DNA from: Lutibacter sp.
GTDB taxonomy: Bacteria > Bacteroidota > Bacteroidia > Flavobacteriales > Flavobacteriaceae
Direction of reading: 5' to 3'
NCBI GenBank assembly: GCA_030683995.1
Contig: JAUXPH010000026.1
Span: 1-64,000, forward strand
DNA: 64,000 nt
Below, piece after piece: positions 1 to 64,000 of this stretch. Both the position numbers and the translations under genes were made by a program. Every line of letters starts with the position of its first letter. Position 1 is the first letter of the stretch. The notes under the pieces are model-generated. The model had not been told where the DNA came from. It was given only the letters and a program-made list of their open reading frames with translations, and did no database searches.

Positions 1-3
1 GGG

Positions 4-1707
4 CTAAAATCCAGCCGCTTTATCATCGCCTCTATAATCGGCTCCGCCTTCCAGTTTACCGTTTGGCAATCGCAAAATAGCATCCACTTTACCCAAAATT
101 ACCGAATTTTCCTGTTTAATTTGATAGCCTTTTCCCTGTAATTGATTTAGCAGCAAACTGTCAAAGCCTTTCGGTTCAAAAGTCACAACATCAGGCAGCC
201 ATTGGTGGTGAAATCTTGGTGCGTTTACGGCATCCTGCATTCCCATTTTAAATTCATACACATTTAAAATTGTTTGCATCACAGATGTGATGATGGTTGA
301 ACCTCCCGGTGAGCCAACCGACATATAAAACCGATTGTTTTTTTCAACAATGGTTGGCGTCATTGAACTTAGCATTCGTTTTTCGGGAGCAATGGAATTC
401 GCTTCAGCGCCAACCAATCCAAACATATTTGGGGTTCCAGTTTTTGAGCTGAAATCGTCCATTTCATTATTCAAAAAGAAACCGCCTTCTGATACAAACA
501 CTTTGGAACCATAAGCACCGTTTAAAGTGGTGGTTGCAGAAATAGAGTTTCCATATTTGTCAACAATGGAATAATGCGTGGTCTCGTCACTTTCATAACC
601 GGTAATCTTCCCGTGCTGTAAAGTTGAAGAAAGTGTTGCCTTTTCCCATGAAAAACTGGCCATCCTGTTTTTTACATATTTTGATGAGATTAAAGTGTCA
701 ATCGGAATTTTCACAAAATCGGGATCGCCTAAATAAAACGACCTGTCGGCATACGCCCTTCTTTCAGCTTCCGTGAGCAATTGAATCGATTTTAAGGAAT
801 TATGGCCGTAAGAAGCAATATCAAAGGGTTCAATCGCCTTAAAAATTTGTGCGTTGCAAATTCCGCCGCTTGAGGGCGGCGACATGGAAATAATTTTTAA
901 ATCTTTATAAGTAAATTCAATAGGAGTTCTCCATTTTGCTTCGTAGATTTCCAAATCTTTTTTGGTGATAATTCCGCCCAATTTCTGGACATAATTTACC
1001 AGCATCTCTGCCGTTTCTCCTTTGTAAAATCCGTCTCTTCCTAAATCTCGGATTCTTTCTAGCGTTTTTGCCAGCATCACATATTTAATGGTATCGCCTT
1101 CTTTCCAATCATTGTCCAGCATTATTTTGGTACCATTCACTTCCCCAAAAAAATGTCGGGATTCCGCTATTCTTTCCGCTTGTTTTTCAGTGACCACAAC
1201 ACCTTTGTTGGCCAAATCAATGGCCGGCTGAATCAATTCTGAAAAAGGCAAGCTGCCAAATTTTTCGTAAACTTTAAACAATCCGTCAACCGTTCCAGGA
1301 ACGCCAACAGCCATTGCGCCAAACAAACTTTTGCCTTGTATAATATCGCCATTTTCATCCAAATACATATTTTTTGAAGCCGCGAGCGGTGCTTTTTCCC
1401 GGTAATCCAAGGCACCGGTTTTTCCGTCGTTGGTTCTGTAAACCATAAATCCGCCGCCGCCAATATTCCCGGCAAAAGGATAGGCAACTGCCAAAGCAAG
1501 TTCTGTGGCAATCATCGCGTCAAAAGCGTTTCCGCCTTTTTTCATAATGGCTACGCCAATTTTTGAGGCTTCTTCCCGGGCGCTTACCACCATCGCGCTG
1601 TCGGCAATTAATCCGGTGTTTTTATTGGTTTCTGTAGTTTCTATTGTTTTTACTTTGCATTGTGCAAATAGAAAAATAAAGGCGATAAGTGTGATAGTTT
1701 TTCTCAT
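4..1707 (-). CDS. ggt: Gamma-glutamyltranspeptidase (lipoprotein-like)
   Basis: Ntn-hydrolase that cleaves the gamma-glutamyl bond of glutathione and related peptides, acting at the periplasmic side. The 567-residue length is normal for the family. The N-terminus is hydrophobic and ends in FAQC with Cys17, which looks like a lipoprotein signal. The autoprocessing site is visible as DETTHYSIVD; the nucleophile of the small subunit would be Thr377, leaving a 191-residue small subunit. The GSPGGS loop near residue 465 and the NIGGGGF stretch near residue 81 also fit GGT. The start ATG overlaps the stop of the upstream acpH gene by four bases (ATGA), so the two are probably translated together. 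The gene is complete: the TAG stop lies at bases 4-6. Confidence 0.93.
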   Translation of the reverse strand: MRKTITLIAFIFLFAQCKVKTIETTETNKNTGLIADSAMVVSAREEASKIGVAIMKKGGNAFDAMIATELALAVAYPFAGNIGGGGFMVYRTNDGKTGALDYREKAPLAASKNMYLDENGDIIQGKSLFGAMAVGVPGTVDGLFKVYEKFGSLPFSELIQPAIDLANKGVVVTEKQAERIAESRHFFGEVNGTKIMLDNDWKEGDTIKYVMLAKTLERIRDLGRDGFYKGETAEMLVNYVQKLGGIITKKDLEIYEAKWRTPIEFTYKDLKIISMSPPSSGGICNAQIFKAIEPFDIASYGHNSLKSIQLLTEAERRAYADRSFYLGDPDFVKIPIDTLISSKYVKNRMASFSWEKATLSSTLQHGKITGYESDETTHYSIVDKYGNSISATTTLNGAYGSKVFVSEGGFFLNNEMDDFSSKTGTPNMFGLVGAEANSIAPEKRMLSSMTPTIVEKNNRFYMSVGSPGGSTIITSVMQTILNVYEFKMGMQDAVNAPRFHHQWLPDVVTFEPKGFDSLLLNQLQGKGYQIKQENSVILGKVDAILRLPNGKLEGGADYRGDDKAAGF

Positions 1708-2297
1708 ATAGATAATAGTTCTTTGGTTTTTTCGTCAGTAAATGCAATCAAATCATTGAAAAAAGCTGTGAAATCCGATTCAAATTCATCATAATGTTTT
1801 ATTAAATCTTCAATGGCCAAATCCATTTTTGAAATGCCTTTGGTACGTTTGTTCATTCCAATCAAAGTTTTTTCGATTCCGGCAATAGAAGCATAACCAA
1901 CCAACCAGTTATAATCAATCATATAAGGAAGCAATCTTTGCATTTCTGGAGGCAATATTCCAATATTTTCCTGAAAAAATGAATAGACATTTTTGGCGTA
2001 AAGCTCTAAAGGAATTTCTGAATAATTCAACCAGTTCTTGGCTAAAAAATGATCGTATAAAATATCAATGATTACGCCATCATAATGGTCGTAACGTTCA
2101 TGCAAGCGTCTTTTGCTTCTTCTTTCAATTGGATGTGTATCTGTAAAATAGTCTATTTGCCTGTGCAATAAAATCCCTGCCTGAATTTCTTTCGGATAAT
2201 TTTCGTGCTTTTTGCCTTTCACCGCATCCGCAATAAAATTCCCTATCAAAATATTTTTGTTGTCTTTGGAAAGAAATAAATGGGCTAAAAAATTCAT
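1704..2297 (-). CDS. acpH: Acyl carrier protein phosphodiesterase-like protein (DUF479)
   Basis: The 197-residue protein starts MNFLAHLFLS and has the pattern of the AcpH/DUF479 family: GNFIADAVKG, then a histidine/aspartate motif HRQIDYFTDTHP, then FYDH-like YDHFLAKNW. Members of this family remove 4'-phosphopantetheine from ACP in E. coli; activity here is inferred from homology. It is the first gene of a two-gene unit with ggt (four-base ATGA overlap). No functional link between the two products is obvious. A short gap with a terminator separates it from dnaN upstream. Confidence 0.85.
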   Translation of the reverse strand: MNFLAHLFLSKDNKNILIGNFIADAVKGKKHENYPKEIQAGILLHRQIDYFTDTHPIERRSKRRLHERYDHYDGVIIDILYDHFLAKNWLNYSEIPLELYAKNVYSFFQENIGILPPEMQRLLPYMIDYNWLVGYASIAGIEKTLIGMNKRTKGISKMDLAIEDLIKHYDEFESDFTAFFNDLIAFTDEKTKELLSI

Positions 2298-2324
2298 AAA
2301 AGGGATTTAAAACAATAATACAAA

Positions 2325-2348
2325 AAAATCCGCAAAAAGCGGATTTTT
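2325..2348 (-). terminator. Intrinsic terminator after dnaN
   Basis: Perfect 9-base stem AAAATCCGC/GCGGATTTT with an AAAAA loop, with T-runs on either strand. It lies 23 bases after the dnaN stop and between dnaN and acpH, so it ends dnaN transcripts; it could also act in the other direction. Confidence 0.8.
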
Positions 2349-2370
2349 ATATGTTCTATTAAGAATGTTA

Positions 2371-3489
2371 CTAGTTATTCAACATCACAGGCATCACCAA
2401 CATGGTAATAAATTCGCCTTCTTCAATGCCGTCGGCAGGCGTTAAAATTCCTGCCCTGTTTGGCATCGACATTTCAATCAACACATCGTTTGAGTTTAAA
2501 TTGCTCAACATTTCGGTTAAAAAACGTGAATTAAAGCCAATTTGCATATCGTCGCCTTGGTAATCGCAAGCCAAACGCTCTTCAGCTTTGTTTGAGTAAT
2601 CAATGTCTTCCGCAGAAATATTTAATTCTGTTCCAGCCATTTTCAAACGAATTTGGTGCGTGGTTTTGCTTGAGAAAATAGACACACGTTTTACCGAGTT
2701 TAAAAAAGTGCCTCGGTCAACAATCAGTTTATTCGGATTTTCTTTTGGGATAACAGCTTCATAATTAGGGTATTTTCCGTCTATCAATCTACAAACCAAC
2801 ACCACATTGTCAAATATAAATTTCGCATTTGAGTTATTGTATTCGATCGTTACATCACTGTTTGAACCGGCTAAAATTCCCTTCAATAAGTTTAATGGTT
2901 TTTTTGGCATAATGAATTCCGCAGGTTGGTTTGCGGTAACATCAGTTCGTGAATACTTCACCAATTTGTGGGCGTCTGTGGCCACAAAAGTTAAATTATT
3001 TGCATTAAACTGAAAAAACACACCGCTCATCACAGGTCTTAAATCATCGTTTCCTGCGGCAAATATTGTTTTAGAAATCGCTGTAGCCAAAATTTCTCCC
3101 GGAATTGTGGTGCTGCTCGGTGACTCCAACGTAACCGCTTTCGGGAATTCGTTGCCGTCAAAATAAGCCATATCATATTTACCGTGGCTCGAGCTAATTT
3201 CAATAGTGCTGTTTTCCTCAGTCTTGAAAGTCAAAGGCTGGTTTGGAAATGTTTTTAGGGTATCCAGCAACAAACGTGCTGATATTGCTACAGATCCTTC
3301 AGATTCCGATTCCACTTCAATAACAGTGCTCATGATTGTTTCCAAATCCGAAGCCGATATTTTTAATTCGTTTTCTTTTAATTCGAACAAGAAATTATCT
3401 AAAATTGGCAATGTGTTGTTGCTGTTGATAACGCCTCCCAAAACTTGGAGTTGTTTTAATAATTGACCACTTGATACTATAAATTTCAT
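2371..3489 (-). CDS. dnaN: DNA polymerase III sliding clamp (beta subunit)
   Basis: Processivity clamp that holds the replicative polymerase on DNA. The 372 residues span the three repeated clamp domains without gaps. Recognisable stretches are MKFIVSSGQLLKQL at the N-terminus, SARLLLDTLKTFP, the middle-domain FAAGNDDLRPVMSGV, ATDAHKLVKY, and the C-terminal PNRAGILTP followed by MLVMPVML, which forms part of the partner-binding pocket. The gene stands alone, with a TATATTTG element 28 bases upstream of the start (minus strand, bases 3517-3524) and a terminator downstream. There is no dnaA beside it, so this is not a replication-origin dnaA-dnaN locus. Confidence 0.97.
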   Translation of the reverse strand: MKFIVSSGQLLKQLQVLGGVINSNNTLPILDNFLFELKENELKISASDLETIMSTVIEVESESEGSVAISARLLLDTLKTFPNQPLTFKTEENSTIEISSSHGKYDMAYFDGNEFPKAVTLESPSSTTIPGEILATAISKTIFAAGNDDLRPVMSGVFFQFNANNLTFVATDAHKLVKYSRTDVTANQPAEFIMPKKPLNLLKGILAGSNSDVTIEYNNSNAKFIFDNVVLVCRLIDGKYPNYEAVIPKENPNKLIVDRGTFLNSVKRVSIFSSKTTHQIRLKMAGTELNISAEDIDYSNKAEERLACDYQGDDMQIGFNSRFLTEMLSNLNSNDVLIEMSMPNRAGILTPADGIEEGEFITMLVMPVMLNN

Positions 3490-3516
3490 TGATGATTATT
3501 TTAATGGAATGAGTTA

Positions 3517-3524
3517 CAAATATA
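3517..3524 (-). promoter_or_regulatory. -7 element of the dnaN promoter
   Basis: TATATTTG on the minus strand, matching the Bacteroidota -7 consensus TAnnTTTG, 28 bases before the dnaN ATG. No clear -33 TTTG stands at the usual spacing, so the promoter call rests on one element. Confidence 0.45.
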
Positions 3525-3612
3525 TTCTAAATATGTTGTTATAAAAAGATTTTTTATCAACACGTTATCAATATAAAATATGCGGCAATTTTAAGTTGTA
3601 AAAGATGCTTTA

Positions 3613-3718
3613 GGGCGTTCCCCGCCGGCTGGCGGGTCGGGCTTTCGCGGCTCGCTTTTTTTGGTTGCGAAAAGCAACAAAAAAAGAGCTCAAACAAACC
3701 GCTCAATCCCTAACGCAA
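3613..3718 (+). repeat. Interspersed repeat family A, copy 1
   Basis: GC-rich element of about 106 bases in AT-rich intergenic DNA. It starts GGGCGTTCCCCGCCGG, carries a GCC-rich near-palindrome (CCCGCCGGCTGGCGGG), then a T-run facing an A-run, and ends CAATCCCTAACGCAA. Copies in the opposite orientation lie at 19158-19326 and 52886-52976. I recall elements with these ends from many flavobacterial genomes. It has no open reading frame. The rest of the 3490-3908 gap is AT-rich DNA in which I see no gene. Confidence 0.75.
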
Positions 3719-3908
3719 GTCGAATTAATTATGAAAATTAGATAAATGATATTTAAAAATTAAGTACCTCTAATGGTTTCATATAATTTGGGCAATGTAA
3801 AAAAAGAGATTTCTAAGCCAAAGCAATATTTTTACTGAATGTTTCTCGATTTGTACTAAAATTGATTTGCGTATAAAATTTTATAGCGAGTTGATAGCGA
3901 ATTTCTAA

Positions 3909-5000
3909 TTATTTTATATCAAATAGTTTATCTAATTCAGTTTCAATCAAGCCCTTTTCGTATCCTCTCATAATTTTAAAAAGGTTTCCTTCTTTATCAA
4001 TAATAAAACTTGTTGGATATACCTGGACGCCATATTGAGCTACAACTTTGTCTTTGACTCCTCTTAAATTTGAAATGTTTATCCAATCAATACTATCAGC
4101 TTCACTTGATTTTTTCCAAGTTTCGTAATCAACATCAACAGAATAGCTGATAATTACAAAATCTTCATTTTTGTATTTTTCTTTGAGTATTGGAAATTCT
4201 TCTTGATTTTGTTCGTGGCACACCTTACACCAATATGCCCAAAAATCTAAGATGATAACCTTACCATTAAAATCTGAAAGTTTTACTGTATTTCCTTCTA
4301 AATCTTTTGCATTTATATCTAAAAATTTTCCTCCAACCTTTATTTTTTCAATTTCAAAACTATTTTTTAGGGCAATCCCATTTTTTGAATTTTGAAGATT
4401 GTCATCAAGTTTAGCATAAAATAATTGCAAACTGTCTTTCGATACATTATCTTTAAAATATAAAAAGTTGGATAATGAAACTATATTATTTGGACTTTCA
4501 AAAAGGAACGCCAGGTTTTCTTTACGCGTTACTGTTTGATAATCTTTATAGTCAATTTCACCATTTTTCATTTGGTTACTGTACTTTTCACCAATTGCAA
4601 AATATTTTTTGTAAAACTCAGTTAGTTTAGAGCCATTGATTTTAGCATTTTCAAAATCATTAAAATTCCCATTTATTGATAGTTCTCCATTTTCAAGCCA
4701 GAGATAATTTCTTTTTCCCACTTCTGCCTTATAATCGATAATCATAATTTGATATTCGCTCGGTTCGTCAATTTGTCCTTGAAACTTGAAAGAGCCATTT
4801 TGTGAAAGTGTTGAATCAACATTTACTCCATAGAAATTTTGAGCGTCCATTCTAGTTAAAACAACCGTTAAACTGTCTTTAAGATTTTCAATATTTGCTG
4901 TTAAAGTAAATGAATTATTTTTTTCATCATTTAATTTTTTGTCTTGACTAAAACTGTTAGAAATAGTAAGTAAACTTAGAATTATCATTATTTTTTTCAT
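3909..5000 (-). CDS. TlpA-like thioredoxin-fold protein with DUF4369 domain
   Basis: Predicted exported protein of 363 residues with a cleavable signal peptide (hydrophobic stretch up to about residue 18). The N-terminal half (about residues 28-200) looks like a DUF4369 beta-rich domain followed by a helical linker. The C-terminal part (about 225-363) is an AhpC/TSA-Redoxin domain with the redox motif WCKVC (Cys-x-x-Cys) and the cis-proline region QVYPTSF. Such proteins act as periplasmic thiol-disulfide reductases in Bacteroidota; the substrate is unknown. It follows a second TlpA-like gene after 40 bases, probably in one transcript. The DNA is visibly more AT-rich than neighbouring genes such as dnaN. 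Confidence 0.85.
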   Translation of the reverse strand: MKKIMIILSLLTISNSFSQDKKLNDEKNNSFTLTANIENLKDSLTVVLTRMDAQNFYGVNVDSTLSQNGSFKFQGQIDEPSEYQIMIIDYKAEVGKRNYLWLENGELSINGNFNDFENAKINGSKLTEFYKKYFAIGEKYSNQMKNGEIDYKDYQTVTRKENLAFLFESPNNIVSLSNFLYFKDNVSKDSLQLFYAKLDDNLQNSKNGIALKNSFEIEKIKVGGKFLDINAKDLEGNTVKLSDFNGKVIILDFWAYWCKVCHEQNQEEFPILKEKYKNEDFVIISYSVDVDYETWKKSSEADSIDWINISNLRGVKDKVVAQYGVQVYPTSFIIDKEGNLFKIMRGYEKGLIETELDKLFDIK

Positions 5001-5040
5001 AGTATTTTTTATTTATTTGATTGTTTACAATTGTTTTGTA

Positions 5041-5877
5041 TTACTCAGTTAAAGCGGAAGGAGGCGGTGGAACAGACCGCGTTGAAGAATTATCTGAATT
5101 AAGAATCCCTTTATCTGCGAACTCCAAAAAAAGTTCTTTAGAAGTATTGACTACTTTTTTGATTATCCCTTCATTATCAATTATAAAATGTGTTGGATAT
5201 TCACTTATTTTCAATTCCTCATCAAAAAAACTTTTTTCAACCGCAGCAACTTTATAATTAAAAGGTTTTTTTATTAAAAATCTCTTTAATTCATCCTCAG
5301 TATCAAAAGCCAAACTTAGAAAGATAATATCTTCACGATTTTTATATTTGTCAACAAGTTCATTTAACTCAGGAAACTCTGCTACGCAAGCTTTACAATG
5401 AATAAACCAGCATTTTAGAATTATAATTTTTCCCTTTGTGTTTTCATTATTATAAATATCTCCATTCAAATCCGTAATATTAAATGTAGAAAACGCTTCG
5501 CCTTCCATCAAATAATGACTGTAAACAACTTTAGATGTGTTTTTTATAGTGCTCCTTATATCTTTGTCAGAATTATTGTCCAACTTAAATAGTTGGTAGT
5601 AGGTAGTGGCATTTTTTTTATCAATTTTTATTGGGATGAATTCACCTGAAATTAGACTTTGAAAAAAATGACCTTTACTAATGAAATTTGAAGATTCATC
5701 TAATGGAATAAAACTAGAAGAAAGTACGATATTATTACTATGATATTCCCACCAAGCAGGAAAATTTTTACTAATTGCAGTAATGTTAATATTTTGCTGA
5801 ATTTCTTTAGGTTTATCTGAACAACCAAGAAGTAAAAAAATTGAAATAAACAATGTTAGTGAAATGTAATTTTTCAT
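5041..5877 (-). CDS. TlpA-like thioredoxin-fold lipoprotein
   Basis: 278-residue predicted lipoprotein: the hydrophobic N-terminus ends LLLGC, with Cys19 as the likely lipid anchor. The C-terminal half (about residues 130-265) has a thioredoxin fold with the motif CWFIHCKACVAEFPEL, in which CKAC is the redox pair, and a cis-proline region ISEYPTHFII. The N-terminal part has no recognised domain. The C-terminus is a proline-rich tail. It lies directly upstream of another TlpA-like gene. A role as a membrane-anchored thiol oxidoreductase is inferred from the fold; the partner cannot be told from the sequence. Confidence 0.8.
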   Translation of the reverse strand: MKNYISLTLFISIFLLLGCSDKPKEIQQNINITAISKNFPAWWEYHSNNIVLSSSFIPLDESSNFISKGHFFQSLISGEFIPIKIDKKNATTYYQLFKLDNNSDKDIRSTIKNTSKVVYSHYLMEGEAFSTFNITDLNGDIYNNENTKGKIIILKCWFIHCKACVAEFPELNELVDKYKNREDIIFLSLAFDTEDELKRFLIKKPFNYKVAAVEKSFFDEELKISEYPTHFIIDNEGIIKKVVNTSKELFLEFADKGILNSDNSSTRSVPPPPSALTE

Positions 5878-5931
5878 AGCTGATTTATTTTGAATTAGTT
5901 TTTAGATGCTTAAACATTTAGGGTATAAATT

Positions 5932-6807
5932 TTATTTTTCATTTGATTTTGCCAATGAAATTAGCCCGCCCATTGCTCCAAGGTTCATCGAATCTAAAGC
6001 AGAACTTGGAACTATTACCATTGAACCTTTATCTTTTAAACCTTCAAATAGCATATTCATACCGCGAAGATGCAACGCTACTGGATTATTTATATATTGC
6101 TCACTTGCCTTACTGAATTTCTCAGCTATTTCTGTTTCTGCAGTTCCCAGAATAACTCTAGCTCTTCTCTCTCTTTCAGCTTGTGCTTCTTTACTCATAG
6201 CATCTGCTAAAATCTGTGGAATAACTATATCTTTAATACCAACTGTTTGACATGTAATACCCCAAGGATTCGTATTATTGTCTAATATTTTTTGAAGGTC
6301 TTCAGCAATCTTATCTCTATCTTGCAAAATATCTGAGAGGTCATGTTTTCCTATTATTCCTCTAAGTCCAGTTTGAGCAATATAAGAAATCGCTTTTTCA
6401 TACTCTTGTACCTCTAGCGCTGCTTTTTCAGCATCCCAGACGGTCCAATAAACAATGGCATCTACATTTACTGGAACAGTATCTTTAGTTAAAGTTTGTT
6501 CTGCTTTAAAATCTGTTACTCTTACACGTTGGTCAATATAAATATGAATATTGTCAATAATTGGGATTATAAAAAAAATTCCCGGACCTTTTAAGCCATT
6601 ATATTTTCCCATTCGTAAAACAATGGCTTTCTCCCATTGATTCGCAATGTTTATTGAACTAGCTATTAAAAAGGACAGAATTATTAGGGGGATAAGTATA
6701 ATAATGTTAAATAGGTCTAAAAAAAATAAACCAATAAAAATGCTTAATAGAATTATTAGCAATGTTAATGAAATTGGATTGACTAAACTTTTTGTAATTG
6801 TTTTCAT
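5932..6807 (-). CDS. SPFH/slipin (stomatin-like) membrane protein
   Basis: 291 residues with two hydrophobic stretches in the first 55 residues, then a band-7/SPFH domain: EKAIVLRMGKYNGLKGPGIFFIIP, DQRVRVTDF, then the typical slipin run TVPVNVDAIVYWTVWDAEKA. An Ala/Glu-rich region follows (about residues 195-235), containing AQAERERRARVI. Slipins form oligomers on membranes and often partner an NfeD protein, but no nfeD gene lies here. The start overlaps the stop of the upstream GntR regulator by four bases (ATGA), so the regulator probably controls this gene. Confidence 0.88.
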   Translation of the reverse strand: MKTITKSLVNPISLTLLIILLSIFIGLFFLDLFNIIILIPLIILSFLIASSINIANQWEKAIVLRMGKYNGLKGPGIFFIIPIIDNIHIYIDQRVRVTDFKAEQTLTKDTVPVNVDAIVYWTVWDAEKAALEVQEYEKAISYIAQTGLRGIIGKHDLSDILQDRDKIAEDLQKILDNNTNPWGITCQTVGIKDIVIPQILADAMSKEAQAERERRARVILGTAETEIAEKFSKASEQYINNPVALHLRGMNMLFEGLKDKGSMVIVPSSALDSMNLGAMGGLISLAKSNEK

Positions 6808-7178
6808 AATAATTTTTCTTTTTGAAGTTGATTTATAATGTCTTTTATTGAGAAGCCATAACTAAAGGCTATGGTTGTAAATTGAGTACAGATGTCCAGT
6901 AATTTTTTGTTTTTTTCCTTTTCTGATATTTCTATTTGTAAATGACTTATGAAAGTTCCCGTACCTTGTTGCGTTTCTAATATACTTTGTATTTCTAATT
7001 CTTTATAGGCTTTTGCAACCGTATTAAGATTCACTTTTAATTCAACAGCTAAGGATCTTACAGTAGGCAACTGTTCTCCAAGCTTTAAATTTCCAGAGGC
7101 AATCCCAAATTTTATTTGGTCAATAATCTGCCGGTAAAAAGGAGAACCTGATATTGGATCTAGTTTAAAATTAATCAT
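6804..7178 (-). CDS. GntR-family regulator, YtrA type
   Basis: Short GntR regulator with an N-terminal winged helix (SPFYRQIIDQIKFGIASGNL, then LPTVRSLAVELKVNLNTVAKAY) and only a small C-terminal helical region, as in the YtrA subfamily. I use the internal ATG at 7178, giving MINFKLDPISG (124 residues). A longer reading frame would add 14 residues, but these overlap the promoter and operator-like dyad and do not look like family sequence. It forms a two-gene unit with a slipin. YtrA-type regulators usually repress their own operon, which fits the dyad just upstream. Confidence 0.88.
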   Translation of the reverse strand: MINFKLDPISGSPFYRQIIDQIKFGIASGNLKLGEQLPTVRSLAVELKVNLNTVAKAYKELEIQSILETQQGTGTFISHLQIEISEKEKNKKLLDICTQFTTIAFSYGFSIKDIINQLQKEKLL

Positions 7179-7190
7179 TTTATTGTTATA

Positions 7191-7217
7191 TTGTAATAGT
7201 AGTATAGTACAAACATA
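7191..7217 (-). promoter_or_regulatory. Promoter and operator-like dyad of the GntR-slipin unit
   Basis: On the minus strand a TATGTTTG element (bases 7210-7217) matches the -7 consensus. Overlapping it and running downstream over the likely transcription start is an imperfect dyad, TTGTACTA-n6-TATTACAA (bases 7191-7212, seven of eight arm positions paired). This is where a GntR-family repressor would be expected to bind. Confidence 0.5.
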
Positions 7218-7429
7218 CAATAATTTTTGTATATATAAATTTTTAATCCAAAAATATTTAATTTTTTTTGCGAACGTAAGTTAGTATTAAAATTAAACAT
7301 GAGTTTTTTCTTATAAAATTGAATACAATGGTTTATAACATTTATTTCTCAAGTTATAACTTTCTAACTTTTCAGAATACTAATACATTAATACCTTCAT
7401 AAAAAAAAGTGAAGTCTAAAATTTAATTT

Positions 7430-7437
7430 TATATTTG
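7430..7437 (+). promoter_or_regulatory. -7 element upstream of the PIG-L deacetylase gene
   Basis: TATATTTG, matching TAnnTTTG, 25 bases before the ATG of the downstream gene. No convincing -33 TTTG at the normal spacing. Confidence 0.4.
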
Positions 7438-7462
7438 ATTTCTGCTAAAAAATCAAAATTAG

Positions 7463-9979
7463 ATGAAGAAAATAGCTTACTTTTTGTTCCTTTCAATCTT
7501 TTGCATCACCATAACTTTTGCACAAGCACCCAAAAAGCCTACTTCCGGAGAAATATACGAATCCATTCAAAAACTTAATTTTTTAGGAACGGTTTTGTAC
7601 ATCGCAGCACATCCCGATGATGAAAATACACGGCTAATCTCTTATTTCGCCAACGATGTTAAAGCACGAACCGCTTATTTAAGCATCACAAGAGGCGATG
7701 GCGGACAAAATTTAATCGGACCTGAGCTCAGCGAATTGCTTGGTGTAATAAGAACGCAGGAATTATTGGCGGCAAGAAAAGTGGACGGCGGCGAGCAATT
7801 TTTTACCCGCGCCAACGATTTTGGCTATTCAAAACATCCCGATGAAACGCTAAATATGTGGAATAAAGAAGCTGTTTTAAACGATGTGGTGGCCACCATC
7901 AGAAAATTAAAACCCGATGTCATTATCAACCGATTTAACCATAAAACTCCCGGAACAACGCACGGACATCATACGGCTTCAGCCATGTTAGGTTTGGAAG
8001 CATTTGATTTGGCATCCGATAAAACCTACAAAACACATTTGAAAAACGATGCTGTTTGGCAACCAAAACGTTTGTTTTTTAACACTTCCTGGTGGTTTTA
8101 CGGCAGTGAAGAAAATTTTAATAAAGCCGATAAAACCAATCTGTTAAGTTTAGAAATTGGCACTTATTATCCAAGTAAAGGTATGTCTAACAGTGAAATA
8201 GCTTCATTAAGCAGAAGCAAGCACGAATCCCAAGGTTTTGGAAGCACCGGCTCGCGAGGTACAGAAAAGGAATATCTCGAGTTTTTGAAAGGAGAATTTC
8301 CAGCAAATAAAAATGTTTTTGACGGCATTGACACTTCTTGGAATCGTGTGGAAGGCGGAAAAGAAATCGGTAAAATTTTGCAAAAAGCGGTGGCAGATTA
8401 TAATTTTAAAAATCCGGCCGCCAGCATTCCCAATTTAATTGAAGCCTATAAATTAATTCAGCAACTGAAAGATGAACATTGGAAACAATTAAAATCGGAA
8501 GAAATTAAGGAAATTATTGCGGCTTGCGCCGGATTGTATTTGGAAGCTGTGGCTAATAACGCTTCTACAACCGCAAATTCAAAAAACATCCTAAAAATTG
8601 AAGCGGTGAACAGGAGCGATGTTGCTATTTCCTTGGAATCGGTTGAGATTTCGCCATTAAATGCAAAAATGGATTCTGTGATTGTCTTAAAACAAAATAG
8701 GGCGAATTCACTTTCTTTATCCGTTGAAATTCCTTCGGAAATTAAACAAACTTCACCGTATTGGCTTCGGGAAAAAGGAAGTATCGGAATGTACCGGGTT
8801 TCCGACCAAAATTTAATCGGCTTGCCCGAAACACCAAGAATGATCGTGGCCAATTTTAAGGTTAATTTTAACGGATTTACAATTCCTTTTGACAAAAATG
8901 TGATTTTTAAATACAACGATCCCGTAAAAGGCGAAGTGTACAAACCTTTTGAAATTCTTCCCGAAGTTTCAGCTTCATTTGGAGAAAAAGTCTACATTTT
9001 TGCCAATGAAGATGCTCAAAAAATCAGCGTTAAGGTAAAAGCCATCAAGGAAAATTTAACCGGAAATGTTGCTTTGGATGTTCCTGAATTTTGGAATGTT
9101 TCCCCAAAAAGTTTTTCATTCAGTTTAAAGGAAAAAGGGGAAGAGCAAAATTTCGAATTTGTGATTAAACCACCTTCCAAGGCATCCGAAGTATTTATCA
9201 ATCCGGTTGTTCAAATTGGAGACAAAAAATATACCGATGAATTGGTTGAAATTAATTACGGTCACATTCCGTTTCAATCGGTTATCAGCCCATCAGAAGC
9301 GAAATTGGTTCGGTTAACCATTGAGAAAAAGGGACAAAAAATAGGCTATATTCAAGGTGCCGGAGATGCCGTTCCAACCGCTTTGCGTCAAATGGGTTAT
9401 ACGGTAGTTGAGTTAAATGAAGATGAGATTACGCCTGATAAATTGGTAAATTTTGATGCCATTGTATTGGGAATCAGGGCGTATAACACCAATGACAGAG
9501 CGAAATTTTATCAGAAATTCTTGCACAGTTATGTGGAAAACGGCGGAACTTTAATAGTGCAATACAACACCAATTCGCGTTTAAAAGTTGATTCATCAGC
9601 CCCTTTTCCTTTAAAATTATCCAACAATAGGGTTACGGAAGAAGATGCGGAAGTTAGAATGGTCAATCCGGCCCACGAACTGCTGAATTACCCGAATAAA
9701 ATTACAGACAAGGATTTTGAAGGCTGGGTACAGGAGCGTGGTTTGTATTTCCCAAGCGAATGGGATCCGAAATTTGAAGCCATTTTAAGCATGAACGATA
9801 AAAATGAACCCGAAAGCAAAGGAAGTTTGTTGGTTGCCAAATATGGCAAAGGAAACTTTATTTATACCGGATTGAGTTTTTTCAGGGAATTGCCTTCTGG
9901 CGTTTCCGGTGCTTATAAATTGTTTGCAAATATGCTTTCCATTGGAAAAAATAAGACAGAAAAACCTTTAAAAAACTAA
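7463..9979 (+). CDS. Large secreted PIG-L family deacetylase
   Basis: 838 residues with a signal peptide ending near residue 20. The N-terminal domain (about 38-290) is a PIG-L/LmbE zinc-dependent N-acetyl-sugar deacetylase: the metal motif AAHPDDEN is centred on His50, with a further histidine cluster HGHHTASAM near residue 170. A beta-sandwich-rich region follows. The last part (about 615-830) resembles a glutamine-amidotransferase-like or ThuA-like fold (GDAVPTALRQMGY, FDAIVLGIRAYN, KYGKGNFIYTGL), without an obvious active site. Proteins of this layout are common in Bacteroidota, next to sodium:solute symporters as here, and are thought to act on N-acetylated sugars; the substrate is not known. 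Confidence 0.85.
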   Translation: MKKIAYFLFLSIFCITITFAQAPKKPTSGEIYESIQKLNFLGTVLYIAAHPDDENTRLISYFANDVKARTAYLSITRGDGGQNLIGPELSELLGVIRTQELLAARKVDGGEQFFTRANDFGYSKHPDETLNMWNKEAVLNDVVATIRKLKPDVIINRFNHKTPGTTHGHHTASAMLGLEAFDLASDKTYKTHLKNDAVWQPKRLFFNTSWWFYGSEENFNKADKTNLLSLEIGTYYPSKGMSNSEIASLSRSKHESQGFGSTGSRGTEKEYLEFLKGEFPANKNVFDGIDTSWNRVEGGKEIGKILQKAVADYNFKNPAASIPNLIEAYKLIQQLKDEHWKQLKSEEIKEIIAACAGLYLEAVANNASTTANSKNILKIEAVNRSDVAISLESVEISPLNAKMDSVIVLKQNRANSLSLSVEIPSEIKQTSPYWLREKGSIGMYRVSDQNLIGLPETPRMIVANFKVNFNGFTIPFDKNVIFKYNDPVKGEVYKPFEILPEVSASFGEKVYIFANEDAQKISVKVKAIKENLTGNVALDVPEFWNVSPKSFSFSLKEKGEEQNFEFVIKPPSKASEVFINPVVQIGDKKYTDELVEINYGHIPFQSVISPSEAKLVRLTIEKKGQKIGYIQGAGDAVPTALRQMGYTVVELNEDEITPDKLVNFDAIVLGIRAYNTNDRAKFYQKFLHSYVENGGTLIVQYNTNSRLKVDSSAPFPLKLSNNRVTEEDAEVRMVNPAHELLNYPNKITDKDFEGWVQERGLYFPSEWDPKFEAILSMNDKNEPESKGSLLVAKYGKGNFIYTGLSFFRELPSGVSGAYKLFANMLSIGKNKTEKPLKN

Positions 9980-9980
9980 G

Positions 9981-10085
9981 ATGGAACAACAAAAATACGT
10001 TTGGAAAAAAGTTTATACAGTGGTTTTAGTCGCAAACGCGATGTACATTGTGCTGTTTTACCTAATCATGAAAAATTTCTCCTGA
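9981..10085 (+). CDS. 34-residue single-pass membrane peptide
   Basis: Short reading frame MEQQKYVWKKVYTVV... ending KNFS, with a charged N-terminus and one hydrophobic segment of about 20 residues (about 11-30). It starts one base after the PIG-L gene stop and ends one base before the symporter ATG, so it fills the gap between two genes of one transcript. Such tight packing argues for a real gene. It may be an accessory peptide of the symporter; that is inference. I know of no name for it. Confidence 0.65.
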   Translation: MEQQKYVWKKVYTVVLVANAMYIVLFYLIMKNFS

Positions 10086-10086
10086 T

Positions 10087-11787
10087 ATGCAGTGGCTGGA
10101 CTGGTTGGTGCTTATTGGCACCTTAGGATTTATAGTGATCTATGGCGCTTGGAAAACACAGGGAAGCAAAAACGTAACGGACTATATTAAAGGCGGAAAT
10201 GAAGCGAAAGGATGGACCATAGCTTTATCTGTAATGGCAACGCAAGCCAGTGCCATTACATTTTTGTCAACGCCCGGCCAGGCATTTCACAGCGGCATGG
10301 GTTTTGTGCAGTTTTATTTCGGATTGCCTATTGCCATGGTGGTTATTTGTTTGGTTTTCATTCCAATTTACCACCGTTTAAACGTATTCACCGCTTATGA
10401 ATATTTAGAAACCCGATTCGACTTAAAAACCCGAACCATAGCCGCCATTTTGTTTTTGATCCAGCGCGGTTTGGCTGCCGGAATAACCATTTTTGCGCCA
10501 GCCATTATTTTGTCGGCTGTTTTGGGGTGGGATTTAAATACTTTAAACATTATTATTGGCGTGTTGGTGATTATTTATACGGTAACTGGCGGAACAAAAG
10601 CGGTAAGTGTTACACAAAAACAGCAAATGGCGGTGATTTTTTTCGGAATGTTTGTGGCATTTTATTTAATAGTGAGCTATTTGCCGGCCGATATCACCTT
10701 TTCCAAAGCCTTGAAAATTGCCGGTGCCAGCGGTAAAATGGAGGTGCTGGATTTTTCTTTTAATTTGGAAAACAGGTATACTTTTTGGAGCGGCATTATC
10801 GGCGGAAGCTTTTTGGCACTTTCCTATTTCGGAACCGACCAAAGTCAGGTGCAACGTTATTTGTCGGGAAAATCGATGAAGGAAATGCAGCTCGGACTTA
10901 TTTTTAACGGATTGTTAAAGGTGCCGATGCAATTTTTCATTTTATTGGTGGGCGTGATGGTTTTTGTTTTTTATCAATTCAACAGTTCTCCTTTAAATTT
11001 TAATCCGGCTGCCGATAACGCAGTTAAAAATTCTATATATTCAGAGGAATATAAATCGCTGGAAAATAAACATTTGGAAATCGAAGCGCAAAAATCTGTC
11101 GCAAATTTAAACTACGGAATTTCCCTGGAAGATGAAAATAATACACTTCAACTTGAAAAATCGGTACAAGAAATTCAGGCGTTAAATTTATTGGAATTGG
11201 AAAATAGGGAACAAGCCAAAGAAATCATTAAAAAAGCAAGTAAATTGGTTGAAACCAACGATAAAGATTATGTTTTTATCCATTTTATTCTGAACAATTT
11301 ACCGCGTGGACTAATCGGGTTATTGTTGGCCGTGATCTTATCAGCGGCTATGTCCAGCACTGCTTCAGAACTCAACGCCTTAGCTAGCACCACGGTGATC
11401 GACTTGTACAAAAGAAACGAAAAGGTTCCAAAAAACGACCGCCATTATGTGAAAGCTTCTAAATGGTTTACGCTATTGTGGGGAATAATAGCCATCACCT
11501 TTGCCTGTTTTGCCAATTTATTCGATAATTTAATTCAGCTGGTCAATATTATTGGCTCTATTTTTTACGGAAATATTTTAGGCATCTTTTTACTGGCATT
11601 TTTTGTGAAATACGTAAAAAGCAATGCAGTTTTTGTGGCCGCATTAATTACGCAAATCATTGTAATTGTGGGTTATAAATTTGATTGGATGCCGTATTTA
11701 TGGCTGAATTTATTTGGTTGCTTCCTGGTAATGGGTATTGCGATATTGCTTCAGGGATTTTCAAAAAGAGAACTTAAGACTATTTAA
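10087..11787 (+). CDS. Sodium:solute symporter (SSS family)
   Basis: 566-residue membrane protein with about 13 predicted helices and typical SSS stretches: the N-terminal WLDWLVLIGTLGFIVIYGAW, KGWTIALSVMATQASAITFLSTPGQ in the first repeat helix, VTGGTKAVSVTQKQQ, and GLLLAVILSAAMSSTASELNALAST in the sodium-site region. It uses the sodium gradient to import a solute. An insertion of about 90 residues (about 310-400), charged and probably coiled-coil, interrupts the helices before LPRGLIGLLL. The gene order deacetylase, micropeptide, symporter suggests import of a sugar or amino sugar handled by the deacetylase. Confidence 0.9.
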   Translation: MQWLDWLVLIGTLGFIVIYGAWKTQGSKNVTDYIKGGNEAKGWTIALSVMATQASAITFLSTPGQAFHSGMGFVQFYFGLPIAMVVICLVFIPIYHRLNVFTAYEYLETRFDLKTRTIAAILFLIQRGLAAGITIFAPAIILSAVLGWDLNTLNIIIGVLVIIYTVTGGTKAVSVTQKQQMAVIFFGMFVAFYLIVSYLPADITFSKALKIAGASGKMEVLDFSFNLENRYTFWSGIIGGSFLALSYFGTDQSQVQRYLSGKSMKEMQLGLIFNGLLKVPMQFFILLVGVMVFVFYQFNSSPLNFNPAADNAVKNSIYSEEYKSLENKHLEIEAQKSVANLNYGISLEDENNTLQLEKSVQEIQALNLLELENREQAKEIIKKASKLVETNDKDYVFIHFILNNLPRGLIGLLLAVILSAAMSSTASELNALASTTVIDLYKRNEKVPKNDRHYVKASKWFTLLWGIIAITFACFANLFDNLIQLVNIIGSIFYGNILGIFLLAFFVKYVKSNAVFVAALITQIIVIVGYKFDWMPYLWLNLFGCFLVMGIAILLQGFSKRELKTI

Positions 11788-11796
11788 AAAAAAAGC

Positions 11797-11828
11797 CTGT
11801 CTGAAAATTAATTTTCAGACAGCTTTTT
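11797..11828. terminator. Bidirectional terminator between symporter and DUF2911 genes
   Basis: Perfect 26-base palindrome built on CTGTCTGAAAATT and its complement, with an A-run before it and a T-run after it. It serves two convergent genes. Confidence 0.85.
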
Positions 11829-11850
11829 TAAATATTCTTTCAAAAGATTT

Positions 11851-12345
11851 TTATTGAACCGGAATCACGATTTTAACGTTTTCCCACTTGATGGTAATTT
11901 CTTTTTCACCAATGGAATAATCTAACGCTTCTTGGTTTTTATCCGTATTAATTGGCTTTACATCCATTCTTAAAACATCAAGTTCCTGATTGTATCCGTT
12001 AGATCCCCAAGCATCATTTTTGCTGTTCAGGATTACAGTCCATTCCTTGTTTTCACTTGGAATAATAAAAAAACCGTATTTTCCTGCTTTAACAATGGTG
12101 TTTCCAATTTTAACGTCTTTATCGAAAGAAAAAGTGGTATTTTCATTGGCTCCGGCTCTCCAAACTTCATCAAATTTCACCAATTCTCCCCAAATTGTTC
12201 TTCCTTTAACGCTGGGTGAACCATAATCAACTATTGCAGTTGCTGCGCCTATTTTGCCAGTTGCTTGTTTTCTCGGACTTTCTTGCGCGAAAGTCAACGT
12301 GGCAATCATCAATAATACGATTGTGAATTTTAGTTTTTTCATCAT
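11851..12345 (-). CDS. DUF2911 protein, single domain
   Basis: About 164 residues with a signal peptide (MMKKLKFTIVLLMIATLTFAQ) and one DUF2911 domain: IVDYGSPSVKGRTIWGELV, then EVWRAGANENTTFSFDKDVKIG and AGKYGFFIIP. The ATG at 12345 forms TAATG with the stop of the upstream DUF2911 gene, so I prefer it to a start 15 bases earlier. Function is unknown; members are exported beta-rich proteins of Bacteroidota. It is a shorter paralogue of its neighbour, probably a tandem duplicate. Confidence 0.8.
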   Translation of the reverse strand: MMKKLKFTIVLLMIATLTFAQESPRKQATGKIGAATAIVDYGSPSVKGRTIWGELVKFDEVWRAGANENTTFSFDKDVKIGNTIVKAGKYGFFIIPSENKEWTVILNSKNDAWGSNGYNQELDVLRMDVKPINTDKNQEALDYSIGEKEITIKWENVKIVIPVQ

Positions 12346-13193
12346 TATTTTTTTGTCCATTCGGCAATCGATTCTTTGTTCATTTTTACATAATCGGCAT
12401 TTCCTGCTTTTTCAGCAGCGGCCAAAGATTTTTTTGCTGTGGCAATGGCTCCGGCTTTGTCGCCCAAATCTGCTTGAATCAAACTCATTCTGCGTAAATA
12501 CCAAAATGCAGGATCATCACCAGCTGTTGCTTTTTTCATCCATTCCAATGCTTGTTTTAAATCTTTTCCTTCAGTATGGTAATAGGTTGCTGCTTGAAAA
12601 TAATCATTTTTTGTTGGGCCTGCCATAGCAGTTTCTATACTTTTAAGGGTTGTTTTATCAGTTGGCACCTCAAATTTAACGCCTACGTAGGTATTTTCCC
12701 AAAGGATGCCTAATTCTGCAGAATCATTTTTTAAGTCATTCAACATCAAAGTAAATGTCTCAACTTTCATTGGTAATTGTTGCGCTGTTGCAGTGGTTTT
12801 TAAAGCTACTTTGGTTTCATCCCACTTTGCCGGATTTCCCCAATTGGTGGCATCGCTGTAAAAAATAACGTCCCAAGAAGTTGCATTTGGAATGGTGTAA
12901 ATGGCATAAGTTCCTTTTTTTAATTCTTTTCCGCTGATGGTTACGTCATCGCTGAAAGTAATTTTGGTGTTTGCGTTTGCGCCTGTTCTCCAAACTTCTC
13001 CGTAAGGAACCAAATCCCCAAAAATAGTTCTTCCTCTCATTGATGGGCGAGAATATTCTGCCGTTACATCTGTTAAACCTACAACTTGTTCCATTTTGGC
13101 GGCCGGACTTGGCTGTGGTGTTTTAATTTGAGCGTTAATTGTTGAAGAGATTGCAACGACTGCAAATAGCATAAATAATTTTTTTAGCATCAT
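12345..13193 (-). CDS. DUF2911 protein with C-terminal helical repeats
   Basis: 282 residues: signal peptide, then a DUF2911 domain (VTAEYSRPSMRGRTIFGDLV, GEVWRTGANANTKITFSDDVTI, KKGTYAIYTIP), then from about residue 195 a helical region resembling tetratricopeptide repeats (AATYYHTEGKDLKQALEWMKKA, DKAGAIATAKKSLAAAEKAG). Exported, function unknown. It shares TAATG with the second DUF2911 gene downstream. Confidence 0.8.
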   Translation of the reverse strand: MMLKKLFMLFAVVAISSTINAQIKTPQPSPAAKMEQVVGLTDVTAEYSRPSMRGRTIFGDLVPYGEVWRTGANANTKITFSDDVTISGKELKKGTYAIYTIPNATSWDVIFYSDATNWGNPAKWDETKVALKTTATAQQLPMKVETFTLMLNDLKNDSAELGILWENTYVGVKFEVPTDKTTLKSIETAMAGPTKNDYFQAATYYHTEGKDLKQALEWMKKATAGDDPAFWYLRRMSLIQADLGDKAGAIATAKKSLAAAEKAGNADYVKMNKESIAEWTKK

Positions 13194-13295
13194 AGTTTTG
13201 AGTTTTAGTTAAGTATCAAATATAGCATTTTATAAAGCCCTAAAAACGCGATTTTTTTAATTTTAACAATTTTTTAAGAAGTGATAAGCGTGAAT

Positions 13296-14936
13296 TTATT
13301 GGTATTTTTTTCTTCTGAAATAGTTGAAAATGAATCCAAATAATGCGAGAATGATTAATGGGAAAAGAATGTTTATCAATTGCCATTTGCCCGATTCTTC
13401 AAATGCTTTTTCTTTGTTAAGAAAGTCGATTTTAACTGTTTTTGAACGAATGTTGATCAGGCCGGAATCATCAAGCAAATAATTTACGGTATTCAGTAAA
13501 AATTCTTTGTTGCCGTAACGCTGATTGGTCCATTTATTAAGGCCTAATTCAAGCGGACTTCCTTTAGCAATTTCGTTGGCTATTATGTCGCCGTCGGCAA
13601 TGACCACCATTTTATTTTCTGTTCCGTTTTCTTTTGGCTCTGAAATTTCAAAAGGTTTTATTCTGCCAAAATAAGCCGATTTAAATTTCCCTTCCAGCAA
13701 CACAGAGATCGTTTTATTTCCTTTGCGATAATCTTCCTGATTTGGTTTTTGGGTAATGGTTCTCAAGGAAATGATGGCTGGCGTTCCTATCGATTTTGAA
13801 AGCGGGGAACTTTGAAGCAAGACCGTTTTTTGAATGTTGTTTTTCAGGGTATCAATGCTGTTGGCGAATTTTAGGTTTACCGCTTCAATATTGTTGTTTA
13901 TTGGATGGTTATTTAAAGAATTCACCAATGGAAAATATTCCCATAAGAATTGGTTAAATTGGGTTTGGTTTCCAATATTTCCTGTTGCCAAAGGAATTTC
14001 TGAACTGTATAAATCGGCAATTAAATCGGGATTGATTCTAATGCCGTAATTAAAAAACAAATCGGTTAACCCTAAATCTCTGGGGTACGCCAACGTTTCG
14101 CCGGTTTGCATCAAGCTGTCCAATTCTGCCTGCACATTGTCTATTAACCACAATGTTTTACCGCCATTCATCACAAATTGGTCCATCGTAAATTTTTCTG
14201 CTTCCGTAAATTTTTCGGTTGGTTTGGCGATGATGGCCAGGTCAAATGTTGAAATTTGCGCCAATGTTTTTTGCGGTTGCACCGCCACACTGTCTAGCGT
14301 AAAAGGCGCCAAAAAGTAATATTCGCCCAATTTTCGCAAAAAATCGGCCAAATAAATATCACTGAGTTCACCATTTCCTCTTAAAACAGCTATTTTCTTC
14401 GATTTTTCTGAAGTGATTTTATGAATGGCATTGGCAAAAGCGAATTCTAAATTTTGAATGGAGCTTTCCAATTGTTGGTTTTGCGAATTTGAAAACACAT
14501 CATTTAAAAGTGATACATTTTCAGTTTTGTTTTTATGGGAAACCACCGCCCAAGGAAAGATCACAATTTCAGATAATTTTCCGTTTTCCTGAATTTGTAA
14601 CCTGCTTGCCTCAAGTCCGCTTTCAATTAAATTTTGTGCAATTTCTGCTGGATCCACAAACCGAAATTGAATATTTTTATTAAGGGCTTTCAGTTCTTCC
14701 AAATGCAATTTGGTTTCTGTTTGAAGCCGTTTAAATTCGGCAGGGAAATCGCCATTTAAATAAACGGTAACAACAACAAGATCCTTAACATTCTCAACAA
14801 TTTTTTCTGTGGCTTTGGAAAGTGTGTAACGTTTGTCTTGCGTAAAATCGAATCTTTTATAAACTTTTGAGCCTATAAAATTCAATAAAATCAAACTTAT
14901 TAAAATGACTGATATTTTAGAATACTTATTTTTCAT
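13296..14936 (-). CDS. gldG: Gliding-motility ABC transporter accessory protein GldG
   Basis: 546 residues with an N-terminal membrane anchor (about 8-26), an ABC-type uncharacterised transport domain (RFDFTQDKRYTLSKAT, VVTVYLNGDFPAEFKRLQ) and a C-terminal membrane helix (about 520-540) followed by RRKK. This is the layout of GldG, which with GldF and GldA forms an ABC transporter needed for gliding in Flavobacterium johnsoniae. The start overlaps the end of gldF by 11 bases, supporting co-translation. gldA is not in the window. Confidence 0.92.
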   Translation of the reverse strand: MKNKYSKISVILISLILLNFIGSKVYKRFDFTQDKRYTLSKATEKIVENVKDLVVVTVYLNGDFPAEFKRLQTETKLHLEELKALNKNIQFRFVDPAEIAQNLIESGLEASRLQIQENGKLSEIVIFPWAVVSHKNKTENVSLLNDVFSNSQNQQLESSIQNLEFAFANAIHKITSEKSKKIAVLRGNGELSDIYLADFLRKLGEYYFLAPFTLDSVAVQPQKTLAQISTFDLAIIAKPTEKFTEAEKFTMDQFVMNGGKTLWLIDNVQAELDSLMQTGETLAYPRDLGLTDLFFNYGIRINPDLIADLYSSEIPLATGNIGNQTQFNQFLWEYFPLVNSLNNHPINNNIEAVNLKFANSIDTLKNNIQKTVLLQSSPLSKSIGTPAIISLRTITQKPNQEDYRKGNKTISVLLEGKFKSAYFGRIKPFEISEPKENGTENKMVVIADGDIIANEIAKGSPLELGLNKWTNQRYGNKEFLLNTVNYLLDDSGLINIRSKTVKIDFLNKEKAFEESGKWQLINILFPLIILALFGFIFNYFRRKKYQ

Positions 14937-15654
14937 GCTGGATTCTAAAATGGGTGAAAATTAAAAAGATCGAAGTCACGGAAATAAAATAAATTAAATC
15001 GCGGGTGTCAATGACGCCTTTGCTGATGCTGTTAAAATGCTCGCTCATCCCGAAACTTTTAAGGGCGAAATCAAAATTTCCAACTAAATTTAACGTGGAA
15101 ATAGCTTCAAATCCGTAAAATAAAAAGAAGGAAATAATAACCGCAATAATGAACGAAACGATTTGATTTTTAGAAATTGTGGAGGAAAAAACACCAATGG
15201 CAGTGTATGCGCTTGCCAAAAAAAGCAATCCGACAAAAGAGCCAAAAGTGGTTCCAAATTCAATATTTCCAACCGGATTTCCCAATTGATAAACGCTGTA
15301 AGCATAGATTAAGGTTGGTAATATAGCCAAAATCACTAAAATCAACGCGCCTAAATATTTCCCTAAAATGATTTCCCAGTTGGTGAGGGGTTTGGTTTTT
15401 AAAATCTCAATGGTTCCCGTGTTTATTTCTTCAGAAAAACTGCGCATCGTAATGGCCGGAATTAAAAAGATGAAAATCCACGGCGCCAAAAAAAAGTAAC
15501 TGTTTAAATCGGCGAAACCTGCGTGTAAAATGTTAAATTCTCCTTTAAAAACCCACAAAAACAATCCGTTAATGACCAAATAAACCCCAATAACCAAATA
15601 ACCGATTGGCGAGGAGAAAAAGGAATTGAGTTCTTTTATTAAAATGGATTTCAT
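14926..15654 (-). CDS. gldF: Gliding-motility ABC transporter permease GldF
   Basis: 242-residue permease with six predicted helices. The start MKSILIKELNSFFSSPIGY and the motif SFSEEINTGTIEILKTKPLTNWEIILGKY are typical of GldF/ABC-2 permeases. It lies directly upstream of gldG. It supports gliding or a linked secretion or export function; the exported substrate is not established. Confidence 0.92.
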   Translation of the reverse strand: MKSILIKELNSFFSSPIGYLVIGVYLVINGLFLWVFKGEFNILHAGFADLNSYFFLAPWIFIFLIPAITMRSFSEEINTGTIEILKTKPLTNWEIILGKYLGALILVILAILPTLIYAYSVYQLGNPVGNIEFGTTFGSFVGLLFLASAYTAIGVFSSTISKNQIVSFIIAVIISFFLFYGFEAISTLNLVGNFDFALKSFGMSEHFNSISKGVIDTRDLIYFISVTSIFLIFTHFRIQHEK

Positions 15655-15658
15655 TAAA

Positions 15659-15714
15659 AATGTTTAATCGTTTATTTTTTTAACTGCCAACTGAAACTGA
15701 AAACTGCTAACTAT
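15659..15714. repeat. Quasi-periodic intergenic repeat (module AATGTTTAATCGTTTA plus AACTG repeats)
   Basis: AATGTTTAATCGTTTA at 15659-15674, followed by TAACTGCCAACTGAAACTG and a related AACTGCTAACT run to 15714. The same two modules in the same order recur at 54708-54823, between unrelated genes. Confidence 0.6.
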
Positions 15715-15715
15715 T

Positions 15716-16012
15716 TTAGGGCAGACTTTCAACTTTATCAACGCTCCAAGCTTCTGCTTTGTTGTTGAACAATGCTTTTGCTTTTCCCCAAACCACTTTA
15801 AAAAGTTCGGAATTTCTGTAGGCTTCCAAATCGGCTTCCGATTCCCAGTAACTATAGGTAAAAAACGTGTTGCTGTCGTTTTTGTCTCTGTACAATTCCA
15901 ACAAACTACATCCTTTAAAATTTCTTATTTTTTCTTTATTTTGATTAAAATTTTCAAGAAACAACGCGATGTTTGACTCTTTAAAATTCATTTTTACAAT
16001 GCGTATAAACAT
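15716..16012 (-). CDS. Small monooxygenase-fold (ABM domain) protein
   Basis: 98 residues with the dimeric alpha/beta-barrel pattern of the antibiotic-biosynthesis-monooxygenase family: MFIRIVKMNFKESN at the start, then LELYRDKNDSNTFFTYSYWE and EAYRNSELFKVVWGKAK. Family members include quinol oxidases and heme-degrading enzymes, but many have no known role. It follows the SAM hydrolase in this direction without a clear operon link. Confidence 0.75.
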   Translation of the reverse strand: MFIRIVKMNFKESNIALFLENFNQNKEKIRNFKGCSLLELYRDKNDSNTFFTYSYWESEADLEAYRNSELFKVVWGKAKALFNNKAEAWSVDKVESLP

Positions 16013-16018
16013 ATATTT

Positions 16019-16849
16019 TTAGCTAAATTTAATGGTTATTGGAGCCCGGTAATTTAAACCTAAAAGTGAAACAGCGCCACCCACAGTAGTAATGTTGCTT
16101 CTGTACATGGCGATTTCTAAAAAGTTGGCCGAATTAAACAAAGCCAATCTAGTTCCGTCTTTTTGGCGTTGTTCTTTGGGTAAGGAGAAATCAACGATAT
16201 CACTGTATTTTTTATAAATTTTTGGGAATGTATATCTGTTGGCTATCACTTCAAAATCGCGTCCTTTTCCTACTTGACTGAACAGTTTTTCGCTGATGTT
16301 GCTTATGGAATTTCCATAATTGTCCACATAAATAATATTTCCCGAAATGGTATTGTTATCTCCTGAAACTGTTGGCTGCAATTCACTGATTTTTTTAAAT
16401 TCAGGAATAATTCTGCCAATAACTTCCAGTTTGCCGCCGCGTGCAATATGACAGGCAACTTTTACAAAAACGTCCAACACAGGGAAACTGCTTTCTATAT
16501 ATTCATGAATGTTTATTTCAACAATTTTTTCGGGTGTGATTTCTGAAGCCAACAAGGAAATAACGCCGTTATCCGGACAAATAAAATAATGGTTGTCGAG
16601 CGCTATGGCGATGTGTTTGTTTTCTGAGTTCAATTCGGCATCAACCCCAACAATATGAATGCTTCCGTCGGGGAATTTTTTGTAGGCATTTCTTAAAACA
16701 TACGCAGTTTCGGTAATGTTAAAAGGTGAAATTTGATGCGAAATATCTACAATTTTAGCATCTGGCAATTCGCTGTAAATAGTGCCTTTTACCGCTCCAA
16801 CAAAGTGGTCTTTAATTCCAAAATCGGTGGTTAAAGTAATGATTGACAT
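16019..16849 (-). CDS. SAM hydroxide adenosyltransferase (DUF62 family)
   Basis: 276 residues of the chlorinase/fluorinase superfamily: ITLTTDFGIKDHFVGAVKG at the N-terminus with the conserved Asp, DISHQISPFNI, HIVGVDAELN, FICPDNGVISLL, and a C-terminal beta-barrel with YVDNYGNSISNI. Most bacterial members hydrolyse S-adenosylmethionine to adenosine and methionine; halogenation is rare and would need specific loops I cannot assign. Its stop is six bases from the next gene's start. Confidence 0.88.
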   Translation of the reverse strand: MSIITLTTDFGIKDHFVGAVKGTIYSELPDAKIVDISHQISPFNITETAYVLRNAYKKFPDGSIHIVGVDAELNSENKHIAIALDNHYFICPDNGVISLLASEITPEKIVEINIHEYIESSFPVLDVFVKVACHIARGGKLEVIGRIIPEFKKISELQPTVSGDNNTISGNIIYVDNYGNSISNISEKLFSQVGKGRDFEVIANRYTFPKIYKKYSDIVDFSLPKEQRQKDGTRLALFNSANFLEIAMYRSNITTVGGAVSLLGLNYRAPITIKFS

Positions 16850-16950
16850 AGATTATTCAAACGAAATTTTTGATGAAAATTAAAGCAAATTTTTAATAAA
16901 ATGTTTAAAACTTATTTGAAACAATTTCATAATTGTTATTTGATATTTAC

Positions 16951-16958
16951 TACATTTG
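16951..16958 (+). promoter_or_regulatory. -7 element upstream of phoH
   Basis: TACATTTG matches TAnnTTTG and lies 72 bases before the TTG start of phoH. The nearest TTG upstream is 15 bases away, shorter than usual, so this is a tentative call. Confidence 0.35.
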
Positions 16959-17030
16959 GCTATGCAAATCTAATCAATTATTTGTTGACTGAAAGACTAT
17001 TTTTTTAATAAGACTTAACACATTAATCAT

Positions 17031-17984
17031 TTGAACGAACGTATTATTGTATTAACAGACATTCATCCAAACGACTTATTTGGCAATAAAAATTCCAATA
17101 TAGAACTATTACAAAAATATTTTCCAAAACTTAAGATTGTTGCCAGAGGCACAGAACTTAAAGTTTATGGCGAACCGGAAATTTTAGATGAATTTGAGAA
17201 ACGGTTAGAAATGATTATTTCTTATTTTAAAAGATATAATAAACTTGACCAAAACACCATCGAGCGGCTTTTGACCACCAACGGCAACGAGCATAAAAGT
17301 TCGATTGAAGCGGATGGCGTTTTAGTTCACGGCGTAAGCGGAAGGCTTATTAAAGCGCAAACGCCAAACCAACGCATTATGGTCGAAAAAATGGGTAAAA
17401 ACGATATGCTTTTTGCCGTTGGCCCAGCAGGAACCGGAAAAACATATACAGCAGTTGCTTTGGCAGTTAAAGCATTAAAAGAGAAGGAAGTAAGAAGGAT
17501 TATTTTAACCCGGCCCGCAGTGGAATCGGGCGAAAATTTAGGATTTTTACCCGGCGATTTAAAAGAAAAATTAGATCCGTATATGCAACCTTTGTATGAT
17601 GCTTTAAGAGATATGATTCCGTATGAAAGGCTGGATTCTTATTTGGAAAAAGAAGTGATCCAAATTGCACCATTGGCATTTATGCGCGGACGAACGTTAG
17701 ACAATGCTTTTGTGATTTTGGATGAAGCGCAAAACACCACACACAACCAAATGAAAATGTTTTTGACGCGGATGGGAAAAAATGCAAAATTTATTATTAA
17801 CGGGGATCCCGGACAAGTAGATTTGCCGAAACGTCAAATATCAGGTTTAAAAGAAGCCATGCTTACGCTAAAAGGTATTGAAGGTATTGCATTTGTGCAT
17901 TTTGACGATAAAGATATTATTAGGCACCGATTGGTAAAAGATATAATTTTAGCTTATACAAATCTGGAAGTAGGTGAGAGTTAA
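17031..17984 (+). CDS. phoH: PhoH-family ATPase
   Basis: 317-residue P-loop ATPase. Walker A is GPAGTGKTYTA (about residues 131-141) and Walker B is FVILDEAQNT; IINGDPGQVDLP follows. The N-terminal 110 residues form the KH-like region of the YbeZ/PhoH type. It is thought to act in RNA handling or ribosome maturation, often with the YbeY endonuclease, which is not encoded here. The start is a TTG at 17031; no in-frame ATG gives a full domain. The quasi-periodic repeat GACCGAAGAC begins right at its stop. Confidence 0.9.
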   Translation: MNERIIVLTDIHPNDLFGNKNSNIELLQKYFPKLKIVARGTELKVYGEPEILDEFEKRLEMIISYFKRYNKLDQNTIERLLTTNGNEHKSSIEADGVLVHGVSGRLIKAQTPNQRIMVEKMGKNDMLFAVGPAGTGKTYTAVALAVKALKEKEVRRIILTRPAVESGENLGFLPGDLKEKLDPYMQPLYDALRDMIPYERLDSYLEKEVIQIAPLAFMRGRTLDNAFVILDEAQNTTHNQMKMFLTRMGKNAKFIINGDPGQVDLPKRQISGLKEAMLTLKGIEGIAFVHFDDKDIIRHRLVKDIILAYTNLEVGES

Positions 17985-18021
17985 AAGCTGAAAGTCCGAA
18001 GACCGAAGACAGAAGACTAAA
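17985..18021. repeat. Quasi-periodic repeat (GACCGAAGACAGAAGAC type)
   Basis: A run of related units AAGCTGAAAG, TCCGAAGACCGAAGACAGAAGAC directly after the phoH stop. The core GACCGAAGAC recurs at 57151-57160. Confidence 0.55.
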
Positions 18022-18056
18022 CTATAACAAATAATTAAACAAATACAAAGTTTTTA

Positions 18057-18090
18057 CCCTGAGCGTGGTCACTGAGCTTAGTCGAAGTGG
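18057..18090 (+). repeat. Interspersed repeat B (CCCTGAGCGTGG...GTCGAAGTGG), solo copy
   Basis: 34-base GC-rich element beginning CCCTGAGCGTGGTCACTGAG and ending TTAGTCGAAGTGG. An almost identical copy in the other orientation is inserted inside repeat family A at 19186-19218. Elements like this are very common between flavobacterial genes in my recollection. Confidence 0.7.
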
Positions 18091-18142
18091 AGCCAAAGTG
18101 AAACAATTACACTATTAAACGCATAAACAAATCCATATAACA

Positions 18143-19099
18143 ATGAGCAATACCATTAACAACACCGAATTTAACTTCCCAAACCAGAAATCGTTTTACA
18201 GAGGAAAAGTGAGAGAAGTTTACAATATCAATGATGAAATTTTGGTGATGATTGCCTCCGACAGACTTTCTGCTTTTGACGTGGTGATGCCAAAACAAAT
18301 TCCGTTTAAAGGGCAAATTTTAAATCAGATTGCCGATAAAATGATGGAAGCGACCAAAGATATTGTGCCAAATTGGATTGTTGCCATTCCCGATCCGAAT
18401 GTGGCGGTTGGTCATTTATGCACGCCTTTTAAAGTTGAAATGGTGATTCGCGGTTATTTATCGGGTCACGCAGCACGAGAATATAAATTGGGAAAACGTG
18501 TTTTGTGTGGCGTTGCAATGCCTGAAGGAATGAAAGAAAACGATAAGTTCCCAGAACCAATGATTACGCCTTCCACAAAAGCTGACGGTGGACATCATGA
18601 TGAAGATATTTCAAGAGAGGATATTATTTCAAAAGGAATTGTTTTAAAAGAAGATTATGAAATTTTGGAAAAATATACCAAGGCGCTGTTTCAACGCGGA
18701 AGTGAAATAGCTACAAAACGCGGTTTAATTTTGGTGGATACCAAATACGAATTCGGTAAAACAAAAGAAGGTGAAATTGTGTTGATTGATGAAATTCACA
18801 CACCCGATTCTTCTCGTTATTTTTATGCCGATGGTTACCAAGACAGACAAAATAAAGGCGAAAACCAAAAACAACTGTCGAAAGAGTTTGTGCGCCAGTG
18901 GTTAATTGCAAACGGTTTTCAGGGATTGGAAGGACAACAAATTCCGGAAATGACCGACGAAAAAATAAATGAAATATCAGACCGATATATTGAATTGTAT
19001 GAAAAAATCACCGGTGAAACATTTGTAAAATCGGATGTGAGTAATATTTTGGAACGTATTGAAAAAAACGTATTGGCTTTTTTGAACAAAAGGAGCTAA
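18143..19099 (+). CDS. purC: SAICAR synthetase (purine synthesis)
   Basis: Ligates aspartate to CAIR in purine synthesis. The 318-residue protein is of the longer type (E. coli PurC is 237). Visible motifs are [70 protein letters not shown], and [20 protein letters not shown] with the conserved Asp/Ser. The gene stands alone between two intergenic repeats. Confidence 0.96.
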
Positions 19100-19157
19100 A
19101 TTCTATAAATTTAGAAAAGCTGTTATTTTAAGCAGAAATTGATTTTTTTGTTGTGAT

Positions 19158-19326
19158 TTGCGTTAGGGGGTGAAGTCCTTCGACTCCACTTCGACTAGGC
19201 TCAGTGACCACGCTCAGGATAAACGCATACTTTTTTGATTTTCCTTTTCGGCGAAGTAAAAAAGATTGCAGTGAAAAACCCGACCTGCCTGCCGGCAGGC
19301 AGGCCTGCCAACCGGCGGGGAACGCC
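19158..19326 (-). repeat. Interspersed repeat family A, copy 2, with nested insertions
   Basis: Same ends as the copy at 3613-3718 but reversed: GGCGTTCCCCGCCGG at the high-coordinate end and CCCTAACGCAA at the low end. Two extra pieces sit inside: a 20-base perfect palindrome CCTGCCTGCCGGCAGGCAGG (19284-19303), and a copy of repeat B (19186-19218), which also occurs alone at 18057-18090. It occupies most of the purC to 19403 gap; no gene is seen there. Confidence 0.75.
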
Positions 19327-19402
19327 AACCTAACGGTCGGCAGTCCCAAATGATGATTTTAATTTAAGATTGCTTTTATTTTTAGCCAATAAAAGATCCT
19401 GT

Positions 19403-19834
19403 TTAGGCAAGCATCAACGAGGCCAAAACACCAAGAATTTCATCTTTATCAAGCCTGCTGTTTAACCACTCCAAGGCGCTTTCATTTGTTGAAAAGACTT
19501 CAACCGATTGAGACCTGTTTTGTTGCAACATTTTAAACATGGTGGTTGAAACTACCTGATTGGGGGTGTTTGTAATGAGTGCTACACGTCTGTTTCCAAA
19601 AATCTTTGAATTGGCTTCCAAAAAATTTGCGTATTTATCAATATCCTGCATATTTGTGTTGAAAGTAACGTTTTTTAAATGTACGAAGAAATGTAAATTT
19701 GGTAAAAACAAAGGATCTAAAGCTATTTTCTTCTTAAAATTTATGAATGAATCAGCATCTAAAATACCTGTATGATATTCTACAATAAGGTTGTATTCCT
19801 TTAATATTTTATAAGTACTAACCAGACCTGACAT
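19403..19834 (-). CDS. Unknown protein, first of a tandem paralogous pair
   Basis: 143 residues, no signal peptide or membrane segment. Aligns over its whole length with the product of the adjacent gene: ILKEYNLIVEYHTG here matches ILKEHNLLIESHSG, and VALITNTPNQVV matches VALVTNTPNQMV, followed by EVFSTN and a WLNS motif. Alternating strands and helices suggest a small alpha/beta cytoplasmic fold, perhaps SpoIIAA/STAS-like; I do not recognise the family with confidence. Nine bases separate it from its paralogue. Confidence 0.7.
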   Translation of the reverse strand: MSGLVSTYKILKEYNLIVEYHTGILDADSFINFKKKIALDPLFLPNLHFFVHLKNVTFNTNMQDIDKYANFLEANSKIFGNRRVALITNTPNQVVSTTMFKMLQQNRSQSVEVFSTNESALEWLNSRLDKDEILGVLASLMLA

Positions 19835-19843
19835 TTATTGATT

Positions 19844-20293
19844 TTAAAGTGTTTGCTTTATTTTTTTAGCGGTATTGCTTAAGCTTGTTAAAATATCAAT
19901 AATTTCAATTTTATTCAGATTGCTGTTAAGCCAGTCAATTGCTGCGATATTGGTTGAAAAAACTTCAATTTCTTTTAACTTTTGCGTGTTGCTATTTTTA
20001 AATAAGGTTGCAAAAACCATTTGGTTTGGGGTGTTGGTAACCAATGCGACCTTTCTTTTTCTTTCACATCTAAAGTTATCTTCTGTGAAATCACTGTATT
20101 TTTTAATATCATCTATTGACGCAGTGACAATTACATTGCTTAAATCTATGTAATAATTCATGTTTAAACAAAAAAAAGGATCATTGGAAGTTTTTGTCAC
20201 AAAATTAATATAGGAATCCAAATCTAAATTACCTGAATGAGATTCAATTAATAGGTTGTGCTCCTTTAAAATAATATAGTTGCTATTTAGCAT
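19844..20293 (-). CDS. Unknown protein, second of a tandem paralogous pair
   Basis: 149 residues, paralogue of the neighbouring 143-residue protein, sharing the order ILKEHNLLIESHSG, a strand-rich centre, RKVALVTNTPNQMVFATLF, EVFSTNIAAIDWLNSNLNK and a final short helix. The conserved TNTPNQ stretch may be a binding loop. Cytoplasmic, function unknown. The pair sits between repeat family A and the yidC terminator and is probably its own two-gene transcript. Confidence 0.7.
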   Translation of the reverse strand: MLNSNYIILKEHNLLIESHSGNLDLDSYINFVTKTSNDPFFCLNMNYYIDLSNVIVTASIDDIKKYSDFTEDNFRCERKRKVALVTNTPNQMVFATLFKNSNTQKLKEIEVFSTNIAAIDWLNSNLNKIEIIDILTSLSNTAKKIKQTL

Positions 20294-20331
20294 TGGGGTT
20301 AGGGGTTGGTATTGGTTGCTAATGTAAATAT

Positions 20332-20363
20332 AAAAGTCCTAAATAAAAATGTTTAGGACTTTT
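20332..20363 (-). terminator. Terminator after yidC
   Basis: Perfect 12-base stem AAAAGTCCTAAA/TTTAGGACTTTT with an 8-base loop, starting 14 bases beyond the yidC stop, with a T-run. Confidence 0.8.
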
Positions 20364-20376
20364 TATGTTACATTTT

Positions 20377-22290
20377 TTACTTTTTATTTTTTTTCTTTTG
20401 TTGTGCCTGTTGCTCTTGTGCCTGCGACATTGCCTGGTTTAAACGTTGACGAAATTTACCTTCTTTTTTAGGTTTCAGTTTATTTTCCTGAATTTTCGCG
20501 TGAATTTTGTCCTCGTCAATAATATAATGTTTAATGACCAACATAATGGCAACAGTTAATAAGTTAGATACAAAATAATACAAACTCAAACTGCTGGCAT
20601 ACATATTAAAGAAAACCAACATCATCACCGGTGAAAGGTACATCATCATTTTCATCATTTTTTGCATATCGGGCATTCCTTCTTGTTGCGGTTGTTGCAT
20701 CCCCATTTGCTGGTCTTGGCTCATTTTCATATAAAAGAAAATGGCAAGTGACGCTAAAATAGGAAACAAACTTATGTGAGAGCCGTACATTGGAATTCTA
20801 AAAGGCAATTCATAAATGGAATCATAAGCAGATAAATCATCTGCCCATAAAAAGCCTTTTTGACGCAAATCAATGTTGGATGGGAAGAATCTAAACAAAG
20901 CAAAGAAAACGGGCATTTGCAACAATGCAGGAATACATCCCGCAAGCGGACTAACGCCTGCTTTGCTTTGTAGTGCCATTGTTTCTTGTTGACGTTTCAT
21001 GGCGTTTTCTTTTCCTGGCAAACGTTTGTTGATGTCTTCCATTTCCGGTTTCAAAACCTTCATTTTGGCGCTGGAAAGGTAAGATTTGTATACCAAAGGC
21101 GACATAATTATTCTTACGACGATGGTAAGCAGAATAATGATTAATCCGTAATTTCCAATGAATAATTGCAAAAAGTTGAATACCGGAATGAAAATCCATC
21201 GGTTTAAATAACCGAAAATTCCCCAGCCCAGGTTTACAATTTCTTTAATATTACGGTCGTATTTTTTTAGAATTTGGTAATCATTAGGTCCGATATACCA
21301 ATTCATATTGTAATTTAATTCACCTGCCTGTAATGCCAACGGCGCTTTTAAGTGAAAGGCTTTTGTGAATGTGGTGTCAACATCTTGATCTAATGAAAGT
21401 GTTTTTGATGTTAATTTTGCAGATGAAAAAGCCTGTTCAGAAATCAAAATTGTGGAAAAGAAATGTTGTTTGTAAGCAACCCAGTTTACATCTTTTTCTT
21501 CCGCATCATCTTCATCGCCAATGGATAAATAATCTATTTTCTCATCTTCTTTTTCATAATACATTTCAGTTTGTTGGTTTTCATAGCTGATGCTTTTCTC
21601 TTTTCTGAAAGCTTCCAAACCATAATCCAAGGTAACTGGTTTGTTTGCGTCTAATGAAGCACTTAATCCTTGGGAACGTACGGTGAAATCGACCATATAC
21701 TCTGTTGGTTTCATCACATATCGATATTCCAAAAAGTTGCCTTCAGAAACTTTTAATTTCATGGAAAGTACTTGATTTCCTCCAGATTTGGTAAGCGTAG
21801 GTTCAAAAAATAGGTCTTTTGTGTTTAATGTTCTGTTGTCTGAAGTTCCAAAGTTGATGTTAAAAGCGGCGTTATTGTCTTTTACCATATATAACGGCAA
21901 AGAATCGTAGGTCACATATTTTTTTAATAAAGCTTCCTTAATTTGCCCACCTTTATTTGAAATAACCAGTTTAAGCAGGTCGTTTTCCAATATTGTTTCC
22001 CCGTCTTCTTGTGCTGATGGAAGTGTTGCGGAATAAGCAAAAACACCCAGCTGACCCTGAGCTTTAACCAAAGAAAGTGAATCGGTTGCTTGGGTAATTA
22101 TTTCAGATTTTTTGGTTGAATCTGTAAGTGTTGAAGTGACGGTTGCTTTTTCTACGTTTTCTATTTTGTTTTTCTCAGCTTCCAATTTTTCTTCCGGAGT
22201 TGGCTGATTGCTGTACATCCACCATAAAACGATAGCGCCTAATAACACAAAACCTATCAGTGAATTAATATCAAATTTCTTTTCTTCCAT
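20377..22290 (-). CDS. yidC: Membrane protein insertase YidC
   Basis: 637 residues. An N-terminal membrane helix (about 11-27), a large periplasmic beta-rich domain (about 75-345), then the conserved five-helix insertase core from about residue 360: NFLQLFIGNYGLIIILLTIVVRI with the conserved Arg, SPLAGCIPALLQMPVFFALFRFFP, and a Met-rich loop (MSQDQQMGMQQPQQ, then KMMKMMMYLSP). The C-terminus is a Gln/Lys-rich tail, which probably contacts the ribosome. YidC inserts proteins into the inner membrane alone or with Sec. It follows pyrG by 92 bases and ends at a terminator. Confidence 0.96.
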   Translation of the reverse strand: MEEKKFDINSLIGFVLLGAIVLWWMYSNQPTPEEKLEAEKNKIENVEKATVTSTLTDSTKKSEIITQATDSLSLVKAQGQLGVFAYSATLPSAQEDGETILENDLLKLVISNKGGQIKEALLKKYVTYDSLPLYMVKDNNAAFNINFGTSDNRTLNTKDLFFEPTLTKSGGNQVLSMKLKVSEGNFLEYRYVMKPTEYMVDFTVRSQGLSASLDANKPVTLDYGLEAFRKEKSISYENQQTEMYYEKEDEKIDYLSIGDEDDAEEKDVNWVAYKQHFFSTILISEQAFSSAKLTSKTLSLDQDVDTTFTKAFHLKAPLALQAGELNYNMNWYIGPNDYQILKKYDRNIKEIVNLGWGIFGYLNRWIFIPVFNFLQLFIGNYGLIIILLTIVVRIIMSPLVYKSYLSSAKMKVLKPEMEDINKRLPGKENAMKRQQETMALQSKAGVSPLAGCIPALLQMPVFFALFRFFPSNIDLRQKGFLWADDLSAYDSIYELPFRIPMYGSHISLFPILASLAIFFYMKMSQDQQMGMQQPQQEGMPDMQKMMKMMMYLSPVMMLVFFNMYASSLSLYYFVSNLLTVAIMLVIKHYIIDEDKIHAKIQENKLKPKKEGKFRQRLNQAMSQAQEQQAQQKKKNKK

Positions 22291-22382
22291 GGGTATAAAT
22301 AAATGTCAATGTGTCCAATGCTTTTATCAGAATTTAAAAAGCCCGACAAATGTACTAAATGTAAATTAAATTTGGTTTCTTA

Positions 22383-24054
<1,672 letters not shown>

Positions 24055-24057
<3 letters not shown>

Positions 24058-24130
24058 AGTTATATGTTGAAAAGTTATACGTTGAAATGTTAAACGTTGA
24101 AATATTAAACATTATAAGTTAAATGTTATG
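24055..24130. repeat. Quasi-periodic repeat (GTTGAAA/GTTAAAC units)
   Basis: A run of units GTTGAAAAGTTATAC, GTTGAAATGTTAAAC, GTTGAAATATTAAAC, about 15 bases each. GTTGAAAAGTTA also appears twice at 52803-52830. AT-rich, no coding potential. Confidence 0.55.
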
Positions 24131-24177
24131 TCATTTAAAATTCAGAATGAATAACTAATAATGTGAATTAAGGGTTG

Positions 24178-24309
24178 AATAGCCGTCGGCTTTAGCCAAC
24201 GGATTAAAATATGCTCCTATTGAAGGCTTTAGCCAAAACATATTTATTATTTTGGCTAAAGCCAATTTGAAATTCAACATTTGCCCGCCAGCTAAAGCAG
24301 GCGGCTATT
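24178..24309. repeat. Nested inverted-repeat element
   Basis: Outer arms AATAGCCG (24178-24185) and CGGCTATT (24302-24309) enclose an inner 14-base perfect pair GGCTTTAGCCAAAA (24225-24238) and TTTTGGCTAAAGCC (24250-24263). Variants of GGCTTTAGCC also lie near both ends. It fills most of the gap between pyrG and the SDR gene and has no reading frame. It may be a small non-autonomous mobile element. Confidence 0.55.
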
Positions 24310-24348
24310 GACTAAATCTAACACTTAATTCGCGTATTTAACAATTAG

Positions 24349-25224
24349 CTATTTTTTCTTGCTTCGGATCATCATTTCAAGCATATCCCACATTTCTTTA
24401 GGGACATCTTCCAACATATTAAATTCTCCGGCGCCTTTTAGCCATTCTCCGCCATCAATAGTAATGACTTCTCCATTAATATATGCTGAAAAATCGCTCA
24501 TTAAATAAGCGGCCAAATTCGCCAATTCCTGATGTTCGCCAACGCGGCCAACCGGAACTTTCTTTTTCATGTCAAATTTATCTTTCAAGTCGCCTGGCAA
24601 CAACCGGTCCCAAGCGCCTTCCGTAGGAAATGGTCCGGGAGCGATGGCATTGGAGCGAATTCCGTATTTGGCCCATTCAACAGCTAAAGAGCGCGTCATG
24701 GCCAAAACACCGGCTTTTGCGGTTGCGGAAGGAACAACGTAAGCCGATCCTGTCCAAGCATAGGTGGTTACAATATTTAAAATGGTTGATTTTGGCTGTT
24801 TGATATCTATCCAATGCTTTCCAAATGCCAAAGTGCAATTTTTGCTTCCTTTTAAAACAATGTCTATTACGGTATCAAAAGCGTTGGCCGACAAGCGTTC
24901 AGTCGGACTGATAAAATTACCTGCGGCGTTGTTTAAAAGTCCGTCCACTTTCCCGAATTTATCCAATGTTGCTTGTAAAACAGCTTCAACTTCGGTGTAA
25001 TTCCGTACATCACATTGCACCGCCAAAACAGTTCCTCCAGTTTTTTCTTCTAATTCTAACTTGGCTTTTTCCAGTTTCTCCATATTTCTGGAAGTGATGA
25101 CCACGTGAGCGCCAAGTTCTAAAAAATAAGTGGTCATGGCTTTGCCTAAACCGCTGCCGCCACCAGTTACAACAATGACTTGATCTTTTAAACTTCCTTC
25201 TTTAAGCATTGGTTTGGTATACAT
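24349..25224 (-). CDS. SDR-family oxidoreductase (2,4-dienoyl-CoA reductase-like)
   Basis: 291-residue short-chain dehydrogenase. NAD(P)-binding TGGGSGLGKAM near residue 20, NNAAGNF, and a C-terminal NGEVITIDGGEWL. The usual catalytic Tyr-x-x-x-Lys is not canonical: the expected place reads TTYAWTGSAYVVPSATAKAG, where Ser replaces the usual Tyr three residues before ATAKAG. This is the pattern of the peroxisomal-type 2,4-dienoyl-CoA reductases, which also lack the Tyr. A role in fatty acid beta-oxidation of unsaturated chains is inferred. Confidence 0.85.
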   Translation of the reverse strand: MYTKPMLKEGSLKDQVIVVTGGGSGLGKAMTTYFLELGAHVVITSRNMEKLEKAKLELEEKTGGTVLAVQCDVRNYTEVEAVLQATLDKFGKVDGLLNNAAGNFISPTERLSANAFDTVIDIVLKGSKNCTLAFGKHWIDIKQPKSTILNIVTTYAWTGSAYVVPSATAKAGVLAMTRSLAVEWAKYGIRSNAIAPGPFPTEGAWDRLLPGDLKDKFDMKKKVPVGRVGEHQELANLAAYLMSDFSAYINGEVITIDGGEWLKGAGEFNMLEDVPKEMWDMLEMMIRSKKK

Positions 25225-25311
25225 ATTTCTTATAATTTTAGTTTGTATAAAAATAGGTTTTTTTTCAAATTAAGGGTTTAAAATAAAAATATTATTTTTT
25301 TTTAAATTCTA

Positions 25312-25342
25312 TTTGCCAAAAACAAAAGTAATTGTATATTTG
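25312..25342 (+). promoter_or_regulatory. rpmH promoter
   Basis: TTTG (25312-25315), exactly 19 bases, then TATATTTG (25335-25342): a full match to the Bacteroidota -33/-7 promoter, 71 bases upstream of the rpmH ATG. Confidence 0.75.
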
Positions 25343-25413
25343 CCAACGCTTTTAAGGAGAGGAATTCCAAACAAAGCAACAACAGAAGAACCACTATTTT
25401 AAAGATATTTGTA

Positions 25414-25575
25414 ATGAGTAAAAGAACCTATCAGCCATCAAAAAGAAAAAGAAGAAACAAACACGGTTTTAGAGAGCGTATGGCTAGTGCAACAGGAAGA
25501 AAAGTGTTGGCAAGAAGAAGAGCTAAAGGAAGAAAAAGAATCAGTGTATCTTCTGATCCAAGACCAAAAAAATAA
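25414..25575 (+). CDS. rpmH: Ribosomal protein L34
   Basis: 53-residue basic protein, [19 protein letters not shown], then [19 protein letters not shown], the universal L34 sequence. It is a structural protein of the large ribosomal subunit. The gene has a strong promoter upstream and a strong terminator just downstream, so it is a single-gene transcript; it is not next to rnpA or dnaA as in many bacteria. Confidence 0.97.
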
Positions 25576-25598
25576 TGAGACAGTAGTTTTATATATAG

Positions 25599-25628
25599 GG
25601 TGTTACTTTTTAGTAACACCTTTTTTTT
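25599..25628 (+). terminator. rpmH terminator
   Basis: Stem GGTGTTACT/AGTAACACC with a TTTT loop and eight T bases after it, 24 bases beyond the rpmH stop. Confidence 0.9.
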
Positions 25629-25712
25629 GAACTATTAATAAGTTTTGAAAACTATTTCAACACCTAAAACGAATTTTATAGATATTTACACTTACTATTT
25701 TATATTAGAAAA

Positions 25713-28562
25713 ATGCCAAAAAACTACAACATTAAATCGATTTTAATCATTGGATCAGGACCAATTATTATAGGCCAGGCTTGTGAATTTGATTATGCCG
25801 GCTCACAAGCAATCAGATCTTTAAAAGAAGAGGGGATTGAAGTGACGCTCATCAATTCAAATCCGGCGACAATTATGACGGATCCATCTTTGGCCGACAA
25901 TGTGTATTTGTTGCCGTTAACCACAAAATCGATTATTCAAATTTTGGAAAAACATCCAAATATTGATGCTGTTTTGCCAACAATGGGTGGACAAACAGCA
26001 TTGAATTTATGTATTGAGGCCGATGATAAAGGGATTTGGAAAGATTTTAATATTGATATTATTGGCGTTGATATTGCCGCCATTCATATTACTGAAGACC
26101 GCGAGCAATTTAGAAAGTTAATGAACAAAATTGGTATTGGACAAGCGCCGTCAACCATTGCGAATTCATTTTTGAAAGGGAAAGAGATCGCGCAGGAATA
26201 TGGTTTTCCGTTGGTTATTCGTCCTTCCTTTACCTTGGGCGGCTTTGGAGCTTCCATCGTTTATAAAAAAGAAGATTTTGATGAATTGTTAAGTCGCGGT
26301 TTAGAAGCTTCGCCCATTCACGAAGTGATTATTGACAAGGCATTGTTGGGCTGGAAAGAATTTGAATTGGAATTGTTGCGGGACAGAAATGACAATGTGG
26401 TAATTATTTGCGCCATCGAAAATATGGATCCGATGGGAATTCATACAGGAGATTCGATCACCGTTGCGCCTGCAATGACATTAAGCGATACCACATATCA
26501 AAAAATGCGAGATATGGCTATTTTGATGATGCGTTCCATTGGCGATTTTGCCGGTGGTTGTAACGTGCAATTTGCCGTAAGCCCGGATGATAAAGAAGAT
26601 ATTATTGCCATTGAAATTAATCCGCGTGTATCGCGTTCATCGGCCTTGGCTTCAAAAGCAACCGGATATCCGATTGCGAAAATTGCCGCAAAATTAGCTT
26701 TAGGTTATCATTTAGATGAACTGAGTAACCAAATTACCAAAACAACTTCGGCTTTGTTTGAGCCAACTTTGGATTATGTGATTGTAAAAATTCCGCGTTG
26801 GAATTTTGATAAGTTTGAAGGCGCTGACAGAACATTGGGCTTACAAATGAAATCGGTTGGAGAAGTGATGGGAATTGGACGTTCGTTTCAGGAAGCGCTT
26901 CATAAAGCAACGCAGTCACTTGAAATTAAACGCAACGGATTGGGCGCTGACGGAAAAGGAGAAACTGATTATGACACCATTATAGAGAAATTAACCTATG
27001 CGAGCTGGGATCGGGTTTTTATTATTTATGATGCGCTTCAAATAGGAATTCCGTTAAGCAGAATTCACGAAATTACCAAGATCGATATTTGGTTTTTAAA
27101 GCAATATGAGCAATTATTGGCATTGGACAGGGAAATTTCTACCCATAAACTGGAAACTTTATCCTACGAACTGCTTTTGGAAGCAAAGCAAAAAGGATTT
27201 GCCGACCGACAAATAGCGCACATGTTGGGCTGTTGGGAAAGTGAAGTCCATAACAAAAGACAAGAATTGGACATTAACAGGGTTTATAAATTGGTAGACA
27301 CTTGCGCCGCCGAATTTAATGCGCAAACACCTTATTATTACTCCACTTTCGAAAATAAAATGATTACCGAAAACGGAAGTTTTGCGGACAATGAAAGTGT
27401 GGTAACCGATAAGAAAAAAATAGTGGTTTTGGGTTCCGGCCCAAACAGAATCGGGCAGGGAATTGAATTCGATTATTGTTGTGTGCACGGAGTTTTGGCC
27501 GCAAAAGAATTGGGTTATGAAACCATTATGATTAACTGCAACCCGGAAACAGTTTCAACCGATTTTGACACGGCCGACAAATTGTATTTTGAACCGGTAT
27601 TTTGGGAGCATATTTACGACATCATCCAGCACGAAAAACCGGAAGGCGTTATTGTGCAGCTGGGCGGGCAAACTGCTTTAAAACTTGCGGAAAAATTAGA
27701 TAAATGGGGCGTTAAAATTATAGGGACCAGTTTTGACGCACTTGATTTGGCAGAAGACAGAAAGCGTTTTTCTGAATTGTTGATGGATTTGGAGATTCCT
27801 TTTCCGCAATATGGAACTGCCACGACGGCTGATGAAGCCGCTGCAATTGCAGATAGTTTAGATTTTCCAATATTGGTTCGCCCTTCTTATGTTTTGGGCG
27901 GTCAAGGAATGAAAATTGTAATCAATAAAGAAGAACTGGAAAAACACGTGGTTGATTTACTGCGTAAAATTCCAAACAATATGTTGCTGTTGGATCATTA
28001 TTTAGATGGTGCCATTGAAGCGGAAGCTGATGCAATTTGCGATGGGGAAGAAGTGTACATTATTGGAATTATGGAACATATTGAGCCTTGCGGGGTTCAT
28101 TCCGGTGACTCAAACGCTACCTTGCCGCCATTTAATTTGGGAGAATTTGTTTTGCAGCAAATTAAGGATCACACCCTAAAAATTGCCTTGGCTTTAAAAA
28201 CGGTTGGATTGATCAATATTCAGTTCGCCATTAAAGATGACATTGTTTATATTATTGAAGCGAATCCGAGAGCGTCCCGTACGGTGCCGTTTATTTCAAA
28301 AGCATATAAGGAGCCTTATGTAAACTACGCCACAAAAGTAATGTTGGGCGCCAATAAAGTGAAGGACTTTAAATTTAATCCGCAATTGGAAGGTTACGCC
28401 ATTAAACAACCGGTATTTTCGTTCAATAAATTTCCCAATGTTGACAAAAAATTAGGTCCGGAAATGAAATCGACCGGGGAAAGTATTTTGTTTATCGACA
28501 GTTTAAAAGACGACCAGTTTTACGAGCTGTATTCTCGAAGAAAGATGTATTTGAACAAATAA
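25713..28562 (+). CDS. carB: Carbamoyl-phosphate synthase large subunit, short form
   Basis: 949 residues with both homologous halves of CarB: SILIIGSGPIIIGQACEFDYAGSQA at the first ATP-grasp half and IVVLGSGPNRIGQGIEFDYCCVHG at the second, each with PTMGGQTALN or QLGGQTALKL and EINPR/EANPR metal sites. It makes carbamoyl phosphate for arginine and pyrimidines, with CarA (not in the window). It stops about where E. coli CarB (1073 residues) begins its C-terminal allosteric domain, so regulation by UMP, IMP or ornithine through that domain is not expected. Its last 12 codons recur at 29973-30011. Confidence 0.95.
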   Translation: MPKNYNIKSILIIGSGPIIIGQACEFDYAGSQAIRSLKEEGIEVTLINSNPATIMTDPSLADNVYLLPLTTKSIIQILEKHPNIDAVLPTMGGQTALNLCIEADDKGIWKDFNIDIIGVDIAAIHITEDREQFRKLMNKIGIGQAPSTIANSFLKGKEIAQEYGFPLVIRPSFTLGGFGASIVYKKEDFDELLSRGLEASPIHEVIIDKALLGWKEFELELLRDRNDNVVIICAIENMDPMGIHTGDSITVAPAMTLSDTTYQKMRDMAILMMRSIGDFAGGCNVQFAVSPDDKEDIIAIEINPRVSRSSALASKATGYPIAKIAAKLALGYHLDELSNQITKTTSALFEPTLDYVIVKIPRWNFDKFEGADRTLGLQMKSVGEVMGIGRSFQEALHKATQSLEIKRNGLGADGKGETDYDTIIEKLTYASWDRVFIIYDALQIGIPLSRIHEITKIDIWFLKQYEQLLALDREISTHKLETLSYELLLEAKQKGFADRQIAHMLGCWESEVHNKRQELDINRVYKLVDTCAAEFNAQTPYYYSTFENKMITENGSFADNESVVTDKKKIVVLGSGPNRIGQGIEFDYCCVHGVLAAKELGYETIMINCNPETVSTDFDTADKLYFEPVFWEHIYDIIQHEKPEGVIVQLGGQTALKLAEKLDKWGVKIIGTSFDALDLAEDRKRFSELLMDLEIPFPQYGTATTADEAAAIADSLDFPILVRPSYVLGGQGMKIVINKEELEKHVVDLLRKIPNNMLLLDHYLDGAIEAEADAICDGEEVYIIGIMEHIEPCGVHSGDSNATLPPFNLGEFVLQQIKDHTLKIALALKTVGLINIQFAIKDDIVYIIEANPRASRTVPFISKAYKEPYVNYATKVMLGANKVKDFKFNPQLEGYAIKQPVFSFNKFPNVDKKLGPEMKSTGESILFIDSLKDDQFYELYSRRKMYLNK

Positions 28563-28576
28563 AATTGGTTGAAAAA
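28525..28576 (+). repeat. carB 3' end, copy A of a diverged direct repeat
   Basis: The last 12 codons of carB (ELYSRRKMYLNK) plus the stop and about 13 bases beyond. A second copy lies at 29973-30024. The coding parts differ only at four synonymous positions (GAG/GAA, CTG/TTG, TCT/TCG, CGA/AGA), and there is one base of length difference after the stop. Confidence 0.85.
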
Positions 28577-28577
28577 T

Positions 28578-28627
28578 TGAAGTTTATTTTGTGAATCCTA
28601 TTTATTGACTTCACAAAATAAACTTCA
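28578..28627 (-). terminator. Perfect 18-base inverted repeat, probable terminator of the ATPase gene
   Basis: Arms TGAAGTTTATTTTGTGAA (28578-28595) and its exact complement (28610-28627) with a 14-base loop. On the minus strand the hairpin is followed by ATTTTTC. It lies 68 bases beyond the ATPase stop and starts two bases after copy A of the carB tail, at the junction of the proposed insert. It could be an element end instead. Confidence 0.5.
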
Positions 28628-28694
28628 GTATCCTCGAGTAGTTGAGAATGAAATGATGACTTATTAAGTTCTCGGTATTACTTGCTTCCTATTT

Positions 28695-29828
28695 CTAATT
28701 TTCTTTTTTAATGATTATTTTCTCAAAAAAGTTGTCAGGGCTAATGAGTTCTGTTTTTGCATAGGGATAACTATTGGTAAAAGCTTTGGTAATTTTGCCT
28801 TTGTGACCCCATTTCATTTCAAAGGCAGTGATTTGTTGTTCGTCTTGAACTATAAAGTCAACTTCTTGTTGCTGTAAGGTTCTCCAAAAATAGTAATTGT
28901 AGTCATTTTGCGCATATTCGTTGGCTTTTATAATTTCCATTACCACAAAATTTTCCCACAACACACCCACATCGTTACGCAATTCTACAGGTGAAAAATT
29001 ATCGATAATAGCATTGCGAATTCCCAAATCGTAAAAATAAATTTTACGCATTTTGGTAACCTCTTTTCTTTCATTGGTGGCATAACTTTTTAATCGGAAC
29101 AACACAAACGATTTTTCTAATAAATCAATGTAATTATCCACTGTTTCCGACTTTACTTTTAATTGTGTTGCCAGTTCGTTTAAGGATACTTCACAGCCAA
29201 TTTGATGCGCCAAGAGTTGCAATAATTTATTCAGCAAATCGGGTTTTCTAATGTCTTTCCAAGCCAAAACATCTTTATAGAGATATTGGTTGGCAATGCT
29301 TTTCAAGTATTTTTTGGCGTGAATTTTATTGTTTAAAACATCAGGATACATTCCGTAAACGAGATGCCAATTCATATTTTCAGTGAATTTCAGGAAACCG
29401 TTTTTGGTGTATATTTCTTCAATACTCAAAGGATATAAATGAAATACGAAATGTCTTCCTGTCAATGGTTCAAAAATTTCGTCGGCGATTTCTAAAGCCG
29501 AAGAACCACTGGCAATAAATTGAACATCTTTAAAATTATCAAAAAGCATTTTTAAACACAATCCGATGTTCTTTATTTGTTGGGCTTCATCTATAAGCAA
29601 AATTTTGTGGTCGCCAATAATTTGTCTCAATTTTTCTACTGTGGGTTCTTCAAATAATTTTTTTATGTGCGATTCTTCTCCATTTAAACTTAAATAAGAA
29701 TAGGACAATTGTTGTAGCATTTCTTTCAGTAAGGTTGATTTCCCTACTTGTCGCGCGCCAATAAGCACAAGAACCTTGTCCTTAAAAAGCCATTGTGTGA
29801 GCGTTTGTAATTGCAATCTTTTATACAT
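28695..29828 (-). CDS. AAA ATPase with DUF4143 domain
   Basis: 377 residues. The N-terminal AAA_14 ATPase domain has Walker A LIGARQVGKSTLL (about residues 22-34) and Walker B ILLIDEAQ near residue 78, then IASGSSALEI and LTGRHFVFHLYPLSIEE. The C-terminal DUF4143 domain includes TVDNYIDLLEKSFVLFRLKSY and a nuclease-like end (YYFWRTLQQQEVDFIV, then FEMKW). Such proteins are common solitary accessory genes with unknown role. It lies alone, opposite to carB, between two copies of the carB 3' end, which marks it as a probable insertion. Confidence 0.88.
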   Translation of the reverse strand: MYKRLQLQTLTQWLFKDKVLVLIGARQVGKSTLLKEMLQQLSYSYLSLNGEESHIKKLFEEPTVEKLRQIIGDHKILLIDEAQQIKNIGLCLKMLFDNFKDVQFIASGSSALEIADEIFEPLTGRHFVFHLYPLSIEEIYTKNGFLKFTENMNWHLVYGMYPDVLNNKIHAKKYLKSIANQYLYKDVLAWKDIRKPDLLNKLLQLLAHQIGCEVSLNELATQLKVKSETVDNYIDLLEKSFVLFRLKSYATNERKEVTKMRKIYFYDLGIRNAIIDNFSPVELRNDVGVLWENFVVMEIIKANEYAQNDYNYYFWRTLQQQEVDFIVQDEQQITAFEMKWGHKGKITKAFTNSYPYAKTELISPDNFFEKIIIKKEN

Positions 29829-29887
29829 AATGAAGCAAAGATATAAATATTTATCAAAAATCAGTAAAAAAAGTAACTATATTTCTT

Positions 29888-29925
29888 TTATACTGTTAAT
29901 ATTAATATTAAAATTTCCAGTATAA
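29888..29925. repeat. Inverted repeat upstream of the ATPase gene
   Basis: Arms TTATACTG and CAGTATAA with a 22-base AT loop containing TTAATATTAATATTAA. It may be part of the ATPase promoter or a control site. The rest of 29829-29972 is AT-rich without a gene. Confidence 0.35.
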
Positions 29926-29972
29926 TGGATATTTTAATAGTTTATTAAGATGCATTTGCTTGATGGACCTTA

Positions 29973-30024
29973 GAATTGTATTCGAGAAGAAAGATGTATT
30001 TGAACAAATAAATTGGTTTAAAAA
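29973..30024 (+). repeat. carB 3' end, copy B of a diverged direct repeat
   Basis: Reads ELYSRRKMYLNK-stop in frame, as the true carB end does, but with four synonymous differences. Homology to carB begins abruptly at the Glu codon. A good terminator follows at 30032, as expected after a real carB gene, so this copy is probably the original chromosomal tail. Confidence 0.85.
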
Positions 30025-30031
30025 ACATAAA

Positions 30032-30056
30032 AAGAGCGCTTAGCGCTCTTTTTTTA
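30032..30056 (+). terminator. Terminator left behind carB tail copy B
   Basis: Stem AAGAGCGCT/AGCGCTCTT with a one-base loop and a run of T. It lies 21 bases after the stop of carB tail copy B and now has no complete gene directly before it. Confidence 0.85.
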
Positions 30057-30064
30057 TGCAAAAA

Positions 30065-30102
30065 TTGTTACATATTAATTTATTATATATATTTGTTCAA
30101 CT
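30065..30102 (+). promoter_or_regulatory. merR promoter with candidate operator motifs
   Basis: TTG (30065-30067), 20 bases, TATATTTG (30088-30095). The motif TTGTTACA covers the -33 region (30065-30072), and TTGTTCAACT overlaps the -7 element (30093-30102). Both motifs, as TTGTTACA and TTGTTTAACT, recur before the crtI remnant at 31040-31068. Confidence 0.55.
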
Positions 30103-30116
30103 AAATTTAATTTACT

Positions 30117-31019
30117 TTGAACAATATCAAAACTGAGTTTACTATTAAGGATCTCGAAAATTTTTCAGGCATCAAAGCGCATACCATACGAATTTGGGAA
30201 AAAAGGTATAATTTATTTCAACCTAAAAGAACAGATTCTAACATAAGATATTATGATATGAACAGTATGCTTAAGCTGCTAAACGTATCTTTACTTTACA
30301 ATAACGGATTAAAAATATCCAAAATTGCATCTTTATCCAATGATAAAATGGAATTAAGCGTAAAGGAACTGGTGTTTAAAGAAGGCTTTGAGAGTAAAGC
30401 GCTAAATTCATTTAAATTGGCAATGCTCAATTTTGATGAAGGCTTGTTCAATCAAACTTACAATGGCCTTATTTCGCAAATATCTTTTCGCACTATTTTT
30501 ACGGAGGTTTTCATTCCTTTTCTGAATGAAATTGGTATTTTGTGGCAAGTGCAGTCCATAACTCCGGCCCACGAACATTTTATCACAAATTTAATTAAAC
30601 AAAAGATTTTAATCAATATAGAAAAATTGCAATTTCTTCAGCCAAATAAAAATGGAAGAAAATTTGTGTTGTATTTGCCAATGAATGAAATTCACGAGCT
30701 CGGTTTGCTCTATTTGCATTTTGAATTGTTGTTTCACGGATATCATTCAATTTATCTGGGACAAAGCGTTCCTGTTGAAAATTTAAATGACCTGCAAAAA
30801 GTTTTTGATGATGTTTGCTTTTTAACCTATTTAACTGTTGAGCCTTCCAAAGACACTGTGGGAGAATATTTGCAGCAAGTTTATAGTGAAGTATTGAAGG
30901 ACACCAACGATACTTTATGGGTTCTGGGATCAAAATTGGCGCAATTTGATTCGGATTCTTTCAAAAATGATCAAATAAAAATATTTAAATCTCCGTTTGA
31001 GTTGTTAAATATTTTATAA
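30117..31019 (+). CDS. MerR-family regulator with B12-binding-type domain (CarH/LitR-like)
   Basis: 300 residues starting at a TTG. The N-terminal MerR helix-turn-helix reads TIKDLENFSGIKAHTIRIWEKRYNLFQPKR, with IRYYD and a second helix pair. A helical B12-binding-2-like region follows (about 90-175) and a Rossmann-like region (about 180-295). The last starts VLYLPMNEIHELGLLYLHFEL; the canonical cobalamin motif E/DxHxxG appears here as MNEIHELGLL. CarH/LitR proteins sense light through adenosylcobalamin and repress carotenoid and photolyase genes. This fits the carotenoid remnant and photolyase just downstream. Confidence 0.85.
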   Translation: MNNIKTEFTIKDLENFSGIKAHTIRIWEKRYNLFQPKRTDSNIRYYDMNSMLKLLNVSLLYNNGLKISKIASLSNDKMELSVKELVFKEGFESKALNSFKLAMLNFDEGLFNQTYNGLISQISFRTIFTEVFIPFLNEIGILWQVQSITPAHEHFITNLIKQKILINIEKLQFLQPNKNGRKFVLYLPMNEIHELGLLYLHFELLFHGYHSIYLGQSVPVENLNDLQKVFDDVCFLTYLTVEPSKDTVGEYLQQVYSEVLKDTNDTLWVLGSKLAQFDSDSFKNDQIKIFKSPFELLNIL

Positions 31020-31039
31020 TTTTTTTAAATAATTTATTT

Positions 31040-31068
31040 TTGTTTAACTTATTTGTATATTTGTTACA
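31040..31068 (+). promoter_or_regulatory. Promoter of the crt remnant-photolyase unit with candidate operator
   Basis: TATATTTG at 31056-31063 lies 10 bases before the ATG at 31073, implying a very short leader. TTGTTTAACT (31040-31049) and TTGTTACA (31061-31068), 21 bases apart, repeat the motifs of the merR promoter. Confidence 0.5.
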
Positions 31069-31072
31069 CAAA

Positions 31073-31330
31073 ATGAAGAAAAAAATTATCATCATAGGCT
31101 CGGGTTTCTCATCTTTATCAGCTTCATGCTACTTGGCAAAAGCAGGTTATGATGTTTCAATTCTTGAGAAAAACAGCAGCGTTGGCGGGAGAGTACGACT
31201 GTTAAACATCAGATTGTTTACCATTCCTGTTGAAGATGCTGTTTATGCTTTTAATATGTTGTATCCGAGCATTCTTTTGATAGAATTTTTCAAAAAGAAA
31301 TTCAATAAAAAAACGGTTATTGTCGAATGA
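31073..31330 (+). pseudogene. Carotenoid operon remnant: crtI N-terminus fused to lycopene cyclase C-terminus
   Basis: An 86-codon frame. Residues 1-40 are the FAD-binding start of a phytoene desaturase: KKKIIIIGSGFSSLSASCYLAKAG then SILEKNSSVGGR. After that the sequence no longer fits CrtI. Residues about 44-76 (NIRLFTIPVEDAVYAF, then LIEFFKKKF) match the C-terminal end of heterodimer-type (CrtYcd) lycopene cyclases, where IPxED is characteristic. A full CrtI has about 490 residues. I read this as an in-frame deletion that removed most of crtI, the genes between and most of crtY. The stop overlaps the photolyase start (ATGA). No enzyme activity is expected. The CrtI part is secure; the cyclase part rests on memory of the family. 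Confidence 0.72.
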
Positions 31331-32616
31331 TTAAAGAGGAAGTTTCTGTTTTTTGGTTTCGTCGCGATTTACGATTGGAAGACAATTGTGCCTTGTTTCA
31401 GGCTTTAAATTCAAATTATAAGGTACTTCCAATTTTTATTTTTGATGAAGCTATTTTAAATGAATTGCCAACGAATGATCCTAGGGTAAATTTTATTTAT
31501 GAAACCTTAAAAGACATCAATATTGAATTGGTAAAATTTGATGCTTCGTTGTATGTTAAAAAGGGAAATCCGGTTGAAATTTTGGCGACTATTTTTGAAG
31601 AATTTAACGTAAAAAATGTATTTTTCAATAAAGATTATGAGCCTTACGCAAAAGAAGGAGATGAGAAAATAAAGCTGATTTGCCGCGAAAACAATGTTGA
31701 ATGTTTTACATTTAAAGATCAGGTTATTTTTGAAGAAGCTGAAATTGTAAAGGAAGACGGATTGCCATATAGTGTTTACACGCCCTATAAAAATAAATGG
31801 CTTGAAAAATACCATGCCAATTCACCGGTTGAATACAAATCTGAAACTTTAGAAGAAAATTTCTTCAAATCAAGTTTTGCATTTCCATCATTAAAGAGCA
31901 TTGGTTTTGTGGAAAGCAACATCAAAGTAATGCCTTCCAATGCTGAATGCATCAAAAAATACCAAGATATAAGAGACATTCCTTCCGTTGAAACGTCTAA
32001 CGCTTCGGTGTTTTTGCGTTTTGGGACCATAAGTATTCGTAAATTGGTGGATTATGCCTATAAAACGAATCAAATTTATTTGAATGAATTGATATGGCGT
32101 GAATTTTTTATGCAGATCCTTTTTCATTATCCAAAAGTGGTCAATGAAAACTTTAAATCGAAATACAATTTTATTCCCTGGAGAAACAATGAAGCTGAAT
32201 TTAAATTGTGGTGTGAAGGCAAAACAGGCTACCCAATTGTTGATGCCGGAATGCGGCAATTAAATAAAACCGGAACTATGCACAATCGCGTAAGAATGAT
32301 TACGGCAAGTTTTTTGTGCAAACACTTATTGATTGACTGGCGTTGGGGTGAAGCTTATTTCGCCGAAAAACTGCTCGATTTTGAATTGTCTTCAAATAAC
32401 GGAAATTGGCAATGGGTGGCAGGAACAGGTTGCGATTCGGCGCCATATTTCAGGGTATTCAATCCAACAACACAGCAACAAAAATTTGATTCAGATTTTA
32501 AATACATCAAAAAGTGGATTCCCAATTTTAATAATGTGACAATTCCAGAAATAGTGGAACATAAATTTGCCCGAGAACGCTATTTAAATGCTGTGAAAGG
32601 TAGTTTCTTTCCCTAA
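31327..32616 (+). CDS. phrB: Deoxyribodipyrimidine photolyase (cryptochrome/photolyase family)
   Basis: 429 residues. The N-terminal photolyase domain starts VSVFWFRRDLRLEDNCALF. The C-terminal FAD domain contains LIWREFFMQILFHYP, WCEGKTGYPIVDAGMRQL, TMHNRVRMITASFLCKHLLIDWRWGE and the class I signature NNGNWQWVAGTGCDSAPYFR, consistent with repair of cyclobutane pyrimidine dimers using light. The ATG overlaps the stop of the crt remnant by four bases, so it is translated from the same message, under the MerR/B12-type regulator. Confidence 0.94.
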   Translation: MIKEEVSVFWFRRDLRLEDNCALFQALNSNYKVLPIFIFDEAILNELPTNDPRVNFIYETLKDINIELVKFDASLYVKKGNPVEILATIFEEFNVKNVFFNKDYEPYAKEGDEKIKLICRENNVECFTFKDQVIFEEAEIVKEDGLPYSVYTPYKNKWLEKYHANSPVEYKSETLEENFFKSSFAFPSLKSIGFVESNIKVMPSNAECIKKYQDIRDIPSVETSNASVFLRFGTISIRKLVDYAYKTNQIYLNELIWREFFMQILFHYPKVVNENFKSKYNFIPWRNNEAEFKLWCEGKTGYPIVDAGMRQLNKTGTMHNRVRMITASFLCKHLLIDWRWGEAYFAEKLLDFELSSNNGNWQWVAGTGCDSAPYFRVFNPTTQQQKFDSDFKYIKKWIPNFNNVTIPEIVEHKFARERYLNAVKGSFFP

Positions 32617-33093
32617 TGTTTGCCAAATTTTTTTGTTGCTCTTTTGCTTATTTTGGCGTCCTTTTTGTAGGCTGAAAGTTAATTTTATGCATTAAAAATC
32701 AGCGCTATTTACGTAATCATAGATTTAGCGATTCATTTATTTTCATTTTCCCATAAATCTGTATAAAAATAGTCAATTCGATAAATTTTACAATTTATGA
32801 TCTCCAAATCGGAAGAAATTTTCGATTTTAAAGTGTTACAAATATAGCGCACTTCAATTTTCGTTAAAAAAATATATTTTTAACACATTTAAAAACAACA
32901 TGTTATAATTTGTATTTGAATTGATTCCAAATAATTTTATCACTTAATTTGCTGATATATGTCATTATAAATAATACTTTATTACCATAATTTTACCACA
33001 TAAATTAGAATAGTTAATTGAATTATTTATAAATAAAGGAATTCAAAAAAGCTTCATTTATTAAATTTTTTTTCAGCGTAAATATAAAGTAAC
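32617..33093. other. Long AT-rich gap upstream of nifJ
   Basis: 477 bases without a convincing gene. Visible are the inverted repeat GTTAAAAA-n6-TTTTTAAC (32863-32884) and a minus-strand TATATTTG (32839-32846) with no gene behind it. The nifJ leader is therefore probably long or the promoter atypical; I could not find a full -33/-7 pair. Confidence 0.4.
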
Positions 33094-36000
33094 ATGAAAC
33101 AAGAAAGTGTAAAATTAATTTGTGATGCCAATGAAGCAGTAGCGATCATTGCCCACAAAACGAACGAGGTTTGTGCAATTTACCCAATCACGCCGTCGTC
33201 ACCTATGGGTGAACATGCAGAGGTGTACAGTTCAAAAGGCCAAACGAATATTTGGGGCAACATTCCTAGAATTGTTGAAATGCAAAGTGAAGGCGGTGCT
33301 GCAGGAGCAGTTCACGGCTCACTTCAGGGAGGCGCATTAACAACAACATTTACTGCATCACAAGGATTGTTGCTGATGATTCCTAATATGTATAAAATTG
33401 CCGGTGAATTATTGCCAGCAGTAATCCATGTGGCCGCAAGAACGCTTGCAACACACGCTTTATCAATTTTTGGGGACCATTCAGATGTTATGGCAACTCG
33501 TGCAACTGGATTTTCTATGTTGTTTGCGGGTTCTGTTCAGGAAGCACACGATTTTGCTTTAATATCACAAGTTTCAGCCTTAAAAAGCAGGGTTCCTTTC
33601 TTAAATATTTTCGACGGATTTAGAACTTCTCATGAAATTGCCAAGATTAATGGAATTCCTGATGATGTTATTAAAGCAATGATGCCGGAAGAGGAAGTAA
33701 TGAAACACAGAAAAAATTCTTTAGATCCAGACAATCCAGTTATAAGAGGAACAGCCCAAAACCCTGATGTATTCTTTCAAGCGAGAGAAGCTGCAAACAC
33801 TTTCTACCAAAATGTTCCAGGAATTGTTCAAAAAACAATGGACGAATTCTATAAACATACTGGCAGAAGATACAGTTTGTTCTACTATATTGGTCATCCA
33901 GAGGCTGAAAAAGTAATCATAGTAATGGGTTCAGGTGACGGACCAATTAGAGAAACCATTGATACTTTGGTTGAAAAAGGCGAAAAAGTTGGTGCTTTAA
34001 TCGTTCGTTTATACCGTCCGTTCTCCGTTTACGATTTTATCGAAAATATTCCTAAAACAGCTAAGAAAATTGCCGTTTTAGACAGAACAAAAGAACCAGG
34101 AAGTATTGGTGAACCTTTATATTTAGACGTAGTAACCGCATTTGTTGAAATGGGTGAATCGATGCCTACCATCATTGGCGGACGTTACGGACTTTCTTCA
34201 AAAGAATTTACGCCGGCCATGGTTAAAGGAATTTATGATGAATTAGATAAAAATTCACCAAAAAACCATTTTACTATTGGTATCAATGATGATGTAACCA
34301 ATACAAGCTTAAGTTATGATCCAAATTTTAAAACCAAAAAATCAACATTTAATTGTATGTTCTATGGTTTGGGATCGGATGGTACTGTTGGGGCCAATAA
34401 AAACTCCATTAAAATTATTGGTGAAACTACCGACAATTATGTACAAGGATATTTTGTGTACGACTCTAAAAAAGCTGGCGCCCAAACAGTTTCGCATTTG
34501 CGTTTTGGGCCAGAGCCAATTTACTCCACTTATTTAATCAATAAGGCAAATTTTATTGCTTGTCATGAAACTAGCTTTATCAATAAATATGATGTTTTAG
34601 AACATATTAAAGAAGGAGGAACATTTTTATTAAACACACCATTTTCAAAATATAAAATTTGGACCGAGTTGCCAAGTGTTTTGCAACGCAGAATTATTGA
34701 CAATGATATTGAATTTTATGTAATTGATGCTACAAAAGTTGCTCAAGAGGCAGATCTTGGTAAACGTACAAATACTATTTTACAAACCTGTTTCTTTGCC
34801 ATATCTGGCGTGCTTCCTAAAGATGAAGCTATCAAGAAAATTAAAGATGCTATTGTAAAATCATATTCTCATAAAGGAGAAGGCGTGGTGCAAATGAATT
34901 TTAATGCAGTTGACAAGTCCTTAGAAAATCTTCAAAAAGTTGAATATCCTCGTCATACCACAAATAATGATGGTTTAAAACCAATGATGACAAATAACGC
35001 TGATGATTTTGTAAAAGAAATTTTAGGAACTATTTTAGCCGGAAAAGGTGATTCGTTGCCTGTGAGTGCTTTTTCTGTAGATGGAACTTTTCCAACAGGA
35101 ACAACGCAATACGAAAAACGTGGGATTGCCGATTTTGTGCCAGTTTGGGATGATGCAGATCTTTGTACACAATGTAATAAATGTGTTGCTATTTGTCCGC
35201 ACGCCGCCATTCGAGCCAAAGTTGTATCAAATGATTTATTGATAAATGCACCCGAATCACTTAAAAGTGTACCTGCAAAAGGAAGACCTTTTAATAGCGA
35301 TAAGGAAAGTTACATATTACAAGTATCTCCTGAAGATTGTACAGGTTGCGATTTATGTGTAGCTGTTTGTCCGGCCGAAAGCAAAGAAGTACCTAACACC
35401 TTTGCAATTAACTTAACAGACTATCGTACTGTGAAAGAAGCAGAGAATGTAAATTGGGATTTCTTTATTGATTTACCGGATTATGACAGAAAAGAATTGG
35501 TAACATCTACAGTAAAAGGATCTCAGTTCTTAGAACCGTTGTTTGAATTCTCTGGCGCTTGTTCCGGTTGTGGTGAAACACCTTATATTAAATTAATCAC
35601 CCAATTATATGGAGACAGCATTTTAATTGCAAATGCAACAGGCTGTTCATCTATTTATGGCGGTAATTTACCAACAACGCCTTATAAAACAAATAAAGAC
35701 GGTCGAGGACCAGCCTGGGCCAACTCATTATTTGAAGACAATGCTGAGTTTGGGATGGGTATGCAATTGGCATTGACCAAAAAGCAAGAAATTGCAGTTG
35801 ATTTATTAAAATCTTTAGAAGGTAAAATAGGCAGCGCCTTAGTAAATAGCATATTAAATAATGCTGAAGAAAATGAAACGCTTAAAGAACAAAAAATAAA
35901 TCATATTGATGAACTCAATGAAATTTTAGAAACCATTGATACGTATGAAGCTAAAAAACTAAGAAACCTTTCTGAATACTTGCGTAAAAAAGCCGTTTGG

Positions 36001-36624
36001 ATATTTGGTGGCGACGGTTGGGCTTATGATATTGGATATGGCGGTTTAGACCACGTATTTTCATCAGGTGAAAACGTTAATGTTTTAGTGATGGATACGG
36101 AAGTTTATTCGAATACTGGCGGACAAGCATCTAAATCTACACCGATGGGAGCAAGTGCCAAGTTTGCGATTTCAGGGAAAAAAACTTCTAAGAAAAGTTT
36201 GGCCTTACAAGCAGTTTCTTACGGAAATGTTTATGTAGCTCAAATTGCCATTGGCGCAAAAGACAACCAAACGCTAAAAGCAATTGAAGAAGCGGCTGCA
36301 TATCCTGGGCCATCATTAATTATTGCTTATTCTCATTGTGGCGAGCACGGTTACGATTTAAAAGACGGTGCAATTCACCAAGAAAAAGCGGTAGAAACAG
36401 GTTACTGGCCATTATTTAGATTCAATCCTTTGGCAGAAAAAGGAAAGAGATTTAAATTAGACTCCAAAACACCTTCTGCACCAGTTAGCGAATTTATGTA
36501 TACAGAAACTCGTTTTACGAGAGTTGTAAACGAAAATCCTGAATTGGCAAAAGTACTGTTGGATAAAGCCCAAGAACAAGTGGATGTTAATTGGGAAAGA
36601 TTAGAACTTTACAGAAATTTATAA
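33094..36624 (+). CDS. nifJ: Pyruvate:ferredoxin (flavodoxin) oxidoreductase
   Basis: 1176-residue single-chain PFOR that converts pyruvate and CoA to acetyl-CoA and CO2, reducing ferredoxin or flavodoxin. Domains in order: pyrimidine-binding domain with YPITPSSPMGEHAE, transketolase-C-like domain (residues about 260-410, VIVMGSGDGPIRETID), gamma domain (about 425-620), a 2x[4Fe-4S] domain with CTQCNKCVAICPHAA and CTGCDLCVAVCPAES (about 690-770), then the thiamine diphosphate domain with CSGCGETPYIKL and GDGWAYDIGYGGLDH. A terminator follows. The enzyme suggests low-oxygen growth capacity or a reverse reaction. Confidence 0.96.
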   Translation: MKQESVKLICDANEAVAIIAHKTNEVCAIYPITPSSPMGEHAEVYSSKGQTNIWGNIPRIVEMQSEGGAAGAVHGSLQGGALTTTFTASQGLLLMIPNMYKIAGELLPAVIHVAARTLATHALSIFGDHSDVMATRATGFSMLFAGSVQEAHDFALISQVSALKSRVPFLNIFDGFRTSHEIAKINGIPDDVIKAMMPEEEVMKHRKNSLDPDNPVIRGTAQNPDVFFQAREAANTFYQNVPGIVQKTMDEFYKHTGRRYSLFYYIGHPEAEKVIIVMGSGDGPIRETIDTLVEKGEKVGALIVRLYRPFSVYDFIENIPKTAKKIAVLDRTKEPGSIGEPLYLDVVTAFVEMGESMPTIIGGRYGLSSKEFTPAMVKGIYDELDKNSPKNHFTIGINDDVTNTSLSYDPNFKTKKSTFNCMFYGLGSDGTVGANKNSIKIIGETTDNYVQGYFVYDSKKAGAQTVSHLRFGPEPIYSTYLINKANFIACHETSFINKYDVLEHIKEGGTFLLNTPFSKYKIWTELPSVLQRRIIDNDIEFYVIDATKVAQEADLGKRTNTILQTCFFAISGVLPKDEAIKKIKDAIVKSYSHKGEGVVQMNFNAVDKSLENLQKVEYPRHTTNNDGLKPMMTNNADDFVKEILGTILAGKGDSLPVSAFSVDGTFPTGTTQYEKRGIADFVPVWDDADLCTQCNKCVAICPHAAIRAKVVSNDLLINAPESLKSVPAKGRPFNSDKESYILQVSPEDCTGCDLCVAVCPAESKEVPNTFAINLTDYRTVKEAENVNWDFFIDLPDYDRKELVTSTVKGSQFLEPLFEFSGACSGCGETPYIKLITQLYGDSILIANATGCSSIYGGNLPTTPYKTNKDGRGPAWANSLFEDNAEFGMGMQLALTKKQEIAVDLLKSLEGKIGSALVNSILNNAEENETLKEQKINHIDELNEILETIDTYEAKKLRNLSEYLRKKAVWIFGGDGWAYDIGYGGLDHVFSSGENVNVLVMDTEVYSNTGGQASKSTPMGASAKFAISGKKTSKKSLALQAVSYGNVYVAQIAIGAKDNQTLKAIEEAAAYPGPSLIIAYSHCGEHGYDLKDGAIHQEKAVETGYWPLFRFNPLAEKGKRFKLDSKTPSAPVSEFMYTETRFTRVVNENPELAKVLLDKAQEQVDVNWERLELYRNL

Positions 36625-36637
36625 ATTAATTTAATTT

Positions 36638-36673
36638 AAAAGTGCCAAGCATAAAATACTTGGCACTTTTTTT
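36638..36673 (+). terminator. nifJ terminator
   Basis: Perfect 12-base stem AAAAGTGCCAAG/CTTGGCACTTTT, nine-base loop, followed by more T. It starts 13 bases after the nifJ stop. Confidence 0.9.
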
Positions 36674-36776
36674 ATATCTTTAATTGTTATTGCATCGGCT
36701 TCATTTTTATGATAAGTGAAGGGATTAGCAGGATTATTAATTTTCTTTTTAGGATAATAAAATAAAAAAATAAAAA

Positions 36777-37151
36777 ATGAAATCAAGATCAGAAGCTTTT
36801 TTTAAAGAAGCAGAAAAAAAATTGAAATCGGCAAAAGAGGAATTGTTCAAACCTGCCGAAGATATTGTTAGTTATTCAGTTTGCAAGAACGCTCAGTTCG
36901 CCATTGAAAACTTTTTAAAGGGTTATTTAACAAAAAACAATATCGAGATTCAGCCAAACGAAACTATCGCTTCACTGTACGATAAATGCATAATCATCGA
37001 CAAAAATTTCTCATCCGTAGATTTAAACGCAATTGGATGTAAAAATCATTCGATTGACTCGCGTTATTGCTCAGATATTAATACGGTTAGCGCTTGCTTT
37101 GATACGGCAGACAGCATTGACACCTATTTCAGAAAAAACAAAATCGTATAA
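36777..37151 (+). CDS. HEPN-domain protein, orphan
   Basis: 124 residues, almost all helical: AFFKEAEKKLKSAKEELF, VCKNAQFAIENFLKGYLTKN, then SIDSRYCSDINTVSACFDTADSIDTYFRK, matching the HEPN pattern where the third part usually reads TRYP. HEPN proteins often pair with a minimal nucleotidyltransferase (MNT) as toxin-antitoxin, but no MNT gene is adjacent. The RNase signature RxxxxH is not evident, so a ribonuclease role is doubtful. It has its own region between the nifJ terminator and the next promoter. Confidence 0.7.
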   Translation: MKSRSEAFFKEAEKKLKSAKEELFKPAEDIVSYSVCKNAQFAIENFLKGYLTKNNIEIQPNETIASLYDKCIIIDKNFSSVDLNAIGCKNHSIDSRYCSDINTVSACFDTADSIDTYFRKNKIV

Positions 37152-37169
37152 GGCACATTATTTTTTTCG

Positions 37170-37201
37170 TTTGAGAAAGAAAAAAACTTACTGTACATTT
37201 G
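37170..37201 (+). promoter_or_regulatory. Promoter of the GlmU-like gene
   Basis: TTTG (37170-37173), 20 bases, TACATTTG (37194-37201), 17 bases before the ATG: a full Bacteroidota-type promoter. Confidence 0.7.
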
Positions 37202-37218
37202 TGTAAAATAATCAATCA

Positions 37219-38394
37219 ATGAATTATATTTTATTTGATGGTACAGTTCGCAATGCATTATTGCCATTAACCTTCACAAAACCCGTTGCCGATTTAAGAA
37301 TAGGGATACTTACCATTCGTGAAAAATGGGAAACATATTTGGGTTTTACCACTACAACACTTACAGAAGACTATTTAGAAGAGAAATTTCCAATGGTTGA
37401 AATGGAGCAAAACGTGATGATTAATGCTTCGTTTTTGCCAACGCTTTCCTTAGCGGAAATAATCATGGAATTAAAAGAAAATCAGGCTATTTTCAAAGAT
37501 GAAGAGGTCATTGCTTTTTTTACCTCCGATTCACAAGAAACTGTTGAATTTGAGTACTACGAACAAATTGAATTTGAGCCGGAAGTGCTTCAAATAAAAA
37601 ACACTTGGGATTTATTTTTGTTCAATGAAATGGCTTTAAAAGCTGATTTTGAATTAATTACGGAAGGAAGAATTTCACAGCCAATTCCTGATGGCGTTCG
37701 TTACTTAAATAAAGAAAATATTTTTATTGAAGAAGGTGCCGAAATTTTATTTTCGGTGTTAAACGCCAGTAAAGGGCCAATTTATATTGGAAAAGATACT
37801 TTAATTATGGAAGGCGCTTTAATTCGCGGACCTTTTGCATTGGGAGAACATTCTGTAGTGAAAATGGGCGCCAAAATTTATGGAGCAACCACCATTGGAC
37901 CGTTTTGCACGGTTGGAGGAGAAGTGAACAATTCTATTTTATCGGGCTATTCAAACAAAGGGCACGATGGTTTTTTAGGAAATTCTGTATTGGGTGAATG
38001 GTGTAATATTGGTGCGGATACCAACAATTCAAATTTAAAAAACAACTATAGCGAAGTTCGCTTGTGGAATTATGAAACTGAAAATTTTGCCAAAACCGGA
38101 TTGCAATTTTGCGGATTAATTATGGGCGACCATGCTAAATGCGGAATAAATACGATGTTTAATACAGGAACTGTGATTGGCGTAAGCGCAAATATTTATG
38201 GCAGCAATTTTCCCAGAAATTTTATTCCTTCCTTCAGTTGGGGCGGCGCCGCAGGTTTTTCAACCTATCAAATGGATAAAGTGACAGAAACCGCAATATT
38301 GGTGATGAAAAGGCGAGGGGTAGATTTTGATGAAAAAGAGCAACGAATTCTCGAACATGTTTTTGAAATCACGCAGAAATACAGAAATTTTTAA
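37219..38394 (+). CDS. GlmU-like putative sugar nucleotidyltransferase
   Basis: 391 residues. The N-terminal 170 residues form a nucleotidyltransferase-like fold (MNYILFDGTVRNALLPLTFTKPVADLRIGILTIREKW split over two strands) that is diverged from GlmU and lacks the usual G-x-G-T-R loop. From about residue 180 a left-handed beta-helix of hexapeptide repeats is clear: GPIYIGKDTLIMEGALIRGP, then KMGAKIYGATTIGPFCTVGG and further turns. This type is conserved in Bacteroidota and annotated as a GlmU family protein; the reaction is not established. It is a single-gene transcript. Confidence 0.85.
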   Translation: MNYILFDGTVRNALLPLTFTKPVADLRIGILTIREKWETYLGFTTTTLTEDYLEEKFPMVEMEQNVMINASFLPTLSLAEIIMELKENQAIFKDEEVIAFFTSDSQETVEFEYYEQIEFEPEVLQIKNTWDLFLFNEMALKADFELITEGRISQPIPDGVRYLNKENIFIEEGAEILFSVLNASKGPIYIGKDTLIMEGALIRGPFALGEHSVVKMGAKIYGATTIGPFCTVGGEVNNSILSGYSNKGHDGFLGNSVLGEWCNIGADTNNSNLKNNYSEVRLWNYETENFAKTGLQFCGLIMGDHAKCGINTMFNTGTVIGVSANIYGSNFPRNFIPSFSWGGAAGFSTYQMDKVTETAILVMKRRGVDFDEKEQRILEHVFEITQKYRNF

Positions 38395-38401
38395 AAATAA
38401 A

Positions 38402-38432
38402 AAGGGTCTAAAATTTAATATTTTAGACCCTT
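38402..38432. terminator. Bidirectional terminator
   Basis: Stem AAGGGTCTAAAAT/ATTTTAGACCCTT with a five-base loop, between convergent genes, T-runs on both strands. Confidence 0.88.
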
Positions 38433-38453
38433 TTTATTTTAAATTGCCAGCAA

Positions 38454-40706
38454 CTAGCTTTTTATTTGTTCATTTTTGAATTGCTCAAACTTGGTTTCCA
38501 TATTTTTTGGCCAGCTGTTGTTGCTTAAATTCACATCTGCAGTTTGCTCATCGGGATCAATCGTAATTTTTAGGATTGCTTTGCTTGACGGAAAAACTTT
38601 GGTGACTTCAACATCATTTTTTCTCCATATTTCTGCAGGATATTGCTTGCGTTCTTTTGAGCCGTCTTCATATTCAAATTCAATCACAATTGGCATCACC
38701 AAATCGCCCGGTTTTTCAAAAACCAACTCATAAAAATATTTTGGAGCCTTTAATTGCTGTTTCTCTTCCGCAGAAAAATTTGTATTGATATAATCGCTTA
38801 ACAAATTGTAGTCTTCCGGTTTTTTCGATTTTAAATTTTTATCAAATTCCGGACTATTTTCAGAAACTAAATATAAAGCAGGAGGTAATTTATCAATACC
38901 TCTGCGGTTGGCCATATTTTTGGCACGTTCGGTTGGCTTGTCGGTCACATAGTATTTTTTCACTTCTTTGATTCCGATATCATTGGCACCTGTGGTATAA
39001 AACCAACCTCTCCAAAACCAGTCTAAATCCATAGCGGAAGCATCTTCCATCGTCCTGAAAAAATCAGCAGGCGTCGGATGTTTAAAAGCCCAGCGTTTTG
39101 CGTAGGTTTTAAAAGCGTGGTCAAACAATTCAGGTCCCATAATGGTATGTCGTAACATCCACAATCCTGCAGCAGGCTTTGCATAGGCATTGTTTGAAAA
39201 TTCAAAAAGGTGATCTCCCTGAGTCATTATTGGCGTTAATTTCGACTGGTCTCCACTCATATATCCCACAATATTTTTAGGCAAACCCCTGCTTAGCGGA
39301 TAGTCTTTTTCATAATCCATTTGCGCCAACATTTGCACAAATGAATTTAAACCTTCGTCCATCCAAGTCCATTGGCGCTCATCAGAATTAATAATCATTG
39401 GAAAAAAGTTATGTCCAACTTCGTGAATGGTCACACCAATCATTCGATATTTTGTTTGATCGCTATAGGTTCCATCAGGATTTGGCCTTCCCGGATTAAA
39501 ACAAATTTGAGGATATTCCATTCCCATTTGTCCGTCAACCGAGATTGCTTTGTGATACGGATAGTCAATGGTATGTTTTGAATAGGTTATCAAAGTTTGC
39601 GCTACAGCCCTTGTTGAATGATCTCCATATAACGGATTTGCTTCTTTTGAATAGTAGGAATACGCCATCACGGTTTTTCCGTTAATATCAACTGCCATTC
39701 CGTCCCATATAAATTTTCTGGAAGTGGCAAAAGCGTAATCCCGCACATTTTCAGCAATAAATTTCCAGGTCTTTGTTTTTTTGGATTTAGTTTTCTCGAC
39801 TTGAATTGCTTCATCTTGATTGTGAATAACAACTGGGTTTTGGAAAGATTTTTTAGCTTCAGCCAATCGTTTTAGTTGTGTTTTTGTATAAACTTCTGAT
39901 TCATTTTGCAGAACGCCGGTTGCACCTAACATATGATCATCTGGTGTGGTAATATTCACTTCATAGTTTCCAAATTCCAATGCAAATTCACTTCTTCCCC
40001 AAAATTGCATATTTTGCCAGCCTTCCACATTGTTGTAAACACATAATCTTGGAAAAAACTGTGCAATTACATAACTGTTATTCCCATCAGCCGGAAAATG
40101 TTCAAAACCTGAACGGCCACCTTGTTCGATATGATTATTTATATTGTACCACCATTTAATTTTAAATGAATATTTTTCTCCGGAAGCCAAAGGTTTGTCC
40201 AGATTTAAACGCATCATAGTTTGGTTAATGAAGTAAGAAGCGTCACTGCCATCCATATTTTTTACAAACTCAATTTTGAAACCGCCATCAAAAGGTGCAT
40301 CTATGAAATTATTGTAAAATTCTTTTGGTGTATATAAGTCACTTATTTTGGTTTGATTAATATCTGGTGTTTTTGAGTCGGAAGCACGCATATTTTGATC
40401 TAACTGCAACCATAAATATTCCAAATTATCTTTGGAATTGTTATGATAGGTAATGATTTCTTCACCATAAATACGGTTATTGTCCTCATCCAAAACAATA
40501 TCCATTTTATAATCTACTTGTTGCTGCGTATATTCGTGTCCGGGCGCACCAGAAGCTTTGTGTTCATTGTTTGGTGTTGGAAGCTCTTCGTGTAATTGTT
40601 TAAATTTACTGTTGTTGTAATGTGCTTTTTGTGCTGTTGTTTCTTGTGCATTAACAGGTAAAATTACTGAAAGGATAAGCAAATAAATTAGGAGTAATTT
40701 TTTCAT
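38454..40706 (-). CDS. M1-family metallopeptidase, copy 1
   Basis: 750-residue exported zinc aminopeptidase-like protein with a signal peptide ending near residue 20. The metal site is HEVGHNFFP with the third ligand Glu 18 residues later in WTWMDEGLNSF (HExxH-x18-E). The family's tyrosine region and a C-terminal domain rich in beta strands follow; the C-terminus carries no obvious type 9 sorting domain. It is closely similar along its entire length to the neighbouring upstream gene and is a tandem duplicate. A terminator lies between the two, so this copy may have its own promoter. Confidence 0.9.
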   Translation of the reverse strand: MKKLLLIYLLILSVILPVNAQETTAQKAHYNNSKFKQLHEELPTPNNEHKASGAPGHEYTQQQVDYKMDIVLDEDNNRIYGEEIITYHNNSKDNLEYLWLQLDQNMRASDSKTPDINQTKISDLYTPKEFYNNFIDAPFDGGFKIEFVKNMDGSDASYFINQTMMRLNLDKPLASGEKYSFKIKWWYNINNHIEQGGRSGFEHFPADGNNSYVIAQFFPRLCVYNNVEGWQNMQFWGRSEFALEFGNYEVNITTPDDHMLGATGVLQNESEVYTKTQLKRLAEAKKSFQNPVVIHNQDEAIQVEKTKSKKTKTWKFIAENVRDYAFATSRKFIWDGMAVDINGKTVMAYSYYSKEANPLYGDHSTRAVAQTLITYSKHTIDYPYHKAISVDGQMGMEYPQICFNPGRPNPDGTYSDQTKYRMIGVTIHEVGHNFFPMIINSDERQWTWMDEGLNSFVQMLAQMDYEKDYPLSRGLPKNIVGYMSGDQSKLTPIMTQGDHLFEFSNNAYAKPAAGLWMLRHTIMGPELFDHAFKTYAKRWAFKHPTPADFFRTMEDASAMDLDWFWRGWFYTTGANDIGIKEVKKYYVTDKPTERAKNMANRRGIDKLPPALYLVSENSPEFDKNLKSKKPEDYNLLSDYINTNFSAEEKQQLKAPKYFYELVFEKPGDLVMPIVIEFEYEDGSKERKQYPAEIWRKNDVEVTKVFPSSKAILKITIDPDEQTADVNLSNNSWPKNMETKFEQFKNEQIKS

Positions 40707-40734
40707 AAATTTAATAGTTTTGAATTAATATCGA

Positions 40735-40762
40735 ATTAAAAAAGCCGCCCAATCGAGCGGCT
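40735..40762 (-). terminator. Terminator between the two M1 peptidase genes
   Basis: On the minus strand AGCCGC-TCGATTGG-GCGGCT followed by TTTTTTAATT, seven bases past the stop of the upstream M1 gene. Confidence 0.8.
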
Positions 40763-40769
40763 CAAATTA

Positions 40770-43037
40770 TTAAGACTTAATTTGATCTTTTTTGAATTTC
40801 TCAAATTTATTTTCTGTTTGTTTGGGCCAGCTGTTGTTGTTTAAATTGATGTCGGCAGTTTGCTCATCGGGATCAACGGTGATTTTTGTGATGGTTTTGC
40901 TGGATGGAAAAACCTTGGTGACTTCAGCATCATTATTGCGCCATATTTCTGCCGGATATTGTTTGCGTTCTTTAGTGCCGTCCTCATATTCAAATTCAAC
41001 AATAATTGGCATCACCAAATCGCCAGGTTTTTCAAAAACCAATTCATAAAAGTATTTAGGAGATTTTAAGGCTGTTTTTTCTTCTGAAGAAAAATTTTCA
41101 TTGATATAATCACTCAACAAATTGTAATCTTCCGGTTTTTTCGATTTTAAATCATTTTTAAATTCCGGACTGTCTTCTGATACCAAATACAATGCCGGAG
41201 GGAATTTATCAACGGACATTCCGTAGCGTTTTGCCATATTTTCGGCACGTTCGGTTGGTTTGTCGGTCACATAATATTTTTTCACTTCTTTGATGCCAAT
41301 ATCATTGGCGCCTGTAGTGTAAAACCAGCCTCTCCAAAACCAGTCTAAATCAACTGCAGAAGCATCTTCCATGGTTCTGAAGAAATCGGCAGGCGTAGGA
41401 TGTTTAAATTTCCAGCGTTCAGCATAGGTTTTAAAAGCGTGGTCAAATAATTCGTGGCCCATCACCGTTTCCCTTAAAATAAATAAACCGGCTGCAGGTT
41501 TTCCGTAAGCATTTGACCCAAAGTCGGTCAAATCCTCTCCTTGCGACATAATTGGCTCTAAGCCGCTTTGGTCACCAGACATATATCTGACAATACTTTT
41601 TGGATGGTCAGTTAAAGGAAACAGTACCGGATCGTAAATATATTCGGCATATATTTCAACAAATGAATTGATGCCTTCATCCATCCAAGTCCACATACGT
41701 TCATCAGAATTCACGATCATCGGGAAAAAATTATGCCCAACTTCGTGCGTAATAACACCAATCATTCCTTTTTTTGTCCGATCGGTGTATTTTCCATCTT
41801 TATTTGGCCTTCCGCCGTTCCAGCAAATCATTGGATATTCCATTCCCTGACGTTCAGCATTGATGGAAGTTGCTTGCGGATAAGGATAATTGAAGGTGAA
41901 ATCAGAATAAACTTTTAAGGTATTTGCCACCGCCCGTGTTGAATGTTCTTCCCAAAGCGGATTTCCTTCGTTTGGATATAAAGAGTAAGCCATCACCGTT
42001 TTTCCGCTAAGGTTTACGGCCATCGCATCCCAAATTAATTTTCTTGAGGTGGCAAATGCAAAATCCCGTACGTTTTCAGCATAAAATTTCCAGGTTTTTG
42101 TTTCTTTTGATCTTCCTTTTTCAGCGGCTAATGCTTCTTCGGGCGTTACAATAAAAACCGGATTTTCAAAGGCGGTTTTTGAATCTTCATATCTTTTATG
42201 TTGGGCTGAAGTGAACACCTCTTTCGGATTTTGGAGTACGCCTGTTGCGTTTAAAATATGGTCTTTTGGCGTGGTTATGGAAACTTCATAATTCCCAAAT
42301 TCCAACGCAAATTCACTTCGTCCAGTAAATTGTAAATTTTGCCAGCCTTCCACATTATTATACACGGCCAAACGTGGAAAAAATTGCGCAATCACATATA
42401 AATTATTGCCGTCAGGGAATGGTTCATAACCCGAGCGGCCACGATCGGCAATATAATCGTTAACATTGTACCACCATTTTATTTTGAAAACATATTTTTC
42501 TCCGGAAGCCAATGGCTTTGGCAAATTGATGCGCATCATTGTTTTATTAATCAGGTAACTTACCTCTTTTCCATTAACATCTTTTATAAATTCTATGTTA
42601 AATCCTCCCTGGAATGGTTTTCCCATAAAGGTTTTTGTAAATTTCGAAGGCGAATACATCACATCTGGTCCGCCACCGTTTATTTCAGGGGTATTAGAAT
42701 CCGGAGCACGCATATTTTGGTCTAATTGCAACCATAAATATTCTAATTGATCCTTTGAATTGTTATGATAAGTGATGGTTTCTTCGCCAAATATTTTATT
42801 GTTCTCTTCATCTAAAACGATGTTCATTTTATAATCAACTTGCTGCTGCGAATATTCGTGCCCAGGTGCGCCGGAAGCTTTGTGTTCATTGTTTGGCGTA
42901 GGCAATTCTTCGTGTAATTGTTTAAATTTGCTTGTGTTGTAATGTGCTTTTTGAGTCGTTGTTTTTTGTTCAACTTCTTGGGCGAAAAAGGAAGTGGAGA
43001 AAACAGTCAACAGTGCTGCAACTAATAATTTTTTCAT
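40770..43037 (-). CDS. M1-family metallopeptidase, copy 2
   Basis: About 755 residues from the ATG at 43037 (MKKLLVAALLTVFSTSFFAQ, a good signal peptide); ten more residues in frame upstream do not look like signal sequence. Zinc motif HEVGHNFFP with Glu in WTWMDEGINSF. Paralogue of the adjacent gene; the two share long identical stretches such as TPADFFRTMEDASA and RGWFYTTGANDIGIKEVKKY. Likely a periplasmic or outer-membrane-linked aminopeptidase. It follows the DUF6702 gene after about 65 bases. Confidence 0.9.
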   Translation of the reverse strand: MKKLLVAALLTVFSTSFFAQEVEQKTTTQKAHYNTSKFKQLHEELPTPNNEHKASGAPGHEYSQQQVDYKMNIVLDEENNKIFGEETITYHNNSKDQLEYLWLQLDQNMRAPDSNTPEINGGGPDVMYSPSKFTKTFMGKPFQGGFNIEFIKDVNGKEVSYLINKTMMRINLPKPLASGEKYVFKIKWWYNVNDYIADRGRSGYEPFPDGNNLYVIAQFFPRLAVYNNVEGWQNLQFTGRSEFALEFGNYEVSITTPKDHILNATGVLQNPKEVFTSAQHKRYEDSKTAFENPVFIVTPEEALAAEKGRSKETKTWKFYAENVRDFAFATSRKLIWDAMAVNLSGKTVMAYSLYPNEGNPLWEEHSTRAVANTLKVYSDFTFNYPYPQATSINAERQGMEYPMICWNGGRPNKDGKYTDRTKKGMIGVITHEVGHNFFPMIVNSDERMWTWMDEGINSFVEIYAEYIYDPVLFPLTDHPKSIVRYMSGDQSGLEPIMSQGEDLTDFGSNAYGKPAAGLFILRETVMGHELFDHAFKTYAERWKFKHPTPADFFRTMEDASAVDLDWFWRGWFYTTGANDIGIKEVKKYYVTDKPTERAENMAKRYGMSVDKFPPALYLVSEDSPEFKNDLKSKKPEDYNLLSDYINENFSSEEKTALKSPKYFYELVFEKPGDLVMPIIVEFEYEDGTKERKQYPAEIWRNNDAEVTKVFPSSKTITKITVDPDEQTADINLNNNSWPKQTENKFEKFKKDQIKS

Positions 43038-43101
43038 TTTAAAGGATTGGATTTTTTGAGTAGGCAATTTATTGTTTTTTAATCATATTTTGAATTTATC
43101 A

Positions 43102-43599
43102 TCAAAATTTTAATAAACTTTTATCATTTGATTTGTTAAGGTAAAAAGTTTTATTGAAATCTTTCACTTTTATTTTTACGATATTTTTTTGGTCTGGAAA
43201 TTCATTTATTAAAATATTGTTGGTGATTTCAAGAGATTTAAGTTCTTTAATGTCAGTTATTTCCAAATAAAATCGCACAATATCGCCGTCATATTCTTTT
43301 CCTATATATTTGAAGGATTGATTTTTACTGTTAACGGAGACCAATAAATGTTCACTTAGGTACTTTTTATAGTAGTCATCAACATTTTCGACTTCTGTTT
43401 TGCTGGCCAAATTTAACGATTTGCCACTATTTTTATCGAGGATAAATTCAAGATCATCTATAAAAACACCCAAAATTATTTGGACGGATTGCTTTTCTTT
43501 AAGATATTCAATTTCGCATAAACTTACATAATACTTATGCATTGTAAAAGCAAATAAGGGAAGGACCAATAAAATGACAATAAATTTTTTTAATTGCAT
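43102..43599 (-). CDS. DUF6702 family protein
   Basis: 165 residues with an N-terminal hydrophobic signal (FIVILLVLPLFAFT) followed by MHKYYVSLCEIEY, the hallmark of this Bacteroidota family of small exported proteins. The rest is beta-rich (VQIILGVFIDDLEFIL, VSVNSKNQSFKYIGKEYDGD). Function unknown. It is placed directly before the M1 peptidase genes, which suggests a shared transcript and perhaps a shared role. Confidence 0.75.
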   Translation of the reverse strand: MQLKKFIVILLVLPLFAFTMHKYYVSLCEIEYLKEKQSVQIILGVFIDDLEFILDKNSGKSLNLASKTEVENVDDYYKKYLSEHLLVSVNSKNQSFKYIGKEYDGDIVRFYLEITDIKELKSLEITNNILINEFPDQKNIVKIKVKDFNKTFYLNKSNDKSLLKF

Positions 43600-43670
43600 A
43601 AAGGGTTAAATATGATGGCTAATAAACAAAAATAATTCCAAAAAAGAGTGATTTCGGTTACATAAATGTA

Positions 43671-44438
43671 TTAATTTTTGATAGCATTGTATGTTTCGCT
43701 TTCTTCCCGCAGAATTTGGATCACCTCCAATAAATTGTTTTTGTAATATTCTGTGATAATATTTCTATCTTCACAATAGGATAAAAAGTGGTCAATTTTA
43801 TCTTCTGGAATCTGCAATTTATCAGTAAAATAAGTTAACCCAAACTGTTTTATTATTTTTGAAGGGAATTGTTTTTTGCGATAAATTTCTCGTTTCAATC
43901 GCTGTTCAGCTTCATATCGGGCATCTGGAATTGGCACACCACCTGCTGCAGGAGGAAAAGCACCAACATAAGGCGCTTTTTTTGGCCCGTGTAAATCGGG
44001 AGGCAAAGCCTTTTTTAAATCGCCAGGTTTGAGAAAAAACGAATGTTTAGGCAATGTGTCTAGCGGCACTTTTTTGATGTCGTAATTCAAATTTCCGGTT
44101 AAACCTTCAATAAAAACTTCAGCCAATTCATTTACAGATGGAACTAATTCAACCACCATTTTTTTATATTTCAGGTAGTTTTCGGTTATTTTAATTTCTT
44201 TTCTTTCATATTCAATAGATGAAAAAAGCAAGATATCATTTAATGATACCATCATTTCAAATTCACCGCTATCATTGCTTACGATTCCCAATTTGCTGTT
44301 TAGATTCACAATATGCACATTGCCAACAGCATTGTTGGTACTGATTATTTTTCCTGAAATGAGTTCATATTTCTCTTGTGAAAAGCCCTTCATAGCAAAA
44401 AAAACGAGCAAAAAAAAGCTGGTTAGTTTTCTTTTCAT
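43671..44438 (-). CDS. Exported protein with carboxypeptidase-like regulatory domain
   Basis: About 255 residues from the ATG at 44438 (MKRKLTSFFLLVFFAMKGFS, signal peptide); GTG and TTG codons just upstream are less likely. Residues about 25-110 form a CarboxypepD_reg-like beta-sandwich (ISGKIISTNNAVGNVHIVNLNSK, split by GIVSNDSGEFEM, then EVFIEGLTG). The C-terminal half is Pro/Gly-rich then helical and has no known domain. It is first in a run with the DUF6702 and M1 genes. Confidence 0.75.
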   Translation of the reverse strand: MKRKLTSFFLLVFFAMKGFSQEKYELISGKIISTNNAVGNVHIVNLNSKLGIVSNDSGEFEMMVSLNDILLFSSIEYERKEIKITENYLKYKKMVVELVPSVNELAEVFIEGLTGNLNYDIKKVPLDTLPKHSFFLKPGDLKKALPPDLHGPKKAPYVGAFPPAAGGVPIPDARYEAEQRLKREIYRKKQFPSKIIKQFGLTYFTDKLQIPEDKIDHFLSYCEDRNIITEYYKNNLLEVIQILREESETYNAIKN

Positions 44439-44512
44439 CAACACAAAGAACGCGATTCAATTCATATGAAAATTGCAGTCAATTATAAACTTTTGTTAAG
44501 ATTGAAAATTTG

Positions 44513-44520
44513 TACATTTG
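44513..44520 (+). promoter_or_regulatory. -7 element of the pepE promoter
   Basis: TACATTTG, 16 bases before the pepE ATG; TTTG at 44492-44495 is 17 bases upstream, slightly short of the usual spacing. Confidence 0.45.
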
Positions 44521-44536
44521 GTAAAACTTTGATGAA

Positions 44537-45244
44537 ATGAAAAAAATATTGATTGCGAGCACATCAACGGTTCACGGAAAAGGATATCTTGAATATATTT
44601 TACATGAATTGGCCGAATTTTTTAAAGGCGCAAACGAAATTTTGTTTATTCCTTATGCACGCCCTAGTGGAATTACGCATGAAGCTTATACCGAAGCGGC
44701 CAAAAAAGGCTTTGAAAAAATTAACATTCGCATTAAAGGAATACACGAATTTAGCAATGCAATTGATGCAGTTAATCAGGCAAAAGGTATTTTTATTGGA
44801 GGTGGAAACACATTTTTGCTGGTGAAGCAATTGTACGATATGAAGCTGATATCAACCATTAAAAATGTGGTTGAAAACGGAACACCTTATTTTGGGACCA
44901 GTGCAGGGAGCGTTATTGGCGGATTAACCATGCAAAACACCAACGATATGCCTATTATTTATCCGCCAAGTTTTGATACGTTTGGGTTTATTAATTTCAA
45001 TTTAAATTGCCATTATTTAGATCCCGATCCTAATTCAACGCATATGGGCGAAACAAGGGAAACCCGCATCAATGAATACCATACGCTTAATAAAACGGCT
45101 GTTTTAGGACTTAGGGAAGGAAGTTGGCTATACCTAAAAGAAGGTAAAATAACTTTAAAAGGACCTTTAAATGCGCGTTTGTTTCAGCAAAATAAGCCCG
45201 CAATTGAATTGCCGCCAGAAACCGATTTAAGTTTTTTAACCTAA
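44537..45244 (+). CDS. pepE: Alpha-aspartyl dipeptidase (peptidase S51)
   Basis: 235-residue cytoplasmic serine peptidase that cleaves Asp-X dipeptides. The nucleophile motif is GTSAGSVIGGL, with IFIGGGNTFLL just before and NLNCHYLDPDPNSTHMGETR after, giving the Ser, Asp and His of PepE. A single-gene transcript with a promoter of the local type. It faces the DUF4369 lipoprotein gene across a hairpin-rich gap. Confidence 0.9.
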   Translation: MKKILIASTSTVHGKGYLEYILHELAEFFKGANEILFIPYARPSGITHEAYTEAAKKGFEKINIRIKGIHEFSNAIDAVNQAKGIFIGGGNTFLLVKQLYDMKLISTIKNVVENGTPYFGTSAGSVIGGLTMQNTNDMPIIYPPSFDTFGFINFNLNCHYLDPDPNSTHMGETRETRINEYHTLNKTAVLGLREGSWLYLKEGKITLKGPLNARLFQQNKPAIELPPETDLSFLT

Positions 45245-45315
45245 GGCTCTATAAAGAAATAACTGATACATTTTATCTCGTTCTATTGCGTTTTTTCTGT
45301 GTTGTAAATTCGTTA

Positions 45316-45414
45316 AATAGCTCAGGCTATTGCGCCTACACACAAGCTCGCTCATCCAGCCACTGGCTGGATGCCGTGCCTTGAAAAAGCACAAAATTAC
45401 TTCGCTAATTGTGC
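45316..45414. other. Cluster of hairpins in a GC-rich gap between convergent genes
   Basis: About 100 bases with consecutive inverted repeats: AATAGC/GCTATT (45316-45331), ATCCAGCCA/TGGCTGGAT with one spacer base (45354-45372), GTGC/GCAC (45376-45392) and GCACAA/TTGTGC (45389-45414). It has no reading frame. It could be a structured RNA, a double terminator or a copy of a dispersed element; no T-run marks a simple terminator. Confidence 0.4.
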
Positions 45415-45419
45415 ACCAT

Positions 45420-46142
45420 TTATTTTTTTACAGAGCCTAAACTAAGCGCCGTCGCAATAAGTTGTGCATCGGGTGATTTTTTGACTTCATCAGAAAGAAG
45501 TTTAAAGGCGTTGCTTATTCTGAGTGTGTCAACAGTTACCGACTTTAATTGGTCGCTTAAAACCATAGCCGCAACATAAGAATCACTGTTGTTTTTTATG
45601 AAATTAAAGCTGAAATCGGTAAATTCCGATTCAATTTGTTTTAGTTCACTTCCAACTTCATCCAATTTTTTAACATCATTTTCAAGACGTGCTTTTTGGA
45701 ATTTAGGAAATAAATAATCTATTTTTTTAAAGATTTTTTTTGAAGCCAATTTGTATTCAAACAATTTGGTGTTTAATTCCGAACCTTTAATAACTGGTTC
45801 TTCCATTTGATCTGGATCAATAAAAATTTCAAAATTGGTGTTTTCAACAATAAAAATGACTGCTGTTGATGAGTTTTCAAAAGATAAAAAAAAACGTTCC
45901 GGATGCTCAACAATGCCTTGAAATACAAAATTGTTATTTTCAATTTTAGCAGAATCAACTGGCTGAATGTCATTTCCTGTAATTTTACTCAAATAAACCT
46001 TGTCTGATAAAGCAGATTTCAATGTTCCCTGCAACACAAATCCATTTTTATTTGAATCAGCTTCTTTTTGTAATTGACCCATCGGGTTATTGCAGCTGAA
46101 AATGAAAAGGCTGAATAAACAAGCAATAACTATCTTTTTCAA
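45420..46142 (-). CDS. DUF4369 lipoprotein without thioredoxin domain
   Basis: 240 residues; the signal ends LFIFSC with Cys17 as probable lipid anchor. Residues about 30-130 form a DUF4369 domain (FVLQGTLKSALSDKVYLSKI, then NNFVFQGIVEHPERFFLSF), followed by a helical region. Related proteins often continue into a TlpA-like thioredoxin domain, as in the gene at 3909-5000; here the protein stops before it. It is the last gene of the minus-strand run starting at tpx. Function unknown. Confidence 0.8.
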   Translation of the reverse strand: MKKIVIACLFSLFIFSCNNPMGQLQKEADSNKNGFVLQGTLKSALSDKVYLSKITGNDIQPVDSAKIENNNFVFQGIVEHPERFFLSFENSSTAVIFIVENTNFEIFIDPDQMEEPVIKGSELNTKLFEYKLASKKIFKKIDYLFPKFQKARLENDVKKLDEVGSELKQIESEFTDFSFNFIKNNSDSYVAAMVLSDQLKSVTVDTLRISNAFKLLSDEVKKSPDAQLIATALSLGSVKK

Positions 46143-46161
46143 TGCAATTAAAATTTAAGAT

Positions 46162-47304
46162 TTAAAAACTTACATACTCAACTATTTCCAAACCATAACC
46201 AGTCATCCCTATACGTTTTTTAAAAGTTGGGGCATTTGACAAAACACGCAGTTTGCTAATATCCAAATCGTGCAGAATTTGGGCGCCAATACCAAAATCT
46301 TTGTCATCGGGTTGAATTTGAGGCACTTTATGCTCGGTATTTTTTTGGGCTTCCCTTAATAACGATAATCTATTTATTAAGTTAAAAGATTGATTCTCCT
46401 GGCTGATAAAAACTGCTGCGCCTTTCCCTTCATCATTGATCATTTTAAATATTTTAGAAAACTTATCGTCGGGTTTTGCAGTAAGCAACCTAAGGATGTC
46501 ATTGTTGATCAACGAAGAATTTACGCGCACCAATATAGGTTCATCCGGTTCCCAAGTACCTTTGGTCAGCGCAATATGCACCTGGTTGTTTGTGGTTTGT
46601 TTATAGGCTCTCAATTGAAATTCGCCAAAACGGGTTTGCAACGTGAAATTTTCAATTTTGTTGATTAATGAATCATATTTCATACGGTAAGCCACCAAAT
46701 CTTCAATAGAAATAATCTTTAATTTGAATTTTTTGGCAACTTCCATCAATTGTGGCAATCGGGCCATTGTTCCGTCTTCATTTAAAATTTCCACCAATAT
46801 TCCCGCTGGCTGAAATCCGGCCAAACGCGCCAAATCAATAGAAGCTTCTGTATGTCCTGTTCTGCGCAAAACGCCACCTTCTTTTGCTCTTAAGGGAAAA
46901 ATATGTCCAGGTCTCCCAAAATCTTCCGGTTTAGTCTCTTTTGAAGTGATTGCTTTTATGGTTTTGGCCCTGTCGTGCACAGAAATTCCGGTAGAGCATC
47001 CGCTTCCAATTAAATCAATAGAAACCGTGAATTGCGTATTGTGCAAAACGGTATTTTTGTTTACCATTAGCGGCAATCCAAGCTCATCGGCACGTTTTTC
47101 GGTTAAAGGTGCACAAATTAAACCTCTGCCGTGTTGGGCCATAAAATTAATCATTTCAGGTGTCACACATTCTGCCGCAGCTATAAAATCTCCTTCATTT
47201 TCGCGGTCTTGATCATCAACAACAATAATCATTTTGCCGTTTTTGATATCTTCTATTGCTTCTTGTATGGTATTAAGTTTAATGGTACTTGTTGAAGTTT
47301 TCAT
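46162..47304 (-). CDS. ribB: 3,4-dihydroxy-2-butanone-4-phosphate synthase fused to a degenerate GTP cyclohydrolase II domain
   Basis: 380 residues. The first 205 form a complete RibB: DDQDRENEGDFIAAAE (metal and substrate Glu/Asp), MAQHGRGLICAPLT, and RRTGHTEASIDLARLAG, giving the four-carbon riboflavin precursor from ribulose 5-phosphate. The C-terminal part aligns with GTP cyclohydrolase II but lacks its zinc cysteines: the place of SECLTGDxxxSxRCDCG reads NSSLINNDILRLLTAKPD, and the RQEGRxIG motif reads SQENQSFN. It keeps DFGIGAQIL. So the second activity is probably lost and a separate RibA should exist. TAATG overlap with the LptF/G gene. Confidence 0.88.
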   Translation of the reverse strand: MKTSTSTIKLNTIQEAIEDIKNGKMIIVVDDQDRENEGDFIAAAECVTPEMINFMAQHGRGLICAPLTEKRADELGLPLMVNKNTVLHNTQFTVSIDLIGSGCSTGISVHDRAKTIKAITSKETKPEDFGRPGHIFPLRAKEGGVLRRTGHTEASIDLARLAGFQPAGILVEILNEDGTMARLPQLMEVAKKFKLKIISIEDLVAYRMKYDSLINKIENFTLQTRFGEFQLRAYKQTTNNQVHIALTKGTWEPDEPILVRVNSSLINNDILRLLTAKPDDKFSKIFKMINDEGKGAAVFISQENQSFNLINRLSLLREAQKNTEHKVPQIQPDDKDFGIGAQILHDLDISKLRVLSNAPTFKKRIGMTGYGLEIVEYVSF

Positions 47305-48752
47305 TATTTAACTGAAATTTTTTCTGTGAATTTTATGAATATTTTTTGGGCTCTGTCAAACAGCGCATCAATATTAAATATGCCCATTCCTTTTGTGGCT
47401 CTTCGAGTCAGTAAAAGGCCGAACGGTAACAAGATTAAAGTTGAAAGCCAACTGCCCAATAAAGCTGAAATGGCACTTTCTTCGGATAAGTTTCTGCCCA
47501 GTTGGGAGATGAAAAAGTAGATGACAAAAATGGTGATTGCCATAATCATAGGCAACCCGAATCCTCCTTTTCTTATGATGGATCCTAATGGTGCGCCAAT
47601 AAAAAATAAGACCAAACAAGCCAATGAAAAGGAAATTCTGTAATAAAATTCAAAATCATAGAGATTCAAAATCTTTCTTTTGTCTTTAAAATCTTTTATC
47701 TGATATTTATTCCTGTCAATATTTCTGTTTAGCAGTTGAATGGATTCATTCAGCACCGTGCTTTTGTTCCTTAGGTTGAAATTATCCAGAATTTCCGGCG
47801 CTAATTTTTTGTTTAATACAGAATCAGGGTATTTGTATATTTTTTTGGCATAAATTGAATTGTAAAAAATATCGGCCCTGTTTTGTATATAGGTATCATA
47901 ATCTACTTTATTTATTTTTGAAATTGAATCCAACTGAACAATGCTAAGCATTCCGTGATGCTCTTTAACTTTTTCATCATTAAGCGTATTGTTATCACTA
48001 AATGAAGAGATGTCAATATTTATGGTATAGGTTTTAAAGACTGCTTTGGAAGCGGGCATTTTGGCCCTGTCTTGCGGCATCATTGTCTGATTGAGATGTT
48101 CTTCGTAGTAATTTCCGTTTTCAAGGGTAAGCGTCATATATTTGCTTCCTTCTTCTGTGGAAATGGTCCCTTTTTCGGCAGTAATTACTTTTATTTTTCC
48201 TTTGTTGGCACTTAAATCAGCTATTTGAACATTTTTTAGCAAGTTCTTTTCTTCCCCGTATTTTTCATCAAATTTTATGCTAAATCCAGGAATTTCGGTA
48301 TTAAATGCTCCCGGAACCAACGCCAAAGCCGGTTTTTTCTTTTTCATGTTCAAATACAAATTTTTCTGTTTCAAGGTTGCCCACGGATAAATATTGTTTA
48401 AAAACACGAAGTTAAGTCCGCTTAATAGCACCACTAAAATTACCAACGGACGAATCACTCTTTTTAATGAAATCCCTGCGGATTTGATGGCGGCAAACTC
48501 ATAATTTTCGGCCAGTGTGCCCAATGCCATGATGGAAGACAGTAAAATTCCGATTGGCAGCGCAGTGGGAGTGAGGATAAGCGCCAAATATCCCAAAAAT
48601 TTTAAAATGAAAAAAATATCAATGCCTTTTCCGGCAATTTCATCGAATGCCAGCCATAAAGCTTGCATAACCAAGACAAAAAGAACCACAAAAAATGTGG
48701 CTAAAAAAGGTTGTAGAAAGCTTTTTAAAATGTATTTGTCAAATATTTTCAA
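47304..48752 (-). CDS. LptF/LptG-family permease
   Basis: 482 residues with membrane helices at both ends (about 12-110 and 385-465) and a periplasmic jellyroll domain between. Typical YjgP/YjgQ sequences: FDKYILKSFLQPFLATFFVVLF at the start, TALPIGILLSSIMALGTLAENYEFAAIKSAGIS. LptF and LptG drive lipopolysaccharide from the inner membrane to the outer membrane. Which of the two it is cannot be told. The start is a TTG at 48752, five bases after the lolA stop; its stop overlaps ribB. Confidence 0.92.
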   Translation of the reverse strand: MKIFDKYILKSFLQPFLATFFVVLFVLVMQALWLAFDEIAGKGIDIFFILKFLGYLALILTPTALPIGILLSSIMALGTLAENYEFAAIKSAGISLKRVIRPLVILVVLLSGLNFVFLNNIYPWATLKQKNLYLNMKKKKPALALVPGAFNTEIPGFSIKFDEKYGEEKNLLKNVQIADLSANKGKIKVITAEKGTISTEEGSKYMTLTLENGNYYEEHLNQTMMPQDRAKMPASKAVFKTYTINIDISSFSDNNTLNDEKVKEHHGMLSIVQLDSISKINKVDYDTYIQNRADIFYNSIYAKKIYKYPDSVLNKKLAPEILDNFNLRNKSTVLNESIQLLNRNIDRNKYQIKDFKDKRKILNLYDFEFYYRISFSLACLVLFFIGAPLGSIIRKGGFGLPMIMAITIFVIYFFISQLGRNLSEESAISALLGSWLSTLILLPFGLLLTRRATKGMGIFNIDALFDRAQKIFIKFTEKISVK

Positions 48753-48757
48753 CGCTA

Positions 48758-49411
48758 TTATTTTGGTTCAGAGATGGTGTATTTCTTTTGATTTTTGTAT
48801 TTTACTCTGTCAAAGATAAAAAGGTTTTCTGATATAGGTTGATTTGTTTTGAAAGATCTTATATTTAATGTAGTTGTTGTCCCATTTTTACCGGTTTCAA
48901 TGATGTCATTAATATGTTTGGTATTTGCGTCAACACCAACCAAAACACTTTTAATTTCGGAATTGCTGTCAATTGGGGTTAATTTTACATATTGTATTTT
49001 AACGCCTTTTACAGTTTTTAAAGCATCCATTTTAAAAGTATAGCCAGTTTTATAAAAGGAAAACATTTTAGAAGGCGTAATGGTTTCATCCTTATTTTTG
49101 GATGGATTTTGAATAATGACTTCTTCATCTTCGTGAATGATCAAATAAACCTTTTTACCGTCAAAAATTTGTTCTGTTCCCATATAATTAAGGTTGTACA
49201 AATTTCCTTTTAAAGTAACAGTGCCTCTTGTTTCTTGATGAACATTGGCTTCTTTGTTGTCTAAACTGTGATTAAATTCAATGTAAATATTTTTATAACC
49301 TTCAATTTTTTGTGCCACTTCATCCAACAAAGCTTTTGCTTTTGCAGATTCCTGGCTAAATGAGGTTAAACTTACTAGTAAAAATGCGATTAAAAATGTT
49401 ATTTTTTTCAT
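48758..49411 (-). CDS. lolA: Outer-membrane lipoprotein carrier (LolA-like)
   Basis: 217 residues with a signal peptide (MKKITFLIAFLLVSLTSFSQ). The half-barrel pattern of LolA is visible: KALLDEVAQKIEGYKNIYIEF, RGTVTLKGNLYNLNYMGTEQIFDGKKVYLI. It ferries lipoproteins across the periplasm. It lies between ftsK and the LptF/G gene, so three envelope genes share the transcript. Confidence 0.88.
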   Translation of the reverse strand: MKKITFLIAFLLVSLTSFSQESAKAKALLDEVAQKIEGYKNIYIEFNHSLDNKEANVHQETRGTVTLKGNLYNLNYMGTEQIFDGKKVYLIIHEDEEVIIQNPSKNKDETITPSKMFSFYKTGYTFKMDALKTVKGVKIQYVKLTPIDSNSEIKSVLVGVDANTKHINDIIETGKNGTTTTLNIRSFKTNQPISENLFIFDRVKYKNQKKYTISEPK

Positions 49412-49442
49412 TTTTTATAATGTGATAATGACAATTATATGA

Positions 49443-51839
49443 TCAATTATTTGATTCATAATCCAACAACTTGTTCAGTGCCATTTCATCAGGAACCAAA
49501 ACTTGTCTTGCTTTGCTTCCTTCAAAGGGACCAACAATTCCTGCGGCTTCCAATTGATCAATCAATCTTCCGGCTCTGTTATATCCTAACTTTAGTTTCC
49601 TTTGCAATAACGATGCCGAACCTTGTTGAGCGTGAACAATCACCAAAGCGGCGTCTCTAAATAAATTGTCTCTTTCGCTGATGTCTATATCAAGGTTAGT
49701 GCCAATCTCGTCCCCGCTGTATTCGGGTAACATATAAGCATTTGCGTAGGCACGTTGAGATCCAATAAACTCCGTAATTTTCTCAACTTCTGGCGTATCA
49801 ACAAAGGCGCATTGCAATCGTATCAAGTTATTTCCGTCTGCGTAAAGCATATCTCCTTTTCCAATTAACTGGTCTGCTCCTGAACTGTCTAAAATGGTTC
49901 TTGAATCTATTTTTGAGGTTACCCTAAAAGCCGATCTCGCAGGGAAATTCGCTTTAATGATCCCGGTGATTACGTTTACCGAAGGCCGTTGTGTGGCAAC
50001 AATTAAATGAATTCCAATGGCTCGGGCCAATTGTGCCAAACGTGCAATGGGCGTTTCAATTTCTTTGCCGGCAGTCATAATTAAATCGGCAAATTCATCA
50101 ATAATTAATACAATATAAGGCAAATATTTATGTCCGTCGTTCGGATTTAATTTTCGCAGTTTAAATTTTGCGTTGTATTCTTTGATGTTTCTTACCATCG
50201 CGAGTTTCAATAAATCGTAGCGCATATCCATTTCAATACACAAAGAATTCAGCGTGTTGATCACTTTGGTGGTATCGGTGATAATGGCATCATCAGTATC
50301 GGGCAATTTTGCCAGATAATGTCGCTCAATTTTATTAAACAGCGTAAGCTCCACTTTTTTAGGGTCAACCAATACAAATTTAACTTCTGCCGGATGTTTT
50401 TTGTACAGCAACGAAGTTAAAACAGCATTTAAACCAACCGATTTACCTTGTCCGGTTGCACCTGCCATTAGTAAATGCGGCATTTTGGCAAGGTCAACCA
50501 CAAATGTTTCGTTTGAAATTGTTTTTCCTAATGCGATAGGTAATTCCATTTCTGAATTCTGAAACTTTGTTGAAGAAATCACCGATTTCATAGAAACCAT
50601 CGTCGGTTTTTTGTTGGGTACTTCAATTCCAATGGTGCCTTTTCCCGGAATTGGCGCAATAATACGGATTCCTAAAGCGGACAACGATAAAGCAATATCA
50701 TCTTCCAGATTTTTAATTTTTGAAATTCTAATACCTGCTTCAGGCACAATTTCATATAAGGTAACTGTTGGTCCAACCGTTGCTTTTATGCGGTCGATGC
50801 CAATTTTATAGTTGTTTAAAGTTTCAACAATTCTGTTTTTGTTGGCTTCTAATTCTTCCTGGTCAACAGAGATGCTTTCGTTATAATCTCTCAATAAATT
50901 TAAGGTTGGGAATTTATAATTTCCCAATTCTAAAGTTGGATCGAACTCACCGAAATCTTTCACCAATTGATCCGATAAATTTTCATCCACGCGGTTTTCT
51001 TCCACAATTTTTTCGATGGCAATAGCAACATCCGATTCTGATTTTAGCTCTGGAACAAAATCCGTATCATCTTCAAGGTCATAATTTTCATCAACATAAT
51101 TTCCCGGTACTGCTGAGATTGGCGTTAAATGTTCAAGAGACAATTCAAGAGGAGATTTGAATTCATCAATCTTTTTTTCTTCAACTTTAATGGTTGTTTG
51201 TTCCGTGTTTTCTAATGGATCAACTTCAATTTTAATTTCATCTATGTTCTTTTTAAGGCTGCTTTTAACCAATTCGGGCGTGAGTTTAAATCGGATGACC
51301 AAATAAGATACCAGTAAAAATAACAGTGACAAAATCAGACCAGTTTTACCCAAAAATTGCTGAAGATAATTGTTCATTTCAAAACCTACAACGCCACCAA
51401 GATTAAGTTTTTTTGGCAAAATAAAAGCCAATGTTATTGAAAGCCAAAGCATACCAAGAATTCCCCAGAACCAATATTTTCTGATGCGTATTAAACCTCC
51501 TTTAAAAAAAATTAATAAACCGGTAAAAAACAGTAATATCGGCAAATAAAAAGTGGCAAGTCCAAAGCCATTATAAATTAAAAAATGACTCAGGCTTGCG
51601 CCAATTTTTCCCAATAAATTTTTTACGGTTACATCTTTGTCTGCAAAATTAGAAAGTTGGCTTTGGTCTTCAGGGCCGTTAACCAAATAAGAACTGAAAG
51701 AAGCTGCCAAAAAAATAGCAAAAAGCATTAAAAACAATCCTAAAATTGTTTGCGTGAGCCTATTTTCAAAAAATAATTTTATTCCTTGAAAACGAGGCTT
51801 TCTCGGTCTTTTGACGGTTGATTTATCTGTCTTTGCCAT
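49443..51839 (-). CDS. ftsK: DNA translocase FtsK
   Basis: 798 residues. Four predicted N-terminal membrane helices (about 25-190), a linker of about 130 residues rich in acidic residues, then the motor: GATGQGKSVGLNAVLTSLLYKK (Walker A), VLIIDEFADLIMTAGKE (Walker B), ARAIGIHLIVATQRPSVNVITG. The C-terminal gamma winged helix (about 730-795, ASLLQRKLKLGYNRAGRLID, then LEAAGIVGPFEGSKARQVL) reads polar DNA signals. It pumps chromosomes at division. Second to dgkA in the run after 51 bases. Confidence 0.96.
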   Translation of the reverse strand: MAKTDKSTVKRPRKPRFQGIKLFFENRLTQTILGLFLMLFAIFLAASFSSYLVNGPEDQSQLSNFADKDVTVKNLLGKIGASLSHFLIYNGFGLATFYLPILLFFTGLLIFFKGGLIRIRKYWFWGILGMLWLSITLAFILPKKLNLGGVVGFEMNNYLQQFLGKTGLILSLLFLLVSYLVIRFKLTPELVKSSLKKNIDEIKIEVDPLENTEQTTIKVEEKKIDEFKSPLELSLEHLTPISAVPGNYVDENYDLEDDTDFVPELKSESDVAIAIEKIVEENRVDENLSDQLVKDFGEFDPTLELGNYKFPTLNLLRDYNESISVDQEELEANKNRIVETLNNYKIGIDRIKATVGPTVTLYEIVPEAGIRISKIKNLEDDIALSLSALGIRIIAPIPGKGTIGIEVPNKKPTMVSMKSVISSTKFQNSEMELPIALGKTISNETFVVDLAKMPHLLMAGATGQGKSVGLNAVLTSLLYKKHPAEVKFVLVDPKKVELTLFNKIERHYLAKLPDTDDAIITDTTKVINTLNSLCIEMDMRYDLLKLAMVRNIKEYNAKFKLRKLNPNDGHKYLPYIVLIIDEFADLIMTAGKEIETPIARLAQLARAIGIHLIVATQRPSVNVITGIIKANFPARSAFRVTSKIDSRTILDSSGADQLIGKGDMLYADGNNLIRLQCAFVDTPEVEKITEFIGSQRAYANAYMLPEYSGDEIGTNLDIDISERDNLFRDAALVIVHAQQGSASLLQRKLKLGYNRAGRLIDQLEAAGIVGPFEGSKARQVLVPDEMALNKLLDYESNN

Positions 51840-51888
51840 TCAATTAATTATCTCACAAAAATATAAAATTAATGCGACTGTGGTTAAA

Positions 51889-52260
51889 TTACACTATAAA
51901 TTTGGGTACATAAATAATTAAACCAATAATGACGGCAATTATTGCGGCAAAAAATGCGGCCCCGGCTGAAATATCCTTTATGCGGCCAATTTGTTTGTGA
52001 TATTCAGGATGAATAAAATCCGCCATTTTTTCAATGGCGGTATTTAATGATTCTGCTACCAAAATGAGTCCGATTGCCATAATTTGAAACATCCATTCGG
52101 TAGCAGAAAGATGCATTAAAAACCCAAAGATTGTCATTATTATGCCAATACTGATCTGGGCGATAATACTGTGTTCCGAAGTAATTAAAATCCAAAAACC
52201 TTTAGCCGCGTAATAAATTGCTTTTATTCGGTTTAGAAAAAAACCACCTTCATTTTGCAT
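51889..52260 (-). CDS. dgkA: Diacylglycerol/undecaprenol kinase family protein
   Basis: 123-residue membrane protein with three helices. The active-site pattern LVAESLNTAIEKMADFIHPEYHKQIGRIKDISAGAAFF (shown in parts: AESLNTAIEKMAD and KDISAGAAF) is that of DgkA kinases. In many bacteria this type phosphorylates undecaprenol. It starts two bases after the tpx stop. Confidence 0.88.
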   Translation of the reverse strand: MQNEGGFFLNRIKAIYYAAKGFWILITSEHSIIAQISIGIIMTIFGFLMHLSATEWMFQIMAIGLILVAESLNTAIEKMADFIHPEYHKQIGRIKDISAGAAFFAAIIAVIIGLIIYVPKFIV

Positions 52261-52262
52261 AT

Positions 52263-52760
52263 TTAAAGCGCTTTTAATGCTGCTTCGTAATTTGGTTCAT
52301 CAACAATTTCAGGAACTTGTTCTGTATAAGTCACAATTCCTTTTTCGTCAATTATTACAATGGCTCTCGACAGTAAATCAGCCATTGGTCCGTCGGCGAT
52401 TGTCAGGCCATATTTTTTACCAAATTTTCCTTTTGCAAAATCGGATAGCGTAATTACGTTTTCAATACCTTCAGCACCGCAAAAACGTGCTTGTGCAAAG
52501 GGCAAATCTCTTGAAATATAAAGCACTTTTGTGTTTTCAAGTTTTGTTGCTTCCTTGTTGAATTTTCTAATGGAAGTTGCACAAGTTCCTGTATCTAAAC
52601 TTGGTGAAATATTTAAAATTAGTTTTGAACCTTTAAAATCGGCCAATTTCACTTTTGACAAATCATTTTTTATTAAGGTGAATTTTGGTGCTTTTTTGCC
52701 AACTTTCGGTAATTTCCCAATGGTCTTTACTGGGTTTCCTTTTAACGTTATTTTAGTCAT
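52263..52760 (-). CDS. tpx: Thiol peroxidase
   Basis: 165-residue peroxiredoxin. The peroxidatic Cys is in SPSLDTGTCATSIRKFN (about residue 60), the resolving Cys in ARFCGAEG (about residue 93), the pair typical of atypical 2-Cys Tpx. It reduces lipid and hydrogen peroxides with thioredoxin. It is the first gene of the minus-strand run reaching to 45420. Confidence 0.94.
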   Translation of the reverse strand: MTKITLKGNPVKTIGKLPKVGKKAPKFTLIKNDLSKVKLADFKGSKLILNISPSLDTGTCATSIRKFNKEATKLENTKVLYISRDLPFAQARFCGAEGIENVITLSDFAKGKFGKKYGLTIADGPMADLLSRAIVIIDEKGIVTYTEQVPEIVDEPNYEAALKAL

Positions 52761-52799
52761 AATGCTTGTTTTTGATTTAAGATATCAAAGTTAGCTTAA

Positions 52800-52855
52800 A
52801 TAGTTGAAAAGTTAAAGGTTGAAAAGTTAAAAGTTAAATATTAAATATTGAATTT
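52800..52855. repeat. Quasi-periodic repeat (GTTGAAAAGTTA units)
   Basis: AGTTGAAAAGTTAAAG, GTTGAAAAGTTAAA, AGTTAAATATTAAATATTG: two to three related units just upstream of tpx. The same unit occurs at 24066-24077 upstream of pyrG. Confidence 0.55.
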
Positions 52856-52885
52856 AGATACGAAAATCCAAAAAGATAATTCAAT

Positions 52886-52976
52886 TTGCATTAGCGATTG
52901 CAGAGATATCCTTTTTTGAAGTGCAATGGAAAAAAAGATAGAACGAAAAGCGCGGCCCGCCAGCTGGCGGGAATGC
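52886..52976 (-). repeat. Interspersed repeat family A, copy 3
   Basis: Diverged copy: TTGCATTAGCGATTG at the low end (TTGCGTTAGGGATTG in copy 1 read on the other strand), an internal ATCC-T6 facing A7-GAT, and at the high end the perfect 16-base palindrome CCCGCCAGCTGGCGGG (52956-52971) followed by AATGC. The 52761-53132 gap otherwise holds only other repeats and the MATE promoter region. Confidence 0.65.
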
Positions 52977-53049
52977 ACAAAAAAGTTAAAAATTAACAGT
53001 ATAAATCTGCACTTATAATGTTTAATTCAAAAAATCTAAAATCTAAAAT

Positions 53050-53077
53050 CGTAATCCCGATAGCTATCGGGACGTAA
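53050..53077. repeat. 18-base palindrome with 5-base flanking direct repeats
   Basis: TCCCGATAGCTATCGGGA (53055-53072) is a perfect palindrome. It is flanked on both sides by CGTAA (53050-53054 and 53073-53077), as a target duplication would be. A variant lies at 57135-57152. Confidence 0.65.
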
Positions 53078-53132
53078 ATCGAATATTTTTGCTAATTAAT
53101 TTCTATATCTTCGCACATTAAAATTAATTGAC

Positions 53133-54491
53133 TTGAAACATAAAAACTATACGTCGGAGTTTTCCAAAAACCTGAAATTGGCCACGCCAATTATGATGGG
53201 GTCTTTGGGCCATTTATTGGTAGGTTTGATTGATGACATTATGGTGGGAAGGCTTGGCCCGGTTGAGCTGGCGGCAACTTCGCTTGGCAACAGTTTGGTT
53301 TTTATTGCGTTATCTATTGGTATTGGTTTTTCTTTTGCAATTACGCCTTTGATTGCGGAATCTGACGGTGAAGGCAACGTGGAAAAAGGCCGGGGAATTT
53401 TTCAGCACGGTTTAATTTTATCGACTATTTTGGGAATTGTGATGGTGGTGATGTTGTTTTTGCTAAAACCAATATTGTATCATTTGGACCAGCCCGAAGA
53501 AGTGGTGGTGTTGGCCATTCCATATTTTGAAATTGTGGCGCTTTCTATGCTTCCGTTGATGATTTTTCAGGGATTTAAGCAGTTTGCCGACGGTTTGTCC
53601 GAAACAAAATATTCTATGTATGCCACCATAATCACCAATATTGTAAATGTGGTTTTAAATTTTGTGTTGATTTATGGTTTGTGGATTTTCCCGAGACTGG
53701 AACTGGTTGGGGCCGCTTTGGGAACGTTGATTTCAAGAATTGTGATGGTGGTTTTTTTGTACATGGTTTTAAAGAAAAAGAAAAAATTTGCGACTTACAT
53801 GAACCGATTAAAATTTGGGGAACTTAAAAGCAGTATATTTTTAAAAATTACAAAATTGGGTTTTCCAACCGCATTGCAAATGCTTTTTGAGGTTGGTTTG
53901 TTTACGGCATCAGTTTTATTGGCAGGCACTTTGGGCGCATATCCACAGGCTGCAAACCAAATTGCCATAAAAATGGCTTCCACCACATTTATGATTGCTG
54001 TCGGAATTGGTGCGGCCGCAACCATAAGAGTCGGCAATCAAAAAGGCCTTGGAAATTATCTGGAATTGCGGCGCATCGCTTTTTCAAATTTTTTATTGAT
54101 ATTGATTATAATGTCTGTTTTTACTGTTGGATTTATTGTTTTAAAAGATATTTTGCCTTGGATGTTTACCGATAATTTAGAAGTTATTGGCATTGCGTCC
54201 AGCTTGCTGGTGATTGCGGGGATTTTTCAATTGTCGGATGGAATGCAAGCGGTGATTTTAGGTGCTTTGCGCGGATTGCAAGATGTAAATGTGCCGTCAA
54301 TACTGACATTTATTGCGTATTGGATTATTGGATTTCCGGTTTGTATTTATTTTGGCAGCATCGCAGATTTAGGTACCTTTGGAATTTGGATTGGCTTGTT
54401 GACCGCTTTAACAAGTTCCGCAATTATGCTGTTTTTAAGATTTAACTATTTATCAAAAAAATTAATACGAGAGAAATATGAACTTACCTAA
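53133..54491 (+). CDS. MATE-family efflux transporter
   Basis: 452 residues with 12 predicted helices. Typical MATE features: TPIMMGSLGHLLVGLIDDIMVGRLGPVELAA in helix 1 and 2 (cited in parts), SLSIGIGFSFAITPLIAES, and a symmetrical second half with GFPTALQMLFEVGLFTASVLLAG. It exports cationic compounds or drugs using sodium or protons. The start is TTG at 53133 (MKHKNYTSEFSKN); no ATG is suitably placed. Its last 14 bases overlap the next gene. Confidence 0.93.
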   Translation: MKHKNYTSEFSKNLKLATPIMMGSLGHLLVGLIDDIMVGRLGPVELAATSLGNSLVFIALSIGIGFSFAITPLIAESDGEGNVEKGRGIFQHGLILSTILGIVMVVMLFLLKPILYHLDQPEEVVVLAIPYFEIVALSMLPLMIFQGFKQFADGLSETKYSMYATIITNIVNVVLNFVLIYGLWIFPRLELVGAALGTLISRIVMVVFLYMVLKKKKKFATYMNRLKFGELKSSIFLKITKLGFPTALQMLFEVGLFTASVLLAGTLGAYPQAANQIAIKMASTTFMIAVGIGAAATIRVGNQKGLGNYLELRRIAFSNFLLILIIMSVFTVGFIVLKDILPWMFTDNLEVIGIASSLLVIAGIFQLSDGMQAVILGALRGLQDVNVPSILTFIAYWIIGFPVCIYFGSIADLGTFGIWIGLLTALTSSAIMLFLRFNYLSKKLIREKYELT

Positions 54492-54708
54492 ATTTTTATT
54501 GGGAGACAATACCGATTATTCGGATGCTATTTTTGTGGTGCATACTGAGTTTCCTAGATTTGTAATCAATTTGGTTGATGACGAAATTGAATGGTTTGAA
54601 GATTTGGAAGGCGATGACGCAAACGAACTTGCCGAAATAGTTTCGGGCTTATTGGAAGAAGCCACTGCTTTTTACGACAGGGAAATGGAACGTTATGAAA
54701 GTGAATAA
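54478..54708 (+). CDS. Conserved small acidic protein of unknown function
   Basis: 76 residues, strongly acidic, starting MNLPKFLLGDNTDYSDAIFV and continuing HTEFPRFVINLVDDEIEWFED, then an acidic helix (ANELAEIVSGLLEEATAFYD). No signal or membrane segment. The ATG lies inside the 3' end of the MATE gene in another frame (14-base overlap), so translation is likely coupled. I recall similar small proteins in flavobacteria, without a function. Confidence 0.75.
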   Translation: MNLPKFLLGDNTDYSDAIFVVHTEFPRFVINLVDDEIEWFEDLEGDDANELAEIVSGLLEEATAFYDREMERYESE

Positions 54709-54823
54709 ATGTTTAATCGTTTAACTGTTTAAGCGTTTAATTGTTTGCTTGTAAATTCAATTACTAAAATTGTTAATTCGTTATTATAAAAACTGCGAAC
54801 TGTAACTGAAGACTGAAAACTTT
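54708..54823. repeat. Quasi-periodic intergenic repeat, second copy of the AATGTTTAATCGTTTA module
   Basis: AATGTTTAATCGTTTA (54708-54723, identical to 15659-15674) followed by further CGTTTAA units, then AACTGCGAACTGTAACTG and GAAGACTGAAAACT (54788-54823), which match the second module at 15681-15714. Confidence 0.6.
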
Positions 54824-54837
54824 AGTAAATCGTTTAC

Positions 54838-57048
54838 CTATTTACTTTTTTTAGCCGTTTCCACCAATTCAAGTTTGCTCAATGTGGTTTTGGTGGTGAA
54901 AAAACCATAGTTGATAAAAGCGTTGTTTTTTTCAATTTTTTCTATGGTTCCGGTTGAATTTGAACCGATAATTTTCACACGGTCATTCACTTTATAAACG
55001 TAATCCGATTTTTGTTTTGCGGTGATAACGGCTTCTTTTTGTTGAATTTCCCTGACTTTTACAACTTCAACCATCACTTCTTTTTCGGTTATTTTTAGTT
55101 TTTCTTCAACCTTTTTGTTTTCAACCTTAACTTTTAGTTTTTCTGTTTTTGTAACCGGTTTTACGGGATTTTTCTTTAAAAATTTCCCTTTTTCATTGGC
55201 AAGCCAATTGTTAAACTCGGTGGTTAATTCTTTTTTATTGTTGGTTTGAAAATATTTATTGATCAGCTCATTTATTTTTCTTCCGTAAGCAAGCATTTTT
55301 TGGTTGCTGTCGTACAATTCCTGAAAGTTTTCTAATTTCTCCTGAATTTTTTGTTGTTTTTCGGATAAATGATCAGATTGCTTGATGGCTTTCGATTTCT
55401 CTAATTCCAGCGTTTCCGAGGTTTTTTGCAAAATGTTTCGTTCTTGTTGCAGTTTAGAAATGGTTTTGTCGAGTCTGACTTTTTCGACTTTTACGCGTTT
55501 TTTTGCTTTGTTGATCAGGCTAAAAGGAATGCCGTTTTTTTGTGCCACTTCAAAAGTAAAAGAACTTCCTGCTTGTCCGATAAACAATTTAAACAATGGC
55601 TGCAGCGTTTTTTCGTCGAATTGCATATTGGCGTTCACCACATTTTCCAATTCACTTGCCAAAACTTTTAGGTTGGCGTAATGCGTGGTGATAATCCCAA
55701 AGGCTTTTTTTTCGTAAAATTCTTCCAAAAATATTTCGGCCAGTGCGCCGCCCAGTTCAGGATCGCTTCCTGTTCCAAATTCATCGATTAAAAACAAGGT
55801 TTTATCATCGCATTTTCGCAGAAAGTCGCGCATATTTTTTAAGCGATAACTGTAAGTGCTTAGCTGATTTTCAATGGATTGGTTGTCTCCAATATCGGTC
55901 AGTATGTTTTCAAAAAAACAAGTTTCCGAGCGAAAATGCACCGGAATTAACAAACCGCTTTGCAGCATTGTTTGCAGCAAACCAATGGTTTTTAGCGTAA
56001 TGCTTTTTCCGCCGGCATTTGGTCCGGAGATTACGATAATTTGCTGCTGCTTGTTTAACTCCAGCGTTTGGGGAAATGTTTCCAAACCTTTCTCTTTATT
56101 ATTCAGCAATAAAATAGGGTGGTAGGCATCTTTCAAAAAAACTTTTCTTTCTGACGTTATTTTTGGCAAACAAGCGTGAACGGTTTTTGCATATTTCGCT
56201 TTTGCGCCAATTACGTCGAGTTTTACAAGGTATTTTTGATATTCAATTAAATCGGGCGTAAATATTCTGGTTGAATCGGTCAGTTCTTTTAGAATTCTGA
56301 CAATTTCCTGATGTTCATCATACGCCAAGTTTTGCAATTCCCGCGCAAATTGAAGCGTGGTTTCGGGCGCAATAAATACAATGCTTCCTGTTTTTGAAGT
56401 GCCCAACAAACTTCCTTTTACTTTTTTTCGATGCATTGCCTGAACCGCTAAAACCCGCTGATTTTCAACAACAGATTCCCTTATTTCATCTAAATAACCG
56501 GCACTGTTACAAAGATTTAAGGCTTTGTTGAAACTTGCGCCAATTTTAGAACGGATGGCATTTATTTCGCTTCGAAGTTGTTTCAGTAAGGTTGAAGCAT
56601 TGTCATGAACTTCTCCAAACGGCGTAATAATGGCTTTTATGTTTTCAATCAGTTCTTTTTGGATTTCAATTTCTTCTGAAAATTTAAAAAGTGTGGGGTA
56701 AATCAACTTAAATTTATTGAAAAATTTAAGCAACTCAAAAATAGTGTTTGCGTTGTTGGTAATTTTTAAAAAAGAAGCAGGTTCCAGATAGCTGTTTTCT
56801 ATTTTTAAAAGGTGAATTTCCTTTTGGATATCATCAAAATAGTGACTTGGAATTCGGTTATCATTTTCAAGAGAAGATAAATATTCATTTACCTGAAGCA
56901 ACTCCAGAAGCAGTATTTCTTTCGATTTTAAGGGTCTTATTTTTAAAGTGGCTTCCTTACCCAAATCGGAAATGCAATTGCCTCCAACTTTTTTTAAAAC
57001 GGTAAAAAATTCTAAATCTGTTAATGTTTTTTCTGAAATACTGCTCAT
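54838..57048 (-). CDS. mutS2: MutS2-type ATPase lacking the Smr domain
   Basis: 736 residues. Helical clamp/core region (1-310), then the MutS ATPase domain: VISGPNAGGKSITLKTIGL (Walker A), TLFLIDEFGTGSDPELGGALAE (Walker B), IITTHYANLK. A long coiled coil follows (about 505-600) and a KOW-like barrel near the end (YVYKVNDRVKIIGSNSTGTIEKI). It ends at residue 736 without the Smr nuclease domain found in Bacillus subtilis MutS2. MutS2 proteins act in recombination control and ribosome collision rescue; here nuclease activity is not expected. Confidence 0.9.
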   Translation of the reverse strand: MSSISEKTLTDLEFFTVLKKVGGNCISDLGKEATLKIRPLKSKEILLLELLQVNEYLSSLENDNRIPSHYFDDIQKEIHLLKIENSYLEPASFLKITNNANTIFELLKFFNKFKLIYPTLFKFSEEIEIQKELIENIKAIITPFGEVHDNASTLLKQLRSEINAIRSKIGASFNKALNLCNSAGYLDEIRESVVENQRVLAVQAMHRKKVKGSLLGTSKTGSIVFIAPETTLQFARELQNLAYDEHQEIVRILKELTDSTRIFTPDLIEYQKYLVKLDVIGAKAKYAKTVHACLPKITSERKVFLKDAYHPILLLNNKEKGLETFPQTLELNKQQQIIVISGPNAGGKSITLKTIGLLQTMLQSGLLIPVHFRSETCFFENILTDIGDNQSIENQLSTYSYRLKNMRDFLRKCDDKTLFLIDEFGTGSDPELGGALAEIFLEEFYEKKAFGIITTHYANLKVLASELENVVNANMQFDEKTLQPLFKLFIGQAGSSFTFEVAQKNGIPFSLINKAKKRVKVEKVRLDKTISKLQQERNILQKTSETLELEKSKAIKQSDHLSEKQQKIQEKLENFQELYDSNQKMLAYGRKINELINKYFQTNNKKELTTEFNNWLANEKGKFLKKNPVKPVTKTEKLKVKVENKKVEEKLKITEKEVMVEVVKVREIQQKEAVITAKQKSDYVYKVNDRVKIIGSNSTGTIEKIEKNNAFINYGFFTTKTTLSKLELVETAKKSK

Positions 57049-57128
57049 ATAATTACCTTACTTTTCAAAAGTTTTACAAAAGTAAGTATAAATGGGTGAA
57101 GTTTAAAGCGCAAAGGAGAAAGTCATAA

Positions 57129-57166
57129 GACCGATCCCGATATCTATCGGGACCGAAGACGGAAGT
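57129..57166. repeat. 18-base palindrome inserted in a GACCGA-type repeat
   Basis: TCCCGATATCTATCGGGA (57135-57152; one central mismatch pair, arms of eight) lies between GACCGA (57129-57134) and CCGAAGACGGAAG (57153 on), so CCGA is repeated on both sides. The surrounding GACCGAAGAC sequence is the same as at 18001-18010. The rest of 57049-57333 is AT-rich promoter DNA. Confidence 0.6.
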
Positions 57167-57333
57167 TTGACAGCCGCGATTCCGCAAAGTATCTTAATTT
57201 GAGGGTTTGATTTTCAGTTTCCTGACTGCCAAAAATCGGTACAGGCAAAATTACTCATAGTTGAAAACTCAAAGTTAAGAAACAATCAATTTCATAATTT
57301 TGATTAATTTTGTCGATAATTAAAAAAATATTA

Positions 57334-57999
57334 ATGCATTTAAATATTAGTGACAGTTGGAAACCGTTATTACAAGATGAGTTTGAAAAACCTTATTTTG
57401 AAGTGCTTATGAAATATGTTGAGGAAGAATATGCTGTAAATGCTTGTTTTCCTGCATCAAATCAAATTTTTGAAGCGTTTAATTTGTGTTCTTTTGAGGA
57501 TTTAAAAGTCGTAATAATTGGCCAGGATCCTTATCACGGAGAAGGGCAGGCGCATGGATTGTGTTTTTCTGTGAATGATGGGATAAAACATCCGCCTTCA
57601 TTAAAAAATATTTTCAAGGAAATTGAGGCGGATTTGTTGATTCCCTATCCCGAAAGCGGAAATTTATCACGCTGGGCCAAACAAGGCGTTTTATTATTAA
57701 ATGCGACTTTAACGGTGAAAGCGAATAATGCCGGATCTCATCAAAAGAAAGGATGGGAATTGTTTACAGATGCCGTAATTTCAATTATTTCAGAAAAAAA
57801 AGAACACGTGGTTTTTTTATTATGGGGTGATTATGCCAAAAAGAAAGGTAAAAAAATTGATCATAAAAAGCACTTTGTATTAATCAACGGCCATCCTTCG
57901 CCTTTAAGCGCCAACCGCGGGTATTGGTTTGGGAATAAACATTTTAGCAAAACTAATAACTATTTGATAAACAATGATTTATCACTTATAAAATGGTGA
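57334..57999 (+). CDS. ung: Uracil-DNA glycosylase
   Basis: 221 residues from the ATG at 57334 (MHLNISDSWKPLLQDEFEKP); a TTG 24 bases upstream is in frame, but the ATG gives the usual family start. The catalytic motif is GQDPYHGEGQAHGLCFSV (Asp general base) and the second is INGHPSPLSANRGYW (His). It removes uracil from DNA. Two TAATTTTG elements lie at 57295-57302 and 57305-57312, either of which could be the -7 box. Confidence 0.95.
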   Translation: MHLNISDSWKPLLQDEFEKPYFEVLMKYVEEEYAVNACFPASNQIFEAFNLCSFEDLKVVIIGQDPYHGEGQAHGLCFSVNDGIKHPPSLKNIFKEIEADLLIPYPESGNLSRWAKQGVLLLNATLTVKANNAGSHQKKGWELFTDAVISIISEKKEHVVFLLWGDYAKKKGKKIDHKKHFVLINGHPSPLSANRGYWFGNKHFSKTNNYLINNDLSLIKW

Positions 58000-58059
58000 T
58001 TAATATCATATTTTATGTGTGCAATAAATGTTACTTTTACAGAAATTAAATCAAAAAAA

Positions 58060-58782
58060 ATGAAAAATAACATGAAATTTTTTACAGTGCTTTTTAGCAT
58101 ACTATTAATGGTTGGTTGCAAGGATAAAGGAAACTATTCAAAAGTAAATAGCCCGGCAACAGCTTCTAAAACTGATACTCATAAAATTTTGGTAAAAGAA
58201 GTTTTGGACGGTGGCAATTATGCCTATTTAAATGTTGATGAAAACGGGAAAAATTATTGGATGGCAATTTCAAATATTCCAGTAACAGTTGGCAATACGT
58301 ATTATTATGATGATGGAATGGTGATGAAGGATTTTGAAAGCAAACAGTTGAATAAAACATTTGATGAAATTATATTTACAAGTACAATAAGAACCACAGA
58401 ACTATCCGAAGAACCAACTGTTAAAGATGAGAATCCTCATACCGCAGCACCAGTTGCAGTTCAGAATGACGTAAAAATTGAAAAACCAAAAAACGGAACT
58501 TCCTTGGCCGAATTATTTTCCGCCAAAAAATCATTTTCCGCAAAATCAATTATTGTGAAAGGAAAAGTGGTAAAAGTGAACGACGGTATTATGAATAAAA
58601 ATTGGGTTCATATTGTTGATGGAACACAGTTTGAAAATAAAAATGATTTAACCATTACAACCACTGAAACAGTTAATATTGGAGATATTGTCACTTTTAA
58701 AGGTATTGTGGTATTGGACAAAGATTTTGGACAAGGATATGTTTATGATATTATACTTGAAGAAGCTAAATTGGTTAAATAA
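58060..58782 (+). CDS. Lipoprotein with two OB-like regions
   Basis: About 240 residues from the ATG at 58060; an earlier in-frame ATG at 58015 adds 15 residues unlike a signal. The signal ends LLMVGC, giving a lipid-anchored Cys. The first part (about 35-120, VKEVLDGGNYAYLNVDENGKNYW) and the second (about 150-240, IIVKGKVVKVNDGIMNKNWVHIVDGT) each look like OB-fold (NrfJ/YgiW-type) strands. Function unknown; a terminator follows. Confidence 0.7.
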   Translation: MKNNMKFFTVLFSILLMVGCKDKGNYSKVNSPATASKTDTHKILVKEVLDGGNYAYLNVDENGKNYWMAISNIPVTVGNTYYYDDGMVMKDFESKQLNKTFDEIIFTSTIRTTELSEEPTVKDENPHTAAPVAVQNDVKIEKPKNGTSLAELFSAKKSFSAKSIIVKGKVVKVNDGIMNKNWVHIVDGTQFENKNDLTITTTETVNIGDIVTFKGIVVLDKDFGQGYVYDIILEEAKLVK

Positions 58783-58811
58783 TGATTGACTATAGAAGTG
58801 ACATAAAACAG

Positions 58812-58837
58812 AAAAAAGTGCCTTTCGGCACTTTTTT
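58812..58837 (+). terminator. Terminator after the OB-fold lipoprotein gene
   Basis: AAAAAAGTGCC-TTTC-GGCACTTTTTT, 11-base stem with four-base loop. The rest of the gap to 59087 is AT-rich and shows nothing I can name. Confidence 0.9.
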
Positions 58838-59087
58838 CATACTAATCAAACTTACTAAGAATGTTAACAAAGGTTACAAATCTTCGTTACCTATATATAG
58901 CAATGTTTGTGCCGTAAAATCCGCTTTTTAGTTAATAAACAGTTAAATAAATAAAATTTAGATTAAAATTTGAATTGAAAATTTAAAGTTTAGTGTTGAA
59001 TGTTCAGTAAATGTGATTATTTTTCCTGTAAAAGTCGGAAGAAATTTATTTTTAAAACTTTTGGCAACTAAGTAAATAGACTGCCAT

Positions 59088-59960
59088 TTATTCCAAATGT
59101 CGCTGAGCTTTGTAAGAAGACCTGACCAATGCGCCACTTTCTACATACTTAAAGCCCATTGTCATCCCAATTTCTTTGTACTTTGTAAATTGCTCTGGCG
59201 TAATAAATTCGATTACCGGCAAATGTTTTTTGCTTGGCTGTAAATATTGGCCAATGGTTAACACATCAACTTTGGCATTGGATAAATCCTGCATCGTTTC
59301 CAGCACTTCTTCTTCAGTTTCGCCCAAACCAAGCATAATGCCCGATTTTGTTCTGCGTTGGCCTTGGTCTTTCATATAAAGTAAAACTTCCAGACTGCGG
59401 TCATATTTTGCTTGAATTCTAACTTCTCTTGTTAATCTTCTTACAGTTTCCAGGTTGTGGGAAATTACTTCAGGCGCCACTGCCAAAATACGGTCGATAT
59501 TGGTTTTGATTCCCTGAAAATCCGGAATTAAGGTTTCTAGTGTCGTTTCAGGATTGGCTCTTCTGATGGCGTTAATCGTTTCCGCCCAAATAATGGAACC
59601 GCCATCTTTTAAATCGTCCCTGTCAACTGATGTGATTACAGCGTGCTTAATTTTCATGAGTTTAATGGAACGTGCCACTTTTTCCGGCTCTTCCCAGTCA
59701 ACCGTTTCTGGTCTGCCAGTTTTTACGCCACAAAATCCACACGATCTTGTGCAGATATTTCCTAAAATCATAAATGTGGCTGTGCCTTCTGTCCAGCATT
59801 CACCCATATTCGGACAGCTTCCGCTGGTGCAAATGGTGTTTAATTTATACTTATCGACTAAATTTCTTAAATCAGTATATTTTTTTCCAACAGGCAACTT
59901 AACACGTAACCAGGCGGGTTTTTGAATTTTATCGGGTAATGAAGTTGTTTCTTGTGACAT
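59088..59960 (-). CDS. lipA: Lipoyl synthase
   Basis: 290 residues from the ATG at 59960 ([20 protein letters not shown]); ten extra residues in frame upstream are unlikely. Radical SAM enzyme inserting two sulfurs into octanoyl groups. Both clusters are visible: [13 protein letters not shown] (auxiliary 4Fe-4S, C-x4-C-x5-C) and [13 protein letters not shown] (radical SAM C-x3-C-x2-C); the C-terminal RSSYKA motif completes the auxiliary cluster. It stands alone. Confidence 0.96.
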
Positions 59961-60006
59961 CTTAAATGAAAATTGACTGCAAAAATACAAAGAAATTATA
60001 AACTAT

Positions 60007-61236
60007 CTATAATGAATACAGATACCATACGCTAAATCCAATCAAAAATAAGATGCCAAGCCAACTCAGGATTTTAAGCGGGAAGGAAGGTCGCCAAGCT
60101 ATTGGCGTGTGTTTGCCGGAGATTAACATAAAATTGATAATGGCAAAAAATGGCGCTGTTAAAAAAGATAAAATGGTGGCGATTTTTATTAAAAAACCCA
60201 TTTCCGATTGAAGGAAAACCAAAATTGAGATAGTGCCAACGGCCAAAAAACTGATCCAAAACCAGTACATATTTTTATACGATTTTTGGGTAAGCAAATC
60301 GAAAGCTTTTGTCATAGCTCTTGGTGATGCATCCAATGTAGTGATGGTGGTGCTGAACATAGTTGTAAAAGCGGCTGCGGCAATAAAAATATACATTTCT
60401 TGTCCTAAATTTTTGGTGTACAGCGTAATGAGCTGCTCTGAAAATTGAACGGCGCCAGAGCCAAATGTTTCTCCTGAATTATGCATAACAATGGCTCCCA
60501 AAGCCACAAAGAAAATACCAATTACCAATGTGCTCAAAAAACCGATGTTAAAGTCGAAAATGGCTTGTTTTGGGGTGAATTCGTTGGATTTGTCTTTTTG
60601 TTTTTCCAAAGCCCAAAGCGATTGCCAAATGGAAACATCGAGCGGGGCGGGCATCCATCCTAAAAATGCGATTAGAAATCCGACTTCAACCGTTCCTTTT
60701 GGGATTATTTGAACAAAGCTGTAAGTATTTGGTGAATTAAATGCGGCGACAACCAAAGCAATAAAAGTGCTTAAAGTTAACGTGATCACAATTAATTTCA
60801 TCAATTTATCCAATAAATTGTAGCGTCCTATAATTAAGATTGAAAGGCAAATCAACGTAATAATGATGCTCCAAATTACCGGATTTGTGGTAATTCCAAA
60901 TAAATTGGCTGCCAATCCGGCAGTCACAATGGTTACTGCCGCCTGAATGGTGAACATTGTTGCCAGGTTTAAAATAAAATAGGCAAGCAGCACGCCTTTT
61001 CCTAATTTTTTATAACCGTCGAGCAAACTTTCTCCCGTTGCGGTGGCATATCTAGGTCCGTACTGAAAAAACGGATATTTTACGATATGAATTAAAACCA
61101 ACGCCCAAATGAGTCCAAAACCAAAGTCGGCTCCCGCTCTGGTTGATTGCACCAAATGTGAAACGCCAATTGCGGCACCGGCAAAAAGCAATCCCGGACC
61201 TAATTTTTTAAGCCAATGTGTTTTTTTTGCAATCAA
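60007..61236 (-). CDS. Nramp-related transporter without the canonical metal motif
   Basis: 409 residues, 11 predicted helices. It resembles the Nramp family overall (LGPGLLFAGAAIGVSHLVQSTRAG in the first helix, FQYGPRYATATGESLLDGYKKLG), but the metal-binding Asp-Pro-Gly-Asn of helix 1 is not present; the place reads AAIGVSHLVQS. Helix 6 has WMPAPLDVS where Nramps have a Met-Pro-His pattern. The substrate is therefore uncertain. The start is a TTG overlapping the sigma-factor stop (TTGA), so it is translated with the upstream gene. Confidence 0.82.
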   Translation of the reverse strand: MIAKKTHWLKKLGPGLLFAGAAIGVSHLVQSTRAGADFGFGLIWALVLIHIVKYPFFQYGPRYATATGESLLDGYKKLGKGVLLAYFILNLATMFTIQAAVTIVTAGLAANLFGITTNPVIWSIIITLICLSILIIGRYNLLDKLMKLIVITLTLSTFIALVVAAFNSPNTYSFVQIIPKGTVEVGFLIAFLGWMPAPLDVSIWQSLWALEKQKDKSNEFTPKQAIFDFNIGFLSTLVIGIFFVALGAIVMHNSGETFGSGAVQFSEQLITLYTKNLGQEMYIFIAAAAFTTMFSTTITTLDASPRAMTKAFDLLTQKSYKNMYWFWISFLAVGTISILVFLQSEMGFLIKIATILSFLTAPFFAIINFMLISGKHTPIAWRPSFPLKILSWLGILFLIGFSVWYLYSL

Positions 61237-61799
61237 CTTTCGGTAGATTTTTTAATAATTTCCGCCAATAATTTTTTGGCTCGTGACAGTTTTATTTTGA
61301 TGTTGCCTATGGGTTCATTTAAAATTTCGGCCATTTCTTTGTAGCTCATTTCCCTGAAATATCGCAGATTGATTATTTCCTGATAATGTGGCTTTAAGAG
61401 TTTTAAATGATTTAATAATTGCGCTAAATTTTGATCGATAATTAATTGGTCTTCAGCAGAAGGACTTTCGTCTGTGATTTTATACGCCTCAGATTCTTTT
61501 TTATCGATGGAAATGGTTTCGGTGCGTTGTTTTCTTAAATGATCTAAAAAAATATTTTTCGAAATTGAAATAAGCCAGGTCTTAAAATTGTAGCTTTCGT
61601 TATACAAGTCAATTTTATCAAACGCTTTTGAAAAGGTTTTTATGGTGATATCTTCCGCTTCGTCTTCATCTTCAACTTTCGATAATTGAAAACGATAAAC
61701 GTCACTCCAATAGGTATTTAGCAAGGTATTAAAAGCTTTTTGGTCTTTTTTTCTTGCTTTTTCAATTAAATCGGCAATATCATTGTTTTTTTTTACCAA
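61233..61799 (-). CDS. ECF-type RNA polymerase sigma factor
   Basis: 188 residues. Region 2 contains WSDVYRFQLSKVEDEDEAEDITIKTFSKAF, and region 4 contains LKPHYQEIINLRYFREMSYKEMAEILNEP and KIKLSRAKKLL. The start is TTG at 61799, within the 3' end of the glycosyltransferase gene; no other start gives full region 2. No anti-sigma gene is adjacent; the partners here are a glycosyltransferase and a transporter. Confidence 0.88.
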   Translation of the reverse strand: MVKKNNDIADLIEKARKKDQKAFNTLLNTYWSDVYRFQLSKVEDEDEAEDITIKTFSKAFDKIDLYNESYNFKTWLISISKNIFLDHLRKQRTETISIDKKESEAYKITDESPSAEDQLIIDQNLAQLLNHLKLLKPHYQEIINLRYFREMSYKEMAEILNEPIGNIKIKLSRAKKLLAEIIKKSTES

Positions 61800-62902
61800 T
61801 GCGTAGGTTTTGATCTCATATTTTTTATAAAGATAAACATTTGAATCAATATTAAAAATATTTCAAAAAAAGGAATAAGCGGTATTAAATCGCCCTCATT
61901 TAATTTTTTTGCTGAGAAGCCAATAACCAAATATTGGAACAGGAGTCGGGTCGCAACCAAAACCGCAATAATTTGCCATTGGTACAGAAATCCTAAAAGT
62001 ATGATGGCCAAAATCCAAAACAACATTTGAGAGACAAAAAACAGCCCCAATAAAAATTTATGAAAAGGTTTGTAAAAAGAAGCCGTTGAAATATGCCTTC
62101 TTTTTTGTAGCATCCAATCTTTAAATGTGGTTTTTGGGACAGATTCCGTAAAACTATTTTGAGAACAGGAAATGGCCGTATTTTCTTTTGTTGCCACTTC
62201 ATTTATAAATAAATCATCATCGCCCGATTTAATTTTCATATGGTTAATAAAACCGTTAACCTTGAAAAAAGTCGATTTTGTATAGGCTAAATTGCGGCCA
62301 ACGCCCATATAGGGAATGCCAATTTTTGCATAGCTAAAATATTGTATGGCGGTTAAAAGTGTTTCAAACCGAATGAGTTTGTTAAGCCAAGATTTTTTTA
62401 TTTTTTGATAGGCGCCGTATCCCAAAACAATTTGATGTTTGTTGCTGAAATTACCGACCATTTCGGTGATCCAACTGTCAGAAACAGGTTTACAATCAGC
62501 ATCCGTAAACAATAAATGTTCATATGAAGCCGCTTTAATGCCTAAAGTAAGCGCATATTTTTTACTTCCCCAAAATTGCTCATTTACGGCAACATCCACA
62601 ATTTTTACTGGAATTGAAGTTTCTTTTTTAAATTGCTCCATCACCTTTAAAGTGCGGTCATTTGAACGATCATTGATTAAAACCAATTCAAAGTTTCTGT
62701 AATTTTGATTTAAGAAAAGAGGCAGGTTTTCAGTTAAGTTTTTGGCCTCATTTTTAGCGCAAATAAGCACAGAAACCGGAAGGTTGAATTTATTTTCGGC
62801 AGGATTTTTTTTTGAAAATGAAAAAGACCCAAAAATAAAAACATAATAAATAAACTGAATACAAACAATTGCTATAAAAACAATAAACAGATATTCGAGC
62901 AT
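61793..62902 (-). CDS. Family 2 glycosyltransferase, membrane-bound
   Basis: 369 residues. An N-terminal helix (about 2-28), the GT-A domain with VSVLICAKNEAKNLTENLP, VLINDRSNDRT and FTDADCKPVS (the DxD motif), a QKRRHISTAS motif typical of processive or membrane GT2 enzymes (QxxRW-like), and three C-terminal helices. It transfers a sugar at the inner membrane; acceptor unknown. It overlaps the sigma factor by seven bases and follows the small Cys-rich gene by three. Confidence 0.86.
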   Translation of the reverse strand: MLEYLFIVFIAIVCIQFIYYVFIFGSFSFSKKNPAENKFNLPVSVLICAKNEAKNLTENLPLFLNQNYRNFELVLINDRSNDRTLKVMEQFKKETSIPVKIVDVAVNEQFWGSKKYALTLGIKAASYEHLLFTDADCKPVSDSWITEMVGNFSNKHQIVLGYGAYQKIKKSWLNKLIRFETLLTAIQYFSYAKIGIPYMGVGRNLAYTKSTFFKVNGFINHMKIKSGDDDLFINEVATKENTAISCSQNSFTESVPKTTFKDWMLQKRRHISTASFYKPFHKFLLGLFFVSQMLFWILAIILLGFLYQWQIIAVLVATRLLFQYLVIGFSAKKLNEGDLIPLIPFFEIFLILIQMFIFIKNMRSKPTHW

Positions 62903-62905
62903 CTT

Positions 62906-63091
62906 TTATTTATTTTCACATTGATCAGGCAATCTTCCGCAATATCCGCAGGCTTCACCTTCCTTATTTAAATGTGGATTTTGGCTTGCGCAAGTTCCCG
63001 CAAATTTACCGTCTTTTTTCGCCCAAATTTTAATGGCTATTCCTAGAACACCAATGGCTAAAAGGCCAATTGTAATAAGTATTAGTTTCAT
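62906..63091 (-). CDS. Small membrane protein with a four-Cys tail
   Basis: 61 residues: one N-terminal membrane helix (about 3-22), then a basic stretch and a soluble tail TCASQNPHLNKEGEACGYC followed by GRLPDQC. The cysteines (C-x14-C-x2-C-x6-C) suggest a metal or iron-sulfur site or two disulfides. It is the first gene of the four-gene unit with the glycosyltransferase, sigma factor and Nramp-like transporter. A metal-sensing or chaperoning role is possible but is inference. Confidence 0.75.
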   Translation of the reverse strand: MKLILITIGLLAIGVLGIAIKIWAKKDGKFAGTCASQNPHLNKEGEACGYCGRLPDQCENK

Positions 63092-63434
63092 AAATTAAAA
63101 TTAAAGTGCAAAGATACAGATTAATCAGCGATGAGAAAATAACAAATTATTTATTTTATAATTCAATATAATGCAATAAAATTTGTTAAAAATAATGTAG
63201 TTAGTGATAAAAACCGTTATATATTGTATTAATTATTTGTTTTATAGAAAAAAAATATTATATTGTCAGTCAATTAATATTTAATATTTTTTTAAATTTA
63301 ATGTTTAATAACCATCTAAAAACTTTAAGAATTTTAAAAATTATTTGAATTGATAAATATTAATTGGTTTTTTAGCTAAAAGACTCGCCCATTTATAATA
63401 AATAGACGAGTCTTTGTTTTTTATAAAAGGAAGA
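63092..63434. other. AT-rich gap between the EF-G gene and the small Cys-rich gene
   Basis: 343 bases, very AT-rich, without a reading frame. It holds only the EF-G terminator at 63379-63415 and the promoter region of the small Cys-rich gene, in which I could not place a clear -33/-7 pair. Confidence 0.5.
63379..63415 (-). terminator. Terminator after the EF-G gene
   Basis: Stem AAAGACTCG/CGAGTCTTT with an inner ATTTA/TAAAT pair, 20 bases beyond the EF-G stop. Confidence 0.8.
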
Positions 63435-64000
63435 TTATTTTTTCACCAACTCATCCTGAACATTGCTTGGCACCAATTCGAAATTTGAAAACTTGGTGCT
63501 AAAACTTCCTCTTCCTTGGGTTATTGACCGCAATGTTGTGGAATATTTATACATTTCGGCCAATGGCGTTTTTGCTTTAATGGTTTGGTATTTGCCCTCG
63601 CTGTCCATTCCTAGAATTACTGATCTGCGCGATTGTAAATCGGTCATAACGTTACCCATTAATTCCTCAGGAACCTTTACGGAAAGTTCATGAATAGGTT
63701 CCAATAATTTAGGTTTGGCATTTAAGAAGGCTTCTTTAAAAGCATGTGCTCCGGCAATTTTAAAGGATATATCATTTGAATCTACGGCGTGCATTCTGCC
63801 GTCAAAAAGCATTACCCGAACGTCTCTGGCGTAAGATCCGGTTAATGGCCCTTCTTCCATCACTTCTAAAATACCTTTTAAAACAGAAGGCAAATAGCGT
63901 GCGTCAATGACACCTCCAACAATACAATTGTAGAATATTAATTTTCCGCCCCAATCAAGGTTAACTTCTTCTTTTCCTCTGATGTTAAATCCTTCAGGTT
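63435..64000 (-). CDS. Elongation factor G-type translation factor, C-terminal part (runs off the edge)
   Basis: The visible 188 codons match domains IV and V of EF-G: WGGKLIFYNCIVGGVIDARYLP at the edge, then GPLTGSYARDVRVMLFDGRM, DISFKIAGAHAFKEAFL, PKLLEPIHELSVKVPEELMG, and TPLAEMYKYSTTLRSITQGRG. The frame continues without a start to base 64000, so the gene begins outside the window. The sequence is closer to the second EF-G type of many bacteria than to the main FusA, so I do not assign the symbol. Confidence 0.9.
   Translation of the reverse strand, partial: PEGFNIRGKEEVNLDWGGKLIFYNCIVGGVIDARYLPSVLKGILEVMEEGPLTGSYARDVRVMLFDGRMHAVDSNDISFKIAGAHAFKEAFLNAKPKLLEPIHELSVKVPEELMGNVMTDLQSRRSVILGMDSEGKYQTIKAKTPLAEMYKYSTTLRSITQGRGSFSTKFSNFELVPSNVQDELVKK

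Follow-up and report, generated by a model that had tools for sequence, protein, structure and literature searches.

Gene 3' ends are known insertion sites of prophages and genomic islands, such as e14 in icd, where a near-synonymous copy replaces the end of the host gene. Such elements encode an integrase and have a fixed att core. A different kind of event is insertion with long target duplication (Nobusato, Uchiyama, Ohashi, Kobayashi, 2000, as cited in PMC1643837 and PMC3154945). In these accounts, a gene is found in one strain and absent from another, with a long target duplication on both sides; restriction-modification genes are often involved, in Helicobacter pylori, and the process is regarded as a mode of gene mobility. 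Homology at one end of a fragment also suffices to add foreign DNA to a chromosome, and this homology-facilitated illegitimate recombination is presented as a laboratory phenomenon, in material other than the genus and genes treated here (PMC3240628). In Arabidopsis, flanking direct repeats accompany 22 of 126 transposed genes, against six of 102 unmoved ones, and the repeat is often found at the orthologous empty site as well (PMC2869330).

Here we describe a locus behind carB of Lutibacter sp., in a window of 64,000 nucleotides (positions 1 to 64,000 of contig JAUXPH010000026.1). Related genomes have empty loci, the repeat around the insert corresponds to the single copy at the empty site, and the insert contains no transposase or integrase. 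Because the inserted gene belongs to PDC-S01 and is not a restriction-modification gene, the locus is best described as a variant of insertion with long target duplication. It differs from the cases in the accounts cited above in that PDC-S01 and Fic genes of Bacteroidota are concerned, and in that the two copies can be different alleles. With the Arabidopsis genes it shares the repeat at the empty site; those are plant nuclear genes, and the relevant part of PMC2869330 makes no link to defence genes or to differences between alleles.

The host gene, carB (25713..28562, plus strand; an ORF with Pfam and NCBIfam matches), encodes the large subunit of carbamoyl-phosphate synthase, 949 aa. Its final 12 codons and stop, with about 15 nt after the stop, form tail copy A (28524..28577, plus strand), found by a repeat search; a visual comparison with empty sites shows roughly where its homology ends. 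The coding part at 28524-28562 reads GAG CTG TAT TCT CGA AGA AAG ATG TAT TTG AAC AAA TAA. Copy B (29973..30025, plus strand), identified by a repeat search and by comparison with relatives, begins with GAA TTG TAT TCG AGA AGA AAG ATG TAT TTG AAC AAA TAA (29973-30011) and continues into about 15 nt of native post-stop sequence. All 12 residues are identical and four codons differ, all synonymously. The initial annotation had read these 12 codons and four silent changes correctly from the sequence; the repeat itself is longer, 49 nt at 88% identity without gaps (28528-28576 and 29977-30025), and by comparison with empty sites it reaches about 15 nt beyond the stop codon. A chance repeat was rejected, since 35 of 39 bases match and the maximum in 200 dinucleotide-preserving shuffles of the region was 25. 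Exactly two tail copies were found in the 437,554 nt of this genome's sequence that were searched. A whole-genome DNA search likewise gave no third copy, which is weak evidence because the known cross-match between A and B went unlisted too.

Directly 3' of copy A lies an 18-bp perfect inverted repeat, a hairpin, at 28578..28627 (inverted-repeat search). It is present in G001, nearly perfect in G003 and absent in G034. Copy B is followed by an original-looking intrinsic terminator of carB; a motif search places it at 30029..30053, in agreement with the terminator noted at 30032 in the initial annotation. Several relatives with empty sites, such as G005 and G006, have this terminator hairpin, or one like it, after their single tail. 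The next gene encodes a MerR/B12-binding regulator (30117..31019, plus strand; ORF and domain matches) and serves as the right flank in the divergence comparison below.

Between the copies there is one accessory ATPase gene, as had been noticed at the outset (28695..29828, minus strand; ORF, domain and profile matches). No other ORF in this interval reaches 80 aa. The frame is intact, and the 377-aa product carries AAA_14 and DUF4143. Residues 1-371 align to positions 1-373 of the 375 of the PADLOC profile PDLC04789 of PDC-S01 (E 5e-151), and the AlphaFold model has a mean pLDDT of 90.2. Its 5' region (29829..29972, minus strand), delimited by repeat search and sequence comparison, contains operator-like inverted repeats, ends at the breakpoint with copy B and is common to all four insertions compared here. 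PDC-S01, a widespread candidate family for phage defence, is described as a fusion of an ATPase with a PD-(D/E)XK member (PMC12988326), and PD-(D/E)XK-like residues are conserved in this AAA+ ATPase family. The inserted gene probably acts in phage defence. The available parts of PMC12988326 and PMC13356809 treat the abundance, phylogeny and cross-domain transfer of such candidates, with validation pending for most, and describe no insertion mechanism for PDC-S01.

Among 15 genomes of the same genus, the insert lies behind carB in four (G000, G001, G003 and G034) and is absent from 11. All four carriers have two tails and, as judged by eye, the identical right breakpoint. Had ATPase-free relatives also carried both tails, the idea of an arriving segment would have fallen; all 11 have a single tail. 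Four of them (G002, G014, G023 and G031) are weaker empty sites, their downstream DNA being scant or different. Divergence shows the insert to be younger than its flanks. Between G000 and G001, none of 106 fourfold sites differs in the DUF4143 gene, whereas the divergence at such sites is 0.16 for carB and 0.12 for the MerR gene; between G000 and G003 the values are 0.15, 0.37 and 0.52, respectively. Zero of 106 against 16% in carB indicates that the insert moved between species at the carB site. The near-identical tract of G000 and G001 runs from about 28554 to 30400 and thus covers the insert, copy B and about 400 nt further, with 11 differences in 1847 nt against 43 in 1053 nt of carB to its left (Fisher p 8e-11). 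The final codons of copy A differ between these two genomes. In one genome or both, copy B has therefore travelled with the insert, and copy A has a resident coding part.

The two tail copies are closest to different relatives. Over 39 nt, copy B shows no difference from the tail of G005, the nearest relative without the element, and copy A shows four; copy A is nearest to the less related G021, with one site different. At carB, the G005 data argue against local duplication alone. The copies in G003 differ at one position of a 37-nt match and have variants in common, so that local duplication is still compatible there, and local duplication or gene conversion fits this genome better. An additional weak tail-like match occurs within carB of G003 (L057:212). 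The initial annotation proposed that a foreign segment had displaced the resident tail. This is partly supported. The single tails of the element-free genomes, the G005 comparison and a second locus in the same genome, described next, speak for it; against it, in at least one of G000 and G001 it was copy B that moved with the insert, copy A having a resident coding part.

At this second locus, on contig C54, a Fic gene is flanked by two versions of the host tail together with the DNA that follows. Tail A continues into 103 nt that resemble what natively lies downstream in G002; the DNA after tail B resembles the sister genome G001. The first 41 nt or so after tail A occur at many places, which leaves about 60 nt as the specific part of the G002 match. 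This bears on a rival reading, which we consider rather unlikely but worth weighing, that an enzyme cuts the target at staggered positions separated by tens to hundreds of nt, the insert is ligated and the gaps are filled, leaving a long target-site duplication of variable length. The copies would be identical at first, after which the orphan copy decays and the gene-attached copy changes silently. G034 agrees with this, since nonsynonymous changes and one or more in-frame stops have appeared in its copy B, much as the initial annotation had assumed for free decay, and so do the almost identical copies of G003. In 12 coding cases other than carB, codon differences between the copies comprise 32 synonymous and 44 nonsynonymous ones, as expected for one constrained and one free copy. 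Because this proportion resembles plain target duplication with decay of the orphan, allele import is not shown in general, and synonymous-only differences are unsupported as a signature of the family. Also consistent with enzymatic breaks, the right copy begins within 40 nt of the stop codon in 11 of 34 repeat-flanked loci. Against enzymatic duplication, tail A at the Fic locus runs on for 103 nt (about 60 outside the many-copy sequence) as a relative's downstream DNA, and in G000 and G001 it is copy B that is unchanged relative to G005, the constrained copy A carrying the changes. We know of no enzyme that performs such long and variable target duplication.

Flanking repeats recur around related genes. 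They were found at 25 of 109 DUF4143 loci, gene ends being among them, against one of 112 control ORFs, itself an AAA_14 gene. These 25 represent at most about 17 independent cases after pruning by inspection, which removed three extra carB orthologs, L044, L045 and L168 (many-copy repeats) and L050 and L053 (terminator-like repeats); others, such as L096 and L174, were counted as they stood. The named loci were the 80 best of 581, which biases the sample towards close relatives of the query. Flanking repeats were also present at seven of 28 loci in a second DUF4143 sample, one of these loci being that of the window. The first reading of the 25 of 109, a mechanism specific to DUF4143, was ruled out by Fic genes, which have repeats at five of 28 loci (p 0.80 against DUF4143). 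SLFN/AlbA_2 genes had them at one of 25 loci and the beta-lactamase family at none of 29. AbiEii is a two-gene system, for which the single-gene flanks used here, with repeats at none of 30 loci, are a poor test. As these families differ in patchiness, the comparison provides no matched control. Repeats around a good share of the related genes sampled suggest a shared way of moving.

The repeats of the family are 3' ends or 5' ends of host genes or intergenic sequence, 22-331 nt long, and in most high-identity pairs from different loci the similarity is confined to the stretch between a point about 46-90 nt ahead of the start and roughly the stop codon. It is improbable that the carB insert is what remains of an integrative element with its attachment site in the carB 3' end, the integrase having been lost or acting in trans. 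The restored gene end and the direct repeats at both ends speak for such a remnant, and the Fic insertion L187, which has a duplicated tRNA-Val 3' end on both flanks, is a classic att situation. On the other hand, neither ORFs nor domain matches in the 1.4 kb between the copies reveal an integrase or transposase, several repeats are 5' ends or intergenic with widely varying lengths, and 21 repeat pairs have no common core, the top 8-mer occurring in three of them, as in shuffles. The resemblance to e14 lies in the near-synonymous gene end, neither an integrase nor an att core having been found here, and the attachment-site analogy drawn in the initial annotation is weak.

Inverted repeats are far above background upstream of the genes (p 6e-18; p 9e-19), without an excess on the 3' side (p 0.27). 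They adjoin TAnnTTTG, which we take to be a promoter motif, and are therefore read as operators; palindromes as insert ends were set aside, the excess being upstream only and beside this motif. L171, which has its own palindrome inside its flanking repeat, is not accounted for by this reading. An 838-kb scan for repeat-flanked genes gave several matches that were many-copy repeats, and in two G018 clusters the four genes tested proved to be thioredoxin-like paralogs; the scan is not unbiased because the G000 contigs were chosen for carrying DUF4143 or Fic genes. Among 65 candidate stretches on viral contigs there was one relative. For L043, a GNAT search for the empty site returned, besides its own two copies, only homologs of at most 47%.

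In a further reading, the ATPase-nuclease would provide its own mobility as a homing-type single-gene element: it would cut carB tails that lack the insert, and its gene would then be copied into them. The recent gain at the same site in different species within a short tract, the PD-(D/E)XK-like residues of an AAA+ ATPase and the family-wide enrichment of flanking repeats are what such an element might leave. However, Fic genes have similar flanking repeats at a similar rate, including the worked case in this genome, and we know of no nuclease activity in the Fic family; moreover, the repeats of family members have no common sequence. Judged from sequence, we find homing very improbable. It would be just as much of a long shot that orphan AAA_14/DUF4143 genes are among the smallest self-spreading genes, with the ATPase-nuclease inserting or homing its own gene. 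If so, a promoter and ORF of about 1.2 kb would form the unit, leaving target duplications of 20-330 nt, and defence and mobility would reside in one protein of one of the commonest families of prokaryotic defence candidates.

The explanation that we favour, giving it about an even chance, is single-gene insertion with long target duplication through one-sided homology, followed by spread by recombination. An incoming fragment, possibly acquired by DNA uptake, would have carried the DUF4143/PDC-S01 gene and, with it, a short stretch with homology to the end of carB. DprA is present in this genome, as it is in most control genomes. The fragment may have joined the chromosome by homology on one side only, either by homology-facilitated illegitimate recombination or by circularisation and a single crossover (compare PMC3240628); the single crossover would leave the homologous stretch duplicated, the scar that we infer here. 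In the product, carB with tail version A would be followed by the gene and then by tail version B, an arrangement that would be tolerated because carB retains a complete tail. The same right breakpoint in four genomes would reflect one first event, and later spread between species at this site would need only ordinary homologous recombination in the flanks. Such recombination would mix tail alleles, hence the silent-only differences between the copies, and the inserted gene need not encode its own mobility. One-sided homology does not explain how the gene was first placed beside a carB tail.

Prokaryotes carry single-gene defence candidates in a patchy distribution; in the present case such a gene sits in an insert from which a mobile-element gene is absent. 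The duplication, the empty sites, the transfer between species and the recurrence around the family are all observed, and at carB tail alleles were reshuffled between species with the protein unchanged. A long target duplication beside a gene is a measurable scar, from which insertion sites and empty sites can be found and donors sought. PDC-S01 and Fic genes are thereby tied to an insertion mode published for restriction-modification genes, and the movement of lone defence genes therefore becomes testable by comparing scars and empty sites.

Behind carB (25713-28562, plus strand) in the window genome, G000, an AAA_14/DUF4143 gene (28695-29828, minus strand) has an intact frame for a 377-aa protein, and is bracketed by two copies of the carB 3' end. 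Copy A ends carB itself, and copy B (29973-30011) lies right of the inserted gene, followed by an original-looking terminator and a MerR-type gene. As the initial annotation had noticed, the 12 terminal codons have the same meaning in both copies, and the four that differ do so synonymously. The repeat extends about 15 nt beyond the stop codon. The copies match at 35 of 39 positions, whereas 200 shuffles gave no more than 25 matches. carB has 949 aa; its match covers positions 1-916 of the 1058 in the NCBIfam model, leaving the frame roughly 100 residues short at its end. Its relatives in the genus are similarly short by frame length, frames of 1072-1083 aa occur in five genomes of the order that are more distant, and this lineage seems to lack the C-terminal domain. 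Further right, a 96-aa ORF (31040-31330) matches first the N-terminus of an NAD-binding domain family and then the final part of a lycopene cyclase family, and is possibly a deletion remnant.

The locus was compared in 15 genomes, that of the window and 14 of its genus. The DUF4143 gene stands behind carB in four (G000, G001, G003, and G034), all two-tailed. Two tails in gene-free relatives, which the initial annotation had named as evidence against an insertion, were not found: all 11 have a single tail, although four of them (G002, G014, G023, and G031) are weaker empty sites with little or different DNA after carB. A weak extra match to the carB tail lies within carB of G003 (L057:212). When 38 genomes of the genus were searched (E 1e-40), 96-99% relatives of the protein came from the four carriers alone, and 10 further genomes had relatives of 44-48% identity only, all elsewhere. 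Since the right breakpoint looks alike in all four carriers, one original insertion is likely.

The inserted gene has moved between species. At fourfold sites, G000 and G001 differ at 0 of 106 positions in this gene, versus 16% in carB and 12% in the MerR gene; the corresponding values between G000 and G003 are 15%, versus 37% and 52%. G000 and G001 diverge little in a tract that begins within the final codons of copy A, at about 28554, and reaches about 30400; it has 11 differences in 1847 nt versus 43 in the 1053 nt of carB on its left (Fisher p 8e-11). From these limits, the insert, copy B, and about 400 nt rightward were recently shared by the two genomes, but the coding part of copy A was not.

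It had been proposed from the sequence that a foreign tail displaced the resident one. Comparison with G005, the closest element-free relative of G000 and G001 among the genomes compared, agrees with this: copy B of both is identical to its single tail over 39 nt, and copy A departs from that tail at four sites in G000 (nearest to G021, one site away) and at three in G001. The G000/G001 tract, however, disagrees. Decay is evident in copy B of G034, which has nonsynonymous changes and one or more in-frame stops, and the two copies of G003 match across 37 nt with one difference. No one simple history accounts for all four carriers; a first insertion followed by transfer through flanking recombination, with tails swapped on either side, fits best. 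As the mechanism of insertion, we give about half of our confidence to one-sided homologous integration as outlined in PMC3240628. It would yield tail-gene-tail products of variable length and with no core, and would leave two tail alleles if donor and recipient differ.

A second case is found on contig C54 of G000, where a Fic gene lies between two tails of another gene (66 nt, 91%). The 103 nt after tail A match DNA behind the single tail of G002 (86%), of which about 60 nt are specific, because the first 41 or so are part of a sequence recurring at many places and are matched in G034, G003, and G023 as well. DNA after tail B matches G001 (97% over the 31 nt beyond the tail, 92% over 98 nt that include it), whose fetched stretch of that locus has no Fic gene. 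Here the end of the host gene is present in two versions next to each other; G005 has this Fic insertion too. An AbiEii-family gene directly adjoins the tail-flanked Fic gene (L287, 6344-8339), forming with it a small defence-like cluster beside the duplication scar.

Searches with a profile or a protein, covering the genus, its family, and collections, supplied 131 DUF4143 loci, the 80 named loci being the best 80 of 581. Direct repeats were found in 34 of 127 testable loci (1.5-kb flanks, E below 1e-4). When flanks of 400 nt and a threshold of E below 1e-5 were used, 25 of 109 DUF4143 loci were positive. Among 112 other ORFs (280 aa or longer) from the same loci there was one (Fisher p 7e-8), and that sole positive ORF also matches AAA_14. 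Inspection pruned the 25 to at most about 17 independent loci. A phylum sample gave 7/28, the window counted as one. DUF4143 genes are not alone in carrying the scar, because the same flank test was positive for Fic genes (5/28; no difference from DUF4143, p 0.80); SLFN/AlbA_2 gave 1/25 (p 0.046), the beta-lactamase family 0/29, and AbiEii 0/30. A self-homing nuclease as the agent is very improbable, since Fic genes bear the same scars.

Among the genes with a duplicated 3' end are those of a methyladenine glycosylase (L042), a GNAT protein (L043), a TRCF helicase (L175), an MnmE-like GTPase (L074), a TonB receptor (L139), and a phage-integrase-family protein (L105, repeat only 22 nt); duplicated starts include those of an ABC transporter gene (L073) and of a DegT gene (L178). 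In 21 pairs the repeats measure 22-331 nt, with no common 8-mer above shuffled expectation. In 12 cases other than carB, the codon differences (32 synonymous, 44 nonsynonymous) are as one free and one constrained copy would yield, in line with a long target duplication made by an enzyme, an explanation we consider somewhat unlikely. At another Fic gene (L187), the tRNA-Val 3' end is duplicated on both sides (806-833 and 2330-2357; tRNA 747-822), the classic scar of an attachment site, here enclosing one gene. An att-site element as the mechanism of insertion is improbable. Where pairs of high identity lie in different surroundings, their likeness is mostly confined to a span that begins some 46-90 nt ahead of the start codon and ends near the stop codon, and the travelling unit is therefore approximately promoter plus gene; other pairs, mainly orthologs, are similar over longer stretches.

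Inverted repeats recur upstream across the DUF4143 family and probably act as operators. A 45-nt perfect direct repeat at the DUF4143 locus L171 (1372-1417 and 2589-2634 in gene orientation) includes the gene's own upstream palindrome, its second copy directly following the stop codon, and both repeat copies at the Fic locus L179 contain a similar palindrome. Intergenic repeats present in many copies separate accessory genes on contigs C71 and C21, and on contig C59 a DUF4143 gene is bracketed by a repeat of 116 nt (L279-L280, G000 contig C71, 219-235 kb; L285, L286). Two related DUF4143 genes in G003 and G001 (L051, L052) have one TAA stop each, so pseudogenes occur in this family.

By alignment, the C-terminal domain of the inserted protein retains the residues E-[IV]-D ... 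E-x-K, with M in place of K in one row, a motif typical of PD-(D/E)XK nucleases. The AlphaFold model (pLDDT 90.2, pTM 0.88) best matches the archaeal AAA+ ATPase SSO1545 in the PDB, with PABY2304 sixth (TM-scores 0.51-0.56 for both). Orc/Cdc6 and RuvB rank between these two, scoring about 0.3-0.4; of the STAND proteins, Avs5 is 34th and Avs4 42nd. PADLOC assigns the protein to PDC-S01, a single-gene defence-candidate family. PMC12988326 describes PDC-S01 as an ATPase plus PD-(D/E)XK and ranks it fourth in frequency among prokaryotic defences, adding that most such candidates await validation.

Insertion with long target duplication was, according to PMC1643837 and PMC3154945, described on the basis of two Helicobacter pylori genomes, with a link to restriction-modification genes. 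Its structural features are present at the carB locus, but the insert is a different kind of gene. The carB locus is a real and well supported single-gene insertion, shared between species, with the host-gene end duplicated; this kind of insertion is already known from the literature, and what is new is the variant of it seen here.
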